From a virus, in IMG/VR virus record IMGVR_UViG_3300005613_000020, positions 1 to 64,000 of that record: a stretch of DNA of 64,000 bases. One strand, given 5' to 3'. A program made the translations under genes and the position numbers. Positions within the stretch are counted from its first letter, which is position 1; the number at the start of each line of letters is the position of its first letter. This document shows positions 1 through 64,000 of this stretch, piece after piece. Under the pieces are notes generated by a model, which made no database searches, was not told where the DNA came from, and saw only the letters and a program-made list of their open reading frames with translations.

Positions 1-437
1 CAAACTACTTCTATTACTCCTGCATTGATTATGTATCCCGCGCATGTTTTGCACGGAATCGGGCAAGAGCAATACAAGGTAGACCCCTCTACTGATACTC
101 CAGCTCTAGATGCTGTAACAATAACATTAACTTCTGCATGGGAAGCAACGCAATATTCCAAACCTTCACCAGACTCAAAAGGAACTGCTTTTCTAGGACA
201 AGTTCCACTAGGCACAGCATATCCCTGATAGACAGTTTCTGTACCATTCCTAGAAACTAGTACGCTAATACTAGGCATTCTAACCCAACACTCAGAGATA
301 CCACTAGGCGGACCATTATAACCTGTCGATATTATTCTATTATTCTTTACTAGTACCGCTCCAATCTTCCTAGACGCACACTTTGAGTTTGACGATACAG
401 CATCTGCAATATCCATAAAATAACTATCCCAAGTCAC
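1..437 (-). CDS. Deoxycytidylate (dCMP) deaminase, 3' end outside window
   Basis: Converts dCMP to dUMP in pyrimidine deoxynucleotide synthesis. The frame reads from a GTG at 437 (TWDSYFMDIADAV) to the window edge with no stop. It contains the zinc-binding HAE (SHAEVNVI) and PCxxC (CPIPCKTC) motifs, plus the GYNGPPSG loop typical of the ComEB/dCMP deaminase family. The start was chosen because GGAAGG lies just upstream and the N-terminus matches the family's usual W-D-x-Y-F-M beginning. It overlaps by one base the stop of a 28-residue ORF. Family assignment is firm; only the C-terminus is missing. Confidence 0.92.
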   Translation of the reverse strand, partial: MTWDSYFMDIADAVSSNSKCASRKIGAVLVKNNRIISTGYNGPPSGISECWVRMPSISVLVSRNGTETVYQGYAVPSGTCPRKAVPFESGEGLEYCVASHAEVNVIVTASRAGVSVEGSTLYCSCPIPCKTCAGYIINAGVIEVV

Positions 438-523
438 TACACTACCTTCCCATCATTAGACCCTTTTATTACCTTCTTCAATGCTTCCATGAAATCAGTT
501 CTTGCCACGTCTAACTTCTTCAC
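437..523 (-). CDS. 28-residue ORF upstream of dCMP deaminase
   Basis: Starts at GTG after GAGAGGAAAAATAAA and encodes a short charged peptide (MKKLDVARTDFMEALKK...). Its TAG stop overlaps the GTG of the deaminase, which suggests translational coupling. No family is recognised. It could be a leader peptide rather than a functional protein. Confidence 0.5.
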   Translation of the reverse strand: MKKLDVARTDFMEALKKVIKGSNDGKVV

Positions 524-577
524 TTTATTTTTCCTCTCTAATTATATAATGTGCTACTTTTTCAAAAAATGTGACGC

Positions 578-973
578 CTACCAAAGAGGAAACTCGTCTT
601 CAAATACATTTCTAGCCTCTTCGCACGCAATCTCGTGCTGTCTCAAACAATCGTTGCAGTATGGTCCATCCCTACAAATGGAGCAGAAACAATCCTGCAT
701 AGCTTCTACTGACTGACTACATCCTACGCACGTTGAAATGCTTCCCTTCTTGTCATCCTTAAAATGTACTGGTATTCCGTAAAGAGTAATCTCATCCACA
801 ATATTTGCCACTAGCTTAGACACTATATATCCAGTAGACTCTAGTTCATTCTTCTTGTGTACAATGTCTGAAAAATCGAACTCCAACTTAACTGCTTGCT
901 CACCAGGATACATTTTGATACCAACGCTAGTTTCAATTACTACTGTTCCTTTTGGATAATCTTCGTTAGGCAT
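578..973 (-). CDS. Cys/His-rich hypothetical protein (131 aa)
   Basis: Unknown function. The N-terminal half is beta-like; the C-terminal half carries a dense Cys/His cluster (CVGCSQ, CFCSICRDGPYCNDC, RQHEIAC) resembling a RING or B-box-type double zinc site at about residues 82-118. It probably binds two zincs and may act as an adaptor or nucleic-acid binder. A possible promoter, with ATTATATAAT around 540-552, lies between it and the dCMP deaminase. Confidence 0.75.
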   Translation of the reverse strand: MPNEDYPKGTVVIETSVGIKMYPGEQAVKLEFDFSDIVHKKNELESTGYIVSKLVANIVDEITLYGIPVHFKDDKKGSISTCVGCSQSVEAMQDCFCSICRDGPYCNDCLRQHEIACEEARNVFEDEFPLW

Positions 974-997
974 TGAAAAAAACCTCCATATCTACTA

Positions 998-1201
998 TTA
1001 ACGCAAATTCTTCGGTGTTCTAGCTACATGTGCAGACACAAAACCTAACTTGAGGGACACCATAGGACCCATTCGTCGTACTGTCAATCCAAGCTCAAAT
1101 ATTGGAAAGTGCCAATCTACCATTCCCATAACCTGCTTTCCTACCTCTACTCCATAATAACCAAGCTGACCAAAATTACCGTGTCCTGTACTTACGTTCA
1201 T
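998..1201 (-). CDS. Hypothetical protein (67 aa)
   Basis: Starts at ATG after AGGAGGAAATAAAG, a strong ribosome binding site. Glycine- and aromatic-rich N-terminus, mildly basic C-terminus, no known motif. It sits between the methylase and the Cys-rich gene in the same transcription direction. Confidence 0.65.
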   Translation of the reverse strand: MNVSTGHGNFGQLGYYGVEVGKQVMGMVDWHFPIFELGLTVRRMGPMVSLKLGFVSAHVARTPKNLR

Positions 1202-1233
1202 CTTTATTTCCTCCTTCTATATTCATTAATACC

Positions 1234-1881
1234 CTACCGTAATAGTCTCTCATTTGATGCGGATGTGATATCACTATTCAACTCAAAACAAACACAATTC
1301 CTATTTGTGTTTCGACATGCAATTCCAGTTGATCCACTACCTCCAAACAAATCTACAACAAAATCATATTCCTCAGTGAACCCCTGTACAAGCATTTCGA
1401 TTAGAGCAACTGGTTTTTGAGCACCATGAATTTTATTCCCATCGTGTTTGAAATTAAGTACACTTGGTAAGTGAGTAAAGTCTCCGTGCTTTTTGAAGTC
1501 TCGAAAACCCTGGTTTGCATAGAATATAAGTTCATGCCTCTTTCTTACAGGTTTGCCCATTCCTATCTTGTTCTTGTCCCATACCAGCAATCCTGTATTT
1601 TGCCAGTCGTAAAAAGCTGAGAATAGTATAGGATAGAACTTATCATCACAAAAGAAAAACACTGGTGCGTCTTCCTTCAATGTCCGCTCAAGCTTCTTCT
1701 TCATCTCCGTAAAATAGAATTCTTGAATGGAGATATCTGCAAGATTCTTGAACTTCTTTCTGCCGAATGCTGTAACAACAGGAGTGGAGTATGGAGGATC
1801 TGTGATAAGAAGATCTATACTTTGATCGTCAATCATCTCTAGCCCTTCCATACAGTCACAGTTAACTATTTCTACCATCAT
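1234..1881 (-). CDS. Site-specific DNA methylase, N4-cytosine/N6-adenine type
   Basis: Transfers methyl from AdoMet to an exocyclic amino group in DNA. The catalytic DPPY motif (LLITDPPYSTPVV) is near residue 30, HGAQKPVALIE is near residue 152, and the AdoMet-binding motif DLFGGSGSTGIA near residue 172. Catalytic motif before binding motif is the beta-class order. At 215 residues it is compact and has no obvious target-recognition insert. No restriction nuclease is adjacent, so it is a solitary, probably self-protective phage methylase. It is distinct from the two cassette-borne methylases at 4773-7072. Confidence 0.92.
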   Translation of the reverse strand: MMVEIVNCDCMEGLEMIDDQSIDLLITDPPYSTPVVTAFGRKKFKNLADISIQEFYFTEMKKKLERTLKEDAPVFFFCDDKFYPILFSAFYDWQNTGLLVWDKNKIGMGKPVRKRHELIFYANQGFRDFKKHGDFTHLPSVLNFKHDGNKIHGAQKPVALIEMLVQGFTEEYDFVVDLFGGSGSTGIACRNTNRNCVCFELNSDITSASNERLLR

Positions 1882-1899
1882 TCTAATCCTATTCGTTAT

Positions 1900-1995
1900 T
1901 TATCCCCCTGTACCATAACCTATCAATACACCTAACCCAATAGCCAAAGGAGTACAAATAACTCCTGCTACTATACCATAAAATAGATCATACAT
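1900..1995 (-). CDS. 31-residue membrane peptide
   Basis: A single hydrophobic helix (MYDLFYGIVAGVICTPLAIG...) ending in GYGTGG. It starts at ATG after GAGAGGAAAAAG. Its first codons overlap the end of the upstream zinc-ribbon gene by eight bases. Possibly a small inner-membrane effector; function unknown. Confidence 0.6.
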   Translation of the reverse strand: MYDLFYGIVAGVICTPLAIGLGVLIGYGTGG

Positions 1996-2185
1996 TATCT
2001 TTTTCCTCTCTGAAACACCTCTTACACAAATCGCTATCATCCTGTAGTTTAACTCCAAATTCGTCTTCTGGAACCCTCCACCCATGCTTACATCTAGTCT
2101 TTCCCATTATAGGTCTATGTTTGCTGTTACGAATTATTGTGCTTACTCTATGAACCTTTCCAGTACTTAGCCTTACGCAATCCAT
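1988..2185 (-). CDS. Small zinc-binding hypothetical protein (65 aa)
   Basis: Contains C-x-H and CKRC pairs (TRCKHGW, LCKRCF), consistent with one zinc site. The ATG at 2185 is preferred because AGAGGAG is seven bases upstream. Confidence 0.65.
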   Translation of the reverse strand: MDCVRLSTGKVHRVSTIIRNSKHRPIMGKTRCKHGWRVPEDEFGVKLQDDSDLCKRCFREEKDNV

Positions 2186-2198
2186 CAATATTCTCCTC

Positions 2199-2375
2199 TT
2201 AACGATCTAGGACATACTCAAAGTCTATCTCTTCTTTGTATCGTTCAACAAAACAATATCTATCAAACCTATCTGAATAGAAGAGACTATCATCATCAAA
2301 GTACTCTATGGTAATTATGTCTCCATATTCGTTTCCGCAGAAGTTATCACTTATTATCCTAATCTTGATTGTCAT
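2199..2375 (-). CDS. Hypothetical acidic protein (58 aa)
   Basis: Starts at ATG within the last codons of the RNA ligase (17-base overlap) and ends CGT-TAA. Acidic and aromatic (YFDDDSLFYSDRFDRYC). Typical coupled phage small gene with no family recognised. Confidence 0.6.
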   Translation of the reverse strand: MTIKIRIISDNFCGNEYGDIITIEYFDDDSLFYSDRFDRYCFVERYKEEIDFEYVLDR

Positions 2376-3288
2376 GGCAATTAAGCCTATCCTGTAAACG
2401 GCGTTTAAACATCAAGGCTGTTTCCTTGCTAATTACCTTCTGAACTTGTTTATTCCAAGCTATCTCTCCTTCTGCTTCTCTGCGAATATCTTCTACCATT
2501 TCAGAAATTACCTCGCCTGTATCTTCAATGTTAACATCCTCGTCGAAATTCTGGAGAACATGGGTAAGTCTCATTTCCGTTACCCACTCCTCACAAACCA
2601 TCTTTGCATCCTTGATTACTTCAAGTTCATCCGCACTAACAACCTTTCGTGGAGTCTTGGTTTCTTTGAATTCCTCTCCCTTGTGCTTGCAGATTACCCT
2701 CTTTCCATTATTCTTTGTCATTTCCTCAATTGGCCTTAGAACTACGCCCTCTCTCTTGTGACCAGGACCCATCCCGTTCTTTATGGCCTGAACTGATTCC
2801 CTATCCCTTTCGGCATCAACCGCGCTAATGGTTGTTGGAATTTTCTTATAAGGTACAAAATCAAGACCAAGTTTCTTTGCTATTTCTTCTGCCTTTGGCA
2901 TACTAAGCCAACGATCACCAATCTTTACATCAAATACCACAAACCTAAGTTCATTCCCGTAGGTTTCTTTCATCCCTTGCATCTTTCCGCCGTATGCTTC
3001 TCCATATACAATAACAGTTGTACATCCCATACTACAGAAATTCCTTGCAAGAACTTCTTCATCAAATATCTTTACAAAATCCTCGTGCTTTGCCCCTCCA
3101 GAGAAAAACACTAAATCATAATTGCTGTAAATACCCTGATCAGACAATTGTCCAGAAAACTTAACATGTGCCGACGTTCCATGAATCTTCTCCGACGCAT
3201 AGCATTCCTTGAACATCAGAACATCTTGATTCTTGTAAAGGTTATCTATATGAAGGTAGCCTATTGTTCTATCTCCTCTTCTACGCAT
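2359..3288 (-). CDS. RNA ligase, Rnl2-like
   Basis: ATP-dependent ligase that joins 3'-OH and 5'-phosphate RNA ends through a lysyl-AMP intermediate. Nucleotidyltransferase motifs appear in order: motif I SEKIHGTSAHV (nucleophile Lys about residue 35), motif III VIVYGEAYGG, motif IIIa FVVFDVKIG, motif IV REGVVLRP and motif V ICKHKGEEF. The C-terminal about 90 residues are helical and charged, as in the Rnl2 downstream domain. Phages use such enzymes to reseal tRNAs cut by host anticodon nucleases. The start overlaps the MazG gene by 28 bases. A second RNA ligase is at 13300-14415. Confidence 0.93.
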   Translation of the reverse strand: MRRRGDRTIGYLHIDNLYKNQDVLMFKECYASEKIHGTSAHVKFSGQLSDQGIYSNYDLVFFSGGAKHEDFVKIFDEEVLARNFCSMGCTTVIVYGEAYGGKMQGMKETYGNELRFVVFDVKIGDRWLSMPKAEEIAKKLGLDFVPYKKIPTTISAVDAERDRESVQAIKNGMGPGHKREGVVLRPIEEMTKNNGKRVICKHKGEEFKETKTPRKVVSADELEVIKDAKMVCEEWVTEMRLTHVLQNFDEDVNIEDTGEVISEMVEDIRREAEGEIAWNKQVQKVISKETALMFKRRLQDRLNCHDNQD

Positions 3289-3584
3289 TCATCAGGAAAT
3301 ACTAAGATTCGTTCCAACTTATCTAGTTTCTCTGTAATATGTGTGTTGATCAATTCTTCAATATTTGGAAATATATAACTCAGCTGATCAATCATGATAA
3401 TCGTGTTGGCAATCTCTTCCGCCAAGGAATTCAAAGATCCACACCGACCTCTTCGAAAGTGGTTTGCTTCCGCACTCAGTTCAGAGCTTTCCTCTGCTAG
3501 CATTGCTACTTGCTCCTGAACTCCCCACTTATTTACAGCAAGCTTGTAAATCTCTTGCTTCTTTTCTTCCGTCCAATTTTCCAT
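3261..3584 (-). CDS. MazG-like nucleotide pyrophosphohydrolase
   Basis: All-alpha NTP pyrophosphatase fold. The metal-binding pattern EESSELSAEAN followed about 20 residues later by EEIANTIIMIDQL matches the EExxE...ExxD layout of the MazG superfamily. Length 107 aa is usual for a phage single-domain member. Likely hydrolyses non-canonical dNTPs or ppGpp-like signals; the substrate cannot be read from sequence. Confidence 0.85.
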   Translation of the reverse strand: MENWTEEKKQEIYKLAVNKWGVQEQVAMLAEESSELSAEANHFRRGRCGSLNSLAEEIANTIIMIDQLSYIFPNIEELINTHITEKLDKLERILVFPDECVEEEIEQ

Positions 3585-3586
3585 AT

Positions 3587-3952
3587 TTACTTACTACCGT
3601 AGGCTTTCCTTAAGTCAGTTTTTACTTGCTTATATCCATCTGGAGGAATTTTCCATTCGGGATACCATTCAGTCCAATTACAAGTACCTAGCCTTATCTC
3701 AACCAACCCTAGTCTATTCGCTGCTCTGATTTGCCACTTTGCCTTTTGCCAGCAATTAGGAACCCAACCTTTTATTGCGTAGTGATTCTCTTGCTTCTTT
3801 GCACACTCATCACAGTAATAGTCAGGTAACTTTGGGTCAAGGTCGTAGGGACCGCCGAAGTCTATTGAATAATCCGAATCCCATTTACAGAACTTACCAC
3901 ATATGCAGCAATGATTTCTGTATGACAATTTGTTTTTAGCTCTTTCTATCAT
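3587..3952 (-). CDS. Zinc-ribbon hypothetical protein (121 aa)
   Basis: Two CxxC knuckles (CCICGKFC near residue 15 and YYCDEC near residue 46) form a zinc ribbon. They are followed by a Trp-rich C-terminal part (WVPNCWQKAKWQI, WTEWYPEWKIP). No enzymatic motif seen. Confidence 0.75.
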   Translation of the reverse strand: MIERAKNKLSYRNHCCICGKFCKWDSDYSIDFGGPYDLDPKLPDYYCDECAKKQENHYAIKGWVPNCWQKAKWQIRAANRLGLVEIRLGTCNWTEWYPEWKIPPDGYKQVKTDLRKAYGSK

Positions 3953-3963
3953 TACTCCATTAC

Positions 3964-4431
3964 TTAATTCGTTATATAGATTTCTTCCCTGTATACAAAG
4001 AATAGACCTATTGGATTTACACTATCATCTTCAATAATTGTAAGTTCGCCACATAATAGATATTCTTGTAACAAGTTAACAAGTTCATCATCACTGCAAC
4101 CTAGACCAAAAGGTACCTTAAGAAGTCCGGGGGATTTTCTAAGCTCCAGTTTATCAAATCTCTTTAATCCTAGTTCCCTAAGAATGGATTTAGCTTCTGC
4201 ACTAATAAGTTCCTTTGGATTCTCGGACGTTCTTAGTGTTATTATTGGAAATAAGAATGATTTTCCAAGATATTGTTTACCGTGTTCAAATTTTGTGTTG
4301 GTACCAATAAGCATAATCCTCGTAGAAGTTATACCAGAAAGAAATCTTAGTGCTGGTACCCATTCTTCTGGTACTATATGTCTTTCAACCTGTTTATCTC
4401 CCAGAAATACTAGACAACATCTACTATCCAT
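3964..4431 (-). CDS. Hypothetical protein (155 aa)
   Basis: Mixed alpha/beta sequence without a motif I recognise. It begins MDSRCCLVFLGDKQ after AGAGGAG. It is the first ordinary phage gene downstream of the cassette array, so read-through from the array would reach it. Confidence 0.65.
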   Translation of the reverse strand: MDSRCCLVFLGDKQVERHIVPEEWVPALRFLSGITSTRIMLIGTNTKFEHGKQYLGKSFLFPIITLRTSENPKELISAEAKSILRELGLKRFDKLELRKSPGLLKVPFGLGCSDDELVNLLQEYLLCGELTIIEDDSVNPIGLFFVYREEIYITN

Positions 4432-4483
4432 TATTTTCTCCTCTTTCTCTCTACTTCTTTACGACACTGTTCTAGATACCGCT

Positions 4484-4543
4484 TGCTAACGTTAAAGTCA
4501 CCCGCTTGGTTCCTCTAAGTCGGTGTCCACTGCTTTGTTGGTC
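4484..4543 (-). other. Degenerate attC-like site closing the third cassette
   Basis: On the minus strand GACCAAC (4537-4543) and GTTAGCA (4484-4490) frame about 60 bases with AAAG/CTTT and CACC/GGTG inner pairing. GACCAAC differs by one base from GCCCAAC, the partner expected from the GTTGGGC at which this cassette starts. The ORF ends inside it. Weaker than the other two sites, and an eroded phage promoter is an alternative reading. Confidence 0.4.
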
Positions 4544-4734
4544 CGCCTAATCAGATCGTATCCTACCTTAGCTAGAGCCGCCCTTAAATCCTTGGCCCCG
4601 ATAATAAACCACCCGCCACTCCCACAATCCTCATCGCCGACCATCAATTCATCCAGCCATCCATCAATAGAGTCTAGGATAATTTGGTTATCATTTTCTT
4701 TGCACCTATAGCGTATACGCGTTTCTACTACCAT
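4498..4734 (-). CDS. Cassette-borne hypothetical protein (78 aa)
   Basis: Starts at ATG 4734 directly after AAGGAGGGAACA and 25 bases inside the GTTGGGC cassette boundary. An upstream TTG also fits the frame but has no ribosome site. Acidic protein with IILDSIDGWLDELMV and DEDCGSGGWFIIGAKDL; no family recognised. It ends within the degenerate attC-like site, as integron cassette genes commonly do. Confidence 0.65.
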   Translation of the reverse strand: MVVETRIRYRCKENDNQIILDSIDGWLDELMVGDEDCGSGGWFIIGAKDLRAALAKVGYDLIRRTNKAVDTDLEEPSG

Positions 4735-4758
4735 TGTTCCCTCCTTACCCGATGGTCG

Positions 4759-4813
4759 GCCCAACGTCTGAGCTAACCCGCGTTCCTACGTCGGGTTGAG
4801 CGATTTGTTATGC
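4759..4813 (-). other. attC recombination site (dcm cassette)
   Basis: On the minus strand the site reads GCATAAC (4813-4807), an imperfect hairpin with CAACCCG and CGGGTTAG arms around TAGGAA, then GTTGGGC (4765-4759). These match the RYYYAAC and GTTRRRY core boxes of integron attC sites, and 55 bp is a normal length. GCATAAC is the exact complement of the GTTATGC with which this cassette begins at 6258, as expected for an integrated cassette. The last 13-14 codons of dcm lie inside it. Confidence 0.85.
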
Positions 4814-6209
4814 GGCGTAGTTGTTTAGGATGATACCGCCAATACCAAACACTATACCCATGCTTGTCTCCGATGATTGGCATTGCTTCAACTAACAGAT
4901 TCCCTATTCGCTCACTGACGCGTTCACAACGGCGGAACCCATTAGTGCGAAACATATTCCCCTCGTTATCTATCACAAGGTACCGATCAGCTAGCATTCC
5001 TCTAAAGAACCCAATACAGAAGTGATCCATTGGGTCACCATCCCCAATCATTTTTAATATAGTTTCACCGATTGATTTTGCCAAAAACGGTGGAACCGCA
5101 TTGCCTACTTGTTCATATTGTTGTGTGGTACTTCCATAGAAAATATATGAATCTGGGAACGATTGTATTCTTGCAGCTTCCCTAACAGATATAACCCTAT
5201 CCTGCACCGGATGGAAGAAGCTTCCCCAATGCGGGTCGCATTTAGTTAACACCGTTGAACATAATCCTTCAGGGTGAAGTCTTCCATATCGTTTAGTGTG
5301 ATCGCTTCGACGCGCACGCTTTAATCCCGCTGGCAATAAATCAAATGGAATATCTCTCCAGCTACCGCCTTGCGGTATATGTTTAAGCCGTTCTAAATTA
5401 ATCTTGCCAAGCTTTGAGCAAATATGGTTTTCAATGCGCCTAGAGCCTATGCGGAGAATTTGTTGATATTCGCTTTTTGGTTCTGTTGGATAATCAAATA
5501 TACCGTTAGTGTCTCCCGGCTCTATTTCTGGCAAATCGGATATTGCATCCCATACACTTGTGTGGGCTTTTAAGTGCTGTGCAAACAACGGCGGGATACT
5601 AATGCAAAGTTCTTTTGCGCCAGTGAAATTGGCAACTGCTGTTGCGTTATAAGTAGGCTCAGGAAAAATTATCTTTTTTCCTCGACCTTTAATTGCAATA
5701 AAGGTAGTTCTGAATCTCATTTGCGGCACTCCGTAATGGCCTGCAAATAATATTCTATGGGCTACGCTATAGCCCATCCTGTCAAGCTCTTTATAAATCT
5801 GCTCGACAACTGTTCCTTTTCCTAAAGATACAATGCCGGGTACATTTTCAATCAATACAGCTTTGGGTTTGAGTGTTTCTGCGATACGTAAATAATCTTT
5901 AAATAGATGATTTCTTTTATCATCAAGGCTTCGGATTGGCGCATTTATAGAGAAGCCTTGGCAAGGTGGCCCGCCTGCAAGCAAATCTAACTCGCCAACT
6001 TTCAACCCAAGGCTTTTCTTCAAGCTTCTATCGCAGACCTCTCGGACATCATCGACTACAACCTCTGTGTTTGAATGGTTTCGCTTGTAGGTATCTGCAT
6101 AATTTGGGTCAATTTCATTTGCCAATATTGGTGAAAAGCCAGCCATTTCCAAGCCACATGAAAGGCCTCCAGCACCTGCAAACAAATCAACTAAAAGTTT
6201 CTTTTTCAA
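4773..6209 (-). CDS. dcm: DNA (cytosine-5) methyltransferase on a cassette
   Basis: Methylates C5 of cytosine. All key motifs are present: I (LFAGAGGLSCG), IV with the catalytic Cys (GGPPCQGFS), VI (IENVPG), VIII (MRFRTTFIAI), IX (REAARIQSFPD) and X (EQVGNAVPP). The usual protein would end shortly after motif X; here about 85 residues follow (WYWRYHPK and other aromatics), and the last 13 are encoded by attC DNA. It starts 43 bases inside the cassette boundary. No nuclease partner is nearby. Specificity cannot be read. The assignment is firm; the symbol is used in the general sense. Confidence 0.95.
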   Translation of the reverse strand: MKKKLLVDLFAGAGGLSCGLEMAGFSPILANEIDPNYADTYKRNHSNTEVVVDDVREVCDRSLKKSLGLKVGELDLLAGGPPCQGFSINAPIRSLDDKRNHLFKDYLRIAETLKPKAVLIENVPGIVSLGKGTVVEQIYKELDRMGYSVAHRILFAGHYGVPQMRFRTTFIAIKGRGKKIIFPEPTYNATAVANFTGAKELCISIPPLFAQHLKAHTSVWDAISDLPEIEPGDTNGIFDYPTEPKSEYQQILRIGSRRIENHICSKLGKINLERLKHIPQGGSWRDIPFDLLPAGLKRARRSDHTKRYGRLHPEGLCSTVLTKCDPHWGSFFHPVQDRVISVREAARIQSFPDSYIFYGSTTQQYEQVGNAVPPFLAKSIGETILKMIGDGDPMDHFCIGFFRGMLADRYLVIDNEGNMFRTNGFRRCERVSERIGNLLVEAMPIIGDKHGYSVWYWRYHPKQLRRITNRSTRRRNAG

Positions 6210-6251
6210 ATTTCTCTTTCCTATCTACACACGTAGGATGGTTTTTATTGT

Positions 6252-6302
6252 GCATAACGTTGAGTTCAGCGGCTTGTCCGCTGAAACGGTTGGTTATATT
6301 GC
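6252..6302 (-). other. attC recombination site (SPPY methylase cassette)
   Basis: On the minus strand GCAATATAAC (6302-6293), then an almost perfect TTCAGCGG/CCGCTGAA stem with a five-base loop, then GTTATGC (6258-6252). One unpaired base lies beside the stem, a typical attC asymmetry. GCAATATAAC is the exact complement of GTTATATTGC at 7103-7094, where this cassette begins. Confidence 0.85.
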
Positions 6303-7072
6303 GTATCTTCAATTCTCTGCTTTGCGATTTCAAAGTATTCTTTATCAATCTCAATACCGATGAAATCGCGGTTTAACTGTTTCGCCATTTTGCCGGTTGT
6401 TCCACTGCCCATGAAAGGGTCAAAAACGGTATCGCCTTCATTACTCCACGATATTATGTGATCATGTGCAAGTTTTTCGGGGAATATCGCAGGATGTTGA
6501 TATGCTATTTTGTCTTTTGTAACATGACCACCACCAACTGTGTATTTCCAAACATTCCCTATAACTTTGTCACTTGATTTTGAAGGCTTCCCTTTGTTGT
6601 GGAAGTTATTATCTTTTTCTCTTTGATAATTTTTAAATTTCCTATTATCTTTCCATACTTTTTTTTCTTTTATTGGGTTAAATACTCGAGGACCGGTCTT
6701 TTTTGTAAATATAAACATATATTCAAAATACTGTTCATACCTATTGTGTGATAGTGGTGGGCCTGTTTTGCTATATATCATCGTATCATGCAAGTTAAAT
6801 CCAATTTCCTTAAAATATAATGCTTGTTTAAAGCTTGACCCCGTCTCACTACCTTTAACCGTAGCATCACCAACAACCCAAACAACGACACCGCCGGGTT
6901 TTGTAACTCTCCATAAACCGGCAGCAATAGCGGAAAATTCTGCCCAACCCCAGGTTGATGAATTATTATAAGTCCTCAGATTGTCGTATGGTGGGCTTGT
7001 GACCGTCAAATCAATCGAATCAGGCTCACATGTAAATAAATACTCTCTGCAATCCCCGTGTATCAGTTTCAT
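6266..7072 (-). CDS. DNA amino-methyltransferase (TSPPY type) on a cassette
   Basis: Beta-class methylase with the catalytic motif [11 protein letters not shown] near residue 29 and the AdoMet motif [13 protein letters not shown] near residue 223. TSPPY is most common in N4-cytosine methylases, although N6-adenine activity is possible. It has a Lys-rich central insert (about residues 130-175) that may recognise DNA. At 268 aa it is a normal length. The last 11 codons run into the attC stem. With the neighbouring Dcm it would give two different methyl marks. Confidence 0.92.
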
Positions 7073-7093
7073 TTTACCTCGTATTTTCGTTTA

Positions 7094-7103
7094 GCAATAT
7101 AAC
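7094..7103 (-). other. Upstream boundary of the cassette array (GTTATATTGC core)
   Basis: GTTATATTGC on the minus strand is a GTTRNR-type core box. No attC-like hairpin precedes it, and no attI features or integrase gene are visible. It therefore looks like a secondary site at which the first cassette entered phage DNA, just after the stop codon of the 75-residue gene. Confidence 0.55.
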
Positions 7104-7109
7104 AAGTGA

Positions 7110-7337
7110 TTAGCTTGACTCTCCATATATAGACATCGCCTTATTGAAGCCCTGGACCGCACTCCTATCATGGAATCTTTGTGTACCAGGTAGTACCAAC
7201 TCCACGGTAGTAAAGGCGCTTCTCTTGCTTTCATCGTATCTATATCTCACGGCGTATAAGCTATTGCCGTATTGCCTTGTGAGTTTCTTAGTCCCTGGAT
7301 CGCCTGGGCCCATTCTTTTAATTACTGTTCCCTGCAT
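7110..7337 (-). CDS. Conserved small basic protein, RRMGPGDPGTKKL type (75 aa)
   Basis: Starts at ATG 7337 after AAGGGAG. It carries RMGPGDPGTKKLTRQYG and VRYRYDESKRS, a pattern I associate with a short conserved protein of mobile elements in proteobacteria; function unknown. It lies between the class II promoter at 7482-7510 and the cassette array, so the cassettes are probably co-transcribed with it. Confidence 0.7.
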   Translation of the reverse strand: MQGTVIKRMGPGDPGTKKLTRQYGNSLYAVRYRYDESKRSAFTTVELVLPGTQRFHDRSAVQGFNKAMSIYGESS

Positions 7338-7481
7338 TAGCCGTCTCCCTTAACAATCCCTCTTAACAATATGAAAGAAAAAAGAAAAAAAGAAAGAAAT
7401 AACTAGTATGCTCTCCACCCATCCGCTAGACCAGAAATGTTTTCAACATCCCTTGTCCTCCCCTCTTCCCTCCATACTCTT

Positions 7482-7510
7482 ATTATACCGGATTTTACAA
7501 AAAAGTGTAA
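7482..7510 (-). promoter_or_regulatory. Class II phage promoter upstream of the cassette array
   Basis: Minus-strand TTACAC (7510-7505), 17 bases, TATAAT (7487-7482), with TTGTAAAA five bases before the -10. The same TTGTAAAA-N5-TATAAT occurs at 34859 and 45179. An ATG lies six bases after the -10 (7475). The following 130 bases to 7340 hold no convincing gene, only an AG/CT-rich tract and two GTTAAG motifs. Confidence 0.65.
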
Positions 7511-7544
7511 CATTAGCTTCAAATTTAAGTCGTCTACGATATAG

Positions 7545-9992
7545 TTAATCAACAAGAGTTCTCCCAAGAATTCCTTTGTCAACATCCCATTCAACTTCAG
7601 TAGCAGGAAGTTCAACTCCTGTTCTTACACCAGTTAGTCTAATAAGACGACGTTTTTCTTCAATGGTTGCATTCTCAGTTTTTGATATTATCAGGCATTG
7701 ATCTACAGCTTGAGCAAAGGCAAAAGAGTATCCAACCTCGTCAATAGAAGGAGTTTCCTTTTCTGTAGATCCTCTACCAAGTTGGTTGGAAGCAAGAACA
7801 ACAATGTTTCTAGATGTAGCAAGTGACTTCAATCCATATGTGACATTCATAACCTTCTCCCATGTATTGATATTCTTCTTGCTATCCTTGATAAGATATA
7901 TTCCGTCTACTACTACAATATCAGGTTGAAACTTCGCTGTTATATCTTCAATGCTTCCTAGAGTAAGCGCCTTCTTATAAGCATCTCCTACAACGGACAT
8001 CCAATCAGATCTATCAGATATTTGCTCCAACCAATCCTTATACTCCGTTGGATTTGAGAGTGTTCCTCTAACCAATCCCATATTAGAAAACTCATAACCT
8101 GTGATCTTTCCCATGATTGTATCCCAACGTGCCTCTAGTTCAACGATAGATAGCTCTGGTGAGAAAAATAGAACCCTTTTGCCTAGGGAGTATGCAATGC
8201 ATGATAGGTATAGAGCAAGCCAGCTGTTATGTACTACTAATCCATTAGCTATAAAATTATGGTTTCCCTCTATTTCTAGATCATACGTATTATCATAGTT
8301 GCAATTCTTGCGTATAGTGGAAACCTTATCAAACCATAGTTCTGATGTAGATAAGTTTTGCAAAACAGTAGAATCATATTTCTTAGCAAATGAGGATAAA
8401 GTTTTTCTTGGGCAAGCTCTTTTACCGTCTTGCTTATAAACATCCTTTCTTGGTATCCTAGAAGCTTTCCAAAAATAATCTGGTCTTTCATCCCTTATTA
8501 TTTTTCTTATCTCCATTGGAAATGTAGAATCTCTTCGTCTTCTCCCGCAATAGCTGCTGTAGAATTCTTCAAACTGAGCCAGCTTGTCTCCTATTAAGTG
8601 TCTACCTACAGTGTTTCTAAACTTTTCTATAATTGTTGGATCATTTAGTTTTACTCTAATCGTATGTTTATTAGGATATATTTTAGACGGAATACCTAGC
8701 CTGTGAAGCATAAAAGAAACTTGAGATAACAGTTTTTCAGAGCAACTATCGTAAGCAATGTAGGTTTTAACTTCCCCGTCTCCACACCACATAGCTCCCA
8801 ATAAAATAGCTATTTGATTCGTATCTAGTTCATACACAAAATTCTCCAATGTCTTATCTATTGATTTATGCCCCCATAACCCTACCTTTTCTAAAAGTTC
8901 TCTTAAGCCGTTATGCCTTTCTCCACCACCTCTAATTTCGAAACTTCTACCTTCTTGTTTAATTGATGAAAACCAAGCCTTTGGATATAAGAAATTTATG
9001 AGACTTCTGAACCTTCGGTTAATCTCCAAATCATATGCTGTAAAAGAGGGCAACAAACAACATCCGTCAGAAATCATATATCCCAGTATTTCTAATTCTT
9101 CGTTTGATAGAAAGCATGATGTTTCTGATTCTAGAAGGCAGCTTGGTCTTATGATTGATTCCCCCTCTTCCAAATCTTCAACTTTGATCCAGCCCCTAAG
9201 AGTAAATACAGGATGATTTTTTGTTAGTTTAATAGATAATCCACTATCAAAGGATACTTCATAGATTTCCTTTTTCCCGTTATCTATAACATCAATGACC
9301 TTGCACCAGGAAAACTTGTAGTTATTTTCATCTATGCTTTGAACTACATCTCCCAATACAACATCCTCTATATTTATATAACCGCGCTTAGTCCAAACTT
9401 TGGACCCTTTGCATAAGCATTTTCCACGTTTTGTAGAACCAATAACTCCCACTAAATTGCCTGGCAACCAGCTTACTCCAAGTTCGTCAAGAATTTCTAG
9501 GCCAGTAGGAATGCCAATTGGTTCACCATGCTTAATTGCTTCTACCTTTTCAATTAGCCTATCAATTCTCTCAATTGCATCTCTGTCTGTATAGCTTCTA
9601 CCGTAATCTGCATCTGGCCTAAGTTCGGATAGATTGCTTATCAGATACTCAAGTGAATCTAGTGGCTTCTCTTCTTCCATTAGTAGTTCGATTCCCCGCT
9701 CTAAAACAGATTGCATTGACCTAGATGTTTGAGCCTTAATCAGCTCAGATATATGCCATTCAAGCTCGTCTTCAATTACTGTGTCGGACTTGAAGCTATC
9801 AAACTTCTTCTCTAGAACTTGTATAGAAGGAACCTTTCCCTCATAGTTCCTAGAAAACTCCTCCACAAATTCATAGACTGGAAGCAGCTCTTGAAAGGAG
9901 TTAGGACTAATTCCCTTATCTCTGAGATCTACAAGCTTGTCAAAGGAAATTATTGATGAAATAACATATCTCTCTAAATCAATTTGATCCAT
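7545..9992 (-). CDS. dnaB: DnaB-type replicative helicase interrupted by an intein
   Basis: Hexameric ATP-dependent helicase of the phage replisome. The precursor is 815 aa; without the intein it is about 417 aa, normal for a phage DnaB. The N-terminal domain is residues 1-130. The RecA-like core has Walker A split as GSTKRGK / SWLAL, Walker B PDIVVVDGIYLI, a QLGRGS motif and a C-terminal arginine-finger region (RLTGVRTG). The intein lies between the Walker A Lys and Ser, so the helicase is inactive until splicing. The last four codons overlap no neighbour; the class II promoter lies just downstream. Confidence 0.95.
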   Translation of the reverse strand: MDQIDLERYVISSIISFDKLVDLRDKGISPNSFQELLPVYEFVEEFSRNYEGKVPSIQVLEKKFDSFKSDTVIEDELEWHISELIKAQTSRSMQSVLERGIELLMEEEKPLDSLEYLISNLSELRPDADYGRSYTDRDAIERIDRLIEKVEAIKHGEPIGIPTGLEILDELGVSWLPGNLVGVIGSTKRGKCLCKGSKVWTKRGYINIEDVVLGDVVQSIDENNYKFSWCKVIDVIDNGKKEIYEVSFDSGLSIKLTKNHPVFTLRGWIKVEDLEEGESIIRPSCLLESETSCFLSNEELEILGYMISDGCCLLPSFTAYDLEINRRFRSLINFLYPKAWFSSIKQEGRSFEIRGGGERHNGLRELLEKVGLWGHKSIDKTLENFVYELDTNQIAILLGAMWCGDGEVKTYIAYDSCSEKLLSQVSFMLHRLGIPSKIYPNKHTIRVKLNDPTIIEKFRNTVGRHLIGDKLAQFEEFYSSYCGRRRRDSTFPMEIRKIIRDERPDYFWKASRIPRKDVYKQDGKRACPRKTLSSFAKKYDSTVLQNLSTSELWFDKVSTIRKNCNYDNTYDLEIEGNHNFIANGLVVHNSWLALYLSCIAYSLGKRVLFFSPELSIVELEARWDTIMGKITGYEFSNMGLVRGTLSNPTEYKDWLEQISDRSDWMSVVGDAYKKALTLGSIEDITAKFQPDIVVVDGIYLIKDSKKNINTWEKVMNVTYGLKSLATSRNIVVLASNQLGRGSTEKETPSIDEVGYSFAFAQAVDQCLIISKTENATIEEKRRLIRLTGVRTGVELPATEVEWDVDKGILGRTLVD
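8226..9419 (-). other. Intein with LAGLIDADG homing endonuclease in dnaB
   Basis: The 398 residues run from Cys192 of the precursor to the Asn of VVHN, followed by Ser as +1 nucleophile. Splicing block A is CLCKGSKVWTKRG, block B is LTKNHPVFT, and the C-terminal blocks are NTYDLEIEGNHNFIANG and VVHN. The two dodecapeptides EILGYMISDGC and ILLGAMWCGDG define a LAGLIDADG endonuclease. All splice residues are present, so it should be active. Confidence 0.95.
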
Positions 9993-10051
9993 TTAAAAGA
10001 CCCCCATTATTTGGCCTATTCTTTCCAACATGTGGGTTACCTTGGTTTTGG

Positions 10052-10426
10052 TTATTCCTCCGTTTTATTGGCAAGTTTGGCTAGAGGAATAAGACAATTC
10101 CTGTGATTTTTATGATAAGCGACCAACCAATCTTCCACACTTTTTTGGGCATACCTTATTATTCCCTCTTCTTCGGTTACTCCTTCTAGGTTACGCCTAG
10201 CTTGTGCAACATTATTAAGCATATCTACAGTGAAGTATCCCGTACTTCTGCTATTTCTCTTAAGAGCTTTCTGTACTTTATACCATTTTTCCTTGCTAAA
10301 TCTAGGTAATTTGCATACCATTTCGTCTGCAAACCAATTAGCATAGTTGAAGGAATCGTCCAACGGACATATAGGAGCTTCACATACTTTATAATACCTG
10401 CATTCCTTTTCCGCCTTTATTACCAT
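10052..10426 (-). CDS. Conserved phage protein, Cys-rich N-terminus (124 aa)
   Basis: N-terminal CRYYKVCEAPICPLD followed by WFADEMVCKL, a four-Cys arrangement seen in a recurring phage protein family of unknown role. The rest is helical and basic. Starts at ATG after GGAGG. Confidence 0.75.
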   Translation of the reverse strand: MVIKAEKECRYYKVCEAPICPLDDSFNYANWFADEMVCKLPRFSKEKWYKVQKALKRNSRSTGYFTVDMLNNVAQARRNLEGVTEEEGIIRYAQKSVEDWLVAYHKNHRNCLIPLAKLANKTEE

Positions 10427-10562
10427 CGTTATCCTCCTTCCACATAAGATAAGCCCGGCAGATGGCTATGGGGGCTGTTGGGCCAACAAACATGAAGTCA
10501 TCTAGCTGGCATTCCCATGGGCAACCCTCTCCCTTCCATTGTCCAACTCTCCAAAGTTTCAT
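10389..10562 (-). CDS. Hypothetical protein (57 aa)
   Basis: Starts at ATG after GGATGG and ends 37 bases inside the next gene. Sequence MKLWRVGQWKGEGCPWECQ... with aromatic and Cys residues. It lies directly after the tRNA-Ala gene. Plausible but unconfirmed. Confidence 0.5.
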   Translation of the reverse strand: MKLWRVGQWKGEGCPWECQLDDFMFVGPTAPIAICRAYLMWKEDNDGNKGGKGMQVL

Positions 10563-10581
10563 ATTACCATCCTTTCTTTTT

Positions 10582-10655
10582 TGGTGGAATCAGGTAGATT
10601 CGAACTCCCATCGTCGGTATGCAACACCGAAGTTCTCCCATTGAACTACGACCCC
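10582..10655 (-). tRNA. tRNA-Ala (anticodon TGC)
   Basis: Cloverleaf on the minus strand: acceptor GGGGTCG with TGATTCC (a G3-U70 pair, the alanine identity element), D stem GTTC/GAAC, anticodon stem TCGGT/ACCGA around GTTGCAT, T loop TTCGAAT, discriminator A and an encoded CCA. Several G-U acceptor pairs and one T-stem mismatch make it non-standard but foldable. Confidence 0.85.
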
Positions 10656-10656
10656 C

Positions 10657-11112
10657 CTAATTCCAATTCGTTATCCTTCTAGCCAACTCTTCTAGAGAGT
10701 ATACTATTTCTTGCTCTTCGTGTGCAAGTCTCAGTTGTTCCTGTATGTCAAACTTTCTGCTGTACTTAGGATGGATACCGACTAAGATATTCTTCCTTCC
10801 GACCCATCTACCAAGTTCGTACAAAGTTATAGGACATACCGTTTCCTTTGGGAACCAAAAAGAAATGAAATCGCTACAGTTTAAGTATGTGTGCTCCCAC
10901 TCTATTTGCTTTCTAGCTTCGTCAGAGTCAGGAACCCATTCAAAGTTATCTCTTCTTGGATTTATCAAGGTAGCGTCTTTCAAATACAAGAGGTCGATCA
11001 ATTCCTTTTGCCAATTAGGACAACCTGTTATTCCACCAGCTAGGAATATTATGGGACGCCTAGGAAGACCAAAACCACCGTGAGTATCTGGACATTGTAA
11101 TACCTCTGCCAT
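10657..11112 (-). CDS. Nucleoside 2-deoxyribosyltransferase-like protein (151 aa)
   Basis: IIFLAGGITGCPNWQKELI at residues 21-40, PRRDNFEW, and a C-terminal ELGRWVGRKNILVGIHP match the Rossmann-like nucleoside deoxyribosyltransferase (PF15891-type) fold, where the Gly-rich first strand and an E-x-G near the end bind the nucleoside. Family members transfer or hydrolyse deoxyribose-base bonds. It is one of three such genes in the window (also 16071 and 22050). Confidence 0.8.
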   Translation of the reverse strand: MAEVLQCPDTHGGFGLPRRPIIFLAGGITGCPNWQKELIDLLYLKDATLINPRRDNFEWVPDSDEARKQIEWEHTYLNCSDFISFWFPKETVCPITLYELGRWVGRKNILVGIHPKYSRKFDIQEQLRLAHEEQEIVYSLEELARRITNWN

Positions 11113-11117
11113 TTATT

Positions 11118-11357
11118 TTACCTCCTAAACCCGAGAAAGAATATCACGTACCAAAGAACTGAATTGAATAAGTATGCCGTTGAACCAAGAAACAATCCCA
11201 AGGTCATCATTACGACTCCGATGGAAGCAAGTCCAGTTGCCGTTAAACCAGAGGTCCATAGGTTGACATGCTTACCCTTGAACGACGATACAATCTGAGG
11301 GATCAGGACCAATCCCAGAATAAACGCCGTTGATGCTATAAAAATATCTTGCCACAT
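11118..11357 (-). CDS. Small membrane protein, SemiSWEET/PQ-loop-like (79 aa)
   Basis: Three hydrophobic helices. GLVLIPQIVSSFKGK resembles the PQ-loop motif of SemiSWEET-type transporters, which are 3-helix units of this size. A transport role is inference only. A related PQ-like sequence occurs at 26200-26577. Confidence 0.6.
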   Translation of the reverse strand: MWQDIFIASTAFILGLVLIPQIVSSFKGKHVNLWTSGLTATGLASIGVVMMTLGLFLGSTAYLFNSVLWYVIFFLGFRR

Positions 11358-11358
11358 T

Positions 11359-11532
11359 CTACCTACTTTCTGCTATCAAAACAATTGCACACATTGAACG
11401 TCTTGAATACTTGCCGTCATAACTAGGCTTTGTTACCCACCATTGGCATAAGGTTTTCCTGCATACATCCTTTATCAAAGGACAGTAATCTCCTGCATTC
11501 ATATGTTCCCATTTATGTTCTGGTTCTACCAT
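11359..11532 (-). CDS. Cys-containing small protein (57 aa)
   Basis: Start ATG overlaps the upstream stop (TGATG). MVEPEHKWEHMNAGDYCPL with CPLIKDVCRKTLCQWW suggests a metal site. Unknown function. Confidence 0.65.
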   Translation of the reverse strand: MVEPEHKWEHMNAGDYCPLIKDVCRKTLCQWWVTKPSYDGKYSRRSMCAIVLIAESR

Positions 11533-11732
11533 CAGTATCCGTACTCCCACTCTGAACGTGGTGGATATTGGCCAATAGATTCACACACAGGGCACTTTGA
11601 CCAAGTTGCCCCTGCAATCATTCCTGCATTATATGCAGCTGCTTTGCTTACCCATCTTTTTTCCGAAGGAACCCTACCGTCAAAAACTGGCCAACCTCCA
11701 CGTTTTACTGTATATAGATCTTTCATCTTCAT
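11532..11732 (-). CDS. Hypothetical protein (66 aa)
   Basis: Basic N-terminus, then WVSKAAAYNAGMIAGATW and a CPVC pair. It overlaps the stop of the upstream gene (ATATGA). No family recognised. Confidence 0.6.
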   Translation of the reverse strand: MKMKDLYTVKRGGWPVFDGRVPSEKRWVSKAAAYNAGMIAGATWSKCPVCESIGQYPPRSEWEYGY

Positions 11733-12139
11733 ATTCCATTTATTGAAACGTACTTCAAATGATCCGGGGGTTCTTCATTTAGTGGTCCCCACAAAGGATG
11801 GTCGTTCCACCTATGTCTATCTCTCAAACTCTCGTTATATTTGCTTAACGTCATATCACCAGCTTGCCATAGACCAGCTTCTGGGCAAGTTATCACAACA
11901 TGATTTCCATTATCCTCAACTATGTAGGGTTCTACGAAGTTCTCCCAATAAGTTGACATTGCCATATTATTGTCATGGGAAGCCCACCAACAACTAGCTA
12001 AAGCTAGAATTATAAGCCCAATTACTACTGCTACTATTAATGAACCGAAAGACCTTGTGAATACAGATTTCCAGTCTATTCCGTAAATATAGCATTTTTC
12101 TTTATGTGAATACCATTTGTGCCTTGGTATTATACGCAT
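11729..12139 (-). CDS. Single-pass membrane protein (136 aa)
   Basis: Basic N-terminus, one transmembrane helix at about residues 30-50 (SLIVAVVIGLIILALASCW), then an acidic, His-containing external part. Unknown function. Confidence 0.65.
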   Translation of the reverse strand: MRIIPRHKWYSHKEKCYIYGIDWKSVFTRSFGSLIVAVVIGLIILALASCWWASHDNNMAMSTYWENFVEPYIVEDNGNHVVITCPEAGLWQAGDMTLSKYNESLRDRHRWNDHPLWGPLNEEPPDHLKYVSINGI

Positions 12140-12141
12140 AT

Positions 12142-12510
12142 CTACTCTCCTCTCAACTTCCTAACAATACGTTTTAGTATATTTCTAACGGTCCATCTAC
12201 CGTTGAATTCTCTGTCGTAGAGCCTAACAACGTCACGCATAAGTTCAAAGTACTCTGGATATGTAAGTATCACGACATTTACCTCAGTTTTATCAAAATT
12301 GAATTCTCGTGTTTCTATTTTCGATTGCTTTATAAGTGGAAGTAGCTTATCGGACATAGAACGAGATAAAAGATAGTCCTTATAATGCCCTAGATGACCC
12401 TCCTCGACCAGATCAGACTTCATTAAATCATCTACTGCGTAGCTAACTGAGAATTTCCTTGCATAGCCTAGTCTATTTATGATCGCTTCCCTGTTATTAG
12501 GCTTTTTCAC
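12142..12510 (-). CDS. Hypothetical protein (122 aa)
   Basis: MKKPNNREAIINRLG..., helical and charged, with a basic C-terminus (VRNILKRIVRKLRGE). No motif recognised. It follows the frameshifted membrane gene. Confidence 0.65.
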   Translation of the reverse strand: MKKPNNREAIINRLGYARKFSVSYAVDDLMKSDLVEEGHLGHYKDYLLSRSMSDKLLPLIKQSKIETREFNFDKTEVNVVILTYPEYFELMRDVVRLYDREFNGRWTVRNILKRIVRKLRGE

Positions 12511-12519
12511 TGTTACTCC

Positions 12520-12730
12520 TTACTTCTTTTCTCTAGTAAATCTATATCGATATATTTTAGTACTAGTAAATATTGCATATACAACATTTATCATGAACAT
12601 CTCCCAGTAGGAGAGAAATGTAAGCTCAACCGGAATGTGATGAGCCGACATATTAACGAAGGCTCCCCCAAGCAAGCACGGCTATCAACGGTCTACAGAA
12701 AATATCCCACAAACCCCCTATAGATCGCAC
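12520..12730 (-). pseudogene. Small two-helix membrane protein with +1 frameshift at a G5 run
   Basis: A GTG-started frame (RSIGGLWDIFCRPLIAVLAWG) stops just after a GGGGG run (12665-12669). A second frame from there (GAFVNMSAHHIPVELTFLSYWEMF...) continues to TAA at 12520. Removing one G joins them into about 69 residues that look like a continuous two-helix phage membrane protein. Either a sequencing indel, a real frameshift mutation, or expression of the 43-residue part alone from ATG 12651. Confidence 0.6.
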
Positions 12731-12735
12731 CGTAC

Positions 12736-13044
12736 TTATACTCTTTCATCATAATCATTTTGTTCCTCCTTTACTACCAACTCGCATTTGGCAGGAGTTG
12801 ATTTATACTCTAGATTTAGAATGTTTCTAAGATCTCGCAACTCATTTCCAAGACGATCTATCATTGTTTTTAGATACTTAACATCAAGTATTTCCTTCAA
12901 GACATTCTCTCTGAACTCATGCCTTTGGATGACCTCAGTGTGGGATCCATATTCGTCCCGAGTATATGCAACCAACATATTTTCTAGATGTTCTACTCTG
13001 CGTACCAATGACTTATGCTGTATTCTTAATTCCGTGTCTTTCAT
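12736..13044 (-). CDS. Coiled-coil hypothetical protein (102 aa)
   Basis: Heptad-rich helix (LVRRVEHLENMLVAYTRDEY, LKTMIDRLGNELRDLRNILN). Contains VIQRHEFRENVLKEIL, closely similar to VIQKHEFREKVMEEYR near the end of the RNA ligase at 13300-14415, which suggests shared ancestry or duplication of that segment. Confidence 0.7.
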   Translation of the reverse strand: MKDTELRIQHKSLVRRVEHLENMLVAYTRDEYGSHTEVIQRHEFRENVLKEILDVKYLKTMIDRLGNELRDLRNILNLEYKSTPAKCELVVKEEQNDYDERV

Positions 13045-13298
13045 AATTCCCCCTCTTTTCTAGTAGTATCTATTATTACATCGTCGCAATCATCTAAAAT
13101 CGTTTCTCCGTGATACTTGAATGTCACCCACGGAGAACCACAACATCCGCAAGCATTAACAGACATCTCAATACCACATGTTCTTAGAATATGTTCAACC
13201 AACTTTTTAGCTTCGTCCATACGCTTATTTTCTGATTCCATTTGTTTCAGTTCTCTTACAGCCTTAATGACACTAGGATCTACATTATTTAATATCAT
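13041..13298 (-). CDS. Hypothetical protein with CGCCG motif (85 aa)
   Basis: Helical N-terminus, then CGIEMSVNACGCCGSPWVTF, a compact Cys cluster that may bind metal. Overlaps the next gene start by four bases. Confidence 0.65.
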   Translation of the reverse strand: MILNNVDPSVIKAVRELKQMESENKRMDEAKKLVEHILRTCGIEMSVNACGCCGSPWVTFKYHGETILDDCDDVIIDTTRKEGEL

Positions 13299-13299
13299 T

Positions 13300-14415
13300 T
13301 TACTTCGTCTCCTCCGACCAGATTACGCCAAAGACACTCCTCATATCCTTTCTTGGAAACCTTGACGATAAGGCTCTCATAACATTTCCCCTGTCAGTAA
13401 GGATACTCATTCCAAGTTGTCTGTATTCCTCCATGACTTTTTCCCTGAATTCATGCTTTTGGATGACTTCTTCCAGACATTTCGATATCCGGTAATGAAC
13501 CTTTTCAACTGATGTCTCTGAAAACTCTTCAAGAAGAAGAGCCCTGATATTGTCCGTCGTTGGAAGATCCCAATTTTCAAAAGCATTCTCACATGTGGCT
13601 ATTATGATGTTCTTTGAGATACCGCCTTGACTCCAATGGATCAGCTCAATTTGAGAGGGCTTGCATTTTAGCTGTTGCCAGTTTCCGTCATCGGTAAGCA
13701 TATACCAAACCTCTCCCTCACAGCCACAATAGTATCCGTCTCCAGTGTCCTCTATTGTTCTTTCCATCGTCTTCCTAGAGGCATTATAGGAATCCTCCAA
13801 TTTGACGTTCCCTAAAATACCTCCACGTAGCTTAGCAACAGAAAGATCAGTATGATCAAAAGGTAATGCCGATGGAGGAAGAATCTTACCATCTCGTCTA
13901 ACAAATAGTACTGACAAATCAAGAGACTTCTCGTACTTGATTAGATGAGGGTTCCTAGCTCCCCATAGCTCATACGATATGTCTGCTTCTAGAACCCTAG
14001 GCAAAGTTAGTATTTCTGGAATGTCCTCCATTATCTCCGCAAGCATCTCTCGGAACGGACCAAACTTAGAGTTTTGAACGGATGGGGTAAGTCTAGTCTT
14101 GAACGAAACAAAGATGTTACCCTTTGCGTCATGATACCGATAGCTGAAGATATTGGTTCCATCAAGCTTTTCGTACTGCTCTATGCTCACCGCTTTAGGA
14201 AAGCAGTAGTTACCGTTTTTGCCAAATGGGTACTTAATCTTAGGTGTACACCGGATCAGCTGAGGACACTCCGCATCATTTACTTTGGTGATCAATAAGG
14301 CTCCGTAGAGATCCGTACTAAGGTTTGATATGTACCCCTCAACAACATTGTCGTTGTAGGGATCTTCACATCGGAATTCCTTGTAGCAATTCTTGAATAT
14401 TTCCTCTGGATTCAT
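13300..14415 (-). CDS. RNA ligase with KLDGTN active site (371 aa)
   Basis: Covalent nucleotidyltransferase. Motif I EQYEKLDGTNIFSYRY (Lys near residue 82), motif III YELWGARNPHL, motif IIIa LSVLFVRRDG, motif IV CEGEVWYML, motif V QLKCKPSQIEL. The KxDG form and 371-residue length differ from the Rnl2-like enzyme at 2359, so the phage carries two unrelated-looking RNA ligases. The C-terminal 100 residues are helical and share a segment with the downstream 12736 gene. A DNA ligase is less likely because no OB-fold or zinc finger follows. Confidence 0.88.
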   Translation of the reverse strand: MNPEEIFKNCYKEFRCEDPYNDNVVEGYISNLSTDLYGALLITKVNDAECPQLIRCTPKIKYPFGKNGNYCFPKAVSIEQYEKLDGTNIFSYRYHDAKGNIFVSFKTRLTPSVQNSKFGPFREMLAEIMEDIPEILTLPRVLEADISYELWGARNPHLIKYEKSLDLSVLFVRRDGKILPPSALPFDHTDLSVAKLRGGILGNVKLEDSYNASRKTMERTIEDTGDGYYCGCEGEVWYMLTDDGNWQQLKCKPSQIELIHWSQGGISKNIIIATCENAFENWDLPTTDNIRALLLEEFSETSVEKVHYRISKCLEEVIQKHEFREKVMEEYRQLGMSILTDRGNVMRALSSRFPRKDMRSVFGVIWSEETK

Positions 14416-14418
14416 TTC

Positions 14419-14865
14419 TTACTCTTCCTCTGCTTTAGGTATATTCACATGTATTGGTTTTCTTCCAGTTCTAGGTCTGGTATATTTATGTCTTCTTATC
14501 CTATCACTTTTCTTAGATTCGACTTCCGTATGTCCTGAATAACTTGAAGCTACCTTTCTGTACCGACGTTTCCTTGGCTTTGGAGCTTCCTCAAAGTCGT
14601 CAAGCATGTCAAATGGTACAACCCTTGTTGATGGACCCTGCTTCAAACTTATCGGAAGAACTATCCATGCATTTTCCTCGTCTTCTCTAATAGGAAGATA
14701 AGTAACTTGAACTCTGTTCTTTTTTATATACTTACAATCAACAAAGACCTTGGTTAGTTTATTTCTATGGTCTCTAAACCACACTTGTACCGAATCAGTC
14801 CCTAGTACCTTTTTTGTACGACTACATTTCAGCCAAGCTAGCAATTCTACCCTATCTTCTAACAT
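14419..14865 (-). CDS. Basic hypothetical protein (148 aa)
   Basis: Beta-rich N-terminal half (VLGTDSVQVWFRDHRNKLTK) and a strongly basic, Ser/Arg/Lys-rich tail (PKPRKRRYRKVASS, RIRRHKYTRPRTGRKP) suited to nucleic-acid binding. Immediately precedes the RNA ligase gene. Confidence 0.7.
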   Translation of the reverse strand: MLEDRVELLAWLKCSRTKKVLGTDSVQVWFRDHRNKLTKVFVDCKYIKKNRVQVTYLPIREDEENAWIVLPISLKQGPSTRVVPFDMLDDFEEAPKPRKRRYRKVASSYSGHTEVESKKSDRIRRHKYTRPRTGRKPIHVNIPKAEEE

Positions 14866-14874
14866 GCAATATCC

Positions 14875-15045
14875 TTAGTTGAAATACCTATTACAAAGAT
14901 GGCAATTACAGGGAGACCTGTAAGTATCATTGTTTGCCTCTGCTTCTACCTCTTCGCCCTTAGTGGCTAATTCAACAGCACAGTTGAAGCAAATAACTTC
15001 ATTAGTAAGTTTTACACGGTAATAAACCTTTGCATCTACGCTCAT
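14875..15045 (-). CDS. Small zinc-binding protein (56 aa)
   Basis: Starts at ATG after AAGGGAG. Two Cys pairs (ICFNC and CNCHLC) suggest one zinc. The 5' leader 15050-15115 has hairpin potential, but I could not fold it as a tRNA. Confidence 0.6.
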   Translation of the reverse strand: MSVDAKVYYRVKLTNEVICFNCAVELATKGEEVEAEANNDTYRSPCNCHLCNRYFN

Positions 15046-15120
15046 AATTACTCCCTTATAACTAGCTAGCGGGTCTCGAATCCACAGTTGGCTTTTGACG
15101 GTTCCAGTCAGAGCTTTGTA

Positions 15121-15261
15121 TTATAAATAATACGGCCGTCTAGGAATAGCCATGTCCTGAATTATAGTTTTGGTCCGGTTTGTCCTAATATGTGTTTGCT
15201 TTCTTATGGTTGCATACGTCCTTGCTTCAAGATCTGAATTGCAATTATAGCATTCGCGCAT
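15121..15261 (-). CDS. Small basic protein with CYNC knuckle (46 aa)
   Basis: Starts at ATG seven bases after AGGAG, directly downstream of the structured leader 15281-15339. Sequence MRECYNCNSDLEARTYATIR... ends RRPYYL. Half a zinc ribbon; unknown function. Confidence 0.6.
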   Translation of the reverse strand: MRECYNCNSDLEARTYATIRKQTHIRTNRTKTIIQDMAIPRRPYYL

Positions 15262-15280
15262 TACTGTACTCCTATTTTCT

Positions 15281-15339
15281 CTAACCTTCTCACACCAGTC
15301 CGCTAGATGGTTGTCTAGGAACTAGTGTTAGCCTGTTAG
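15281..15339 (-). ncRNA. Structured leader RNA, copy A
   Basis: Minus-strand leader with outer stem CTAAC/GTTAG, middle stem CACTAGT/ACTGGTG and terminal hairpin CTAGA-N6-TCTAG followed by CGG. The same architecture and conserved bases recur at 20842-20906, with different but still paired stem bases. It ends 19 bases before the start codon of the 46-residue gene. No known riboswitch class recognised. Confidence 0.5.
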
Positions 15340-15381
15340 CTATTGTCTGATTATCGGAGTAGCGTTATTCCTTTCTCAGAC

Positions 15382-15558
15382 TTAGATGCTGTGTTTATTT
15401 TTGTACCTAGGATATACCTCAGACTGAATTATATCTTCAATTTCCTTACATCGTTTTTCGCTTAATCCAGTAGCATATTGTATATCATACCAAGGTAGAT
15501 TTCCAGCTACATCTATTAGAGCTAATTCCAGGTGTTTAGTATATTCAGCAGTTTCCAT
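15382..15558 (-). CDS. Small helical protein, HTH-like (58 aa)
   Basis: First gene after the class I promoter at 15588-15631. LPWYDIQYATGLSEKRCKEIEDII resembles a helix-turn-helix, so a small regulator is possible; weak inference. Starts at ATG after GGGGAAAACTT. Confidence 0.6.
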   Translation of the reverse strand: METAEYTKHLELALIDVAGNLPWYDIQYATGLSEKRCKEIEDIIQSEVYPRYKNKHSI

Positions 15559-15587
15559 AAGTTTTCCCCATCTTTTTCTATACTACT

Positions 15588-15631
15588 ATTATATACCAAC
15601 AAAGTTAATATCCTGGTAAACAAAGCGAGAA
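15588..15631 (-). promoter_or_regulatory. Class I phage promoter
   Basis: Minus strand: TTCTCGC, TTTGTTTACC, AGGA, TATTAACT, nine bases, TATAAT (15593-15588). It aligns without gaps to the sites at 32481 and 35696. The second repeat sits where a -35 box would be, which suggests activator-dependent transcription. Confidence 0.7.
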
Positions 15632-15659
15632 CTGATGGTATACGTTTATGAATATTTAG

Positions 15660-15866
15660 CTAAATCCAATGTCCGCATTCATAAAGCCTAATCTCGGCAA
15701 TGATAGAATCAAGGTGAGCTGCAATATAGCTATCCAGAGAAGGGAGTTGGGGAGCAGGTTTAACCCTTAACCGAAAGTCACAGTCTCTTCTAATACAATA
15801 CACTTTTCTTAGTCTACTGTCGTATGTTACAGTAGTCAGTCCACACTTAGGACATTCATGCATCAT
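15660..15866 (-). CDS. Zinc-ribbon protein (68 aa)
   Basis: ATG at 15866 after AAGGAGAAAACA is the start; an upstream in-frame extension would run through the tRNA. HECPKCGLTTVTY and VYCIRRDCDF form a zinc ribbon, followed by a helical tail. Confidence 0.75.
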   Translation of the reverse strand: MMHECPKCGLTTVTYDSRLRKVYCIRRDCDFRLRVKPAPQLPSLDSYIAAHLDSIIAEIRLYECGHWI

Positions 15867-15880
15867 TGTTTTCTCCTTAT

Positions 15881-15957
15881 TGGTCAGCGGGCTAGGATTC
15901 GAACCTAGAATGGCGGGGCCACAACCCACCGTGTTGCCATTACACTACCGCGCTGAC
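15881..15957 (-). tRNA. tRNA-His (anticodon GTG)
   Basis: Minus-strand cloverleaf: D stem GTGT/ACAC, anticodon stem GTGGG/CCCGC around TTGTGGC, T arm CTAGG-TTCGAAT-CCTAG, encoded CCA. The acceptor has one extra or bulged base on the 5' side, and the discriminator appears to be A rather than the C usual for bacterial tRNA-His. Confidence 0.85.
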
Positions 15958-15960
15958 AAA

Positions 15961-16039
15961 TGGTCGGAGTGGTAGGATTCGAACCTACGACCCCCTGGTC
16001 CCAGGCTAGGTGCTCTAAACCGGACTGAGCTACACTCCG
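15961..16039 (-). tRNA. tRNA-Pro (anticodon TGG)
   Basis: Minus strand: acceptor CGGAGTG/CACTCCG, discriminator A, encoded CCA, T arm with TTCGAAT, and the proline-typical CTGGGACCAGG anticodon region. Loop position 33 is C instead of the near-universal U, and one anticodon-stem pair is mismatched. Only a few bases separate it from tRNA-His. Confidence 0.85.
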
Positions 16040-16070
16040 ATCAATAGGTCCTTGATCCTTGTGAAATACT

Positions 16071-16439
16071 TCATACTACTCCTTTCTTAGTGTACCTCTC
16101 TAGCTTGTAGACCATATTCTGGAATGATTTTCCGTCCGTAGCTTCCGGCATGAAATCACCCAGAACCCTTACAGCCTTACCCATAGCAAAGGCCATACCA
16201 AGGTCAAACAATACTCCTTGAGACTGTCCATCCCAAGCAACATAGACAACATCCGCATCCCTTATTGCCTGACAGTTATCCAAACAAATCCTAAGACCAG
16301 AACTGTCATTTTGGTTTGTATCTCGTGGAGGGTAGTGAACTGTGTGTCCGTGTGACTCAAGGTGTGCTATCTCTGCTTCGATACCTAGGCGAAACTTCTC
16401 ATCTACGTTTCTTACTGGACACGCTAAGAAAATGTTCAT
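16071..16439 (-). CDS. Nucleoside 2-deoxyribosyltransferase-like protein (122 aa)
   Basis: MNIFLACPVRNVDEKFRLGIE, VHYPPRDTNQND, IRDADVVYVAWDGQSQGVLFDLGMAFAMGK: the D-x-V...S-x-G-x-x-F-[DE]-L-G-M-A signature is characteristic of the family. Members cleave or exchange deoxynucleoside bases or act on related nucleotides. Substrate not predictable. Confidence 0.87.
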   Translation of the reverse strand: MNIFLACPVRNVDEKFRLGIEAEIAHLESHGHTVHYPPRDTNQNDSSGLRICLDNCQAIRDADVVYVAWDGQSQGVLFDLGMAFAMGKAVRVLGDFMPEATDGKSFQNMVYKLERYTKKGVV

Positions 16440-16917
16440 TCAACTTCTCCTACCTATCTTATGATAATCTGAAATGATGTCCATCACTAGACTTTCAGCA
16501 GCATCATAATCAGGATGTGCTGGCCAACGGACTTCTATCGTAAGCATCCTCAGCTCTCTTGAAAAGTCTTTCAGCTTCTTCCTTGACTTGTTCTAAGGAC
16601 CATTCTCCTCTCTTGATGTTCTTGAGAAGTTCAGCATCGTCACGGAAGACATGAAATTCTCCCTCATGTAGAAATTCAACGCACATTCGCATGATCCTAA
16701 CCAGATGAGCAGCATTCTTTACGTCGAAGCCGAACTTATCTACAAGATACTTCCTCTTCTTTCCTTGATACCCCTCGAACTTATAATGCTCCATCCTCTT
16801 GCTTTGACCGTAAGCATACCCACAAAAGGCATGATAGGCTTGCTTAGAAACGAATATCATTCGACTATCAATTAGCCGTTGACCATAGGGATGAATATGC
16901 ACATAGTCATAAAAATT
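16440..16917 (-). pseudogene. Nucleotidyltransferase, C-terminal half (split and frameshifted)
   Basis: Downstream part of the gene split by the IscB element. It resumes with NFYDYVHIHPYGQRLIDSR, in frame with the N-terminal half if the element is removed. A second lesion exists: at GG 16524-16525 the frame runs off to TGA at 16510 (RSPLASTS), whereas deleting one G gives SPLPAHPDYDAAESLVMDII to TGA at 16440, which looks like the natural C-terminus. An ORF can start at ATG 16923, but that ATG lies in element DNA. Confidence 0.8.
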
Positions 16918-18166
16918 AGGCACAGGAAACCACGGGGCTTGCCCCGTGGAGGAATGTGCCCCTCCTTTCTGTTAAAGTTGTTGTTCTTGCTTTTAACCTT
17001 GTGCAATCTTTCTTTACATTTACTGAAGGACTTATTGTATTGCCTTCCAAGTCTGATATAGCAAAAAAACCTGTACTTCTTTTACCCTTGACAAATCCAA
17101 TACCCTTTGGGGTTTGAATGTAATCAAACTTCCTCAACCCAAACAGTTTGCCAGTTGGGATTTTCTTTTCACTTCTACTGCCTTTAGTTTGCCGATAATC
17201 ACCTTTAGCAACATGCTTCTTGAAATAAACGCTATCAGACAAACTGACGACTTCACCTTCCTCACAGCATATTGCTACAGCGTCAAAATTATGAGACTTG
17301 GGTAATTGTAAGATTTGTTCTCTCTTGAACTTAGTCTCATATCCAAATGTTTCTTCAAAAGCACCAAACTGCTTTTTTAATTGAGACTTCACAATCCCAA
17401 CTTCAGTAGCATGTTTTGTTTTACTTCTTACACCTCTAATTTGAAACTCTCCGTTGTGCAACTTATCATGGCAACCTTCACATAAAGTAATTAAATTGCT
17501 TGGAGTATCTGTTCCTCCATTACTTCTAAAAACAATATGATGAACGTGCAACTTACCTTTCTTGGTTTTGCATTTCTGGCATTGATATCCATCACGATGC
17601 AAAACATAGGCTTTTACATTATAGAATCCTTTTTGATTGCCTTTCTGGTAATCCCACCTACCAACTTCAGGGTTGGATATTTTATGAATATCAAAACTTG
17701 CTGTTTCCACTTTCCAAATGGTTACAGGCAATATTGATTCAACAAACTTCTTTTCCCTCAGATGAGAATCAACTTTTGATTTAATGCTTGGTGCAAGCCT
17801 TCCATTTTTTCGCATAGAAGCTCTGTTCTCCCAACGTGCCTTTCTATGCCTTGTTTTCCTCCCCCTTCTGTTTCTGCGATACATTTTTCTTTGTTCCATC
17901 TTCTTTGAAACATCTTGTCTGACCTGAACTTCTGATTGATAAGCTACTTTGCCGTTTGCAGTAGCAGCACAACCAATCGTTTTGCTGCCTGTGTCCATAC
18001 CAGCAACGACTTCCTGTGTGTTTTCTTCACAATCCCATAATAGTTTGATTGTGAATGGGGTCCGTTTAATTACCTTTGCTTTACCTGCTTTAAGCAAATG
18101 TTTTGCTTTAGTAGGCTTACAGGGCATCAAAGGATTTCCGTTCTTATTGATTACATACACATACAT
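16916..18166 (-). CDS. iscB: IscB RNA-guided HNH/RuvC nuclease
   Basis: Transposon-encoded ancestor-type relative of Cas9. The N-terminal PLMP domain (NGNPLMPCKPTKAKHLL) is followed by RuvC I VVAGMDTGSKTIG (Asp near residue 58), an Arg-rich bridge helix (MYRRNRRGRKTRHRK), RuvC II WKVETASFDIH, an HNH domain (YQCQKC, LHVHHIVFRSNGG, LITLCEGCHDKLH; about residues 190-236) and RuvC III PKSHNFDAVAIC. All catalytic residues are present and 416 aa is normal length. Start ATG follows AAGGAGG at nine bases. The C-terminus reads through the right-end hairpin, and the TAA stop uses two bases of the target gene. No TnpA transposase is present. Confidence 0.95.
   Translation of the reverse strand: MYVYVINKNGNPLMPCKPTKAKHLLKAGKAKVIKRTPFTIKLLWDCEENTQEVVAGMDTGSKTIGCAATANGKVAYQSEVQVRQDVSKKMEQRKMYRRNRRGRKTRHRKARWENRASMRKNGRLAPSIKSKVDSHLREKKFVESILPVTIWKVETASFDIHKISNPEVGRWDYQKGNQKGFYNVKAYVLHRDGYQCQKCKTKKGKLHVHHIVFRSNGGTDTPSNLITLCEGCHDKLHNGEFQIRGVRSKTKHATEVGIVKSQLKKQFGAFEETFGYETKFKREQILQLPKSHNFDAVAICCEEGEVVSLSDSVYFKKHVAKGDYRQTKGSRSEKKIPTGKLFGLRKFDYIQTPKGIGFVKGKRSTGFFAISDLEGNTISPSVNVKKDCTRLKARTTTLTERRGTFLHGASPVVSCA
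16930..16949. repeat. Right-end hairpin of the iscB element
   Basis: Perfect 9-bp stem CCACGGGGC/GCCCCGTGG with a TT loop, identical to the left-end copy. It is translated as part of the IscB C-terminus. Confidence 0.92.
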
Positions 18167-18445
18167 GGCTTTAAGCCTCCTTGTGTATTAGGATTATGCG
18201 TATTTCCAAGCTCGGAGTACTTGGAAAATCCGACTTCCTCTCGACAGATATGGAAAGGTTTAACGATACAATCACTGTCCCTCACCACTTCAGAACTGTT
18301 TAGATTGCATCCGTAGAGCAAGCCACTGAGGCGGCATAGCTTGGTACCTAATTTCTTTCCTATCGTTTCTAACATTTTTCCTCCGGTTAGTGTCTGGTAA
18401 CCTGTGGCTTTCTTTCAAAAGCCACGGGGCTTGCCCCGTGGTAGG
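18167..18445 (-). ncRNA. Omega RNA (HEARO-type) region upstream of iscB
   Basis: IscB guide RNAs are transcribed from the element's left end into the start of iscB. This 280-base non-coding stretch shows nested pairing on the minus strand: GTAACC with GGTTAC around the end hairpin, GGCTTT/AAAGCC, and further inverted repeats such as TTTCCAAG/CTTGGAAA. An open frame (MLETIGKKL...) crosses it but looks like a shadow. The guide would come from bases just outside the left end, around 18446-18464. Confidence 0.78.
18422..18441. repeat. Left-end hairpin of the iscB element
   Basis: Same 20-bp perfect palindrome as at 16930-16949, in the same orientation. It forms the first stem of the predicted omega RNA. 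Confidence 0.92.
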
Positions 18446-18774
18446 TTACTCTCTCTAAGCCACAGCAAAGCATTGACATTTGGATTGCCTTTTAGAAGAA
18501 GGTGGACATACTTCCTAATGTCGTAGGCTACGGAATCCCATTCGTTGTAATCCCTTTGAATGGTTCCTCTATCCTTCTTTCCATAGTTGCATACACCAAT
18601 ATAGTTGGTTAATGGACTAACATAAATGGTCATAATGTCCTTGTCATCAATACCCTCATCTTCCGTATGGGGGATATAGGTTCCATGAGACATACTTCCT
18701 ACATATCCTGTAAGGATACTTCCGTGGGGGATAAGATATTCAGTTTCTTCTAAACTGAGTCCTGGTAGTTTCAT
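18446..18774 (-). pseudogene. Nucleotidyltransferase, N-terminal half (RlaP-like)
   Basis: HGSILTGYVGSMSHGTYIP followed by DEGIDDKDIMTIYVSP has the GS...D-x-D pattern of the polymerase-beta-type nucleotidyltransferases of RNA repair (RlaP, PF10127-like). It is followed by KKDRGTIQRDYNEWDSVAYD and ALLWLRES, then the IscB element. As sequenced, translation would end nine codons into the element. Intact, with the 16440-16917 part, it would be about 265-270 aa, a normal length. Confidence 0.8.
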
Positions 18775-18777
18775 TAT

Positions 18778-18921
18778 TTATTCTCCATTTCCACCAGACG
18801 GAACATATATACCTATACATATTCCGCCTACAATAAGATATGCTATACAATTTTCATCGACACCAATCGCAGCTAATATAATTCCAGATGAAAGCAGAAC
18901 TATTCTTATTATTGTGTTCAT
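18778..18921 (-). CDS. Small membrane protein (47 aa)
   Basis: Two hydrophobic stretches (IIRIVLLSSGIILAAIGV and IAYLIVGGICIGIYVP). Start ATG after GAGGAAT overlaps the upstream stop region. Unknown function. Confidence 0.55.
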   Translation of the reverse strand: MNTIIRIVLLSSGIILAAIGVDENCIAYLIVGGICIGIYVPSGGNGE

Positions 18922-19103
18922 TATTCCTCTACTTCCACTATATTTTCTATTCTATTTATTTGTGCTATAGTCAGTTCTTTCTCATTGTAGTGACAGCAGC
19001 TTCCAGGACTATGAATAACGCAACATCGTGTATTGTTCTCTCCCTGGACTAGAAAATACTTACCGCATATATCGCACTGATAGATATTCAATATGTTTCC
19101 CAT
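18921..19103 (-). CDS. Zinc-ribbon protein (60 aa)
   Basis: YQCDICGKYFL and CCVIHSPGSCCHY give a Cys/His cluster for zinc; short acidic helical tail. ATG overlaps the previous stop. Confidence 0.65.
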   Translation of the reverse strand: MGNILNIYQCDICGKYFLVQGENNTRCCVIHSPGSCCHYNEKELTIAQINRIENIVEVEE

Positions 19104-19393
19104 TACTTATTCTCCAATCCTGCTACTCGTTGTAGTTCTTCCCATTCATCGTCTTCATAGATAGTCTTGTAAGTTAACTCAACCCAACCAGCATATCCAT
19201 AAGTCCTCTCCTGTAACCACTTCACAATACCCCTAACTGTCTTATCCCGCTGGGCTACGATTAATTCGTTGTAGTCATGTATATTTCCTGCGATTACGTC
19301 TTCTTCTGTTATCAACAAATCGTCAAGGTTCATCCCTCCTACTTCGACTTGTATAGGAGTTGGTTCTGAATAGACATGCATCCCATATTCCAC
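19103..19393 (-). CDS. Hypothetical protein (96 aa)
   Basis: Acidic, with VGGMNLDDLLITEEDVIAGN and WLQERTYGYAGWVELTYKTI. No motif recognised. Confidence 0.65.
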   Translation of the reverse strand: MEYGMHVYSEPTPIQVEVGGMNLDDLLITEEDVIAGNIHDYNELIVAQRDKTVRGIVKWLQERTYGYAGWVELTYKTIYEDDEWEELQRVAGLENK

Positions 19394-19399
19394 AACTTC

Positions 19400-19558
19400 C
19401 TACTGGCATACATCTGAAGCATAGTCAATAGCCTCATCGCGTGTATCAAATTCTCTGTGAAAGTATCCTCCTGGCTCTTGGTTCATATCACCCATTTGCA
19501 TCCATGTGTGCCATTTATAACCGATCTTCTGGACTATCATTCTGTTATCTGCACTCAT
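19400..19558 (-). CDS. Hypothetical protein (52 aa)
   Basis: Starts at ATG after CGGAGGTGAATA. Aromatic-rich (YKWHTWMQMG, GGYFHREFDTRDEAIDYA). The TRDEAI segment resembles small phage proteins that modify query terms such as DxxEAxxxA; function unknown. Confidence 0.6.
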   Translation of the reverse strand: MSADNRMIVQKIGYKWHTWMQMGDMNQEPGGYFHREFDTRDEAIDYASDVCQ

Positions 19559-19595
19559 TATTCACCTCCGCGTCTCTTGCTTATTTTATACCACA

Positions 19596-19682
19596 CTACT
19601 TCCTCCTCAATACGAAATAGCTACCGTATGTAAATATCATCCCCACAAAGTATCTAGTCCAAAACTCATTCGTCTCGAACAT
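19596..19682 (-). CDS. 28-residue membrane peptide
   Basis: MFETNEFWTRYFVGMIFTYG..., one hydrophobic helix. Ribosome site is GGGTAG only, so support is moderate. A TATAAA lies just downstream, between it and the 52-residue gene. Confidence 0.4.
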   Translation of the reverse strand: MFETNEFWTRYFVGMIFTYGSYFVLRRK

Positions 19683-19692
19683 CTACCCACCC

Positions 19693-20109
19693 CTATCCTG
19701 TCCATTCTTTATTGTAACGCTCCTTCATGACAAATAACAACCACAGTTGTTCCATCGAGTTACCATTAACACCATAAACCTTTGGCTGATTACCTCTCCA
19801 CTCAAAAACCCATGGCATTGAATAATACGATATTGATATATCGTACTTCTTCCAATCAACCATATCCTGCAATTGGTCCTGTAGAGGTAGCCAAATTGAT
19901 TTATGGTCTACTTCTATTTCCCAACCGTCTGATATTTGAATACCGCTTGGTTTTAACCAAGGATTCTCGCTACCGTATTGAACTGTCTTGTGTTTATGTA
20001 ATAAACATAATTCACCTTGTCTCCAAAAGAAATCACCGTTTCTTTGATCCCATTGTTTTTGTATATCAGGATAACGACACATTTCAATGTAATCATTACT
20101 GATATCCAT
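19693..20109 (-). CDS. Conserved phage protein (138 aa)
   Basis: IEMCRYPDIQKQWDQRNGDFFW and later LWLLFVMKERYNKEW. I recognise this as a recurring phage or metagenomic protein of unknown role with an EMC...IQ...GD start and a length near 140. Confidence 0.7.
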   Translation of the reverse strand: MDISNDYIEMCRYPDIQKQWDQRNGDFFWRQGELCLLHKHKTVQYGSENPWLKPSGIQISDGWEIEVDHKSIWLPLQDQLQDMVDWKKYDISISYYSMPWVFEWRGNQPKVYGVNGNSMEQLWLLFVMKERYNKEWTG

Positions 20110-20279
20110 TATCTCCCCGCTTTCTTTGTTAGATCGGTAAGCTTATTAAGCAAGTACCTATACTCATTGATATCTCTCTCGTTCTTAGCCCTATCTTCCT
20201 TTGACTTAGGTATTACATCTAGGCAGGGCTTAAGTTCATGGATTCTTCTTATTATTGAAATCTGCTCTACTTTAATCAT
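20109..20279 (-). CDS. Small helical protein (56 aa), paralogue of 35781 gene
   Basis: First gene after the class I promoter 20322-20366, with GAGGAGGTAGGATA before ATG. RRIHELKPCLDVIPKSKEDR and INEYRYLLNKL match RRIGQLEKLVDKTPRNKNER and LNEYRSLLKEL in the 35781 gene, so the two are paralogues. Confidence 0.65.
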   Translation of the reverse strand: MIKVEQISIIRRIHELKPCLDVIPKSKEDRAKNERDINEYRYLLNKLTDLTKKAGR

Positions 20280-20321
20280 TATCCTACCTCCTCTATTTCT
20301 TATCTAGATACATCATACTAC

Positions 20322-20366
20322 GCTAAGGTTAAAGTCCGGGTTACAAAATAGAGAATATTGGGTGAA
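20322..20366 (-). promoter_or_regulatory. Class I phage promoter
   Basis: Minus strand: TTCACCC, TTGTAACC, CGGA, CTTTAACC, nine bases, TATGAT (20327-20322). Same repeat spacing as the other four class I sites. Confidence 0.65.
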
Positions 20367-20375
20367 AGATAATAC

Positions 20376-20477
20376 CTATTTTTCCATTATCGCGTACTTT
20401 TCTCCATTGTGATTTATAGCTCTATCCTCTTTCCAACCGGAATTGACAAGCTCTAGATACATTGGACCGTTATGCAT
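20376..20477 (-). CDS. 33-residue ORF (possible fragment of a larger gene)
   Basis: MHNGPMYLELVNSGWKEDRA... ends in KYAIMEK and looks protein-like, but the frame extends upstream (RKRYETKKLC) with no good start. A TTTCGTAT/ATACGAAA inverted repeat at about 20490-20515 lies at its 5' end. It may be the 3' part of a gene whose beginning was lost. Confidence 0.4.
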   Translation of the reverse strand: MHNGPMYLELVNSGWKEDRAINHNGEKYAIMEK

Positions 20478-20505
20478 ACATAGCTTCTTCGTTTCGTATC
20501 TCTTT

Positions 20506-20613
20506 CTATATACGAAACATTGGCAAGCACATAAAACTTAGGATTAGTTTCAGCATGAAGTACATGCTTGCAGCTCCGGCCAAAATTATAACACCGTAAA
20601 GTATTCTATGCAT
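20506..20613 (-). CDS. 35-residue membrane peptide
   Basis: MHRILYGVIILAGAASMYFM..., one transmembrane helix, start ATG after AGGAGGAATT. Confidence 0.55.
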   Translation of the reverse strand: MHRILYGVIILAGAASMYFMLKLILSFMCLPMFRI

Positions 20614-20627
20614 AATTCCTCCTACAA

Positions 20628-20825
20628 TTAACTGTTCCGTGAATTACTAGGTTTTCCATACACAACCATACCCATAACAGAACCTCCGCTGAACCCAGCA
20701 GTAGCTACAGAACCGCATCCATGTTTAGGATAAAAACCTGCTGCTCGTTCTGCCTGAATAAACTGCTCTTGGGTTACTTCTTCCCAATGATCTTGCCACG
20801 CTGATTTTAGATAGTATTTCTCCAT
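20628..20825 (-). CDS. Hypothetical protein (65 aa)
   Basis: MEKYYLKSAWQDHWEEVTQE resembles short phage proteins with a YYLKSAxxxEWxxVSKEQFIxAER-like pattern. It starts after AAGGAGGTTGTA and lies directly downstream of the structured leader copy B. Confidence 0.65.
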   Translation of the reverse strand: MEKYYLKSAWQDHWEEVTQEQFIQAERAAGFYPKHGCGSVATAGFSGGSVMGMVVYGKPSNSRNS

Positions 20826-20841
20826 TACAACCTCCTTGTAG

Positions 20842-20906
20842 CTATCTTTCCTACGCTAACCCGCTAGACGGTAATCTAGAAAGTAAGCGTTGGCATGTTA
20901 AGATAG
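20842..20906 (-). ncRNA. Structured leader RNA, copy B
   Basis: Outer stem CTATCTT/AAGATAG, middle stem ACGCTTAC/GTTAGCGT with one mismatch, terminal hairpin CTAGA-TTACCG-TCTAG followed by CGG. Copy A at 15281-15339 has the same plan with changed, still-paired stem bases. The element ends 17 bases before the start codon of the 65-residue gene. Confidence 0.5.
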
Positions 20907-21185
20907 ATAAGCATTCAGCACACCTTCTCTGTGGCCATGTGCCATTTTGCATGTACCCCAGCTATAGAAGTGGCTCTTTGGATCTAACTCTCTACCTATG
21001 TCCCTAGCACTGCTGACCATATCTAATGCTTCTTGGTGAGTCTGAAATGGTCCAACAGCTAGCGCAAACCGTTCACCTTCAACTATACTCACATAGTAAC
21101 ACTCACCATCCGTCCAATTTCCTCTTGGCGTAACACCAACTACATCATCAACATTATCATATGGCTCATACTTAGTTGTTTTCAT
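20898..21185 (-). CDS. Conserved phage protein, GPFQTHQEALDMV type (95 aa)
   Basis: YYVSIVEGERFALAVGPF, THQEALDMVSSARDIGRE and FYSWGTCKMAHGHREGVLN match a widespread phage or prophage protein of about 90 aa and unknown role. Strong internal conservation makes it a genuine gene. Confidence 0.75.
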   Translation of the reverse strand: MKTTKYEPYDNVDDVVGVTPRGNWTDGECYYVSIVEGERFALAVGPFQTHQEALDMVSSARDIGRELDPKSHFYSWGTCKMAHGHREGVLNAYLS

Positions 21186-21193
21186 AATTATTC

Positions 21194-21322
21194 CTACTTC
21201 TCACCACATTCTTTATCATATTCTTCAGAAGAACAAGGAACCCCTCCTAAAGGTAGACCACATCCAGAGCAAAACCAAAGCTGTCTTTCCTCGTTATATT
21301 TAGCGTATTTGCAGATCTCCAT
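21194..21322 (-). CDS. Zinc-ribbon-like small protein (42 aa)
   Basis: Cys at residue 4, CSGCGLPLGG, then C and ECG. Starts at ATG after AGTAGGTTGAA. Confidence 0.55.
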   Translation of the reverse strand: MEICKYAKYNEERQLWFCSGCGLPLGGVPCSSEEYDKECGEK

Positions 21323-21333
21323 TTCAACCTACT

Positions 21334-21510
21334 CTACATATGGAATCCGTTTATCCATTCCATGTAATCCCCAACCCAATACCTATATTTGCTCTTGGGA
21401 TGGGATTTGCGAAATTTGAATATTCTGTTGCTGTCCCGATATGGACCATTAAGTTCAGCCTGAAGATTCCTGGCTTCTATGAGTGTGTCGCACTTCCTAC
21501 CTCTTATCAT
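21334..21510 (-). CDS. Hypothetical basic protein (58 aa)
   Basis: ATG at 21510 after AAAGGAGAACCACG is preferred over an upstream frame extension. MIRGRKCDTLIEARNLQAEL then Arg/Lys/aromatic-rich C-terminus. Confidence 0.6.
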   Translation of the reverse strand: MIRGRKCDTLIEARNLQAELNGPYRDSNRIFKFRKSHPKSKYRYWVGDYMEWINGFHM

Positions 21511-21538
21511 CGTGGTTCTCCTTTCGCTTGACAGTCTA

Positions 21539-21563
21539 GGATAATCCAGTGTTAGGACTATCC
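21539..21563 (-). promoter_or_regulatory. 9-bp hairpin in the leader of the 58-residue gene
   Basis: GGATAGTCC - TAACACT - GGATTATCC on the minus strand, one G-U pair, flanked by GACA/TGTC. It lies 30 bases before the start codon. It could regulate translation or mark an RNase site. Confidence 0.4.
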
Positions 21564-21571
21564 TTGAATGT

Positions 21572-21865
21572 CTAGCCAACCTGTACGATCAGTCTAGTAG
21601 ATGGTTGATACCAGCCGTGTCTTCTGGTAACTCCCTTGGAACCGATGCATGTAAAATCGTAGTACGATGTCTCTTCTGGAGGAACGTCATCTTCAGTCAT
21701 ATAGGGGAGAACAAACTCGTATGACTGTCCAAGATAGCACATTCCGTAGATGGCTCCACAGATAGAGCATTTGTATATTCCTGTAGAAATCTCGTTTTCC
21801 TTGCTTTCGAAGTTATCGCAGCATCGGCATTGATTCGTGGGTCTTTCGTTAAGGTCGTTGGTCAT
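21572..21865 (-). CDS. Zinc-ribbon protein (97 aa)
   Basis: ATG at 21865 follows AGAGGAGGTTGAA. An in-frame ATG at 21889 also exists exactly six bases after the -10 of the promoter, so a leaderless longer form is possible. CRCCDNF and KCSICGAIYGMC form a zinc ribbon. No catalytic motif. Confidence 0.7.
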   Translation of the reverse strand: MTNDLNERPTNQCRCCDNFESKENEISTGIYKCSICGAIYGMCYLGQSYEFVLPYMTEDDVPPEETSYYDFTCIGSKGVTRRHGWYQPSTRLIVQVG

Positions 21866-21895
21866 TTCAACCTCCTCTTTATCTTTCATACCTAC

Positions 21896-21950
21896 AGTAT
21901 ACCAGAGAAAGGTTACAAAACAGGTAACCAAACGGAAACAAAATGGTGAA
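21896..21950 (-). promoter_or_regulatory. Class I phage promoter
   Basis: Minus strand: TTCACC, TTTGTTTCC, then TGGTTACC, TGTT, TTGTAACC, nine bases, TATACT (21901-21896). The 100 bases upstream, to 22049, hold an AATAGCC...GGCTATA inverted repeat after the 22050 gene and no ORF. Confidence 0.7.
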
Positions 21951-22049
21951 TGAAAATGAATTTATAATAAAAATAGGAGTAGGGGAGCCTGTTGAAACGA
22001 AAACACAGACCCCCCCTGAACGAAATGAATATAGCCTACACGGAAAAGG

Positions 22050-22460
22050 CTATTCTTTCTCGTACTCTGGAATATCCCTTACGTCATAGTATATCTTTCT
22101 TCCAGCATTTTTTGATCGCTCAAGCTCTTCGTCAGCACCAGCAGACGGACCAAGATAAAGCATTGCATCACACTTATCAAGAAATGCAAAATCCCATTCC
22201 ATGTAATCCCTTACATCCAAGCTCTCATCAATGTACTCTGAGAAATAGTAGTTTAGATGAGGAATAAACGGCCAATGACCCTTTTGTATTACCTCTAATC
22301 CAGCCTGCATAGCCTTCTCAACATTTCTCTCTCGCTGCTTTCTACTAACTAGCTTTCCATTTCGGCTAGTAGTTAATGGACCAGCTACGTAGACCGTCAT
22401 GGATCTATCTGACTTCTCCTTACCAAATATCTTATTGAGTATGCTCACGTTGACCTCCAT
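22050..22460 (-). CDS. Nucleoside 2-deoxyribosyltransferase-like (DUF4406-type) protein
   Basis: MTVYVAGPLTTSRNG, NVEKAMQAGLEVIQKGHWPF, MEWDFAFLDKCDAMLYLGPSAGADEELERSKNAG: the VAGP start, D-x-x-L-x-x-C-D-A and the S-x-G-x-x-x-E-L pattern fit the family. The start may instead be a GTG at VSILNKI after GGAGGTC. One of three such genes here. Confidence 0.82.
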   Translation of the reverse strand: MEVNVSILNKIFGKEKSDRSMTVYVAGPLTTSRNGKLVSRKQRERNVEKAMQAGLEVIQKGHWPFIPHLNYYFSEYIDESLDVRDYMEWDFAFLDKCDAMLYLGPSAGADEELERSKNAGRKIYYDVRDIPEYEKE

Positions 22461-22461
22461 T

Positions 22462-22968
22462 TCAATTCTTCCAGTTGCCATCTTCATCAAGTAGTTCAAC
22501 CAAGTCACCCACGGCAGTTATAACATCCCCCGGTATGGTATCAAACTCTTCAACTGGATTCTCCATGCTTATAGGGCATTGTTCACTAAGAATAGCTTCC
22601 TTCTTGGCTACCTGTTCTATTACCCTACATATCTTGGCATAGACATGAATATCTCCCAATCTCTCGTCTACACCCTCGACCTTTGCTTCACTTCCTTGGC
22701 ATTTTAGCCACAGCACAGCATCCAATTGCTTGAGCATATAAACCAATGCAATAATCATAGGATCACTCAAGTTTAGTCCTGGATACATGCCAAGTAATCG
22801 TGAGACTCGATAGAAGTTACCCAACGGATGTCCTCCACCTGCATAATCATGGTTCTTGTTGCTGTGAAGCTCTAGTTCGTCTAGAGTAATATCCATGAAT
22901 TCAGGGGCTCCGTATGGAAACTCTTCCCTCAGTCTCGCAATTAGTGCTGCTTTCTCTATATCATCCAT
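22462..22968 (-). CDS. DUF1599-like nucleotide-modification-associated protein (168 aa)
   Basis: NKNHDYAGGGHPLGNFYRVS and PMIIALVYMLKQLDAVLW follow the K-x-x-D-Y...P-x-x-N-F and helical D-K/Q-x-x-R/W pattern of a phage family tied to nucleotide metabolism (DUF1599 / Nmad1-like). The C-terminal 60 residues are acidic. Assignment by pattern only. Confidence 0.6.
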   Translation of the reverse strand: MDDIEKAALIARLREEFPYGAPEFMDITLDELELHSNKNHDYAGGGHPLGNFYRVSRLLGMYPGLNLSDPMIIALVYMLKQLDAVLWLKCQGSEAKVEGVDERLGDIHVYAKICRVIEQVAKKEAILSEQCPISMENPVEEFDTIPGDVITAVGDLVELLDEDGNWKN

Positions 22969-22969
22969 T

Positions 22970-23368
22970 CTATACCTCCTCTTGCACGAATTCGTTGGCG
23001 GCTTCTTTGAATGCCTTAGCTACTGCAAAATCACTAGCTTCTTCTGCAAGCCAAGCCTTCTCAAGAAGATACTCTACAATTCCCGCTTTGGCCTTCTCTA
23101 CGGTACTTCTGACAAGCTCCTTCCGGCTTTCTGTGTTTGGATAAAGCTTGTTGACCTCAACTCCTAGCATACCATAGACCTTTTCACATTGGCATTGAAC
23201 CATGGTTTGAGTCATTACCATAACCCAAAGAGCTTGGGTATCCTCTTCGGTTTCACCTGCTAGGTTCTGCTCTTGACATATCTCAGAACAAGCGTTTATT
23301 ACATTCATCTTCTCTTCGTCTGTCAGCAACCATTCGACTGGTGCATCCATCTTTCCCGGTTTCATCAT
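22970..23368 (-). CDS. Helical hypothetical protein (132 aa)
   Basis: ATG at 23368 overlaps the upstream stop (ATGA) and follows AGGGAGG, so it is preferred over the longer frame. Alpha-helical, Gln/Met/Cys-rich middle (MVMTQTMVQCQCEKVYGM). No family recognised. Confidence 0.65.
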   Translation of the reverse strand: MMKPGKMDAPVEWLLTDEEKMNVINACSEICQEQNLAGETEEDTQALWVMVMTQTMVQCQCEKVYGMLGVEVNKLYPNTESRKELVRSTVEKAKAGIVEYLLEKAWLAEEASDFAVAKAFKEAANEFVQEEV

Positions 23369-23934
23369 GGTACATTCCTCCCTTTCCATATAATTTCTAA
23401 AAACCCCAGCTTTTCAATTCTTCCTGGAACCAAAAGTTGGTCATCAGGAATCAAAATTACTCCTGCTTCATGATATGCCTCTTGAATCATTTCGCTGCAC
23501 ACAACCCATCTATTCCTTATGTGTGGAACTCTAGATGTTGAATGGTGTCTAGCTACATCATACAAAACCTTTATAGAATACCTAAATCCAAATCTTTTAA
23601 TCAATCGCAATGGAAGAAGAAAGTCATATGGTCGTCCTTCCATTTCAAGTCCTGCCATTGCTACGGACCATCTAATATCATCGTCAAGGGTTGGATCTCT
23701 AAGGATCATGATATCCCTCATTCGATACTTCGACTTCAGAACCCTTGCTATAACACCTTTTCTTTCTGACTCAACTATGACATAGCGATTTCCTCTAGCC
23801 GTCTTGGAAAAGATCATTGCAGCATGATTCCATCTGCTCCATGTCAATAGCTGAATTATCCTAGCCGCTAAACCTCGATTATGTACAAGAACAATATCTC
23901 CTGGTTTTAGTTCTACTTCTTTTCTGTTGTTCAT
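23365..23934 (-). CDS. Permuted NlpC/P60 (YiiX-like) papain-fold protein (189 aa)
   Basis: LKPGDIVLVHNRG, SRWNHAAMIFSKT (catalytic His), YDFLLPLRLI and WVVCSEMIQEAYHEAG (catalytic Cys) give the His-before-Cys order of permuted NlpC/P60 proteins. These act as amidases or peptidases on peptides or lipids; here it may process the cell envelope or a virion component. Start ATG 23934 overlaps the previous stop (ATGA) and has AGGGAG upstream. Confidence 0.82.
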   Translation of the reverse strand: MNNRKEVELKPGDIVLVHNRGLAARIIQLLTWSRWNHAAMIFSKTARGNRYVIVESERKGVIARVLKSKYRMRDIMILRDPTLDDDIRWSVAMAGLEMEGRPYDFLLPLRLIKRFGFRYSIKVLYDVARHHSTSRVPHIRNRWVVCSEMIQEAYHEAGVILIPDDQLLVPGRIEKLGFLEIIWKGRNVP

Positions 23935-24095
23935 TCTCCCTGTCCATGCAACGGGCATTCCTCATTCATCCAAAAGCAAAGCTTTCCGTCTATCATAAAT
24001 CCTTGACCATGACCATTATCAAGAATGGCACAACAGCAACCTTTCTTGATTGCTTCGTCACTTCCTGGATTTGGAATTATCTTTTTATCACTCAC
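23931..24095 (-). CDS. Conserved phage small protein, PNPGSDEA type (54 aa)
   Basis: GTG start coupled to the upstream TAG. IPNPGSDEAIKKGCCCAILD with DNGHGQGF and a final EECPLHG is a recurrent small phage or bacterial protein of unknown role. Four Cys and two His could bind zinc. Confidence 0.7.
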   Translation of the reverse strand: MSDKKIIPNPGSDEAIKKGCCCAILDNGHGQGFMIDGKLCFWMNEECPLHGQGE

Positions 24096-24211
24096 TAAAT
24101 AACTCCTCTAGATACCATCTTGCTACATACTCCGCCATACACTACCCAAATGACAATCACCATTATAACTAGGTATCCTATTATCGCTAGTGGGAAATCC
24201 TTATTATTCAT
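24095..24211 (-). CDS. 38-residue membrane peptide
   Basis: FPLAIIGYLVIMVIVIWVVY, one transmembrane helix; ATG after AGAGGAGTTGTAA. The gap 24212-24304 holds only a 13-codon ORF (MNKYEAVMLKECI). Confidence 0.6.
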   Translation of the reverse strand: MNNKDFPLAIIGYLVIMVIVIWVVYGGVCSKMVSRGVI

Positions 24212-24304
24212 TTACAACTCCTCTCTTGTAAAATGTTACGAATAGACTAAATACACTCTTTTAGCATGACTGCTTCGTATTTATTCATTACTTACCTCGC
24301 TTTA

Positions 24305-24517
24305 CTATACTACCTCTTCAGCCATTTTTAATATTTCATAATAACGTATAAATCCAAACTTATCTTTCCATTCTACATCAGGATTTTTGTCAAGATAATC
24401 CGCTATTAAATCATGATTTTTTATTGCCTCTTCAAATTTCAGTGGAATAAGCAGATCTGGTCTTATAATGCATAATCCATATTTTTCCCAGCTACCTTTT
24501 CTTATCGTTTCCCACAC
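24305..24517 (-). CDS. Hypothetical protein (70 aa)
   Basis: GTG start nine bases after GGGAG. LEFEEAIKNHDLI-like helical sequence, aromatic, no motif recognised. Confidence 0.6.
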   Translation of the reverse strand: MWETIRKGSWEKYGLCIIRPDLLIPLKFEEAIKNHDLIADYLDKNPDVEWKDKFGFIRYYEILKMAEEVV

Positions 24518-24523
24518 AATTAC

Positions 24524-24667
24524 TTACTCCCTCTTATAGAACGCTATAAATAGGCTAAAGCTTCTCATGCTATGCAGGTTCCAATAGCCTACATGAATAT
24601 GTCCAAAGTAAAAGTTAAGCTCAAATCGTCTCTTTCCTAGCTTATTCTTCCACGTCTTGGCTATCAT
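24524..24667 (-). CDS. Small basic protein (47 aa)
   Basis: MIAKTWKNKLGKRRFELNFY...; ATG overlaps the upstream TAA (TAATG). Cationic and aromatic. Confidence 0.5.
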   Translation of the reverse strand: MIAKTWKNKLGKRRFELNFYFGHIHVGYWNLHSMRSFSLFIAFYKRE

Positions 24668-24816
24668 TAGTCCTCCAACTGAGCGTCAACTATGGTAGCA
24701 TGTCCAGTATCCAATAGGATTTCTATTGTGTTTACCAAATCACCGTGAACAGATGACTTTATCCAATCGAATGTTTCGTCATCGTATACTTCACAGCTTA
24801 GAGTCAGCAGTTTCAT
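24667..24816 (-). CDS. Small acidic protein (49 aa)
   Basis: MKLLTLSCEVYDDETFDWIK... ending DAQLED; ATG follows the previous stop closely. No family recognised. Confidence 0.55.
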   Translation of the reverse strand: MKLLTLSCEVYDDETFDWIKSSVHGDLVNTIEILLDTGHATIVDAQLED

Positions 24817-25074
24817 TTATTCATCCTCTTCTTCAATGGTGTTCCACATTATCATTTGGCTTTCAATTATGGCCGGATAATCATCATATTCTTCCTTTGG
24901 TTCCGCAACTCTCAATTGTCCCTGAAGTCCAAACTTTCTCTTTTGTTCTCTTAGCAATGTAACCGCATGCTCCTTGCATAGAGGTAAAGCTATGATCCCG
25001 TCTTTGTGAAAGGCAAAGTACCTAATCACATTTGTACACCCTTCTAGAACACATTCACCCATCTTCTTACTCAT
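24817..25074 (-). CDS. Zinc-binding small protein (85 aa)
   Basis: ATG at 25074 after GAGGAGGAAC is the best start. CVLEGCTN and LCKEHAVTLL place two Cys pairs and a His as a possible zinc site; acidic tail. Confidence 0.65.
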   Translation of the reverse strand: MSKKMGECVLEGCTNVIRYFAFHKDGIIALPLCKEHAVTLLREQKRKFGLQGQLRVAEPKEEYDDYPAIIESQMIMWNTIEEEDE

Positions 25075-25204
25075 AGTTCCTCCTCTTACCATACTTATCA
25101 TATCTAATTCGTAGTCTAGATGCTATACGTTTAATTTGATTAACTGTCCTACCTCTTTGTATTTGTCGAAATCCTTTATTGTTATGGTGTTTTCTGTCTT
25201 TCAT
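25067..25204 (-). CDS. Small very basic protein (45 aa)
   Basis: MKDRKHHNNKGFRQIQRGRT..., 16 Lys/Arg, overlapping the next start by eight bases. Probably binds nucleic acid. Confidence 0.5.
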   Translation of the reverse strand: MKDRKHHNNKGFRQIQRGRTVNQIKRIASRLRIRYDKYGKRRNYE

Positions 25205-25213
25205 ACCTATCAC

Positions 25214-25438
25214 CTAAAAGTCAGCAAAATCCAAAACTGGAGCCTTGAACGCCTGAGAAAAATATTCTATATCTTTTTCTAGCTCCTCTGTGGTTTCTCC
25301 ATAGGGATACGCGGGATCAAGAGTACACATGTCTGGCTTTCCTTCATCGTCGTAATAAACCTCGTGAATGGCGAACCATTCAATCTCTTCGTTTCCACGA
25401 TTACAGGTATGTCGTAGTATTCTATGATTCCAAGGCAT
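25214..25438 (-). CDS. Conserved protein, MPWNHRI type (74 aa)
   Basis: MPWNHRILRH..., WFAIHEVYYDDEGKPDM, EELEKDIEYFSQAFKAPVLD. This matches a widespread short bacterial/phage family of unknown function. Confidence 0.7.
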   Translation of the reverse strand: MPWNHRILRHTCNRGNEEIEWFAIHEVYYDDEGKPDMCTLDPAYPYGETTEELEKDIEYFSQAFKAPVLDFADF

Positions 25439-25653
25439 TAGTATGTCCTACATGTAAATGACGATTCTCTATCTTCGCAATACAGCCTCATAGATATAGG
25501 ATATGGAGGTACTTCCTTCCTTGCCTCATTGTAAGCCTCTTCCACAGCTTCTTTATTCTTGCAGATTGAAGCATGTTTACACCCAAAGCAATACCCAAGT
25601 TCTGAAGTAGTATGTCTCGGATTTAGGGCTCTTCCTAAATATCTAAACAACAT
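25438..25653 (-). CDS. Cys-rich small protein (71 aa), paralogue of next gene
   Basis: YCFGCKHASICKNKEAVEEA aligns with FCKKCKHRNICKYVETTEKF in the 25656 gene: C-x-x-CKH-x-x-ICK. Tandem duplicates. A final C-x8-C pair completes a zinc site. Confidence 0.65.
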   Translation of the reverse strand: MLFRYLGRALNPRHTTSELGYCFGCKHASICKNKEAVEEAYNEARKEVPPYPISMRLYCEDRESSFTCRTY

Positions 25654-25655
25654 TA

Positions 25656-25856
25656 TTACGTACCTCTCTTTACGCAGTAGTAACTCTTCCTTAGCGGTAA
25701 TCCTGGCTTTACCTTTTCATCCTGAACGGGTTTCTTTAGCATGAATTTCTCTGTGGTTTCTACGTATTTGCATATATTGCGATGTTTACACTTCTTGCAA
25801 AAAGAAACGTATTCAAAGACCAGTTTTAGAAATGGTATATTATCTATAATTGCCAT
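25656..25856 (-). CDS. Cys-rich small protein (66 aa), paralogue of 25438 gene
   Basis: Same CKHxxICK knuckle and similar length as its neighbour; ends in YYCVKRGT. Unknown function. Confidence 0.65.
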   Translation of the reverse strand: MAIIDNIPFLKLVFEYVSFCKKCKHRNICKYVETTEKFMLKKPVQDEKVKPGLPLRKSYYCVKRGT

Positions 25857-26200
25857 GTCTTCTTTCCTTTCAAGGTCAATTGATCGTCTGAGTTACTTCC
25901 TTCAGCCTCTCCGTTTGGTCCATAGGTAAATCCACCCCAAGTCTTAATCTTGTTAGCTGACCATAACTCTACTTGAGCAACATACATTATCCATTCTTGG
26001 TAGCTCATCTTTACCTTTGCTTTATTACCTATCTGCAAAATTACTTCTTTTTTATTTTCGTCATCCTGAACATAGATAAATCTAAAATCTACCTCTGGTA
26101 TATTATCGTCTGTATCGCCCCTGTATTTAATGTACCTTATTACAGCTGATCCAACAAACCACACTGCGATCCATGCTAGGGCAAACACCAACATATTCAT
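25844..26200 (-). CDS. Single-pass membrane protein (118 aa)
   Basis: ATG at 26200 after GGAGGGACGACTA. N-terminal helix VFALAWIAVWFVGSAVI, then a polar domain. Overlaps the upstream stop. Confidence 0.65.
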   Translation of the reverse strand: MNMLVFALAWIAVWFVGSAVIRYIKYRGDTDDNIPEVDFRFIYVQDDENKKEVILQIGNKAKVKMSYQEWIMYVAQVELWSANKIKTWGGFTYGPNGEAEGSNSDDQLTLKGKKTWQL

Positions 26201-26577
26201 TAGTCGTCCCTCCATTTGAATCCGCATTCAGGACATATCCTGACTCTTTCTTCGCACCCCTCTTTTCCAATGTTGAAACACCAACAGCATTCAGGACATT
26301 CTATTTTATGGTTCCACACATTCCTTTCCTCCCTATAGTAAAACACCATCATCAACAGAGTGAACACTAAAATCGCTGATACTATCCTTGATACTGTCCA
26401 TACCCAATAATCACTATCCAACGCTCTTGGTAACATAATAAGATGCGCTATTAATAGACATCCTATGTAGTGAAACGATATGTCATTGCTTCTTTTCCTA
26501 TTTAATATGCGATATATTTGGGCTAATGCTCCAAACCATATTAGACAGCTTCCTACCATGTACAGTAAATCAAACAT
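26200..26577 (-). CDS. PQ-loop-like membrane protein with C-terminal zinc ribbon (125 aa)
   Basis: CLIWFGALAQIYRILNRKRS and three hydrophobic helices resemble a SemiSWEET unit; the tail IECPECCWCFNIG ... ICPECGFKW is a zinc ribbon. The combination is unusual. Related by its helices to 11118-11357. Confidence 0.6.
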   Translation of the reverse strand: MFDLLYMVGSCLIWFGALAQIYRILNRKRSNDISFHYIGCLLIAHLIMLPRALDSDYWVWTVSRIVSAILVFTLLMMVFYYREERNVWNHKIECPECCWCFNIGKEGCEERVRICPECGFKWRDD

Positions 26578-26722
26578 TGTTTATTAACCATATAAGAATC
26601 AATGTTAACAATAGGTTGGTCCAAAGCAACATCCAGTTACGCTTAATCCAAAGCTTAATCCTATACGACTTTCCTTTCCTTTTCTCGTATTTAGAATTTC
26701 TTGGTCTAATAATCTTTACCAA
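26570..26722 (-). CDS. Basic membrane peptide (50 aa)
   Basis: TTG start after GGAGTAGGGTAA. Basic N-terminus (RPRNSKYEKRKGKSYR) then LLWTNLLLTLILIWLINN. Stop overlaps the next start. Confidence 0.5.
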   Translation of the reverse strand: MVKIIRPRNSKYEKRKGKSYRIKLWIKRNWMLLWTNLLLTLILIWLINNV

Positions 26723-26736
26723 TTACCCTACTCCAA

Positions 26737-27057
26737 TTAAGTTTTACTAGATACCTTCTTGGATACTTTAGTGGGCTTAGTCAATCCAATCTGCATTGCA
26801 TCAAAGGCTTCTTGGCAACTTTTTTCCAGGTGAACATATATCCTGTTTGGCTTCTTTCCCTTTGCTAATAAAGTTCCTCCAGGAACACCACAAATAGCAC
26901 ATACATTTATTCTAGAGTTATGTTCAAAAGCTTTCTTCATTAACCTTTCAATTGTAATTGTTTGGTCCTCTGGACTCATTGTGTAGTCGCCAGATCCAAA
27001 CCTTCTATTTGGTTTATTAGCTAGTTTTGCAAGTTGTTGTTTACTTTCTCTTTTCAT
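26737..27057 (-). CDS. Hypothetical protein with CAIC knuckle (106 aa)
   Basis: ATG 27057 after GAGGTAATACT; the longer frame overlaps the upstream gene and is unlikely. VCAICGVPGGTLLAKGKKPN then VHLEKSCQ; Lys-rich tail. Possibly a single zinc site. Confidence 0.65.
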   Translation of the reverse strand: MKRESKQQLAKLANKPNRRFGSGDYTMSPEDQTITIERLMKKAFEHNSRINVCAICGVPGGTLLAKGKKPNRIYVHLEKSCQEAFDAMQIGLTKPTKVSKKVSSKT

Positions 27058-27431
27058 AGTATTACCTCTGGGTACACATCTCCATTTACCCCACATTTGA
27101 AATCCTCTAATTTTGCTACAACCCTTCGATAGTATTCTCGCATAAGACAAGACATTGTTCCTCGTCTTTCCTTACCAAACTCTGTAAGTAATGATGCTAT
27201 CTCTGAAGCCATAGTAGGATAGTTATAATTCCTTGTGGCTAACATATACTCTGATTCGCAGTAATCCCTTATGGTTTCTAAGTCATCATATATTGCATTA
27301 GCAGTAGCGTATCTAAGACCGTGTTTTTCTTGTTCCTCTAGAATAACACACGTTATGGCATAGTTAAGCTCTCCGTTTGACCTTGGATTCCTTCTTGCTC
27401 TTTCTCTATCTGCTTGTGGTATATATGGCAT
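27054..27431 (-). CDS. Conserved phage protein, MPYIPQADRERAR type (125 aa)
   Basis: Begins MPYIPQADRERAR, then GELNYAITCVIL, REYYRRVVAKLEDFKCGVNG and DVY. This matches a common phage protein family (DUF6899-like) of unknown role. Confidence 0.75.
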   Translation of the reverse strand: MPYIPQADRERARRNPRSNGELNYAITCVILEEQEKHGLRYATANAIYDDLETIRDYCESEYMLATRNYNYPTMASEIASLLTEFGKERRGTMSCLMREYYRRVVAKLEDFKCGVNGDVYPEVIL

Positions 27432-27432
27432 G

Positions 27433-27606
27433 TTAATACACCTCCGTTACTGTGCAATCAATTCCCTTTTCTGTAAGACGCTTATCTACCTCGTCCCTTA
27501 ATTTTCCCATCTCCTCAATAATTACGTCATCAATATAGTTATTAGTCTCAGTGTTTACTTCTCTACTTGCTAACTCTACATGAATTGTTCCTACATAGTA
27601 CATCAT
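27433..27606 (-). CDS. Hypothetical acidic protein (57 aa)
   Basis: MMYYVGTIHVELASREVNTE..., beta-then-alpha pattern; the stop is followed directly by the next start (TAACATG). The gap 27607-27676 shows nothing clear. Confidence 0.55.
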   Translation of the reverse strand: MMYYVGTIHVELASREVNTETNNYIDDVIIEEMGKLRDEVDKRLTEKGIDCTVTEVY

Positions 27607-27676
27607 GTTACACCTTATACCTTGCCGCTAGAACATCTGCAAAGTGTTATCTTGTAATTCAAATATGTTTCGTAGT

Positions 27677-27916
27677 TCATAATAACTCCCTCTCAGTAAT
27701 CCAAATGCAATCTCCCTCATAAGAGTACGTCCAGAAATTCTCTATGTCGGCGTTCTCCTCTATGCTTTCTAAGACACGATCCAAACCGTAGTAGACTGCC
27801 ATCTTAGCTAGGTAACACAAACAAAAGTATGCAGCATTATCAAACGATCTATATATCTTTACGTCAACATCTGTGTGTCGATCCTCTACAAAGACTACAT
27901 AAACTACCTCATTCAT
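27677..27916 (-). CDS. Hypothetical acidic protein (79 aa)
   Basis: MNEVVYVVFVEDRHTDVDVK, Tyr/Asp-rich, no motif; coupled to the upstream gene by ATGA overlap. Confidence 0.65.
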   Translation of the reverse strand: MNEVVYVVFVEDRHTDVDVKIYRSFDNAAYFCLCYLAKMAVYYGLDRVLESIEENADIENFWTYSYEGDCIWITERELL

Positions 27917-28089
27917 AGATCAACCCCCTCTACTTTACTAACCATAAAATTACCACTAGTAAATAACGGCTCATCATTATTATTGCCTTGAGACATCTGC
28001 AAAAGCTGCTTTGCCAATAACTTCAACGCATCATCAATGTCCTCTGCGTAGTAGTAAGCGTCTGCTTGTACTCTAAATTTCATATCCAT
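27913..28089 (-). CDS. Hypothetical protein (58 aa)
   Basis: MDMKFRVQADAYYYAEDIDD...; beta strand, helix, then polar segment. Overlaps both neighbours by a few bases. Confidence 0.55.
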   Translation of the reverse strand: MDMKFRVQADAYYYAEDIDDALKLLAKQLLQMSQGNNNDEPLFTSGNFMVSKVEGVDL

Positions 28090-28262
28090 TATCTCGATTC
28101 ACCTTCTTTTATAGATTTAGAAAGTTTGTGAAACGGTTCCAAACCTGTTACTCTAATTACACCAAGTGGTAGGTCTCTACCTAATTTAGTTTCAGCCAGG
28201 TAGTCAAATATCTCCAAGGTAAAGTTCCCATTCTCATCTGCATAATAATCACATCCCATCAT
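28089..28262 (-). CDS. Hypothetical protein (57 aa)
   Basis: MMGCDYYADENGNFTLEIFD..., similar in style to neighbours; stop TAA overlaps the next ATG region. Confidence 0.55.
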   Translation of the reverse strand: MMGCDYYADENGNFTLEIFDYLAETKLGRDLPLGVIRVTGLEPFHKLSKSIKEGESR

Positions 28263-28513
28263 TCCTCCAATCCCATAGCTTGTCTTAATTTTTGTGATTC
28301 CCTAGCTAAAGCTACCGCGTAATTCCACTCTGTTGGATTAATTCCTGTTGTAGCATGAGCATATTCGTTTGCTTGTTTGTCTAACCGATCTGCAATCTCT
28401 TCTGCCATATCCAATCGTCCAGCCTTGTAAGACTTGGCATCTTGGGCTTCGAGACAGTCAAACAATGAAGGCATATGTTCGCGCCTCTCTTCATCCGTCA
28501 ATAGTCTGTTCAT
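28259..28513 (-). CDS. Hypothetical helical protein (84 aa)
   Basis: MNRLLTDEERREHMPSLFDC... and QANEYAHATTGINPTEWNYA. The LTDEE start recurs in phage proteins of unknown function. Confidence 0.65.
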   Translation of the reverse strand: MNRLLTDEERREHMPSLFDCLEAQDAKSYKAGRLDMAEEIADRLDKQANEYAHATTGINPTEWNYAVALARESQKLRQAMGLEE

Positions 28514-28518
28514 GATTC

Positions 28519-28680
28519 CTACACCCCATCTGTTTCTACTAGAGATTTAAGAGCCTTGCTCAATTCGTTTAGACCTGATTCTAGTTCACGCAGGGTATAA
28601 ACAAGTCTATCAAGCTTTTCCTGCTCTTTCCTAGCTAAGGAGTTTCCTAATATCCAACCATCTTGTTTTTCTTCTGCCAT
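28519..28680 (-). CDS. Small coiled-coil protein (53 aa)
   Basis: LARKEQEKLDRLVYTLRELE with regular heptads. Starts at ATG after GGAGATAATTGA; ends TAG. Confidence 0.55.
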   Translation of the reverse strand: MAEEKQDGWILGNSLARKEQEKLDRLVYTLRELESGLNELSKALKSLVETDGV

Positions 28681-28691
28681 TCAATTATCTC

Positions 28692-29279
28692 CTATGACGA
28701 TTCACTAGCTATAACCTTTTCTTCGTAAAACTCAATTCTAGATATCTCAATTGTACCCTTCGTAGTCCTAGCAAGTTCTCCTAGCATTACTTCGTTTGGA
28801 ATCATACATTCTCTTGGTATCAAATTAACATCTGTGATTCGATACTTCCAAATCTTCTTCGTTGATACACCCTTTACCTTTGGAGCTTCTATCTTTGCTT
28901 GCTCTTCCTCGTCTTCTTCCTCTCCAGACTCCAAAAGTTCTGCCTTTCTAGCTTCCTCTTGTCGTTCTAGTTCATCCTCGTAGTCAATAAGTCCATTCTT
29001 GATTAACTCCTCAGACTTAGCTAACTTTTCTTCAGCAGGTCTAAATAGGTCCATAATACCCTTCTTTGCTTGGTCAATAGGTTGTGTAAGGCTCTTACGG
29101 ACCTCTACAAGCTCTTTCTTTCTACGTTTTATATCCTTTAGAATATACTTAGCTTGTTCACAATCATCATTACAGGTTATTTGGAATTTCTCTACAATCT
29201 CAAGCTGTACTTCTGCCTGCTTGATTACCTACTTTGTTTCCTTTGATACCTTTGGTTCTTTTATAGCTACTTTACTCAA
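28692..29279 (-). pseudogene. Coiled-coil protein gene with in-frame TAG at codon 17
   Basis: TTG start after AGGAGGTATT, then SKVAIKEPKVSKETK, an amber stop (29231-29229), and the same frame continues VIKQAEVQLEIVEKFQ... through a long coiled coil to TAA-region 28692 (about 195 residues in all). The second part has no NTG start before ATG 29054, which would remove the conserved KDIKRRKKELVEVRKSLTQP helix. That helix resembles phage coiled-coil proteins found near recombination genes. Nonsense mutation, or read-through. Confidence 0.7.
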
Positions 29280-29293
29280 AATACCTCCTACCT

Positions 29294-29422
29294 CTATGTC
29301 CTAATTAACTCAGATCTTCCACAACAAGTTGGATCTGGACATTCATCAAAACTATTACCAGTATCCACAGCAGCAAATACTAGACCACATTTTGTACACT
29401 TAAAAACCACTGTATTAGTCAT
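29294..29422 (-). CDS. Zinc-ribbon protein (42 aa)
   Basis: FKCTKCGLVFAAV and DECPDPTCCGR: a minimal zinc ribbon. ATG after GGGAGGTATTTTA, ends TAG. Confidence 0.65.
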   Translation of the reverse strand: MTNTVVFKCTKCGLVFAAVDTGNSFDECPDPTCCGRSELIRT

Positions 29423-29937
29423 TAAAATACCTCCCAGTAAGTGTCTAGCTGTGGCTCAATCCACACAAGCTTATTACCAACAAATGCTATTCCCATAACA
29501 TGGCCTTCTCCACTATCATAACATGGAGTAGGAATGATCACATTCCCCTCTCCTAGCGCCTCTAGAGCCAATTGTCTAGTATAGTCTACGCAAGACTGAC
29601 TTTCTATATCATAGGGTTGCTCATCAACGCGAGAACCCTCCAGAAATGCTTCTAGTTCTTTGTCGCTTGAAAATGCGTTGACTCTTGCGGATATAAGGGT
29701 AGATAACATTATTACTATAACTAGAACAAACCCTATCACGGCCAAATGAGTAACAAATCCGTGATTTCTCCACCATATACTAGCCTCTTTTCTTACCCCA
29801 GAACGAAACTTTTCTGGTGATCCAACGTATTCGCATCCTACACAAATTGTAAAAGTCGTTTTTCCAGACGAAGAAGAAAGAGTAACCACTTCGTCTGATT
29901 CGCAATTCGGACACCTCTTTGTTTTCACTAATCTCAT
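29422..29937 (-). CDS. Zinc ribbon - membrane helix - transglutaminase-like protein (171 aa)
   Basis: N-terminal ribbon CPNCESDE...CVGCEYVG, transmembrane helix HLAVIGFVLVIVIMLSTLIS (about residues 63-82), then CVDYTRQLALEALGEG and GHVMGIAFVGNKLVWIEPQ, a Cys...His...Asp/Glu-like arrangement reminiscent of transglutaminase-fold domains. The enzymatic idea is tentative. ATG follows TAGGAG. Confidence 0.65.
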   Translation of the reverse strand: MRLVKTKRCPNCESDEVVTLSSSSGKTTFTICVGCEYVGSPEKFRSGVRKEASIWWRNHGFVTHLAVIGFVLVIVIMLSTLISARVNAFSSDKELEAFLEGSRVDEQPYDIESQSCVDYTRQLALEALGEGNVIIPTPCYDSGEGHVMGIAFVGNKLVWIEPQLDTYWEVF

Positions 29938-30247
29938 GATAGTATACTCCTAACATATGACAGAAATAAAGTTTTAGCTGTCTTTCTGCTGATTCGTGAG
30001 TTTCCCTTATCGACATTCCAGAATACATTCCGTCAAATAGCTCAACTTCATTGCATTCTTTCCATGAACTGTCGTCGTAGAAACTAAATCTCCAATGAGA
30101 AGGATCTCTACGATAGCAATACAATATCTTTACTCTTCCATCTACAGGATCTTCAAATGGTCGCTCTAGAATTGATTCATTCCCAAAATAATCAACCCAA
30201 CTTCCAGACCACTTGATCTGTCCGTTCCACTTCTTGATCTTCTCCAC
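29780..30247 (-). CDS. Hypothetical protein (155 aa), unusual 158-base overlap with next gene
   Basis: MEKIKKWNGQIKWSGSWVDY... is Trp/Asp-rich. After about residue 103 the frame runs through the ribosome site and first 50 codons of the zinc-ribbon gene in another frame, with Arg/Phe-rich low-quality sequence. Probably the original stop was lost. Confidence 0.55.
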   Translation of the reverse strand: MEKIKKWNGQIKWSGSWVDYFGNESILERPFEDPVDGRVKILYCYRRDPSHWRFSFYDDSSWKECNEVELFDGMYSGMSIRETHESAERQLKLYFCHMLGVYYHEISENKEVSELRIRRSGYSFFFVWKNDFYNLCRMRIRWITRKVSFWGKKRG

Positions 30248-30428
30248 GAGACTCCTCCAGTAAATCCTCTATTTTTCCTGCAACATGAGCATAAGCATCT
30301 CCTCTACCCTTAGCAACTAGGCTCGCATCTCTATCTCCGTTGCTAGATGCTTGACTGCTATGCTGTATTGCCTTTGCCTGCATTCCTCGAAGTTCCCCCA
30401 CTATCTTAATTACCTTAGTCTTGTCCAT
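30192..30428 (-). CDS. Helical hypothetical protein (78 aa)
   Basis: MDKTKVIKIVGELRGMQAKA, Ala-rich helix, acidic C-terminus; overlaps its downstream neighbour by 56 bases. Confidence 0.6.
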   Translation of the reverse strand: MDKTKVIKIVGELRGMQAKAIQHSSQASSNGDRDASLVAKGRGDAYAHVAGKIEDLLEESRGEDQEVERTDQVVWKLG

Positions 30429-30681
30429 TTAACACCTCCTCATCGAAAGTTTCAGCCTCTTTCATAACAGCATCCCATTGCTTCTTCCTTTTTGATTCAG
30501 CTATCTCCTCTACGAAGTTCCTTACATTGACTACATTCTCCCAACCTCTAACATAACTTTCCGCCTGTTGTAGCCATTTCTTCATATTCTCTGTCTTCAT
30601 AAAGGCTATTTCTTCTCCTAGCTGTATCGTACATCCACCAAGTTCTTCATAGAATTCTATTATTATTTCTCGTTCTTCCAT
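30415..30681 (-). CDS. Hypothetical helical protein (88 aa)
   Basis: MEEREIIIEFYEELGGCTIQ..., charged and helical, no motif. Short overlaps with both neighbours. Confidence 0.65.
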   Translation of the reverse strand: MEEREIIIEFYEELGGCTIQLGEEIAFMKTENMKKWLQQAESYVRGWENVVNVRNFVEEIAESKRKKQWDAVMKEAETFDEEVLNGQD

Positions 30682-30986
30682 AGCTTTTCCGTTATTGGCC
30701 TAAATACTCTAACTTGGCTAAGATCAGGTACACTACCATTATACGTATAGGAAATAAGAGTATTAAGTTTGGAATCAGATTTCTTCCTGTCAGGTTTCTT
30801 TGTTATCTGCTTACTCTCACCTTTATCTGGAAGTAGCCTAACCTTAAATACTTCTCCCTCCTGCACCCTCTTAACCCTAAAATCCTCTCCGTGGGTAACT
30901 GATACCACGTCCATGTCCTGGCCGTCTCCAACAATTTTGACCTTAGCATGTTCTCCATATGGAACAAACTTAACTCTTATTGCCAT
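30663..30986 (-). CDS. Beta-rich hypothetical protein (107 aa)
   Basis: ATG 30986 lies eight bases after GGAGGA and overlaps the previous stop. Repeated strands (VKFVPYGEHAKVKIVG, FKVRLLPDKGESKQI) and Lys-rich middle. Confidence 0.65.
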   Translation of the reverse strand: MAIRVKFVPYGEHAKVKIVGDGQDMDVVSVTHGEDFRVKRVQEGEVFKVRLLPDKGESKQITKKPDRKKSDSKLNTLISYTYNGSVPDLSQVRVFRPITEKLWKNEK

Positions 30987-31210
30987 TACCATTCCTCCGG
31001 GTTATCGTTCAACGAACAAAAATTAGCGTATGCAGTACCTCCTGTTATTACGGTTTTATCCCCATATATTTGATATAGTAATGATCCGCACTTTTTACAG
31101 TATGCTTCCGATTTTGATGGACCCTTATGATTCCATCTAGACATTTCATGTCCCATTTCCCTACATTCTAATTTAGCTTGTCGTCTAGAATTATTAACAA
31201 AGGCACTCAT
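30986..31210 (-). CDS. Conserved small zinc protein (74 aa)
   Basis: CREMGHEMSRW followed by AYCKKCGSLLY: C-x3-H...C-x2-C, a pattern common in small phage proteins. Confidence 0.7.
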   Translation of the reverse strand: MSAFVNNSRRQAKLECREMGHEMSRWNHKGPSKSEAYCKKCGSLLYQIYGDKTVITGGTAYANFCSLNDNPEEW

Positions 31211-31704
31211 TTTATGTTCCTTTCTAGAAAAGTTTTTAGAAGAACAGGTCTATATCCCATATCCTCAAGAGAAAATAACCTATTCTGTTCGCTCTCCTTA
31301 TAATCTTTTCTTGTGTGTACGTGTCCATGAACGTTTACATCGTATCCCTCTGTCAACGGTATTACTGGAATATGTGTAAATAAGACTCTCTTTCCATAAA
31401 TGGTCCACGAAAACGAATCACAAACAAAGTCAAATCCAATCTCCATATACCTCTTATAGCTCTTTGAATCATGATTTCCTCTTACTAAGATCTTTCTTCC
31501 TTTCAGCCTACCTACAAAGTGGTCCCAAAGTCTACTACCGGCTAAACAGACATCTCCTAAATGGATTACTAGGTCTTCGTTGTCTACTAACTTGTTCCAG
31601 TTATCAACAATTAGCTCGTCAAACCCCTCTGGTCTGTGAGTATATTTAATCATATTTCGATGAGCAAAGTGGGTATCGCTAACTATAAATACTTTCATTT
31701 TCAA
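31207..31704 (-). CDS. Calcineurin-like metallophosphoesterase (165 aa)
   Basis: Dimetal phosphoesterase motifs in order: SDTHFAHRNMI, HLGDVCLAG, VRGNHDSKS, HIPVI and NVHGHVHTR. Complete active site and the compact YfcE/MJ0936-like size. Could act on RNA 2',3'-cyclic phosphates or nucleotides; in this phage a role in RNA end processing beside two RNA ligases is an inference. Confidence 0.92.
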   Translation of the reverse strand: MKMKVFIVSDTHFAHRNMIKYTHRPEGFDELIVDNWNKLVDNEDLVIHLGDVCLAGSRLWDHFVGRLKGRKILVRGNHDSKSYKRYMEIGFDFVCDSFSWTIYGKRVLFTHIPVIPLTEGYDVNVHGHVHTRKDYKESEQNRLFSLEDMGYRPVLLKTFLERNIK

Positions 31705-31716
31705 GATATCCTTGTG

Positions 31717-32058
31717 TTATGGATTTGGATTATCCTTACCTTTTGATTCATACGAGATCTGTATGTTTTCAACCACAGGAACAGGTTCTTCTTTGACTAT
31801 CTTTGTCATGTAAGTTCCAATTACCTTACGAGAATAGGGTTTCATTATTTTCGCTAAACAGTGCTGGCATTGATCACTTTGCCATGTAATACCATCTCCC
31901 CATTCATCCTCATCAGATCCATAACACCCGTGGTACTCAAAACAATAGAACGCCTGTATTTCAGCCCAATCTTCTACAGGGTAGTGATTACCACAAACGT
32001 CACAAGTAATCCCGGTAAGTTCTAGGCATTCTTCCTTTTTCTCTTTGTAATATCTCAT
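31717..32058 (-). CDS. Zinc-binding hypothetical protein (113 aa)
   Basis: TCDVCGNHYPVEDW, a CFEYHGC segment, then QCQHCLAKIM: two Cys pairs and His of a zinc domain, followed by a polar tail. Confidence 0.7.
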   Translation of the reverse strand: MRYYKEKKEECLELTGITCDVCGNHYPVEDWAEIQAFYCFEYHGCYGSDEDEWGDGITWQSDQCQHCLAKIMKPYSRKVIGTYMTKIVKEEPVPVVENIQISYESKGKDNPNP

Positions 32059-32082
32059 TATACATCCTTTATCTTTTTCCTT

Positions 32083-32154
32083 TTAAACAATATTTCTTAT
32101 CTCCAAGATAGTTGATAAGACCAAGAATGCCATTGCTGATAATATTTTATCCAT
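32083..32154 (-). CDS. 23-residue membrane microprotein
   Basis: MDKILSAMAFLVLSTILEIR..., ATG after GGAGGAATAGAC. Very short but with a perfect ribosome site. Confidence 0.45.
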   Translation of the reverse strand: MDKILSAMAFLVLSTILEIRNIV

Positions 32155-32183
32155 GTCTATTCCTCCATAACCTCTCCGTATGT

Positions 32184-32474
32184 TTAGCAAACATTACCTA
32201 ATATTTCAATCCACTGTGCACGCCATTTAGAGCCTGTTTTGTGTACTGCTGTCTTCTTTGTTTTTACCTTTACATATTCTACATTCCCGGAGAATTTTTT
32301 AGCGGCTTCTAGTGTGGGCCATAAATACCAACCTGGGTGACATTCGGTATCTGATGTACTGAAGACTTCCGCTCCATAGATTCTACCATTTACTAATATC
32401 CCCCCTGCTGCTGATGTAGTCCTAGTCCTATATCCTACTACATAACCATGTCCGATAGACTTAAATCCCCTACA
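32184..32474 (-). CDS. Hypothetical protein lacking a canonical start codon (about 90 aa)
   Basis: The frame is protein-like (KSIGHGYVVGYRTRTTSAAG, CHPGWYLWPTLEAAKKFSG, VEYVKVKTKKTAV) and ends TAA at 32184. It resembles a known small phage/bacterial family beginning KGYKVV. No ATG, GTG or TTG occurs in frame between the class I promoter and the conserved part. AGGGG precedes an ATC codon by about nine bases. Non-canonical start, a lost ATG, or a truncated 5' end. Confidence 0.6.
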   Translation of the reverse strand, partial: CRGFKSIGHGYVVGYRTRTTSAAGGILVNGRIYGAEVFSTSDTECHPGWYLWPTLEAAKKFSGNVEYVKVKTKKTAVHKTGSKWRAQWIEILGNVC

Positions 32475-32480
32475 ATTAAT

Positions 32481-32524
32481 AGTATAGCATGGAAGTGTTA
32501 AAATTCATGGAAACAAAGTGTGAA
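32481..32524 (-). promoter_or_regulatory. Class I phage promoter
   Basis: Minus strand: TTCACAC, TTTGTTTCCA, TGAA, TTTTAACA, nine bases, TATACT (32486-32481). Gapless alignment with the 15588 and 35696 sites. Confidence 0.68.
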
Positions 32525-32562
32525 CATAGAATGAATATTAGTCAAAAGTTGGGTACGATAGT

Positions 32563-32874
32563 CTAATCGTCCCTTTTTCCACCTACTACATTGTGGATAA
32601 ATTTGTGCATCCATTTCTCAAGAATAAGAGCCCCAATAACGGACCAAAATAGTATTCCTATCTCTACCATCCAAAGATGTACATCTGTAAATCTGCCTGC
32701 TAAGAACCAGCCAGAATCACAGCATTGGTTTACTGAAATAAGAACTAGTGTGGTTAGAAATACACGTCGGAAGGTTGATGCATTCTCATGCTTTTCTTGG
32801 TCTTCTCTTACCTCGTCGATACTGCAAGAAGAGTATACATCTCCCACACAGGACCCTCCCACAGGTTTTGTCAT
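32563..32874 (-). CDS. Two-helix membrane protein (103 aa)
   Basis: FLTTLVLISVNQCCDSGWFL and VEIGILFWSVIGALIL are likely membrane helices; the C-terminus is His/Lys-rich. Holin-like layout but far from lysis genes; unknown. Confidence 0.6.
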   Translation of the reverse strand: MTKPVGGSCVGDVYSSCSIDEVREDQEKHENASTFRRVFLTTLVLISVNQCCDSGWFLAGRFTDVHLWMVEIGILFWSVIGALILEKWMHKFIHNVVGGKRDD

Positions 32875-32919
32875 ATTAAATTCCTTTCTTTTCTTCGGTA
32901 GCGTCTGAAGTAACCCTTC

Positions 32920-33165
32920 TTAGGTTGTCCTATGCTTCTTACAGCTGGACCTATTTCTGTAGCTACTCTTCCTACCTATATTATACGGCTTTCCTCTTTT
33001 TGAGTCAAGCACGTCATAATCGTGACATGTCAGAACTATTGGATTACTTTCTAACAAAACAGCGCTATCAAATCCTAGCTCACATACATCACAGTCTTTT
33101 AAGTTCTTACACCAGCTGCAATCAAACGTATAGATGTAGTTGCAAACCTGGTGATATACGCTCAT
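32920..33165 (-). CDS. Cys-rich hypothetical protein (81 aa)
   Basis: CNYIYTFDCSWCKNLKDCDVC: five Cys in 21 residues suggest a metal site; basic tail (RKSSYRNRSSCKKHR). Confidence 0.65.
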   Translation of the reverse strand: MSVYHQVCNYIYTFDCSWCKNLKDCDVCELGFDSAVLLESNPIVLTCHDYDVLDSKRGKPYNIGRKSSYRNRSSCKKHRTT

Positions 33166-33401
33166 CCCCTGTACCCCGCTTTGTCAGAAATGCCATTGTA
33201 CGCCTTAACACAATGAGGGCACATCACATTACCCATCATCTCGATACTACCACTGTCAGCTCTGAAAAATACCCTAGCGTTGTCTTCTGTGATTCCACAA
33301 AGCGTTTTATACTTCTTCCCCTTAAATTGAATATGTACCTTACAGCTATCTAGTACAAGACAAAGACCGAAACGATAGTTAGTTACAAATACGTCTTCCA
33401 T
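33162..33401 (-). CDS. Hypothetical protein with CPHC motif (79 aa)
   Basis: MEDVFVTNYRFGLCLVLDSC..., LCGITEDNARVFFRADSG and MCPHCVKAYNG. Similar in style to small phage Zn-finger proteins. Confidence 0.65.
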   Translation of the reverse strand: MEDVFVTNYRFGLCLVLDSCKVHIQFKGKKYKTLCGITEDNARVFFRADSGSIEMMGNVMCPHCVKAYNGISDKAGYRG

Positions 33402-33428
33402 ACTATCTCCTCACTTAAGGGCCTGTCA

Positions 33429-33455
33429 GGGGGTAGAGATTGTAACTCTACCCCC
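33429..33455. promoter_or_regulatory. 10-bp perfect hairpin between small genes
   Basis: GGGGGTAGAG and CTCTACCCCC separated by seven bases. No T-run follows on the minus strand, so it is not a standard terminator. It lies 28 bases before the ATG at 33401 and could be an mRNA processing or stability element. Confidence 0.5.
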
Positions 33456-33486
33456 AGTTATATAACATTCCCTGAGTGGTACTCAG

Positions 33487-33648
33487 CTATTTTGTAGGAT
33501 CAATACTGAATGTATAGGTTTGTGGTACACAAGTCATGTCTTCCGTAGATCCACATTGAGGACAATTGAGATCCGTTCTAATATTGAATCCTTCTTTCAA
33601 CTCAAGTATTGCTCCACACGATTTACACTGATACACATGAATAGGCAT
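33487..33648 (-). CDS. FmdB-like zinc-ribbon protein (53 aa)
   Basis: MPIHVYQCKSCGAILELKEG followed by LNCPQCGS matches the FmdB/regulatory zinc-ribbon family (MPxYxYxCxxCG start). Role in phage unknown. Confidence 0.78.
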   Translation of the reverse strand: MPIHVYQCKSCGAILELKEGFNIRTDLNCPQCGSTEDMTCVPQTYTFSIDPTK

Positions 33649-33649
33649 A

Positions 33650-34144
33650 TTAGACCCTCATACCATTTATTTCAATATCGTATGTTCCTGGCTTCACATC
33701 GTTTGGAGCAACAACATCTAGGTAAAAATCTTCTGCTCTATTATCCGCCACGGTACATGTTACGCTCGTATCTGTGAACACTGACCCTGCGGGACCTGGT
33801 TCTCTCCACGATACGTCTAGATTCGATCCGTCTATCGCTCCCCCCGTATACGTTAGAGTGTACGTAAGACGGACTTCGATAGGGTTTGCATAATTGTTAT
33901 CCACCTCGAAACTAAATTCCATTACATCATTCGGAGAAATGTCTGTCAAAACGAAATCAGTTAGGGGTCCGTCACCTCGGTTCAAGTCTGTAATGACGAA
34001 GTTTGATTCGTCTACTACCATAGAACCGCTAGTGTTGAACGTGTTGTAACTAGCATAAGCTGCCGTTGTGAAGCACGCTAGAAACACCACTACAACTATG
34101 AGTGTGCTTATTGAGACCTTGTTGATATTGAACGATACTTGCAT
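33650..34144 (-). CDS. Exported beta-sandwich protein, TasA/camelysin-like (164 aa)
   Basis: Hydrophobic N-terminus (STLIVVVVFLACFTTAAYAS) is a signal peptide or anchor. The mature part is beta-rich and Asp/Asn-rich (DGPLTDFVLTDISPNDVMEF, TYTLTYTGGAIDGSNLDVSW, DVKPGTYDIEING). The layout recalls TasA/camelysin-type secreted proteins, but similarity is by pattern only. A secreted host-surface modifier or virion-display protein is possible. Confidence 0.6.
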   Translation of the reverse strand: MQVSFNINKVSISTLIVVVVFLACFTTAAYASYNTFNTSGSMVVDESNFVITDLNRGDGPLTDFVLTDISPNDVMEFSFEVDNNYANPIEVRLTYTLTYTGGAIDGSNLDVSWREPGPAGSVFTDTSVTCTVADNRAEDFYLDVVAPNDVKPGTYDIEINGMRV

Positions 34145-34161
34145 TTTCCTTTACTCCTCTT

Positions 34162-34305
34162 TTATTCCTTTACTTTTCCACATACAGCACATCGATATGC
34201 TTGTTTTCCTCCGACTCCAGGAGCCATTGGATTATGAACCCTGAGTCCTTGTCCATATCTCTTGTCCTGCCATGTATTCTTGCAGTCGCATCTCTTAATT
34301 GCCAT
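34162..34305 (-). CDS. Conserved phage zinc-ribbon protein (47 aa)
   Basis: CDCKNTWQDKRYGQGLRVHN and YRCAVCGKVKE match the HPFQDxxYGxGxRVxN...CTVC family found in many phages. Function unknown. Confidence 0.75.
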   Translation of the reverse strand: MAIKRCDCKNTWQDKRYGQGLRVHNPMAPGVGGKQAYRCAVCGKVKE

Positions 34306-34317
34306 ATCTACTACTTA

Positions 34318-34590
34318 CTATCCCTCCCTTTCTTCTGCTTCTAAGTCAATCTGAATAGCCTTGAGTACTTCTTCTGCCTTGATGACTAATTCCGTCTTTC
34401 CCCACCTATTTTCTTCCGCACTAGAAATTGCCTTTCTAGCAGTTACCAAAAGGTTCTCCCATCTTGTTTCGTCTAAAGGTATTCGCTCTAGGACATGGCT
34501 ATTACCCGTATATATAACTAGATAGATTTTACCCTGTGATTTGTTGTATTCGAATCTAATATTCTTTTGATATCCGTCATAACAAGCCAT
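34318..34590 (-). CDS. Hypothetical protein (90 aa), paralogue of next gene
   Basis: Shares LDETxW...A...A...NRWGKTELVIKAEEVLKAIQ with the 34577 gene. Tandem duplication product; unknown role. Confidence 0.65.
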   Translation of the reverse strand: MACYDGYQKNIRFEYNKSQGKIYLVIYTGNSHVLERIPLDETRWENLLVTARKAISSAEENRWGKTELVIKAEEVLKAIQIDLEAEEREG

Positions 34591-34852
34591 CTTCTTTCCT
34601 ATTATTAATCCCCTTTTGGATGTCTAACAGTGTTTGCTCTGCCTTAAGAACCGTCTCACATTTACCCCAATTGGCTTGACGTGCCTTAAACTGAGCTATT
34701 TGGTGGGTCTTCTGAGCTTCGTCCCAACTAGTCTCGTCTAAATCAATAGAGTCTATTACTGTGTTGTGGGCTACATCGTATACCATAAGGGTAATAACCC
34801 TAGATATTGGATTATAGGCATAAGCAATGCGCCGTTTTGGTTTTCCTGTCAT
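34577..34852 (-). CDS. Hypothetical protein (91 aa), paralogue of 34318 gene
   Basis: MTGKPKRRIAYAYNPISRVI start at ATG 34852. This ATG is six bases after the TATAAT of the class II promoter, so the transcript would be leaderless. ANWGKCETVLKAEQTLLDIQ aligns with its neighbour. A longer frame begins upstream of the promoter and is unlikely. Confidence 0.65.
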   Translation of the reverse strand: MTGKPKRRIAYAYNPISRVITLMVYDVAHNTVIDSIDLDETSWDEAQKTHQIAQFKARQANWGKCETVLKAEQTLLDIQKGINNRKEDGLL

Positions 34853-34858
34853 ACTTAT

Positions 34859-34887
34859 ATTATACTCTGTTTTACAAAAAAATGCAC
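34859..34887 (-). promoter_or_regulatory. Class II phage promoter, leaderless
   Basis: TTGTAAAA, five bases, TATAAT (34864-34859), then six bases to ATG 34852. It overlaps the last codons of the DUF932-like gene's downstream flank. Confidence 0.6.
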
Positions 34888-34890
34888 CTC

Positions 34891-35619
34891 TTACTTGGTG
34901 AGGTACTTCCAAGCTCTAGCCTTAACCATATTGCCAGAACCTAGCATTGAACCGTTTACTCTACTATCTGGTCTTTCTGGATGGTTGTAGGATTTATGAT
35001 GATCAACATACTCTACAACACCATTGTATGCAGCCCATCGACTACCCTTTATTGATTGATTATCTAGTCCGACACCATTCTCTATGACAGAAGCCATTTC
35101 CTCCATTTGATTCCTTGCTCTGGTTGAGATTAGATCAAAGCTCAGCTCTAATGGAACTCCTAGCGCTGCTTTGAGAAGAAGGGGAGTCTCCCCTGATGGA
35201 AGCTGTAGGGTAGAGAGTCTATCAGCAGTCTCCTTGAATTCCTCATACCAGTTATTAGTAAGTCCAAGAATCTCCTTAGCTACATCTATTCTAGCTAAAG
35301 CATTAGTTGTATGTCGAGTGTAGAATCTTTCTACTGTATCATTTGCTAGTGCCATTGCTAACGTGTTAGCACATACTACTCTAACAGGAGTAAAGAACAT
35401 CTGACAAGCAAGTGTTCCGTTATGTGAATTGGTAAGCAATAGGTACTTCTTGTGATCTTCCCCTGCGATTGTGATATCACCAGCATTCGCAAGGATAAAT
35501 ATTTGAGCCCCGTCTCTTAGAGCACCAACAACTTCGTAAACTGCCTTGCCTTCTCCTACAACAGCGTCGAAGAATCCAAAAGCATCCTTATTCTGGATTG
35601 GTTGATATCTCTTTCCCAC
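34891..35619 (-). CDS. DUF932-like (phage/plasmid TIGR03299-type) protein
   Basis: GKRYQPIQNKDAFGFFDAVV, GALRDGAQIFILANAGD and VRVVCANTLAMALAND match the DUF932 family of phages and plasmids. The frame is conserved upstream of the GTG used here (DGTVVPDQYAVVRDTDRRVY fits the family) back to about 35690, but no start codon exists there; AGAAGAG lies 11 bases before the GTG. The family's N-terminal 50-60 residues are missing, replaced by the class I promoter. Confidence 0.8.
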   Translation of the reverse strand: MGKRYQPIQNKDAFGFFDAVVGEGKAVYEVVGALRDGAQIFILANAGDITIAGEDHKKYLLLTNSHNGTLACQMFFTPVRVVCANTLAMALANDTVERFYTRHTTNALARIDVAKEILGLTNNWYEEFKETADRLSTLQLPSGETPLLLKAALGVPLELSFDLISTRARNQMEEMASVIENGVGLDNQSIKGSRWAAYNGVVEYVDHHKSYNHPERPDSRVNGSMLGSGNMVKARAWKYLTK

Positions 35620-35695
35620 GACTGTATAAACTCTTCTGTCTGTATCCCTTACTACTGCATATTGATCAGGAACTACAGTTCCGTCGGATACAAGT

Positions 35696-35739
35696 AGTAT
35701 ACCATGACATGGTTAACATACAGGTTAACAAATGGTGAA
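35696..35739 (-). promoter_or_regulatory. Class I phage promoter
   Basis: Minus strand: TTCACCA, TTTGTTAACC, TGTA, TGTTAACC, nine bases, TATACT (35701-35696). Cleanest copy of the two TGTTAACC direct repeats. Confidence 0.72.
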
Positions 35740-35780
35740 TGGATAGTAAAAAATATAGCCTTTTCTGTGAAGAATTACAA

Positions 35781-35948
35781 TTAATCCATAGTAACTCTAA
35801 GACCGGATTCCGTAAGTAGTTCTTTGAGAAGTGATCGGTACTCATTGAGAGCCTTAGAACGTTTAGCCCTCTCATTCTTATTTCTCGGCGTCTTGTCAAC
35901 CAGCTTCTCTAACTGACCGATCCTTCTCATCATTTCTCTATGTGTCAT
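35781..35948 (-). CDS. Small helical protein (55 aa), paralogue of 20109 gene
   Basis: MTHREMMRRIGQLEKLVDKT with NEYRSLLKELLTESG. ATG overlaps the upstream stop. It is the last gene before the class I promoter at 35696. Confidence 0.65.
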   Translation of the reverse strand: MTHREMMRRIGQLEKLVDKTPRNKNERAKRSKALNEYRSLLKELLTESGLRVTMD

Positions 35949-36160
35949 ACGAATATCCCCCAATCAAGGGTTTCAATAAGCATCGGTAGGTTTATATATT
36001 CACCTGGTTCATATATGTGCTCTTCACCATCGGAAGTAACAGCAGATATTACTCCTGTTCCGGTCCAAGTTCTATTTACTGTTCCACGCTTAAAGTGTCC
36101 TTTACTTAGAAGCAGAACGTTTTGGTTTTCCTTCTTTTCTTGCTTTTTTGGCAATGTCAT
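35945..36160 (-). CDS. Hypothetical beta protein (71 aa)
   Basis: Lys-rich start, then GHFKRGTVNRTWTGTGVISA and VTSDGEEHIYEPGEYINLP; looks like an SH3- or OB-like barrel. Unknown. Confidence 0.65.
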   Translation of the reverse strand: MTLPKKQEKKENQNVLLLSKGHFKRGTVNRTWTGTGVISAVTSDGEEHIYEPGEYINLPMLIETLDWGIFV

Positions 36161-36344
36161 TTTCAGCGTTCTCCACGTTAGCTTCTCCAGCCTGCTTTTC
36201 GCGCTCTGCCTGTAGCATGGCTTTTACCTTCTGTTCTGTCGAGATCCTTGTAAGTAATTGAATAATTGCATCCACAGTAACGTTTTCGTTACAAGTATAC
36301 TCCGCACTTCCGCTTTCCTTGTCATAATACACTGAAAAAATCAT
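36102..36344 (-). CDS. Hypothetical protein (80 aa)
   Basis: MIFSVYYDKESGSAEYTCNE... then a charged helix ending KKARKEGKPKRSASK. Overlaps the next gene by 59 bases. Confidence 0.6.
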   Translation of the reverse strand: MIFSVYYDKESGSAEYTCNENVTVDAIIQLLTRISTEQKVKAMLQAEREKQAGEANVENAENDIAKKARKEGKPKRSASK

Positions 36345-36364
36345 ATCTCTTCCCTCCCTATTAT

Positions 36365-38995
36365 TTACGTATACTTATTCATATCACTCGTATACCTATC
36401 TCCATCCTCGTCTTTATAGATTAATTCACAATCTTCAGAATCAGAATCCTCCCAAATTACAAGCTCTCCAGTACCAACCTGTCCGCTTGTGGGTCTACTA
36501 GATTGCCTGATATGTCTAATTTTGAACTTAGTATCGTAATAATGAAGATCAAAATCTGTTGCATCTACATAGCAATCTCCTGAATCAACTTGCAGCCACA
36601 TGTAATCCTCTGCATCAATCTTTACATAGCCGTTGCTTCCTATCAAAGTTAAGTTGTCATACGCTTCTATTTCTATATCCCCAGCTGTAGAATCAATAGT
36701 CATCAGGCCAGAGCAGTATTGCACAATGGTAGTACCGTGCATCTCCAATTCCCATCTAGCATAAAGGTCTATTGTTCCTCCTGTTCCACCTACCCAACCT
36801 ATAGATTGCAATAATAAATTGTCTTTTGCTTTCACCTCAACATCATCATATTCAGAATATACTTGGATTCTTCCTGAACTATACGGAGAGGCTGTAGTCG
36901 GACAAACTATATCGATATTTGCATCATCACGTCCATAAAGATATATCCCTCCGCTGCTTCCGTAAGCATCAAACCACAAATCCTTATCTGTCTCTCCCTT
37001 AAATCTAAGCTCACTAGCTGCTAATCCAGAGGTATATACGGAAGCTACTTTTGTGCTATCTTTGTAGAATTCTAGCCCTTCATCGTAACATCTAGCTTTT
37101 CCTGTGGAAGATATTAGTTCAAAGTATTTATCCGTAGCATTCTCGTAGCACTCAATTCCGCTAGAATCTAACTGTATTCTAGCTCCACCCGCAGTACCAC
37201 AAACAATGGTTGTAGCAAGAACTAGACTACTTTCCAGATGATCAGCTTCAATGTTTCCTGCCTTAATATGTTCAGCTAAGACCATATTGGCAGTCATGAT
37301 TATTGCGTTTAGTATGGGATGTTTACCGTTTGATGGCAATACAAGTGCTTGCTCTGTAGCTGAAGGGGCCTGTTCGCATACTGCTAGTAGTACATGATCT
37401 GTTCCAATTGCTACAGCAAAATCTGAAGTTTGGCTTATTGTTACCTGGTCTCCATCAACCTTGCCTGAAATGTCTGTATAGAAATACGAAATTGCAGTAG
37501 CTATAGCTGTTTCTCCATCCGATATCCAAAACTTGTCTCCGTCTGTAAAGACTATTGCATATCCGTCTCCTATTGTCCCATCTTGCCATTGAACAATATC
37601 GTTATTTGGTGCTCCAGTTCCTTTTATGTTAAATGTAAGCTGACATTGGTGAGGCTGAACAGCTTTATGAAGAACTCCTGTAGGAACCCCATCCGATCCG
37701 TAAGTATTGGCTATTTCTGTGATATCATCGGTAGTATCAACCATCTCCATAAATTTAGATGTAAGGTCTTGATTATCGCCGTCAAATCCGTAATCCTTCT
37801 CAACTAGAGAAATTGTTGATTGGAAACTCGGCTCAGAGTATATAATCTGAGTTACAATCATATCTGTGTTATCTACGCTAGAGATAAGAGGAGAACCGCC
37901 TTGCTGTAGATGTATATGCACTAAACTCCCAGCAGTAAGAAAATAATCTACTGCGGATTTAGTGTAGACTGGATATCCATTTACAGAAACCTTACCCTTC
38001 TGTGGAGCAGTTGTTTGTTCATATTGAGCAATCCATGAATCAGCAATTTCCTCTGCTTCGGTTGCATTTTGTGCCCCAGTTCCAGATAAATACTTGTGTC
38101 TCACAAATGCTATAGTATCTTCTAAGTCTCCTCCACCATCAGGGACCTTCTTTGAGAAGTCGTGATACATAGCGTCTTCTACGTATGGTACATGAACTTC
38201 TGTGAATATTTCTTTCTGGTAAGTGGGAAACTGGTATCCCCCAATCATAGGCTTTTTCTGATCTGTTTCAGTCTCATTAAAAGCTATTGTCATACCATTT
38301 GTAGCTGCATCTCCAGAAGAAGCGTCTAAGGATTCATCGCTACACTTAGACCCACAATACTTTGTTCGATAGTAATAAACAGCCTCAGCAACATTCCCAG
38401 CTATTTGAGTGCCATTATTTACACGAAATACCCATCCGTATTTACCGCTTGCTGGGGTTCTCTCATCTTCGTTAGCTAGCATGTTTATTGCCTTCAATGC
38501 AGCTGTGCGTTTGCTTTCAAAACTAGGTGCTCCTCCTATGCTAGTTGTAGAGGACTCAATTTTAGTTACTCTAACGTTCCCTGTTTTTCCTCCATATACA
38601 AAATCGTCGATTATCTCTTCTATTACATCGGATATATCCACAGCCCCAGATCCAAGATCAGCAGTATAATCTACATTGCAAGACTGTTCGCTCAACTCCA
38701 TGGACATATCAAAACATTCAATTTCGATAATCTGACCAAGGGTGTCATCATGCTTGGGGTTAACGTATTGAATACGACCGAAGAAGAGGATTTCTTCAGT
38801 CTGTCGTTCGGTTAGACGAACGAAATACATTTCCTTATAACCAACTGTATCCTGACGTGTATTCCACGGATCACTTATCTTTACAGTTAGCTGTCTTGGA
38901 GCATCAATAGGATCTCTATACTCAAGACCTATTATGTTGGTTTCTTCGTTCCAACTACCGTCGTAATATTCGAAGCGCGAAATAGGCAGTGACAT
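36365..38995 (-). CDS. Baseplate/tail hub-like protein with C-terminal repeats (876 aa)
   Basis: The first 430 residues resemble tail hub or Tal-type proteins: early beta domain (RQLTVKISDPWNTRQDTVGY, VRLTERQTEEILFFGRIQYV), IEIECFDMSMELSEQ, and LVHIHLQQGGSPL. The C-terminal half is Gly/Asp/Tyr-rich beta-helix-like (IYLYGRDDANIDIVC, DIEIEAYDNLTLIGSNGYVK) as in tail-tip fibres. It lies right after the tape measure and distal tail genes, the usual hub position. Confidence 0.75.
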   Translation of the reverse strand: MSLPISRFEYYDGSWNEETNIIGLEYRDPIDAPRQLTVKISDPWNTRQDTVGYKEMYFVRLTERQTEEILFFGRIQYVNPKHDDTLGQIIEIECFDMSMELSEQSCNVDYTADLGSGAVDISDVIEEIIDDFVYGGKTGNVRVTKIESSTTSIGGAPSFESKRTAALKAINMLANEDERTPASGKYGWVFRVNNGTQIAGNVAEAVYYYRTKYCGSKCSDESLDASSGDAATNGMTIAFNETETDQKKPMIGGYQFPTYQKEIFTEVHVPYVEDAMYHDFSKKVPDGGGDLEDTIAFVRHKYLSGTGAQNATEAEEIADSWIAQYEQTTAPQKGKVSVNGYPVYTKSAVDYFLTAGSLVHIHLQQGGSPLISSVDNTDMIVTQIIYSEPSFQSTISLVEKDYGFDGDNQDLTSKFMEMVDTTDDITEIANTYGSDGVPTGVLHKAVQPHQCQLTFNIKGTGAPNNDIVQWQDGTIGDGYAIVFTDGDKFWISDGETAIATAISYFYTDISGKVDGDQVTISQTSDFAVAIGTDHVLLAVCEQAPSATEQALVLPSNGKHPILNAIIMTANMVLAEHIKAGNIEADHLESSLVLATTIVCGTAGGARIQLDSSGIECYENATDKYFELISSTGKARCYDEGLEFYKDSTKVASVYTSGLAASELRFKGETDKDLWFDAYGSSGGIYLYGRDDANIDIVCPTTASPYSSGRIQVYSEYDDVEVKAKDNLLLQSIGWVGGTGGTIDLYARWELEMHGTTIVQYCSGLMTIDSTAGDIEIEAYDNLTLIGSNGYVKIDAEDYMWLQVDSGDCYVDATDFDLHYYDTKFKIRHIRQSSRPTSGQVGTGELVIWEDSDSEDCELIYKDEDGDRYTSDMNKYT

Positions 38996-39507
38996 TACTC
39001 TAAACTCCCGCTATGTAGTAACATATGGCATGATCTACACATCGTTACTAAATTATCTGTTTCTGAATTTAGCTTATTTCCATCTATGTGGTGAGCTACA
39101 ATATATCTGTTCCAACCGCACAAAACACACTCAAATCCATCTCTCTCATAGACTTCTCTTTTAAGCTGCTTTGTAAATGTGTCCTTATAAGGATTCTTTG
39201 ATATTCCGCCTTGCCAATTTGAATTCCTATTTCCCTTATGTGTTTCAGAAAGCCTTTTTCTAACTTCTGGTGTGTGAGTCTTTCCTAACATACCTCTTGG
39301 ATGACCGTGCTCTTTCCAGTATTTAGATACCCTCTTTTTGAATGTTTCGGGATCAGCTACTTTCCTGTTCTTATATCCGCAAGCTTTACTGCAACATACG
39401 TTTCTTTTCCACTTTCGGCATACAAAAACCTTAGCACATATAGGGCAAATTCTAGCTTCTGTAGGATGTGCTCTCTTCTTATTAGCTATGGTTCTACCAT
39501 CTACCAT
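38995..39507 (-). CDS. HNH homing endonuclease with zinc finger and NUMOD3 (170 aa)
   Basis: N-terminal CPICAKVF...CCSKACG finger, NUMOD3-like GMLGKTHTPEVRKRLSETHK, then HNH (YERDGFECVLCGWN, VAHHIDGNKLNS, LVTMCRSCHMLLH). Free-standing homing endonuclease inserted between tail genes; stop overlaps the next start. Confidence 0.9.
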   Translation of the reverse strand: MVDGRTIANKKRAHPTEARICPICAKVFVCRKWKRNVCCSKACGYKNRKVADPETFKKRVSKYWKEHGHPRGMLGKTHTPEVRKRLSETHKGNRNSNWQGGISKNPYKDTFTKQLKREVYERDGFECVLCGWNRYIVAHHIDGNKLNSETDNLVTMCRSCHMLLHSGSLE

Positions 39508-39519
39508 TGCTCTCCTACA

Positions 39520-39981
39520 CTATGTCCACGTTGTATCTGAATGCCAAGATCCGCTGTAATACGTATACGCTTTCTGGACAGTAAGCTCTAAGGTAAAATT
39601 ACAGTGCTCATGAAATGGCTGGCGCTTTATATCTGCTCTAGAAATCTTGCCTTCTATATAGTTAACGTCGTCTAGATACAAGTAAATAGTCTCATCCCAC
39701 CAATTCTTAAACTTAAGTACATCAATCCTATCAGCAATATACCCAGTACCTAAATGACCTGTATATGTAGTCGTATCTCTATCGAAATCACATACACCTA
39801 CAAACTGGAATAACTGTATTGTTCTCCCCATATCTAGCTGAAAGACTTCTCCACCAGGGAGAGCAGTATTAATTACAGGCCTAGATTGTCCCCAAGTATA
39901 GTCCTCCGCTTTAAGGTAATACCTTTCTGGAGTACCTGTTGGATCTTTTACAAGGCATACGCTAAGATCAGTATTGGCCAA
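39520..39981 (-). CDS. Tail protein (153 aa), distal tail-like position
   Basis: Beta-rich with Trp/Tyr (VLKFKNWWDETIYLYLDD, HEHCNFTLELTVQKAYTYY). Sits between tape measure and hub, where siphoviruses encode distal tail components. Function assigned by position. Confidence 0.6.
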   Translation of the reverse strand: MANTDLSVCLVKDPTGTPERYYLKAEDYTWGQSRPVINTALPGGEVFQLDMGRTIQLFQFVGVCDFDRDTTTYTGHLGTGYIADRIDVLKFKNWWDETIYLYLDDVNYIEGKISRADIKRQPFHEHCNFTLELTVQKAYTYYSGSWHSDTTWT

Positions 39982-41203
39982 AACGTACCTTCCTTAGATC
40001 AACTGCTAATTCTCTCTTAATTCCCTCAGAAATCCTAGAACCAACCTGATCAAGATCAATCATAGTATGTGCTGTAACAGTAACAGGAGCTTGTATCAGC
40101 ATGTTTCCAAGCTCACCCTTCATCATCTTTGCGTTTTCCGCTGCTGGAATAATCCTTTCTCCCTTGTGTACCATAGCAGGTCCTGTGTTTGGTACATACG
40201 GAGTACCCTTCTGGAACCAGTTACCTGGCCAAGCTTTCTTAAGTCCGCTAGTTACAGCTCCTCCTATATTCTTTCCTATATTTCCTACCTTACCTACAAC
40301 GTTCTTTACAGAATTGAATATTTTTACTATGAAATTCTTAACTGTGGTAATCACAGTTTTGATTTTATTCATAGTATTTTTTATGGTTCCCTTAAGGAAG
40401 TTCCATATTGATGTCATTACACCTTTGAGTTTTTCAAATACCTTACCGAATACTCCAAGAATGCGTTTGAGAACTCCCCCTATAAAATTCCATACTTTCT
40501 TCTGAATATCCCACAAGAAACCTAGAACTTTACCAACAAAGCTTAATGCCTCAAATATCTTTCCAACTATCCACTCAAATATCTTTCCTAAAAATCCACT
40601 TACTGCTTCTATTACTGGTCTAACAAACTCAAGGAACTTGCCAAGAACATTGCTCCAGAATTCAATAGCATATTCAATAAATGGCTGAACAAACTCAACA
40701 AATGCGTTAAGTAACCCCTCCATGGGTTTGTATAGCAAATTCAATAACTCTACGGCGAAATTCAAAAACGGCATAAGTACAGTAAGAAGCATACCAATGA
40801 GCTTCCCAAGAGGTGTTGCCCATGCCCTAAAGTTTTTAGTTAATATTTCTATTAATGGCCACAGCATTTGGAGGAGCGGTATTAATATGGGGATAAGTGG
40901 CATTAGTAGAAGATCAACAGCAGCTGATAGTATATCGGTAAGAACCTTGAATGTAGTGGAAAATATAACTGATCCATGCAATGCTTTCATCACTGTACCG
41001 ATGATTCCAGCAATCCCGAGAAACTTACCAGCCATCTTAGCGATTCCGCCGATACCCTTCTTCATGGATTTGGCGTCTTTCCTAGTCTCAGATCCGCCTA
41101 TTCCAGAAATTCCTGCTCCTTGACCTGCTCCTACACCTTCAGCTCCCCCAGCTGACTGCATTAGAACATCAATACTTATAGTTCCGCTTACTTCATCTGC
41201 CAT
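39968..41203 (-). CDS. Tape measure protein (411 aa)
   Basis: Long hydrophobic helices (LLLMPLIPILIPLLQMLWPL, FLNFAVELLNLLYKPMEGLL), amphipathic repeats (VWNFIGGVLKRILGVFGKVF), and the C-terminal WFQKGTPYVPNTGPAMVHKG typical of tape measures. Being short, it predicts a short tail of roughly 60 nm (inference at about 0.15 nm per residue). Follows the tail chaperone frameshift pair directly. Confidence 0.85.
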   Translation of the reverse strand: MADEVSGTISIDVLMQSAGGAEGVGAGQGAGISGIGGSETRKDAKSMKKGIGGIAKMAGKFLGIAGIIGTVMKALHGSVIFSTTFKVLTDILSAAVDLLLMPLIPILIPLLQMLWPLIEILTKNFRAWATPLGKLIGMLLTVLMPFLNFAVELLNLLYKPMEGLLNAFVEFVQPFIEYAIEFWSNVLGKFLEFVRPVIEAVSGFLGKIFEWIVGKIFEALSFVGKVLGFLWDIQKKVWNFIGGVLKRILGVFGKVFEKLKGVMTSIWNFLKGTIKNTMNKIKTVITTVKNFIVKIFNSVKNVVGKVGNIGKNIGGAVTSGLKKAWPGNWFQKGTPYVPNTGPAMVHKGERIIPAAENAKMMKGELGNMLIQAPVTVTAHTMIDLDQVGSRISEGIKRELAVDLRKVRFGQY

Positions 41204-41205
41204 AA

Positions 41206-41753
41206 CTAGCTATCTTCAGGCATTTCAGCCTTTCTTATTTCGTCTAAGATCGTCTTAAAACGAAGTATTCTCTTTGTCGTCATTCGGTCAAACATGTCTA
41301 AAGGAAATCCATTACGGATCAAGTCAACCTGGATTATCTCCATTATTGCTTGCGCGTCTTCCGTGTTGACGACTTTGCCTTTGATGACCCTGTTGACCTG
41401 CTTTCGAAAAAATCTTGCTCCTCCTCAGAACCAAACATGGAAGATGGGTGAGGAATATGCTCTTCTAGAAGTTGCCCAAACTCTGGCTTTATCTGCTTCA
41501 ATACCACGCCAGTATCAGCTAAATTCCAAGGAGTTTCCGTGAGTAATGCCTTAAGAGTCAATTCGTTATATTTCTCAACATTGAACTTCACTTTCCCATT
41601 GTTAGAAGGATCAATTTCCATTACTTCACTAAGTATGCTGTTAATCTTTGACCATGTTAGTTCCCTTTTCTTGAATTTCCATGTCTGTCCGCCAAAATCA
41701 ATGGAAAACTCCTCATCTTCACCGCCTACACAAATCGATGCTATATCTTGCAT
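41206..41753 (-). CDS. Tail assembly chaperone, -1 frameshifted long form (GT-like)
   Basis: The 0-frame short form ends TAA at 41343 (136 aa). At 41412-41406 the slippery heptamer T TTT TTC lies in the 0 frame; a -1 shift continues RKQVNRVIKGKVVNTEDAQA then IIQVDLIRNGFPLDM to TAG at 41206, adding 66 residues. This is the lambda G/GT arrangement, immediately before the tape measure gene. ATG 41343 could alternatively start the second ORF alone. Confidence 0.82.
41343..41753 (-). CDS. Tail assembly chaperone, short form (G-like, 136 aa)
   Basis: MQDIASICVGGEDEEFSIDF..., QTWKFKKRELTWSKINSIL and a Ser/Lys-rich tail after the slippery site. Typical G-type chaperone size and position between tail tube and tape measure. 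Confidence 0.82.
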   Translation of the reverse strand: MQDIASICVGGEDEEFSIDFGGQTWKFKKRELTWSKINSILSEVMEIDPSNNGKVKFNVEKYNELTLKALLTETPWNLADTGVVLKQIKPEFGQLLEEHIPHPSSMFGSEEEQDFFESRSTGSSKAKSSTRKTRKQ

Positions 41754-41804
41754 TCTATCCCTCCTTAAACTTTACTTGTTCTATTCCCGCAGCCCATTCT
41801 TTAT

Positions 41805-43115
41805 CTATGCATATACCCCAACGGAATCTACTACCACGATTTCTGTACTCCTACAAATTATATCTAGAGGAATATTAACCAATGGAGAATCCGCAATCGC
41901 ATGAGGAGCATTTCGTATCAAACATCCCATAGCGTCTCCTCCTATAGCGGGAGCACTAGGGGGAGTTGTAATAGTAATAGTATCATTTGCCCCTCTTGTC
42001 AGAACTAGTTGTACTTGGAATCCCTTGTACACGCTAGTATAATCACCCTGTCTCAAAAGATCCAAAAATAGGCTAGCGTCTTCTATATCAATACTAACCG
42101 ATAAACCATATTCTTTCCTTCCAGGAATTAGCTCATAAGGAACTCTATGAGATCCTACATCATCTGTAACGTAGTATTTAGGCTCTACCGCGTTGCTGAT
42201 ATCTAGCTTAAACTCAGTTACTCTAGCAAATTCTGTTCCTGCAAGAGTAAGAACCCCGTAGGAAAAGTAGTAAGGTTCTGTAGTAGGACAATCAATTGTA
42301 GGCTTTACGATATCCGACGTGTACCATGGGGAAACATCGGTAGCATCCTTATCCTTATAACGCATGTCTCTAGCCTGTAAATCGTCAATACCAAAAGTTA
42401 CAATTTCTCCCTGTCCAGCTGTAATTGAAGCCCTACTAACTTTGCACCCAACATATCGTCTCTGCAAACTAGAATTTCCGTCTGTATCAACATATGTTGT
42501 GTCAATTTGGATTGGTTTTAGATGTACTGACTCAATTGCAGTATGGGTAAATGGGGCTTCAACTTCGTTGCAAGTTTCCCCTGTTAGATGATCATTAGAT
42601 AATGGATAATTTAGAACTAAAGTAGTAGTACCCCCACCAGAACTAATCTGTCTAACCTCTGCATTATCACCAGTGCCAATCTGAATATAGTCATCATCAG
42701 CGTAATCAGTACCAGAAACAACTGTAATTGATGCGACCCCTCTCGCATGGGCTCCGTTTAGAGTTGATCCACCTCCTCCAACAACATCAGTTCCTACAGA
42801 TTTAAGTGAACCTATTGGAAGATACAAAGGCATACCATTAAGTAGTGTAATATCTCCAATAGAACCACTAAATGCAACCTTTCCTTTATGGGTAATAAAC
42901 CAATTTCTCTTGGAATTTTCACCATAAGCCCACTTTGATGTAAAATCAAACTCTGGGTCTGGTAATGTAGCTGACTCAAAAATACCAAAAATCCTAGTCA
43001 TATAGTCTTCGTCAACTACTCTGTCTGCTGTCTCTACTCCGCTATGAAGTGAACCATCATCAAAAAATTGCTGTCCGTACGACAGGCTCCACATTTCTCC
43101 ACGTATCAACGCCAT
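41805..43115 (-). CDS. Major tail (tube) protein (436 aa)
   Basis: N-terminal MALIRGEMWSLSYGQQFFDD; several beta domains with an Ig-like insert at about residues 105-175 (GGGSTLNGAHARGVASITVV). The C-terminal part has FKLDISNAVEPKYYV and EYGLSVSIDIEDASLF, typical of tail tube proteins. Located directly upstream of the chaperones. Unusually large for a tube protein because of the insert. Confidence 0.75.
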   Translation of the reverse strand: MALIRGEMWSLSYGQQFFDDGSLHSGVETADRVVDEDYMTRIFGIFESATLPDPEFDFTSKWAYGENSKRNWFITHKGKVAFSGSIGDITLLNGMPLYLPIGSLKSVGTDVVGGGGSTLNGAHARGVASITVVSGTDYADDDYIQIGTGDNAEVRQISSGGGTTTLVLNYPLSNDHLTGETCNEVEAPFTHTAIESVHLKPIQIDTTYVDTDGNSSLQRRYVGCKVSRASITAGQGEIVTFGIDDLQARDMRYKDKDATDVSPWYTSDIVKPTIDCPTTEPYYFSYGVLTLAGTEFARVTEFKLDISNAVEPKYYVTDDVGSHRVPYELIPGRKEYGLSVSIDIEDASLFLDLLRQGDYTSVYKGFQVQLVLTRGANDTITITTPPSAPAIGGDAMGCLIRNAPHAIADSPLVNIPLDIICRSTEIVVVDSVGVYA

Positions 43116-43234
43116 TCTTGTTTCCTCCTACGTCTTTTATCAGACTTTGGTTTATTTTCTTTGTGAATCTTATGCTTATATCCTTCCTCTTTATCCCTTT
43201 TACGTTCCCTCTTTTGCCACTTATCTATCCTCAT
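43106..43234 (-). CDS. Small very basic protein (42 aa)
   Basis: MRIDKWQKRERKRDKEEGYK..., over half charged. ATG after GGAGGATT. It overlaps the tail tube start by a few bases. Confidence 0.55.
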   Translation of the reverse strand: MRIDKWQKRERKRDKEEGYKHKIHKENKPKSDKRRRRKQEWR

Positions 43235-43250
43235 AATCCTCCAAATTTAT

Positions 43251-43718
43251 TTAGGCTCCTCCAGTACACTCAACATATACTCCATTAGATTCTAGTGAAA
43301 CTCTAATATCTCCCTCCCAAACGCGGGCGGTATCGTCTGTAGATTCCATAAAACTAACCATTCTTACAAGCTGAAATTCGTCCATATCGTGCTTGAAGTG
43401 ATAACATATTCTAGTTATCTCCTGCTTCAAATCCCATAATCTTTGGCGACTTTTCATAGTATATATAGTTATCAAAACTGGAATCTTTACATCCTTATAA
43501 GTCCAATTTCCTCTTTGTGTATCCTGCAATCCGGGAGTTTCAACTCTAACAGCACAAACATCTCCCATCTTGAGATTCATCTTAATCTCTTCGTTTGGAG
43601 CTACAAATTGTGGCTTGGGGACTTCATTATTCAACCTTTCATCCCAATTCTCTTCGAGAAAATCCTTGAACGCCTCTTGTGCCCTTGCTTCCGCTGAATA
43701 CGTTTCTTTATATGCCAT
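43251..43718 (-). CDS. Tail completion / head-tail joining protein (155 aa)
   Basis: EEIKMNLKMGDVCAVRVETP, VPVLITIYTMKS-like strand, and DDTARVWEGDIRVSLESNGV match the minor tail or tail terminator layout (gpU/HK97 gp10-like) by pattern and position before the tube gene. Confidence 0.6.
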   Translation of the reverse strand: MAYKETYSAEARAQEAFKDFLEENWDERLNNEVPKPQFVAPNEEIKMNLKMGDVCAVRVETPGLQDTQRGNWTYKDVKIPVLITIYTMKSRQRLWDLKQEITRICYHFKHDMDEFQLVRMVSFMESTDDTARVWEGDIRVSLESNGVYVECTGGA

Positions 43719-43739
43719 TTTTCTAAATGCTCAATCCCA

Positions 43740-44849
43740 TCAAATTACGGTAAAGCTCTTCAACAACTCAAGCTTCTCCTCCACCTCTTTGTTAAGCTGC
43801 TCAACCTTAGAACTCATATCCATATGCTCTACACCAGAACTCAGAAGTACAGTATAGTCATTAGAAGTTAATATGTCAATTGCAGCTAGCTTTGTAGCTA
43901 TTTCTCTAACTAACCCACCCTGATAATCAGTATCTAAGTTTCTTCCGTAAATATAACTAACCCTGACAGGAAAGGTAAACTCTCCATAACCCCATCTCCA
44001 CAAAGGCCCTGATACTGCTAATCTTGCTGGAAGAATGAAGAACCTTGAAAAATAGATCATTCCTAGTTCGTCAATATCAAATACCTCTTCGTTTCTCCCT
44101 ACATCATAAACCTCGTACGAGTTTCCATTCCATATCTCAAATGATGTTAGACTCACTATTGGATAGTGTAGAGTCCTAATTCCATATCTATCAAATTGAT
44201 GGTCCTCATGCTCCGCATAGCCATACTTCCACGTCTTGTGAGAATCATAATCAATCCTAGATTCAGCTCTGTTAATTATCTCCTGAACTTGTTCTCTTGA
44301 AGGCGAAGATGTTGCATCAAAATCGATATCGAATTGCAGGTAATTTTTGACTATCGTAGGAGTAGTATACCTACAAATTGGATTAACATATATCTCAGTA
44401 ATAGATGCTACTGTTGTTACTGATGCTGTGCTAACTCTTGTCCAATATCTATATTCCTCGTCTGGTGGAGTTGCTGAATGAGGGGATGTATCAGAGAAAC
44501 TTAGACTACTCCAATCTGCTAGGTACTGGAATCGCTCTCCTCCATTAGTGGAAAAATCATACTCCTCTGGAACCACAAACTCTGTCCAAGATCCTCCATT
44601 AGAGTATTCCCAAGTCATATCTCCATAATTTCCGTTGATAGCTAGCAAGAAAACTGCTAACTCGTATCTTGAAGAATGCCCAAAATACCAATAATCATCA
44701 GCATCATCTAAGAAACTAACATCTGTACCAGTCTTCATGATACTCTTTGTATGGTTAACGTAGGCTCCTCCACTATCGTCCCACTGCCAAACAGCGGAAA
44801 AATGCGGGTAATTTTCCATTTCTACTTGAATTCCATCTACTCTAGGCAT
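43740..44849 (-). CDS. Head-tail connector-like fusion protein (369 aa)
   Basis: N-terminal half is a beta domain (SFLDDADDYWYFGHSSRYEL, TWEYSNGGSWTEFVVP). The second half has REQVQEIINRAESRIDYDSH and GYGEFTFPVRVSYIYGRN followed by a helix and coiled coil, as in gp6-type adaptor proteins. The combination is unusual and the assignment is positional. Confidence 0.6.
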   Translation of the reverse strand: MPRVDGIQVEMENYPHFSAVWQWDDSGGAYVNHTKSIMKTGTDVSFLDDADDYWYFGHSSRYELAVFLLAINGNYGDMTWEYSNGGSWTEFVVPEEYDFSTNGGERFQYLADWSSLSFSDTSPHSATPPDEEYRYWTRVSTASVTTVASITEIYVNPICRYTTPTIVKNYLQFDIDFDATSSPSREQVQEIINRAESRIDYDSHKTWKYGYAEHEDHQFDRYGIRTLHYPIVSLTSFEIWNGNSYEVYDVGRNEEVFDIDELGMIYFSRFFILPARLAVSGPLWRWGYGEFTFPVRVSYIYGRNLDTDYQGGLVREIATKLAAIDILTSNDYTVLLSSGVEHMDMSSKVEQLNKEVEEKLELLKSFTVI

Positions 44850-44851
44850 AT

Positions 44852-45157
44852 CTACTCTCCATATGTACCTGTAACCATAAAATCATCTTTCTTGATAACG
44901 GTATTACTGCCATCAACACAGGTAGCTGTTGCATGATATTTTCCTAGCACACTATTCTTAACTGTCGTATACAAATATCGGTAACTTCCTGTGGCAAACC
45001 ATGTGAATGAATCCCCATCTACTACTTTGACTCCCCTTGGATCAACTATTGTGATAGTAGGTTCTGAAGCAATGTCAACAAGATTTCCGCTTAAGCTCTT
45101 TGTATATACGATTATCTTTGCAGTTTCCTCTCGTTCATACTCAACTAACGTTGCCAT
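44852..45157 (-). CDS. Ig-like virion protein (101 aa)
   Basis: Beta-sandwich pattern (TITIVDPRGVKVVDGDSFTW, GKYHATATCVDGSNTV). First gene after the class II promoter at 45179. Probably a capsid or connector accessory. Confidence 0.6.
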   Translation of the reverse strand: MATLVEYEREETAKIIVYTKSLSGNLVDIASEPTITIVDPRGVKVVDGDSFTWFATGSYRYLYTTVKNSVLGKYHATATCVDGSNTVIKKDDFMVTGTYGE

Positions 45158-45178
45158 TGTCTTTTCCCTCTATTATAT

Positions 45179-45207
45179 ATTATACTCGATTTTACAAAAT
45201 TTCACAA
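45179..45207 (-). promoter_or_regulatory. Class II phage promoter for connector and tail genes
   Basis: TTGTGA (45207-45202), 17 bases, TATAAT (45184-45179), with TTGTAAAA five bases before the -10. Ribosome site GAGGG and ATG 45157 follow about 20 bases later. Confidence 0.68.
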
Positions 45208-45217
45208 GTTTTTGTTT

Positions 45218-47479
45218 CTACTCCGTTCTGTGGAACTCTAATATAGCTAGAAATTCACTGCTGAATAGTAGCTCCATAGCAAGATACCTATAGAAATCAA
45301 GGACTTCTGTAATGGATTCTGTGTCTGATAAAATCTTAGTAAAGTCCTTATTAACAACCTCGATTAGCGGTAATTCCTCTGCAATTCCCTTTCCTATTCC
45401 TAACACGTTATTATCAGAAAGTGTTATTGAATCAGAAAATACGCTTACCTGTTCCTTTGATATCAACTCTGATATTGATTCATAATCAGATAATTCTCTG
45501 ACAATATCCCAAATAATTACTATCGAGTCTGATAAACTAGTTTGATCGTCTAAGTTAGAGTAGTAGTTCCTAGAACTAGATTCAGATACAGGCATACCTT
45601 CGCTAATATATAGCTTCTTGTTTGATCCATCTACAGCAAATATCTTTGTAAACTCTGCGATATTAAGAATGTCTGACAATGTCTTATACCTAGCAATTCC
45701 AGTTAGACTTACTAATAACTCTGCTATTGATACTGTATCTGATAATGATTTAGTGTGTGGTACACCTGATCCTTCTGGCCAATCTATGTCGCTAGAGCTA
45801 TAAAACCAAATTCCTGCTGGTGAACCTTTTTTTATGTCAGTAAACACAAAAGCATATCCAACATCTGGAATGTTAGGTGAAGGTGATGTTTGAGGATAAT
45901 TACTGTACATAGCAACCGGAACCCAAGGAAGTGATTCTTCATAAACCAAAACTTCTAGTAATTCAGCTGGAGCAGTCCACCATGAAGTGTAAGTAGATGA
46001 ATAGATAGAAGTATACCCTGGTTCTTCGTCATCGGATCTATTGTAAAACACATATAGGTTTCCTGCTCTATCTATAGATGTAGATACCGCAAAGATTCCT
46101 TCGTGCAGATCACATTCTAAAGCAGCATCAATAAATGCTGTCAAAGCCCATACTCCTTCGTATGGTTTTTTGTTGTGTACTAATATGGTCCCTCCACTAA
46201 TATCATACATCCCCCAGACAATATGAATAGTATCATCAGCATCCACTATAACGGAAATTGAAGCAGGAATGTACTCTGTGTCTGCTGGGTTGAAGACTAG
46301 TTCCCCGCTGTCCCAAGAACCATCCCATGTATAATGATATAGCACTTGGAACCCTAATGCTTCCTCTCCTGTTATCAGATGCAAATCTCCTGATGAATCA
46401 AATGCTATAGCAGGTATTGTTGAATCGCTAATATTTATTAGTGGTCTCGTAACTCCCGCTATTTCCGACGAGATAGCTCCCCAAACACCAGCTGCTGATC
46501 TTACTCTATGCCAAACACATAGATCCATAGACGCATTTTCCTGAAACCAAACAACATGTAAGTTATCTGAGTCATCAACAGCTATAGTAGATTCGTAACT
46601 AAAAGTATATGTATCATTATTTACCTCTTCAACGGAATCTAATGATCCTCCTACCTGTCTACGCCGATAATATATAATATCCTCGTCTTCGTCATACCAT
46701 GTTAAATGAAGATTCCTAGAACTATCAATCGCCAATCCAGCAGGGGTTAAATCACCTACAGTGCTAGTAACCATCAAGGAAGAATCCCAAGTACTTCCGC
46801 CATCATCAGACCAAGCAAGGTAGATATCCATAGGGCTATTTCTTCCAAACAACGAATATATTCTCCCATCAACAATATCGTAAACTAATTGTCTGCCTGT
46901 TACTTCGTAGCTTACAGCAGAGGGGTCTTCGTCATTAATATTAACCGCATCATCCCATGTAGGTATGCTATATTCAATAGTTAGTTTTGCTCCATAGCTA
47001 TTATCAAGATAATCCCAAGTTCTAAACTCTCTATAATGACCAGCTACAGCATTCTGGATACTAAACCATAGGATTATACCTCCTCCCGACGAATAATCGT
47101 GTTCAGAATACAACTCACTTATTATAGATTTAACATCCTTTGAAACCCATCCGTTATCCTCGTGACTGCTAAAATTAGACTGTGCGTCTGTCCTGGTTTC
47201 GTTTACGTCAAAAGAAGGATTTACGTCATCGTCTTGACCTTCTATTTTTATGAGTGGATTTCCAGTCTCTGATGACTGGTATACCTGCAAGGTTGCGGAA
47301 TCTATCACTACACCAGCTGGTATAGTTACATCGAATTTTACCCCCATCGCGTAGGCATCAGCATATAGGGGGGTTCTTCCCATTCTAGCATCAGTTATTG
47401 TATAGTCATAAGAAGGTGTAGAAACATAACATTCTACATCATCGTTACTCTCGTTTACTTGATAATTTAACGTAGGCAT
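45218..47479 (-). CDS. Asp-box (sialidase-like) receptor-binding protein (753 aa)
   Basis: The N-terminal about 190 residues form a DNRLRE/CBM-like beta domain (GVKFDVTIPAGVVIDSATLQ, WVSKDVKSIISELYSEHDYS). A beta-propeller follows with an Asp box AWSDDGGSTWDSSLM and repeated strands (NLHLTWYDEDEDIIYYRRR, NLHVVWFQENASMDL). The C-terminus carries repeats of the form LSDTVSIAELL, LSDILNIAEFT, LSDTESITEVL. Probably binds or cuts surface glycans; no catalytic Arg triad could be verified by eye. Confidence 0.72.
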   Translation of the reverse strand: MPTLNYQVNESNDDVECYVSTPSYDYTITDARMGRTPLYADAYAMGVKFDVTIPAGVVIDSATLQVYQSSETGNPLIKIEGQDDDVNPSFDVNETRTDAQSNFSSHEDNGWVSKDVKSIISELYSEHDYSSGGGIILWFSIQNAVAGHYREFRTWDYLDNSYGAKLTIEYSIPTWDDAVNINDEDPSAVSYEVTGRQLVYDIVDGRIYSLFGRNSPMDIYLAWSDDGGSTWDSSLMVTSTVGDLTPAGLAIDSSRNLHLTWYDEDEDIIYYRRRQVGGSLDSVEEVNNDTYTFSYESTIAVDDSDNLHVVWFQENASMDLCVWHRVRSAAGVWGAISSEIAGVTRPLINISDSTIPAIAFDSSGDLHLITGEEALGFQVLYHYTWDGSWDSGELVFNPADTEYIPASISVIVDADDTIHIVWGMYDISGGTILVHNKKPYEGVWALTAFIDAALECDLHEGIFAVSTSIDRAGNLYVFYNRSDDEEPGYTSIYSSTYTSWWTAPAELLEVLVYEESLPWVPVAMYSNYPQTSPSPNIPDVGYAFVFTDIKKGSPAGIWFYSSSDIDWPEGSGVPHTKSLSDTVSIAELLVSLTGIARYKTLSDILNIAEFTKIFAVDGSNKKLYISEGMPVSESSSRNYYSNLDDQTSLSDSIVIIWDIVRELSDYESISELISKEQVSVFSDSITLSDNNVLGIGKGIAEELPLIEVVNKDFTKILSDTESITEVLDFYRYLAMELLFSSEFLAILEFHRTE

Positions 47480-48135
47480 AATAAGTCCTTAATTTCATCC
47501 AAATTACCAACGTGCAAGCTTGCGTGACAAGAACGGCACATGGTAACTAGGTTATGCTCCATGCAATTTTTCTTATTTTCGTCCTTATGGTGGACGCATA
47601 GTTGGTGGTTCCTTCCACAAACACTGCACTTATACCCGTCTCGACTCAAAATTGATTTCTTAAGCTCGTTGTTCCATTCATCTGGGTATTCATTACTGCT
47701 AATTCCGCCCTTCCAATTCCAATGATTTTCCCCTCTTTGCAACTCTAGATCAATTCGATTTCCCTTCATAACCTCAACCAAATCTGGCCTAGGCTTTCCA
47801 TTTGCTACATGTCCAATAGCATATTTCTTTTCCCTGCCTCGATTGTCATATCTGCGAATTAAAGTTCCGCAACCACATTCGCATTTCTTTTCCTCGTTGC
47901 TATGCCGATTGGGATTGTGATCTGGCCTTCTTGTCACATCTCTATTTGCATTATAACATTTGAAGGAACAATATTTAGGTTTACCACCAAATCTAGTATT
48001 ACGATTAAACGCCTTACTGCAACCAGCACAAATTACTTCTACTGGACGCTTTAACAAACCCTTATTAGCACAGGCTTTGGAACAATAGGTCAAACCGTAC
48101 CATTCCAAAGCGTTACCACATGTCTTGCAAACCAT
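47467..48135 (-). CDS. HNH homing endonuclease with zinc fingers (222 aa)
   Basis: Starts MVCKTCGNALEWYG; CAGCSKAFNRNT...CSFKCYN finger; CECGCGTLIRRYDNRGREKK; then HNH NHWNWKGGISS, YKCSVCGRNHQLCVHHKDEN, LVTMCRSCHASLH. Related to the 38995 enzyme in its HNH part. Overlaps the next gene by 13 bases. Confidence 0.9.
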   Translation of the reverse strand: MVCKTCGNALEWYGLTYCSKACANKGLLKRPVEVICAGCSKAFNRNTRFGGKPKYCSFKCYNANRDVTRRPDHNPNRHSNEEKKCECGCGTLIRRYDNRGREKKYAIGHVANGKPRPDLVEVMKGNRIDLELQRGENHWNWKGGISSNEYPDEWNNELKKSILSRDGYKCSVCGRNHQLCVHHKDENKKNCMEHNLVTMCRSCHASLHVGNLDEIKDLLCLR

Positions 48136-48156
48136 AATTAAGTCATCTACGTAGGT

Positions 48157-48618
48157 CTACGACGAACCTGCGGAGAGGGTCCACGTAATCTGCAAAGTAT
48201 CTCCAGCTGCCTTATTGATAACTGCAAACGTAGAGTAAAGTAGTATAGTCCCAGCTGAAGGATCGTTGAAAATTCCTGCTTCTGTAATAGCTCCAGTACC
48301 ATCACCAGCCGCCCAGTCAGCAATGTAAATTACATCGTTGTCGTCAGCTCCAGCTCCTTGATTAAAGCTAGTAAGTGCATTTCTATCAAGTTCTGTAGCT
48401 AGAGCCGTAACTGCTGTACCGAGACCTGAATTGTCTCCCGTTCCAATGGCCATATGGCTCATAGGAGATTCATCAGGGACTTCTGACAACTGATCAGCAA
48501 TATGAGCATCTCCAACAGCAGCTACTGTATTATGAAGCTCCCTTACTTCTTTTATCTTTCCGTCTGGACCCCTTAGTACGATCTTAACATTGTCCTTAAC
48601 CTTCGCTCCATCCTTCAT
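48157..48618 (-). CDS. Virion protein with IADQL...GTG pattern (153 aa)
   Basis: LHNTVAAVGDAHIADQLSEV, MAIGTGDNSGLGTAVTALAT, ELDRNALTS, EAGIFNDPSAGTILLYSTFA: a recurrent phage structural family often found among tail fibre genes. The repeating beta strands suggest a trimeric fibre part. Confidence 0.65.
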   Translation of the reverse strand: MKDGAKVKDNVKIVLRGPDGKIKEVRELHNTVAAVGDAHIADQLSEVPDESPMSHMAIGTGDNSGLGTAVTALATELDRNALTSFNQGAGADDNDVIYIADWAAGDGTGAITEAGIFNDPSAGTILLYSTFAVINKAAGDTLQITWTLSAGSS

Positions 48619-49144
48619 TATTACCTCCCTTATGTACTAGGCTCGTTATTTTGCCTAGTTTTTCCGACACTAATTTCCTAATAACCATAACTGCTTTATC
48701 TTCTACTGGCTTAACAATTTTATCGGTTTGCTTCCTCGGTACAAACAGGAATATAAATAGGAAAGCGAATATAACTAATTGCATAATTAATCCCCATTCG
48801 GTTGCAAACCACGTTGGCCAAAACCATTTATGGTGCAGCCCTTGGGTACAATTCCATCCGGTTATAAAGAATAGTGCCCACTCAAAATCTGGTAACACCC
48901 CAAATAACATTCCCAACCAATATTTCTTTGCTTTTATTGCTAGGAATATTGACAATATAATACTAATAGAGATTACTGCTCCTGTTAACTCGGCGTCCAT
49001 AGGGCCATGGAACAGTGTATATTTTCCATAGTTAAAAGAATCAAGGAAAAAATGCGACGCAAAAGCAAACGGTATTGTTAGATACCATCTACGGCTAGCC
49101 TTATCAATTATGGCCCCAGCCATCATATGAACTGGCATAAACAT
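48596..49144 (-). CDS. Membrane protein, YdjM/DUF457-like (182 aa)
   Basis: PVHMMAGAIIDKASRRWYLT, ASHFFLDSFNYG and GVLPDFEWALFF, four to five membrane helices, and HHK; these match the DUF457/YdjM-like membrane metal-dependent hydrolase pattern. Unusual inside a fibre operon; may act on lipids. Overlaps the next start by 23 bases. Upstream 49145-49238 holds only an 18-codon ORF. Confidence 0.55.
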   Translation of the reverse strand: MFMPVHMMAGAIIDKASRRWYLTIPFAFASHFFLDSFNYGKYTLFHGPMDAELTGAVISISIILSIFLAIKAKKYWLGMLFGVLPDFEWALFFITGWNCTQGLHHKWFWPTWFATEWGLIMQLVIFAFLFIFLFVPRKQTDKIVKPVEDKAVMVIRKLVSEKLGKITSLVHKGGNNEGWSEG

Positions 49145-49238
49145 AATTCAGTCTTCAACCCTCGCATAAATAATATCAGAAGATGTCTGGTTAATCATTC
49201 TCACAAATGAACTACTTCCAATATTTTGTTTCTTGTCT

Positions 49239-49472
49239 TTATCTATCCTCTTGGTCTTCTTCTGTTTTGCCATATACTATATCCATCTTATTTGAAAACA
49301 TAATCTCAATAGCTGTCTCTTCTTTTATATTCGTTTTTTCTGATCTCTTAAAGAAAGCAAGAAATCTTTTACCTAACCGAGTATGGGAAGCCCTTGTATA
49401 GAAAGCTAATAGTACCAAACCACCGGCTATTCCCAAAACAGTTATTAAATCGTTCATTTCTGCTTCGTGCAT
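49239..49472 (-). CDS. Single-pass membrane protein (77 aa)
   Basis: LITVLGIAGGLVLLAFYTRA helix then basic and acidic segments. Unknown; might be a spanin- or holin-type accessory. Confidence 0.6.
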   Translation of the reverse strand: MHEAEMNDLITVLGIAGGLVLLAFYTRASHTRLGKRFLAFFKRSEKTNIKEETAIEIMFSNKMDIVYGKTEEDQEDR

Positions 49473-49960
49473 TATATCAATCCCGTTACTACGACCTTTG
49501 CTGCGGATGACCCCGGTTGTCCTGTTGGCGGGGTAGCCCCAGATCCATATATACTTATTGTATCACCACTGTAAAATACATAAGAATGTGTTCCAGTGAA
49601 CAAATCACCTGCTGCATTGTAAGCGCCAGCAGATCCCACTTTAGCCATCTCTAGGTTGCCGGAACTGTGGTAACAACCCAAAAGATCGCCGACAGTAACT
49701 GAGATACTTAATCCTGTGAATGTTCTAACTGCCCCCGCTGCAACCGTACCTAATACCGCAAAAGACCTACACGTATAAGAACCGGAAGATCCATAAAAAG
49801 TACCTGTTTTAAGCCCGCCTGCATCAGCAAATGCATAAACCTGTATTGTACTGATAATTCCTGTTTCATTCGCCGGGTTATCCACCAATACAGATGTTCC
49901 TCCAGGAAAAGTATAGCTCGCTCTATTTATAGCTGGTGACCCAATATCAATAGAAGACAT
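49472..49960 (-). CDS. Beta-rich virion protein (162 aa)
   Basis: Gly/Ser/Thr-rich strands (YTFPGGTSVLVDNPANETG, RTFTGLSISVTVGDLLGCYH). ATG overlaps the upstream stop. Fibre or decoration protein by position. Confidence 0.65.
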   Translation of the reverse strand: MSSIDIGSPAINRASYTFPGGTSVLVDNPANETGIISTIQVYAFADAGGLKTGTFYGSSGSYTCRSFAVLGTVAAGAVRTFTGLSISVTVGDLLGCYHSSGNLEMAKVGSAGAYNAAGDLFTGTHSYVFYSGDTISIYGSGATPPTGQPGSSAAKVVVTGLI

Positions 49961-50265
49961 TATATTTTCTTAGTTTCTGCCTTTTTCTCTATTTTGTCTT
50001 GTACCTCAATTCCAACCCAATCTGATTGCTTCTCATCAAGATACTCCCAAGATGATTTTACCTTGGATAGATGGCTTAGCATTATTTTTTGCAAGTCGTT
50101 TAAAGTTGATGTCGGAGTAACTTTTACAAAATGTGTGTTACATGGCGTATCCTCGCCATCGACTACATAATCCTCATAGTGGGGCTCACCGATTTCCAAA
50201 TAAACATCAAATCTTACCTGTAGTTTATCCGCGAGAAAGTCAACATCTGTAATAACAGCTCTCAT
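49960..50265 (-). CDS. Hypothetical virion-operon protein (101 aa)
   Basis: FDVYLEIGEPHYEDYVVDGE then a helical Lys-rich tail (DKIEKKAETKKI). Could be a fibre chaperone; not recognised. Confidence 0.6.
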   Translation of the reverse strand: MRAVITDVDFLADKLQVRFDVYLEIGEPHYEDYVVDGEDTPCNTHFVKVTPTSTLNDLQKIMLSHLSKVKSSWEYLDEKQSDWVGIEVQDKIEKKAETKKI

Positions 50266-50275
50266 TTATTACCTC

Positions 50276-50749
50276 CTATTCTGTCCACTCAACTACTAAT
50301 CCAACTTGAACACTATAGAATACTAAACTATCACTATCTACGCTGGCTTCATCCCATTGTAGATCATAAGTTCCATTGCCAGTTACCTCGCCCTTCACAT
50401 CCACATTCCCCATTACAACATCCCCCCCATCGGTTGTTGATCCGTCAACTTGGATATCGTCGTCAAGAAAATTGATAGCATCGGTCCAAGATCCTGCTAC
50501 GGTTTCTTTTACCTGTATTTCTTGAGCCCCATTAAGTTTATTGCCGGCGGCATTGGTATTCTCAACCTTCCTGTACTTAAATATTGCTCTTACTCTATCA
50601 ATATTAGCATAGCTCGGCAATCCAGAAACTGTAACACTCAATAAAGCAACATCTGATGCAGCATTGTTTACAGTTATACTAGCTTGTGATCCGGTACACC
50701 AAAATGGTTTTGATTTAGGTATCCTCTTACGCGGTCTTGAAACTGGCAT
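50276..50749 (-). CDS. Beta-sandwich virion protein (157 aa)
   Basis: Basic N-terminus (PVSRPRKRIPKSKPFW), then ITVNNAASDVALLSVTVSGL and DLQWDEASVDSDSLVFYSVQ strands. Located just after the giant fibre. Confidence 0.65.
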   Translation of the reverse strand: MPVSRPRKRIPKSKPFWCTGSQASITVNNAASDVALLSVTVSGLPSYANIDRVRAIFKYRKVENTNAAGNKLNGAQEIQVKETVAGSWTDAINFLDDDIQVDGSTTDGGDVVMGNVDVKGEVTGNGTYDLQWDEASVDSDSLVFYSVQVGLVVEWTE

Positions 50750-50765
50750 AATTCACCTTCCTTTA

Positions 50766-53700
50766 TTAATATAGATCCTTAGTAACCGCTCTGAAGTCCA
50801 CCGTTCTTGTGGCGGTAACATCGGAGCTACATTGTATTGTAAATTTAAGAGCATGGCTTATCATGTTAAATTCAAAGTTTGGATTTACATCACCAGCTCC
50901 TACGACATATTCAACCTTATCAATCAACCTATAATTACTACTATCAATCCTATTATATGCTTTTAGCGTTATAGTTCCGCCTTCTCCAGCAGTTTCCAGT
51001 TCTTCTAAATCAAAGTATATACTATAAGCATATTGGTCAGTCCTTGTAGCCGAAGTCGTGCTAATATCAGTTTCTGACGTATCGTTAGCCGTTGTCACAC
51101 TATGAGTACTTATCTGAGTTACAACCGAAAGTCTATCTTTAAGATCTTCTAGTCTTTCTAGAACAGAGCCATCATCATCAGACGAAATTCCGCTAGAATC
51201 ATATCCTGTAACAATAGTATCATACAAGTCGGGGGTTCCGTCAAACTCTACTCCTAACGCTGTACCAATAGCCGACATGGCCGACTCTAGCGTAGTTTGG
51301 CTTCCGCCGAACATTGCCGGATCAAAAGTATTTGCTCCATCACATCCAAGAACGGCACAAACCGCTTGTACTGCCCCATCAAGGCTAGTTATTGCACCAT
51401 TGCTAATATTAGTCCAGCCATCATAATCGTCCCCACCAACCAATGAGGTTAGGATTGCTCTAATCACCTCTGCTAAACTTACACCGTTAGCCGGGTCAGC
51501 AGCTGCCGGGAATGAAGCAATACCATTTGTACCCCTAAGGTCCTCAATTATACTTTCAAGTCTTTCTGGAATGGAACCATCATCATTCCTAGTAATATGG
51601 GAACTAGTCCATCCCTTGTTTAGTTTGCCATTTAACCAATCAAGTAGTGGTTGCTCGTAGATTAAAACAACATTATCAAAATGGAAATCCGTATTGGCAT
51701 CAAGGCTTCCAAAGTTTAATCTGTCGATAAGGGCTGGATTCCACCCACCGCCGGTTCCATCTGGGGTACTTCTGAAATCAACGGAATAATAAGCTGATAT
51801 AGCGCTTAGTTGAACATCCCAATATTTGTAATTGGTTGCATCGCTAACATCCTCCAATCTAACCTGGATGGTCGGAGTTCCCGTCGATGCCTTAGCTTGG
51901 AATACTACCGCGCTTATTTGGCCAAGTTCATAGGCATATCCAAATAGGTTTACATCAATACCTTTTCTAGCTTCACCGTCCCCCCCTGCTCCGACAGCAA
52001 CCTTCATTGAGGTTGTACCGTATAGTGGAGAACCCTGTTCTCTAGTTATTGCGGAATTTCCAGTGCCGTCTGTCCATACCGCCTGCAACGCGGCATCGTT
52101 AATATATGATTCGAAAGCATCAAAAACTAGTATATTTCTTGTCGGCATCGAATCTGGATATCTACGCAATTCACTATGAGACCCAAACATAGTTGGAATT
52201 TGGAATGTCTGTCCGGCAATAGTCACCACAGCGCTTTCAAGTTTATACCTAACCAGATCACCCTGCTCCCAACTTGCTGATGGGAATGTATAGCTATAAT
52301 GAGCATATCCATTGGCGACTGTCATGGCCTGCGACGATACAATGGCGTTCCAATCGGTATCAACACCCCTTCTGTATCTTTCAATGGTTATTGTTGCGCT
52401 GGTAATTTCTCCTGATTGAACAACATCGCTATCTGGCCTCATGTTTAGAACAGATAGTGTTGCAATCTGCATGCTCGAACCGTCAACATTGGGGGAAGGA
52501 TAACCAATAAATTCTGCCTTTATATAGGGCATGTCAAGAAGACTTCTTTGAGCAGTTGATCCATCAGCCCAAGTTTCCGCTGATCCATCACCAACAAGAG
52601 CCTTGTATAGGGTTGTTCCAGTTCCGTCTGCTTCAAACCCAGTTCCCCCACCAGCAACAATTTGCATCGCAGCCTTTTCAGCCTCGTCCCTTTCAAGCAT
52701 TGAACCATCAATATTCCCTACAACTGCACTTGAGTCATAAGCATTGTTGGCATTGTTATCCCCAATTATCCTCGCAACATCAAAAAGATTAAGGATTATA
52801 TAAGAAACCCCTGATGCAACCGCATTTGGGAATCCGGGTTCAAATGTTAGCATGTCCGTTCCGTCATCAAAGTCACATATAGGTCTGGCTAGACCAGCAT
52901 TTGCCCCATCAAGACAAACAAATACCGCGCCATTCCAATAATCATCTGCTTCCGTTCTTGAGGAATCAATAGCTGTGGTCGTAGTTCCTGCTCCATCAGT
53001 AGTTCCAGGAGTACCAAGAATTGATAGTATTCCCTCAAGTCGCTCTAGTACACTTCCATCATTGTTTGATACCACAGAACTTGAATCCATGGCGTTATTA
53101 GCATTGTTAGCACCAATTGCACCTAAAACGGATGCTGCCAAATCGGTAACATTTGCACCATCTGTACCAAGAGCCGTAACCAAACTTGGACTCCCATCAT
53201 CTTCTAAACCAGTTCCAGTACCAGCTGGAGTAGCCCCCAAAGCTCCTTGAAGACCCCTTAAGAGATTAACTATAGTTGTAGTAGCAGCTGTTAGGTCAGA
53301 ACTGTCATCTCGTTGTCCTACAACCGTATGTAAAGAATCATCAGGATCAGCAGGAGTCTGTCCAACGGTCTCCCTAATTGCCTTAAGATGTTCAACTAAT
53401 GTATCCGTAGATGCTGGAGCAGTATCCATTGCTGGAGCAGCATCATCCCTCTGGCCTGAAATTGTATGCAGTGAATCATCCGGGTCAGATGGTGTTGCGC
53501 CAACTCTCTCAAGGATTGCCTTTGCAATGGATTCTAGGGACCAGCTACCAGGAGCTTGGTCCATTGCCGGGATTGCATCGGTCTTATTTCCAATTACATC
53601 CTTAGCTGTATAATTTCTTGTACTGTCAGCATTAGGTGGTCCCCCAACTTCAAGAAATACTGCAATATCTGGTATCTCTTGTTCATGTAGAGTAGTTGCA

Positions 53701-55301
53701 TCAGTTACCTTGATATCTGAAACAACAACTTTGCAAAAGTCGCCTGGCAACCATTCTGCATTAGGGAAATCATAAGTTCCGATTACACATCCGTCAACAT
53801 CACTCATAGTAACATCTGAAATTCCTACATTTGTCCAATCAGAATCAGTACCTTCCCTAAATCTAAGAGTATCAACGGAATAATTAGTTATTTCAGCCGC
53901 CGTTGGTTCTACGTCCCTGAGATTGGTCAAAGAAATTCTAAATACCTCAATCCCTGTTCCAGCATTCATATCAACGCGGGGATTTTCGCACTTAGAAACT
54001 AGTGGTATAACCTCTTGCTCGTCAGCTTCAGTTGTCATCCTAGTAAAAAATACCGCAGTGCTTATGTCGGTTCTAACAGCTTCACAAATCGTATCAGCAA
54101 TATTGAAAGTATTAGAAAGATTGTTAGTTAATTGAATTGTTGTGGGATCTATAATCGATGCAATAGTATCCCACTCATCAGTACCAGCACCATCGCTTAG
54201 ATGGACGAGATTTCCTACAGTCCACTCACTTGAATCGTTAACCGTTACCAATTTTTGGCCTGATGCAGCTTGTACCGTAAACGCTTCAGAAGGTGTTCCA
54301 TCTGCTCTAATATATCCACCAGAGAATGTAATTTTCATTAAATCCCCAGCATCAAGGTTCGCAGGGGTTGGAGTATAAGAAGCATAAATAGTTCCTACTG
54401 ATTCGCTAGCAGCACTAGAACCAACAAGGCTTGAAGAAGTTCCATCCTTTTGTATCCTATCTATAGTGTAATTGCCAGGCTCAATCTCAACCGTAGTTGG
54501 AGGAGCGAAATCTGACAAAAGTTCTAATGCCCATGTGCATGGTTGATCATATCCAGCACTTGGCATTCCTTGCTTTACGTACTGCATAGTCTGGAATTCT
54601 AGTGACTTAACATCATCAATCAAACCATTTAACTTCGCATGAACAGAACCAACCTGTCCTACTCCTATTGCAGCTTCAGATCCGAAACCAACCATATCAA
54701 CTAGTGAATGTTCATACACAAATATGATGTCATCAACATAGAATGTTGTTGCATCTGCCAAGTTTTCAAATGCAATTGTATCTATTAGACTTGCATCAAA
54801 CGATGCTCCCTTAGTTATTGCTGGAAAACTTTCCGTGTTATCCGTATCTAAATCTATTACATAGTCAGTATACTTGCCAGTACCTACTGTAAGATCTATA
54901 TAAGCATAGTTATTTGATGAATCAGAAGCATCATATAATTTGAACCTGACTGTTTCATTTCCACTTGATCCTCCATGCATCATCTTAAGTGACACATATC
55001 TAAAAGACGGACGATCCCCGTCGCTTGGAAACATATGGCCAAATGTAGCAAAATCTATAGACCTATAAAGATCATCGCTTGCAGCTCCAGTAACTAGTTT
55101 AAGCGACTTTCCTCCACGCATGGGGGAAGTTGTCTCTAAAGTTACAGTTCCAGCCGTACTAGACCACACAGCCTGAATAGCTGTATTATCAGCATATCCT
55201 TCCATATTGTCAAAGAGTCTTCCACTAACACCTTGATTGATTGCCCTGATACCTCCCGGACGGTCGGTTGGCTGAAAAGCATAGCTCCATGTAAATTTCA
55301 T
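50766..55301 (-). CDS. Giant modular fibre protein (1511 aa)
   Basis: Two jelly-roll CBM-like modules share FYVDDIIFVYEHSLVD / HFDNVVLIYEQPLLD and DNTAIQAVWSST / NDAALQAVWTDG (residues about 30-210 and 1080-1215). Short helical repeats recur: NDGSVLERLEGIL, IDGSMLERDEAE, DDGSIPERLESII, DDGSVLERLEDL. Two DDSLHTxxGQRDD repeats lie in the middle. It ends in a beta domain. Long trimeric tail or head fibre with glycan-binding modules. Confidence 0.8.
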   Translation of the reverse strand: MKFTWSYAFQPTDRPGGIRAINQGVSGRLFDNMEGYADNTAIQAVWSSTAGTVTLETTSPMRGGKSLKLVTGAASDDLYRSIDFATFGHMFPSDGDRPSFRYVSLKMMHGGSSGNETVRFKLYDASDSSNNYAYIDLTVGTGKYTDYVIDLDTDNTESFPAITKGASFDASLIDTIAFENLADATTFYVDDIIFVYEHSLVDMVGFGSEAAIGVGQVGSVHAKLNGLIDDVKSLEFQTMQYVKQGMPSAGYDQPCTWALELLSDFAPPTTVEIEPGNYTIDRIQKDGTSSSLVGSSAASESVGTIYASYTPTPANLDAGDLMKITFSGGYIRADGTPSEAFTVQAASGQKLVTVNDSSEWTVGNLVHLSDGAGTDEWDTIASIIDPTTIQLTNNLSNTFNIADTICEAVRTDISTAVFFTRMTTEADEQEVIPLVSKCENPRVDMNAGTGIEVFRISLTNLRDVEPTAAEITNYSVDTLRFREGTDSDWTNVGISDVTMSDVDGCVIGTYDFPNAEWLPGDFCKVVVSDIKVTDATTLHEQEIPDIAVFLEVGGPPNADSTRNYTAKDVIGNKTDAIPAMDQAPGSWSLESIAKAILERVGATPSDPDDSLHTISGQRDDAAPAMDTAPASTDTLVEHLKAIRETVGQTPADPDDSLHTVVGQRDDSSDLTAATTTIVNLLRGLQGALGATPAGTGTGLEDDGSPSLVTALGTDGANVTDLAASVLGAIGANNANNAMDSSSVVSNNDGSVLERLEGILSILGTPGTTDGAGTTTTAIDSSRTEADDYWNGAVFVCLDGANAGLARPICDFDDGTDMLTFEPGFPNAVASGVSYIILNLFDVARIIGDNNANNAYDSSAVVGNIDGSMLERDEAEKAAMQIVAGGGTGFEADGTGTTLYKALVGDGSAETWADGSTAQRSLLDMPYIKAEFIGYPSPNVDGSSMQIATLSVLNMRPDSDVVQSGEITSATITIERYRRGVDTDWNAIVSSQAMTVANGYAHYSYTFPSASWEQGDLVRYKLESAVVTIAGQTFQIPTMFGSHSELRRYPDSMPTRNILVFDAFESYINDAALQAVWTDGTGNSAITREQGSPLYGTTSMKVAVGAGGDGEARKGIDVNLFGYAYELGQISAVVFQAKASTGTPTIQVRLEDVSDATNYKYWDVQLSAISAYYSVDFRSTPDGTGGGWNPALIDRLNFGSLDANTDFHFDNVVLIYEQPLLDWLNGKLNKGWTSSHITRNDDGSIPERLESIIEDLRGTNGIASFPAAADPANGVSLAEVIRAILTSLVGGDDYDGWTNISNGAITSLDGAVQAVCAVLGCDGANTFDPAMFGGSQTTLESAMSAIGTALGVEFDGTPDLYDTIVTGYDSSGISSDDDGSVLERLEDLKDRLSVVTQISTHSVTTANDTSETDISTTSATRTDQYAYSIYFDLEELETAGEGGTITLKAYNRIDSSNYRLIDKVEYVVGAGDVNPNFEFNMISHALKFTIQCSSDVTATRTVDFRAVTKDLY

Positions 55302-55336
55302 TGTTTCCTCCTACTTTATAGGATCTTCTACTATTA

Positions 55337-55939
55337 TTATCCTAGTTTTGTTACACTTGCAATAGTATGTTCATTTCCAGAATCTATATCTCTGTCACTA
55401 CCGTGATCATGCCTTACATAAAACGACACGTATTGAGAACTTGTTAAATAGCACACCATTGATGCCTGTACAGTTGGTGCATATGTACCAGGAACCATCA
55501 GAGTTGATCTTACAAGAACTGCACTACCTGCTTTTATTATAGCTTGACATTCATCTCCATCAGATAGAGTTTCCGCAAACCTCACTATAAGCTGAACAAG
55601 ATAATACCCATTCTCTGGTACATCAAATGTATTAGAAGCAAAATCGTTACCTACATCATAAAACTCTGTATCAAATGGTATTTGGCGATCTGATCCAGAA
55701 ACAGCCGTAAAATCTGTGGATAAATATACTCTACATCCAACACCTAAACTAGGAGATACAGATGACCATGTGCCGTCATCCTTCAGATAATTTCCTACGT
55801 TAGTTCCCTTTGGAACAAGGCCATGGAGAGAAGTAGAAAAATCTAAATCCGTAGTATCATCAGGAGCGGCTAAATTATCTAATTTTACATCTTCAATCTT
55901 CTGCTGAGAATCACTTCTTACTGGATATTCAACTGCCAT
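55337..55939 (-). CDS. C1q-like fibre tip protein (200 aa)
   Basis: A 40-residue linker (DNLAAPDDTTDLDFSTSLHG, VPKGTNVGNYLKDDGTW) identical in kind to three linkers of the next gene precedes a C1q/TNF-like jelly roll (FDVPENGYYLVQLIVRF, QYVSFYVRHDHGSD). C1q heads trimerise and bind ligands. Probable receptor-binding tip. Confidence 0.75.
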   Translation of the reverse strand: MAVEYPVRSDSQQKIEDVKLDNLAAPDDTTDLDFSTSLHGLVPKGTNVGNYLKDDGTWSSVSPSLGVGCRVYLSTDFTAVSGSDRQIPFDTEFYDVGNDFASNTFDVPENGYYLVQLIVRFAETLSDGDECQAIIKAGSAVLVRSTLMVPGTYAPTVQASMVCYLTSSQYVSFYVRHDHGSDRDIDSGNEHTIASVTKLG

Positions 55940-58900
55940 TATCCTTTCACCTCCGTCATTTCAACCCTGGCAACCCATCTAATAGTCTTTCCTACTTCGC
56001 CAGTTACCTTTATCTCAAGCCTATCATTCGCATCACTAACTGTTACATTAGCATCCCATGCTGCTGTATCCTCTGCTACAACATCTTTAACTACATCTCC
56101 AACTAATGCGCTTGTTCCAGCATTGTTATCTGCACAACATCGGAAATAATACATAGCACTCTCATTATCGGAATCAGTTCTTCTAGCTACAATAGTTATT
56201 ACAAATGCGTAACTTACATCACTCTGTAAATCAATATATTGACTTTCTCCTGCTCCATTTAGTGCAAGTTCCTTTACATCTGCATTAGTTGTCTGAATAC
56301 GGGCAATGCATACCGAAGTCTGTGCATCACCAGCTTCCGAGAAGTACCCAGAAGCTCGTGCATTCTGTCCGTACACGCTAGTCTTTGCTCTACTTCCAAT
56401 CGCAGAAGCGTATGAATCCAAAGCAGAACATTGATAACCAGCTGCAAAAGACCCAGACCCAGAAGCCGTATTTTCTGTTCCAAGAACAGCTGCACCCGTA
56501 GCTGATGCTGTATTTTGGTTTCCAGCTGCAAAACAGCTATCTCCAGTTGCTTGCAGATTTTGTCCTAGTGCAACTGACCCGTTATTAGTTGCATCGCTAT
56601 CTACTCCTATCGCTAAACTGTATGAACCGCTTGCTTTAACGTTCCACCCAAAAGCATTCGAGTAGTCCCCCATATTGGCGTTATCCCAATCAGTACCAGA
56701 TACCTTACCAGCCCTAAAAGCTGCCTTTCCTTCATCAAACAAAAATCTTGAATCGTGGTCTGCATCCCCATCGTCGTCTAGTTGGGGAGAGCCAAATACA
56801 AAATCCTCATCGTATCCTGCTGTTCCTGTATCCTGTTGCACAACTGAACTTGACTCTTCAAAAGCCCCTCCACCAGCTACTGGGGTATCCCATGTACCAT
56901 CGTCTTTAAGGAACTTGCCTGTATTAGTCCCCTTTGGGCATAGCCCATGGGCTGATGTACTAAAGTCCAAATCTGTATTATCATCTGGAGTAGCAAGATC
57001 GTCAAGTTTTATTGCATCTCCGCCGCCAGATTGGTGGCTCGTATTATGAGCCTGCGGAGCATTAGAACCTGTAACATCGGCTCCGTCTGCTACGTTTATA
57101 TCTGATCTTACTTGTGCCGCAGTTCTTCCTTCAATACCGTTGGCCGTAAACCTAGCATATTCATCATCAGCCGCCGCAGAGTCATCTACTGTAACTAAGT
57201 GATTATCCGTAATTCCATGTTGTATTTGATGGGCATGATCGGCGCGAGCTAACGAATGTGATGATCCTTCACCAGCCGCTTGTACTCCTGCAATTTCAGA
57301 AGCCGCAGCACAGTCAAGTGCATCACCTCCATCCTCTGGATCATGAGAATCCTTATGGGATTGCGGAGCATGATTTTGCACTTGGGCTTTCGTAGATCCT
57401 TCGAGAAGATCAGAATCATCAGCCATATCACATTGCCCATTATCACCTGTGTCGTAGGTTGATTTTAACATATCACCAGCACCAGAAGCCGCCCAAGTAC
57501 CGTCGTCCTTCAGGAAGTTTCCAACATTTGTACCCTTTGGAACTAATCCATGCTTTGTTGTGCTAAAATCTAGGTCTGTATTATCATCAGGTTCAGCTAG
57601 ATCATCAAGTTTTATTGAGTCTCCTCCTCCAGACTGATGGCTAGTATTATGGGATTGAGGAGCATTATCTCCGGTAACGTCTGCACCGTCAGCAACATTT
57701 ATGTCTAACCTAACTTGAGCCGCTGTTCTTCCCTCAAGACCGTTAGCTGTAAATCTAGCATATTCATCGTCTGCTGCTGAAGCATCGTCTACAGTTACTA
57801 TATGGTTATCAGTAATTCCGTGCTGAATTTGGTGTGCATGGTCAGCTCTTGCTAGTGAGTGGGATGTACCTATACCAGCTGACTGAACACCGGCAATTTC
57901 AGACGCAGCTGCTGTATCAAGAGCATCTCCACCGTCTTCTGGATCATGGCTATCTTTATGAGCTTGGGGTGAATTATCTCCAGTTACGTCAGCTCCAGGA
58001 TCTATTCCGTCCAATTTTGTTATTTGAGAAGATGTTGCTAATCCTTTTTGGCTATCCGTTGCATCTTGGATATCATCTGTACCATCAGTGTGATTTGACG
58101 CATGATTATCTGGTGGCCTTGAATCACCGCTGTCGTCAAGAGTAGCATCTGAAATTATAGCGTTTATGTCTGCCAAGGTATCAGATCCATGAGCACCCAA
58201 AACATGCGATTTCGGCGTATGGTCCTGAACCTGAGCCTTTGTCGAACCTTCTAAAAGATCAGAGTCATCGGCATTATCGCATTGACCGTTATCTCCTGTA
58301 TCATAGACTGATTTCAACATATCACCAGCACCAGAAGCACCCCAAGTTCCATCATCTTTTAAGAAATTTCCAATATTAGTTCCTTTTGGGACCAAACCGT
58401 GCTTTGTTGTACTGAAATCCAAATCTGTGTTATCATCTGGTTCAGCTAGGTCGTCAAGTTTTATGGAATCTGCTCCTCCTGATTGGTGAGAAGATGCGTG
58501 CGATTTTGGATCATTGTCCGCAGTAACATCGGCACCAGGATCTATTCCGTCCAATTTTGTTATTTGTGCCGCCGTAGCTAACCCCTTCTGGCTATCTGAT
58601 GCATCCTGTATATCATCGGTTCCATCCGTATGGTCCGAAGCATGCGCAGTAGGTGGTCTTGAATCTCCACTATCATCAAGAGTAGCATCCGAAACAATTG
58701 TATTCAAATCTGCCAAAGTATCAGCCCCGTGAGAACCTAAAACATGCGATTTTGGAGTATGGTCTTGAACTTGGGCTTTTGTTGATCCATCTAGCAACGC
58801 GGAATCATCAGCCCCGTCAACAACTCCATCATCATTGGTATCATATGCCGCTTTTGTCATATCTCCAACGCCAGCAGGGCTTGACTCAAATTTATTTGCA

Positions 58901-59127
58901 CTTGAGTTATAAATTATACCTTCACCGTCGGAAATACCAGTAAGATCTAAGTCATATCCTCCCAATTGACCATCAGATGAAACTCCTGTCATAGCTTTTA
59001 ACTGAGCACCAGATTCCATCCAAAATTGCAAGCAGTGTGGACATTGATAGTATCTTCCCCCTCTATCGTCTTCTTGCAAAACTAGCGTGTTGTTTACGGT
59101 GTTTGGGCATATTTTACATTTTGGCAT
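55939..59127 (-). CDS. Modular fibre with zinc-ribbon N-terminus and YadA-like head repeats (1062 aa)
   Basis: Residues 1-35 are a zinc ribbon (CKICPNTVNN, YYQCPHCLQFW). Residues about 85-750 are three large repeat modules with DHTDGTDDIQDA-DSQKGLA, KLDGIDPGADVT, ASEIAGVQ, RADHAHQIQHGITDNH and KLDDLAEPDDNTDLDFST units. Residues about 830-950 contain YadA/Hia head repeats (SLAIGVDSDATNNGSVALGQ, GSGSFAAGYQCSALDSYASA), which form trimeric left-handed rolls. The last 90 residues are a beta cap. Internal repeats favour recombinational change of length. Confidence 0.8.
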   Translation of the reverse strand: MPKCKICPNTVNNTLVLQEDDRGGRYYQCPHCLQFWMESGAQLKAMTGVSSDGQLGGYDLDLTGISDGEGIIYNSSANKFESSPAGVGDMTKAAYDTNDDGVVDGADDSALLDGSTKAQVQDHTPKSHVLGSHGADTLADLNTIVSDATLDDSGDSRPPTAHASDHTDGTDDIQDASDSQKGLATAAQITKLDGIDPGADVTADNDPKSHASSHQSGGADSIKLDDLAEPDDNTDLDFSTTKHGLVPKGTNIGNFLKDDGTWGASGAGDMLKSVYDTGDNGQCDNADDSDLLEGSTKAQVQDHTPKSHVLGAHGSDTLADINAIISDATLDDSGDSRPPDNHASNHTDGTDDIQDATDSQKGLATSSQITKLDGIDPGADVTGDNSPQAHKDSHDPEDGGDALDTAAASEIAGVQSAGIGTSHSLARADHAHQIQHGITDNHIVTVDDASAADDEYARFTANGLEGRTAAQVRLDINVADGADVTGDNAPQSHNTSHQSGGGDSIKLDDLAEPDDNTDLDFSTTKHGLVPKGTNVGNFLKDDGTWAASGAGDMLKSTYDTGDNGQCDMADDSDLLEGSTKAQVQNHAPQSHKDSHDPEDGGDALDCAAASEIAGVQAAGEGSSHSLARADHAHQIQHGITDNHLVTVDDSAAADDEYARFTANGIEGRTAAQVRSDINVADGADVTGSNAPQAHNTSHQSGGGDAIKLDDLATPDDNTDLDFSTSAHGLCPKGTNTGKFLKDDGTWDTPVAGGGAFEESSSVVQQDTGTAGYDEDFVFGSPQLDDDGDADHDSRFLFDEGKAAFRAGKVSGTDWDNANMGDYSNAFGWNVKASGSYSLAIGVDSDATNNGSVALGQNLQATGDSCFAAGNQNTASATGAAVLGTENTASGSGSFAAGYQCSALDSYASAIGSRAKTSVYGQNARASGYFSEAGDAQTSVCIARIQTTNADVKELALNGAGESQYIDLQSDVSYAFVITIVARRTDSDNESAMYYFRCCADNNAGTSALVGDVVKDVVAEDTAAWDANVTVSDANDRLEIKVTGEVGKTIRWVARVEMTEVKG
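56880..58490 (-). repeat. Repeated fibre linker module, three copies
   Basis: The segment encoding KLDDLA-PDDNTDLDFST, HGL-PKGTN and FLKDDGTW occurs at about 56885-57040, 57490-57645 and 58330-58485, with a fourth diverged copy at about 55765-55890 in the C1q-like gene. Confidence 0.8.
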
Positions 59128-59139
59128 AATTAACCTCCA

Positions 59140-59346
59140 CTAAATAATAAGTGATGCTACAATAGCTATAACTAAAGGTACCATTACATACATAACTCCC
59201 TTAGTCCAAGCTCTAGCTGAGCTTACTTCCTCATATACAGTCTCTAATCCACCCATAACATCTTGGACATCATCCTTCAAATGCTCAAAATGATTTCCTA
59301 GAAAATTATCAAATTCTTCCTTTGTCAAAAACTCCTTATCATCCAT
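59140..59346 (-). CDS. Holin-like / XhlA-type membrane protein (68 aa)
   Basis: N-terminal coiled coil (FDNFLGNHFEHLKDDVQDVM) then one C-terminal helix (MYVMVPLVIAIVASLII), the layout of XhlA/haemolysin-associated proteins of phage lysis cassettes. No endolysin is adjacent. Confidence 0.65.
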   Translation of the reverse strand: MDDKEFLTKEEFDNFLGNHFEHLKDDVQDVMGGLETVYEEVSSARAWTKGVMYVMVPLVIAIVASLII

Positions 59347-59354
59347 TCTATCAC

Positions 59355-61118
59355 CTACTTCTTCTTATTTACTAAAACCTTTGTAGGAGTCGGTGCAGGA
59401 CTTGTCACCTCGGAAAATCCCTTCGGTGTCTTTAGTTTTTCCCTGTAAACTCTTTCATCTATAGTTGGCTTAGGCGCTGGCTTTGTGAGCCTTGCATACC
59501 CCCCGGGGGTTTTTAATTGTTCTGTGGTTTTGTTTTTGTGTTCCGGTGTTACCCATCTATGCGTAAGTTCACACCATACCAATCCTTGTCTTGGTGGTGA
59601 ACCCGGAGCCTGCTTTTCAAGCTCTTCCTTAGCTATCTTTACGTATTTTTCAATATTCTTTTCATTCTCATCATTCATACGCTGCAATGGAGATCCCATT
59701 GCAGTTCTAAGTTTTCCTTGCATTGGAGCATTATAAGTTCTTCTCGTACGAGGAACCTGCATTCTTGGCTTTACCCCCATTCTAGGCATTGCACCAGGCA
59801 TTTTTTGGCGATATCCACCTGGAGGACCTTGCTTTTTCATTCCAATAACTCTCTTCAATTCATCAAGAGAACTCTCGTTTTCTTTACACTCAGCTTTACT
59901 TGTACTAGGACTAGCTTTTGTTAGACGTTGAATAATTTCTCTAGCCTCTTTCTTACTAGGCCCTCCCATTACTAATGCCCCAGCATCGGAATAACTTAGG
60001 GTCTTTCTAGCAACATTTAGTTGATGTCTTTCTGGAACTGAAAGCTTCTTACTTGGCCTTGCAGCCATAAGCTTACTATCAATATTATCTTGCGTACTAT
60101 CTGCTAATTTACTGTGTCTCCATCTTCTTGTCTCCTCATGCCACTCCGCACCAGCAAAGGGGGGAGGTCCAGGAGGACCCGACTTCTTTATGTCTTCCGT
60201 TCGATACTTAATTGATCCACAATACGCTTTAGGGTCTCTCTTATCCCTACTTCGTCTAACGCACTCGTCAAAGTCTTGATAGCCTGCAAATGGCTTCTTT
60301 ATTTCAAGTTCTTTATTTTCCTTCTTAATTTTCCTGTAGGAATTCATCAAAGAACCAATTGCCAATGCAGCCAATGGACCAATCTTTTCAACCTCTTTCT
60401 TATCTGGAATGCAATTTTTATTTTTGTCCTCATTCTCAACTCGCTCAATTCTATGAATATTCATCCACTGAGGACGCTTTCTAATTCCACCTTCCCCCTC
60501 TTCCTTCGGCATATGACCAACCGTTACTGTTTTGTCTGCGTCATACATCTTATTTGCCATTTTTCTTACCTCGCTAGTATCTCTCCTCCCTTTACTCGGA
60601 GTATGACTTGAATCATGTCTAGATATGCTATTGTCTAGATCTCTTTTTGCGTCTATTAGCCATCTCATCAAACTACCTTGTGCATGAGGAAATTTTGGAT
60701 TTATTTCTCTAGGAACTAAACCTATCTTCGTTCCTAAATGATTAGCAAGCTTTTTAGCTTCATCTAAGTCATCGTATGAAGCTCTCCCAGGTTTTGAGCT
60801 ATTAAGCTTAGTAACGTGTTTCTTAGCTCCACTTACACTTTGGTGAATTACCTCATGATTAAGCTGTTCGCTAGGATTCAGTTTGCTATAATCCCGATGT
60901 CTCCACCTTCTTGTTTCTTCATGCCACTCGGCACCAGCAAAGGGGGGAGGTCCAGGAGGACCCGACTTACTAAATTCCTTATATCTCCTAAGAATCTTAT
61001 CCTTTGATAATCCAGTTCCTCTTGGAGGAAGATCTGAAGTTCCAAATTTACTTTTGTGTCGTTCTGATCTTTCTTCTTCAGTTCTAGGATTTCTAAATCT
61101 AGGAATATTATCGTTCAT
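59355..61118 (-). CDS. Repeat-containing virion-morphogenesis protein (587 aa)
   Basis: ATG 61118 (MNDNIPRFRNPRT) follows GGGGGTGTTAAG and the previous stop. SGPPGPPPFAGAEWHEETRR occurs twice (about residues 55 and 320), and a diverged form (GSPPRQGLVWCELTHRWV) near the end. FAGYQDFDECVRRSRDKRDP with AYCGSI near residue 280 is a C-V...AYCG motif I associate with phage head-morphogenesis or scaffold-type proteins. Very basic and Pro-rich; possibly an internal or minor capsid protein. Confidence 0.65.
   Translation of the reverse strand: MNDNIPRFRNPRTEEERSERHKSKFGTSDLPPRGTGLSKDKILRRYKEFSKSGPPGPPPFAGAEWHEETRRWRHRDYSKLNPSEQLNHEVIHQSVSGAKKHVTKLNSSKPGRASYDDLDEAKKLANHLGTKIGLVPREINPKFPHAQGSLMRWLIDAKRDLDNSISRHDSSHTPSKGRRDTSEVRKMANKMYDADKTVTVGHMPKEEGEGGIRKRPQWMNIHRIERVENEDKNKNCIPDKKEVEKIGPLAALAIGSLMNSYRKIKKENKELEIKKPFAGYQDFDECVRRSRDKRDPKAYCGSIKYRTEDIKKSGPPGPPPFAGAEWHEETRRWRHSKLADSTQDNIDSKLMAARPSKKLSVPERHQLNVARKTLSYSDAGALVMGGPSKKEAREIIQRLTKASPSTSKAECKENESSLDELKRVIGMKKQGPPGGYRQKMPGAMPRMGVKPRMQVPRTRRTYNAPMQGKLRTAMGSPLQRMNDENEKNIEKYVKIAKEELEKQAPGSPPRQGLVWCELTHRWVTPEHKNKTTEQLKTPGGYARLTKPAPKPTIDERVYREKLKTPKGFSEVTSPAPTPTKVLVNKKK
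60148..60185 (+). repeat. 38-bp direct repeat, copy 1 (within the 587-aa gene)
   Basis: Identical to 60931-60968; encodes the GPPGPPPFAGA motif. Confidence 0.9.
60931..60968 (+). repeat. 38-bp direct repeat, copy 2
   Basis: Identical to 60148-60185, 783 bp away. Recombination between the copies would delete an in-frame 261-codon block. Confidence 0.9.
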
Positions 61119-61119
61119 C

Positions 61120-62067
61120 TTAACACCCCCAGAAGTTTCCATAAACCCTAGGTTGTTCTCCTGCTACTGCATTTACAATTGAAATTTTGTTTGTAATCAA
61201 AACTGCTCTATCAAAGTTGTAGTCCGTTCCTGCCTTTACGAACTCTCCTCGATCTTCAGCATCTGTAGCACTTGAATCTGCATCCCTATCAAAGGCTATG
61301 TACGTATCCCTAGTGAAAAATAGATGTCCATTTCTAAGTTCTGTTACGTGACGATATCTCCTCGAAGGTGAAGCATTAGCAGTTTCTAACCATTCATTAT
61401 CAAGTCCCTGCTCTCCGTCACAATAAACAGATGCGGTTTCAAGAGACTCTGCTTGTAAGCCATCCGCATAAAATACCGTTCCGTGCTGGGAACCTGTAAC
61501 AACATAAGCTCTTAGATTGGTATTTTCGATCATCTCGTCCTTTCCTATCTGTGCAACCGATCTCTGCCATGATGTAGAAAGGGTTACTGTATTTCCAGTA
61601 GCGATTGTATTACCAGAATCATCCTTAATTATTACTAGTGCCTCATCTCCACCAGCAGCGGCATCTCTCAGATATACGCTAACGCAAAGCGGTACTTTAG
61701 CCGGATATGATCCAAGATCCCAATATCCACCTTCATTATCCGCTGCATTATCTGGAGTAACTTCCATTGAAGTTGCACCATAAAGAAACGTAGTCCCATC
61801 GGTATCAAGGGTTGCTTCACTAGCAACCATACCAGTTGGAGGATTCCCAGCTCCAGGTAACGCAAAACTAGGATTTGTAATCATGTTGATTGTCTGTTGA
61901 CCAGCATCAACCGTAATAAGATCTTCCGCAGTTCCTGGAGTTGCTAACGTTAAATCAACGGGAAAGTTCTTTGACATTGGCCTTAGAGATTCCCTAGTAG
62001 ATGGGTCCCTTTCCCTAGGCCATTGGGCATAAACCCTAGCGTCTAACTTTGTTTGATATGCTCCCAT
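61120..62067 (-). CDS. Virion protein with CBM-like jelly roll (315 aa)
   Basis: Residues about 60-220 form a carbohydrate-binding-type sandwich (TNPSFALPGAGNPPTGMVAS, TSMEVTPDNAADNEGGYW, FYADGLQAESLETASVYCDG). N- and C-terminal parts are beta-rich. Probably a head or tail decoration protein exposed on the virion. Confidence 0.7.
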   Translation of the reverse strand: MGAYQTKLDARVYAQWPRERDPSTRESLRPMSKNFPVDLTLATPGTAEDLITVDAGQQTINMITNPSFALPGAGNPPTGMVASEATLDTDGTTFLYGATSMEVTPDNAADNEGGYWDLGSYPAKVPLCVSVYLRDAAAGGDEALVIIKDDSGNTIATGNTVTLSTSWQRSVAQIGKDEMIENTNLRAYVVTGSQHGTVFYADGLQAESLETASVYCDGEQGLDNEWLETANASPSRRYRHVTELRNGHLFFTRDTYIAFDRDADSSATDAEDRGEFVKAGTDYNFDRAVLITNKISIVNAVAGEQPRVYGNFWGC

Positions 62068-62077
62068 AATTCACCTC

Positions 62078-62449
62078 TTACATCTGGATTTCGCCGGTTG
62101 CTAAGCATACTTGATACATTACCCCGCATTGCTTGCAGCGGAATCTTGCAATCTCATCACTATATTCCCAAGGTCTAGATTCTTGTGAGTCTCCAACACA
62201 TCCACAAACTGGACAGGATTGTTCGATTTCTTCTTGCTCTTTATTTCTGAGCTTGTGGATGAATTCAACCTTCTCCTCAACCTTTGGAGTTGCATCCAAC
62301 TTATCTACCAATTTCTCATGTGATTCATGCACTTCTTGCACAACCACAGGTTCTTCCCTTTGTACTGCATCAACTTTTCGTTCCTTCCGCACAGGTCGCA
62401 ACATTCCCTTCTTTTTTCCTGTTTTATACCTTTTACTGTGTGGTTTCAT
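62078..62449 (-). CDS. Basic protein with C-terminal zinc ribbon (123 aa)
   Basis: Very basic N-terminus (KPHSKRYKTGKKKGMLRPVR), coiled middle, then CPVCGCVGDSQ ... FRCKQCGVMYQVC. DNA- or RNA-binding protein in the capsid operon; unknown. Confidence 0.7.
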   Translation of the reverse strand: MKPHSKRYKTGKKKGMLRPVRKERKVDAVQREEPVVVQEVHESHEKLVDKLDATPKVEEKVEFIHKLRNKEQEEIEQSCPVCGCVGDSQESRPWEYSDEIARFRCKQCGVMYQVCLATGEIQM

Positions 62450-62669
62450 TGCTTTCCTCCTTCTGCCTTAACTCCTGCATTCTAGGACCTTGCCACCTTC
62501 TTCGATGTCCACATGCCCAACAAGAACACATTTGCGGAGTCTTTGAGGTCATTCCAATTCTCTTGTCGTCAATCCAATCTTCATCCAATTTCCAAACGTT
62601 TCTAAGCCAACCTCTTACCATTCTTCTCTTTCTATGTTCGCGATGCCTTCTCTCCGCTCGGTTTATCAT
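62433..62669 (-). CDS. Conserved small protein, CSCWACGH type (78 aa)
   Basis: TPQMCSCWACGHRRRWQGPR and QELRQKEE match a short family (CSCxxCGNPRK) common in bacteria and prophages; function unknown. Overlaps the next gene by 17 bases. Confidence 0.75.
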   Translation of the reverse strand: MINRAERRHREHRKRRMVRGWLRNVWKLDEDWIDDKRIGMTSKTPQMCSCWACGHRRRWQGPRMQELRQKEESNETTQ

Positions 62670-62749
62670 TTTTCTCGCTAATGGCTTATTAACCCATTAT
62701 CCCAAAATATCGTGAATGGGGGAGGGATTAAACCCTCCCCACAATCATC

Positions 62750-63142
62750 TTAACCCTCGTCGTAAAATTCGCCGCAAGGCTGGAAGAATACAACTGCACA
62801 AATATTTACTGCACCAGCATTATCACACTCTAGCTGAATCGTGATGTCGGTATCAGCTGCAAACTGTTGGCTACCAGCTACCGAACTGCAAACTTCAGCA
62901 TTTGTATCACCTTGGGCTGTCTCGGTATCTGTACCATCGGTTACAATAACTGACATATCGCCGGTTACGGTATCTGCCGAAGTTCCATATATCCTTCTAG
63001 CTATCACTGGAAACGGAAACTGAAGTATTAGAGCATCTACCGTTGTAGCATTTACCGATGCTTTGCAGCAAACCGGAATCAACGGCATATGGCCCTTACC
63101 ACAGAGGTCCACCATCCTTTTGGCTCCCTTCTTATAGCTCAT
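62750..63142 (-). CDS. Capsid accessory protein (130 aa)
   Basis: ATG 63142 after TTGGAGGTTCGA; the in-frame TTG upstream is inside the ribosome site. Begins MSYKKGAKRMVDLCGKGHMP; beta-rich with Cys and a Cys at the end (CAVVFFQPCGEF). Directly after the capsid gene, so a decoration or head protein is likely. Confidence 0.65.
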   Translation of the reverse strand: MSYKKGAKRMVDLCGKGHMPLIPVCCKASVNATTVDALILQFPFPVIARRIYGTSADTVTGDMSVIVTDGTDTETAQGDTNAEVCSSVAGSQQFAADTDITIQLECDNAGAVNICAVVFFQPCGEFYDEG

Positions 63143-63211
63143 TCGAACCTCCAAAAATAAAATTTGTGGGATTGGGGGGGAAATTAATCCCCCCCGAAGT
63201 CCCTGAGTTAA

Positions 63212-64000
63212 TTACGCATTGAGGTCAGAGATTCTACCCTGAACGTCGATCCTAAGAGCGCGAAGTTCAGCCATCATATACAGAAGGCCACGGACCACCA
63301 AAGCGTCCGCATGGAAGTAATCCCTATTCTCGTAGTACTGAGTGGGAAGCGCAACCGCGATCTCAAGATAGTCAGTATCGAGAACCATAATATCGGAACC
63401 AAGAACCGTACCAGAGTCATCAACGGACTTCATCTGGTCTGGGTCGGGAAGAATCGGAATGCCCATATAGGTTGAGAGAACAAGTCCAGTTCGGGTTCCA
63501 GGAAGGGTTCGCTCGTCGCCAACGCCAACCTGATACTCTTCGGTACCCATATAACGCTGTTGAGCCGACAGAAGTCGCTCCATCCTAAAATATTGATCCC
63601 AGCCCATTGTAATGAGCTTGGGTTCGCCACCAGCTTCGCGGATCTTCTGAATCTGAGTATCGATCATCGTGAGGGTAAGGTCTCTACCAGTTCCATCATT
63701 CCCATCGTAGTTTGCCAGAGCGGCATACCCACCAGCGGTTCTAGTTGTCAAATTGTAGCAATCGGGATTTACGGCATTGCCAGATCCGCCAACAATCATC
63801 CCATCCTCGCAACAAATGTCGCCAAGGGAGGTTAGAGCGGCACGGGACCGTACAAAGACGGTATCGCCAGCGGCAATGGCCGTTCCAGTTGCAATGGTCA
63901 CGGTTGTACCGGACACGTTGGACACGGCACGAGCGGTTCCATCAATTGCACCACCAGTCTCATCCCAAAAATCGACGGTATCGCCGATATGGAACTGGGA
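63212..64000 (-). CDS. Major capsid protein, 5' end outside window
   Basis: The frame is open through 64000 (HIGDTVDFWDETGGAIDGTA precedes the first internal GTG). 263 residues are visible: a beta insertion domain (VSNVSGTTVTIATGTAIAAG), then LTMIDTQIQKIREAGGEPKL, TGLVLSTYMGIPILPDPDQM, SDIMVLDTDYLEIAVALPTQ and a C-terminal ELRALRIDVQGRISDL. This order fits the A-domain and C-terminus of HK97-fold capsids. Confidence 0.82.
   Translation of the reverse strand, partial: SQFHIGDTVDFWDETGGAIDGTARAVSNVSGTTVTIATGTAIAAGDTVFVRSRAALTSLGDICCEDGMIVGGSGNAVNPDCYNLTTRTAGGYAALANYDGNDGTGRDLTLTMIDTQIQKIREAGGEPKLITMGWDQYFRMERLLSAQQRYMGTEEYQVGVGDERTLPGTRTGLVLSTYMGIPILPDPDQMKSVDDSGTVLGSDIMVLDTDYLEIAVALPTQYYENRDYFHADALVVRGLLYMMAELRALRIDVQGRISDLNA

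What the first reader, a model, noticed from the sequence alone, without database searches (positions are those of the whole stretch)
18167..18470. Omega RNA whose guide would target the interrupted gene itself
In IscB systems the guide is taken from DNA just outside the left end. Here that is the 3' end of the N-terminal half (bases around 18446-18464). IscB would therefore cut empty copies of the same gene in co-infecting phages or in rejoined genomes, driving homing or excluding rivals.
Basis: inference. Interest (0 to 1): 0.65.

Follow-up and report, generated by a model that had tools for sequence, protein, structure and literature searches.

The report
IscB transposon guide records its insertion site
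A phage gene has been split by a small mobile element that carries an RNA-guided DNA-cutting enzyme whose guide spells out the very spot the element sits in; that is how this class of element is known to work, and the less expected part is that its relatives usually sit exactly in front of a gene's start codon.

Summary
A HEARO/omega RNA (RF02033, 90.9 bits, cutoff 83) lies at 18449-18229 on the minus strand, followed by an intact iscB (18166-16916). The element spans 16911-18449 (1539 bp). It begins right after the N-terminal half of an RlaP-family nucleotidyltransferase gene and ends at ATGA, where the C-terminal half resumes. Joining the flanks restores the frame (LLWLRE|NDYVHIHP), colinear with an uninterrupted homologue. 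The guide is therefore 18450-18465 (CTGTGGCTTAGAGAGA), and the rejoined site reads guide-ATGA; an NTGR motif follows all 37 related right ends examined. So the omega RNA would target the interrupted gene.

This is the textbook OMEGA design. Homing or exclusion in phages remains inference: no empty copy with the matching target turned up, and the nearest empty homologue has 5 mismatches in 14 guide positions and no motif. No TnpA is encoded in the 96.9-kb record.

An unasked-for result is stronger: 18 of 29 ATG-flanked relatives sit exactly before a gene's start codon (9% expected). They carry a Shine-Dalgarno-like motif before a right-end hairpin, and iscB often stops close to that start codon. 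The window copy, inside a gene, is the minority case.

The parts
16911..18449 (-). whole mobile element (HEARO/omega RNA + iscB), 1539 bp, left end at 18449, right end at 16911
   Evidence: blastn similarity to 13 close relatives begins at 18449-18452 and in most of them ends at 16910-16897; flanking DNA unrelated
18450..18465 (-). predicted 16-nt guide CTGTGGCTTAGAGAGA, outside the element, in the 3' end of the N-terminal half of the split gene
   Evidence: position directly 5' of omega RNA base 1; 16-17 nt guide at this position in solved IscB (PMC9640706)
18229..18449 (-). HEARO/omega RNA scaffold
   Evidence: RF02033 90.9 bits, full model; covariation in 41 of 55 pairs
18167..18228 (-). 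conserved 3' extension of the omega RNA (hairpin + ATACGCATAA motif) and iscB ribosome-binding site AAGGAGG
   Evidence: same motifs in relatives' leaders
16916..18166 (-). iscB, 416 aa; PLMP, RRXRR bridge helix, RuvC and HNH; catalytic residues D58, E154, H209/H210, H292, D295 present
   Evidence: PF14239 E 3.7e-62, PF01844; alignment A1; aligned to solved IscB
18422..18441 (.). left-end palindrome CCACGGGGCTTGCCCCGTGG (also part of the omega RNA)
   Evidence: the repeat finder D1/I1
16918..16961 (-). right-end hairpin, same palindrome core as the left end
   Evidence: RNA fold -29.8 kcal/mol, z -3.9
16961..16966 (-). AGGAGG, Shine-Dalgarno-like, directly 5' of the right-end hairpin
   Evidence: AGGAG/GGAGG at this place in 21 of 25 non-archaeal elements, in all three iscB frames, 1.8% background
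16907..16910 (-). ATGA, target-adjacent motif, first bases of the right flank
   Evidence: NTG(A/G) at this place in 37 of 37 elements
18450..18774 (-). N-terminal half of the interrupted RlaP-family nucleotidyltransferase gene
   Evidence: PF10127 E 1.5e-10
16510..16910 (-). C-terminal half of the same gene; its ORF also ends early through a frame shift in its last stretch (about 16520-16530)
   Evidence: joined protein raises PF10127 to 5.1e-15; 57% aa homologue L031 colinear across the junction

Best explanation
This is an IscB/HEARO (OMEGA, IS200/IS605-type) element without its own transposase that inserted in front of ATGA inside a phage RlaP-family nucleotidyltransferase gene. SHOWN by sequence: omega RNA, intact IscB, end palindromes, precise ends, guide = last ~16 nt of the left flank, ATGA motif at the right junction, restored reading frame on joining the flanks. 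INFERRED: the omega RNA is transcribed together with the split gene, so that its 5' guide copies the flank; IscB loaded with it cuts any DNA carrying guide + ATGA, i.e. the same site without the element (after excision, on a sister genome, or in a near-identical co-infecting phage); repair from an occupied copy puts the element back. Movement to new sites would need a TnpA supplied in trans, by the host or another element.
For: HEARO model match; covariation; IscB domains and catalytic residues aligned with solved IscB (residues D61/E193/H340/D343 of OgeuIscB from PMC9640706); ends located by blastn to relatives with unrelated flanks; NTGR at 37/37 right ends, matching the NTGA motif measured for the related IsrB (PMC9581776); in-frame rejoining and colinear empty homologue; three Methanosarcina orthologues of the L018 left flank that lack the element (L090-L092) carry ATGA at or within a few bases of the junction point; elements of 86% DNA identity sit beside unrelated genes, so the family moves; TnpA absent from this record but present in two host genomes of relatives.
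Against: No cleavage data. No uninterrupted copy with the exact target was found. The C-terminal half carries a further frame shift, so the gene may be a decaying pseudogene (or the assembly has an error), and re-cutting to restore occupancy is not shown to have happened. No recognisable promoter shows that the guide is transcribed.
Confidence: 0.85

Rival explanations
1. Phage homing or exclusion device: IscB has become a guide-programmed homing endonuclease kept by the phage to convert or destroy co-infecting relatives at this gene.
For: TnpA is absent, the nuclease is intact, and TnpB has been shown to act as a drive between IS+ and IS- plasmids (PMC11870625). The same phage carries an intein with a LAGLIDADG domain in its DnaB-type helicase, so homing-type elements live here.
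Against: No second phage with this element in this gene; relatives sit in different genes. Homologous genes are too diverged to be cut; TAM-proximal mismatches at guide positions 1-14 abolish OgeuIscB cleavage (PMC9640706).
Confidence: 0.25
2. Dead relic: a one-off insertion in a gene already being lost, with no present function.
For: The split gene is further frame-shifted; no TnpA; single copy.
Against: iscB is uninterrupted with all catalytic residues; omega RNA scores above the gathering cutoff; both ends intact. Decay does appear in relatives such as L007, L026 and L027, not here.
Confidence: 0.12
3. Intron-like (IStron) element removed from RNA so that the gene is not lost.
For: Length 1539 = 3 x 513 and exact rejoining in frame.
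Against: No group I or II intron family matched in Rfam; the same length and ends occur in relatives that lie between genes, so in-frame length has no general meaning.
Confidence: 0.03

Closest known systems
HEARO RNA (RF02033) / IscB OMEGA systems
   Same: Same RNA family above cutoff, RNA 5' of iscB, guide at its 5' end, RuvC + HNH + PLMP protein, fixed motif at the right junction
   Different: No TnpA in the record; only about 40% identical to the nearest IscB in named phage records, so a separate clade; nothing categorically new in anatomy
DtIsrB and other IsrB (PMC9581776)
   Same: NTGA-type motif 3' of the target, RuvC, PLMP, omega RNA
   Different: IsrB lacks HNH and nicks; this protein has HNH and is expected to cut both strands
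TnpB gene drive of IS200/605 elements on plasmids (PMC11870625)
   Same: Guide records the insertion site; the nuclease removes or converts empty copies
   Different: TnpB (Cas12-like) with the guide at the other end of the element; demonstrated in plasmids, not phages
HEARO nucleases in viral genomes (PMC9755519)
   Same: Already reports HEARO/IscB in viral genomes and their rare association with TnpA
   Different: The passages I read do not describe target choice at start codons
Intron or intein homing endonucleases of phages
   Same: Would act on the empty allele of the same gene
   Different: Fixed protein-read target; here the target is RNA-guided and changes with each insertion; gene function is not preserved by splicing

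Membership tests
HEARO / omega RNA (RF02033) | match above the curated cutoff over the whole model | tested here: met
   90.9 vs 83 bits, positions 1-211/211
HEARO / omega RNA (RF02033) | conserved secondary structure | tested here: met
   55 pairs, 41 with compensatory change in 16 sequences
IscB nuclease | PLMP, RuvC I-III, arginine-rich bridge helix and HNH | tested here: met
IscB nuclease | RNA-guided cleavage of guide + motif DNA | not testable with these tools
   needs in vitro cleavage
IscB nuclease | guide taken from the left flank and motif at the right flank | tested here: met
   left ends constant, flanks variable, NTGR at 37/37 right ends; start of the RNA itself not measured
IS200/IS605-type transposon | subterminal palindromes at both ends, no target duplication, fixed target motif | tested here: met
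   gap-free in-frame rejoining
IS200/IS605-type transposon | Y1 transposase TnpA | tested here: not met
   none in the 96.9-kb record; so a non-autonomous derivative at most
IsrB | absence of HNH | tested here: not met
   HNH PF01844 E 1.5e-11
IStron | group I intron in the element | tested here: not met
   no Rfam intron match
Homing element | occupied and empty alleles of the same gene in related genomes | tested here: inconclusive
   only a 57% aa empty homologue without the target; no occupied relative in the same gene

The most novel reading that the evidence does not exclude
This IscB clade is built to sit between a gene's leader and its start codon without silencing the gene. The NTGR motif is usually the downstream gene's own ATG plus the next base, and the guide is that gene's leader. 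The element supplies a replacement ribosome-binding site brought next to the ATG by the right-end hairpin (or placed directly before it in archaeal relatives), and in many members iscB terminates within about nine bases of, or overlapping, the start codon, allowing translational coupling. RNA-guided re-cutting would then defend a nearly harmless seat. The window copy is a misplaced, gene-breaking example.
Probability: 0.4. Interest if true: 0.6.

Novelty: new member of a known kind. Interest (0 to 1): 0.38.

Why it matters
It gives a clean phage example, with both junctions, guide, motif and restored frame, in which the prediction that IscB re-cuts its own empty site can be tested directly in a laboratory phage. 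The comparison also exposes a testable rule for where this clade inserts (immediately before start codons) and how it may avoid harming the gene behind it.

Tried and rejected
Searched for empty sites: the C-terminal half alone found no relative in viral contigs; the joined protein found one diverged homologue; exact guide + NTGA gave one hit in an unrelated gene. An intended empty-site proof in Methanosarcina was only partly usable: the two flanks of L018 come from different loci (rearranged), so only its left flank could be compared, and the junction alignment is not exact in every orthologue. IStron rejected (no intron). A coding explanation for the AGGAG conservation was rejected because the motif falls in all three iscB frames. 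Literature: Weinberg 2009, Meers 2023 and Altae-Tran 2021 are not held; that HEARO sits before ATGA/GTGA is remembered from Weinberg 2009, not read. No held paper combined IscB with translational coupling, and the only one holding IscB, start codon, insertion site and TAM was unrelated.

Full report
WHAT IS THERE. The minus strand of 16911-18449 holds a HEARO/omega RNA (18449-18229, RF02033, 90.9 bits against a cutoff of 83) followed by a 416-aa iscB (18166-16916). The protein has the PLMP start, an RRXRR domain (PF14239, E 3.7e-62) and HNH. Its D58, E154, H292 and D295 align with the RuvC catalytic residues D61, E193, H340 and D343 of OgeuIscB (alignment; residue numbers PMC9640706), and the HNH histidines H209/H210 are present. 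Both ends carry the palindrome CCACGGGGCTTGCCCCGTGG. The 96.9-kb virus record holds one HEARO, one IscB and no Y1 transposase.

ENDS. Blastn of 10 kb around the element against related loci shows similarity that starts at 18449-18452 and, in most close relatives, stops at 16910-16897, with unrelated DNA outside. The closest relatives, L015 and L006, are 86% identical and sit beside other genes. At the right end every one of 37 elements is followed by NTG(A/G): ATGA mostly, ATGG in four, CTGA in four. This agrees with the NTGA motif measured for IsrB (PMC9581776). The left flank shows no fixed motif.

THE GENE. The left flank (18774-18450) is the N-terminal half of an RlaP-family (PF10127) nucleotidyltransferase and the right flank is its C-terminal half. 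Joining the flanks at 18450|16910 gives NVNALLWLRE|NDYVHIHPYGQRLID in frame, raises the PF10127 match from 1.5e-10 to 5.1e-15, and is colinear with an uninterrupted 57%-identical homologue in viral contig locus L031 (the DNA alignment printed was made with the left flank one base short, and the in-frame junction is read from the coordinates). Homologues of under 60% identity occur in 522 phage records, 302 of them covering at least 80% of the joined protein in one place. The C-terminal half also has a frame shift near its end (about 16520-16530), so the gene is broken twice, unless this is an assembly error.

GUIDE AND TARGET. In solved IscB the guide is the 16-17 nt directly 5' of the scaffold, and mismatches at the 14 motif-proximal positions abolish cleavage (PMC9640706). 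Here that guide is 18465-18450, CTGTGGCTTAGAGAGA, and the rejoined gene would read CTGTGGCTTAGAGAGA-ATGA. For this class of element that is the normal design: the guide records the flank and the nuclease cuts copies that lack the element. A drive of this kind is demonstrated for TnpB on plasmids (PMC11870625).

HOW FAR THE HOMING CLAIM GOES. The sequence does not show homing or exclusion. The only perfect 15-nt match in the record is the flank itself. One viral contig has 14 nt of guide + ATGA, but in a different gene. L031 differs at 5 of 14 motif-proximal guide positions and lacks ATGA (counted from the sequences). No other phage was found with the element in this gene. Homing, if it occurs, is limited to near-identical phages. 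Movement to new genes needs a transposase from elsewhere; TnpA genes exist in two host genomes of related elements.

AN UNASKED-FOR PATTERN. Among 29 ATG-flanked elements with both ends known, 18 have the ATG as the start codon of a downstream ORF of at least 60 aa, against 9.1% of ATGR sites in the same flanks (binomial p 2e-12); only 4 interrupt an ORF, against 51% of background sites. Earlier, cruder versions of the test agree. The window copy belongs to the minority. In many of the close relatives the iscB stop codon (TAA, TAG or TGA) lies 7-9 bases before the ATG; in several archaeal relatives the stop is the TGA of the ATGA or CTGA itself; in more distant members it lies about 20-35 bases upstream or overlaps. 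A Shine-Dalgarno-like AGGAG/GGAGG lies directly 5' of the right-end hairpin in 21 of 25 non-archaeal elements, in all three iscB frames, against 1.8% of equivalent windows; most Methanosarcina elements instead have GAGG a few bases before the ATG. In the window the predicted fold leaves AGGAGG next to a hairpin that is followed by UAAUUUUU-AUG. I infer, without proof, that the element brings replacement translation signals for the gene behind it. Elements share ancestry, so the p-values overstate independence, and a role of these bases in transposase recognition is not excluded.

VERDICT. Observation confirmed with small coordinate changes. Mechanism: ordinary OMEGA self-site targeting, very likely; phage homing or exclusion, possible but unsupported. 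New member of a known kind, with an interesting side result on insertion at start codons.

Noticed in passing
L004, L005, L006, L007, L009, L017, L026, L047, L048, L055, L058 and others: Related IscB elements sit exactly before the start codon of the next gene (18 of 29; 9.1% expected), with the guide covering that gene's leader.
   Followed up: yes
window 16918-16966; same place in 21 of 25 non-archaeal elements: Conserved AGGAGG directly 5' of the right-end hairpin, in all reading frames of iscB, followed by ATG about 8 nt after the hairpin: possible hairpin-bridged ribosome-binding site.
   Followed up: partly
L017-L019, L021-L025, L029: The iscB stop codon is the TGA of the target NTGA itself, so the reading frame ends in flanking DNA.
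   Followed up: partly
window 7545-9992 (-): DnaB-type helicase with an intein (Intein_splicing E 2.8e-21) and a LAGLIDADG domain: a second homing-type element in the same phage.
   Followed up: no
window about 16520-16530: Frame shift near the end of the C-terminal half of the split gene, compared with L031.
   Followed up: partly
L017 left flank, roughly 90-140 bases upstream of the left end: A mini-element with only the joined left and right ends (GTCAACTACCCC...GAGGGTTT-ATGA) and no iscB, suggesting mobilisation in trans.
   Followed up: no
L018: Left and right flanks of this Methanosarcina element lie at separate places in other species: recombination between copies or rearrangement.
   Followed up: no
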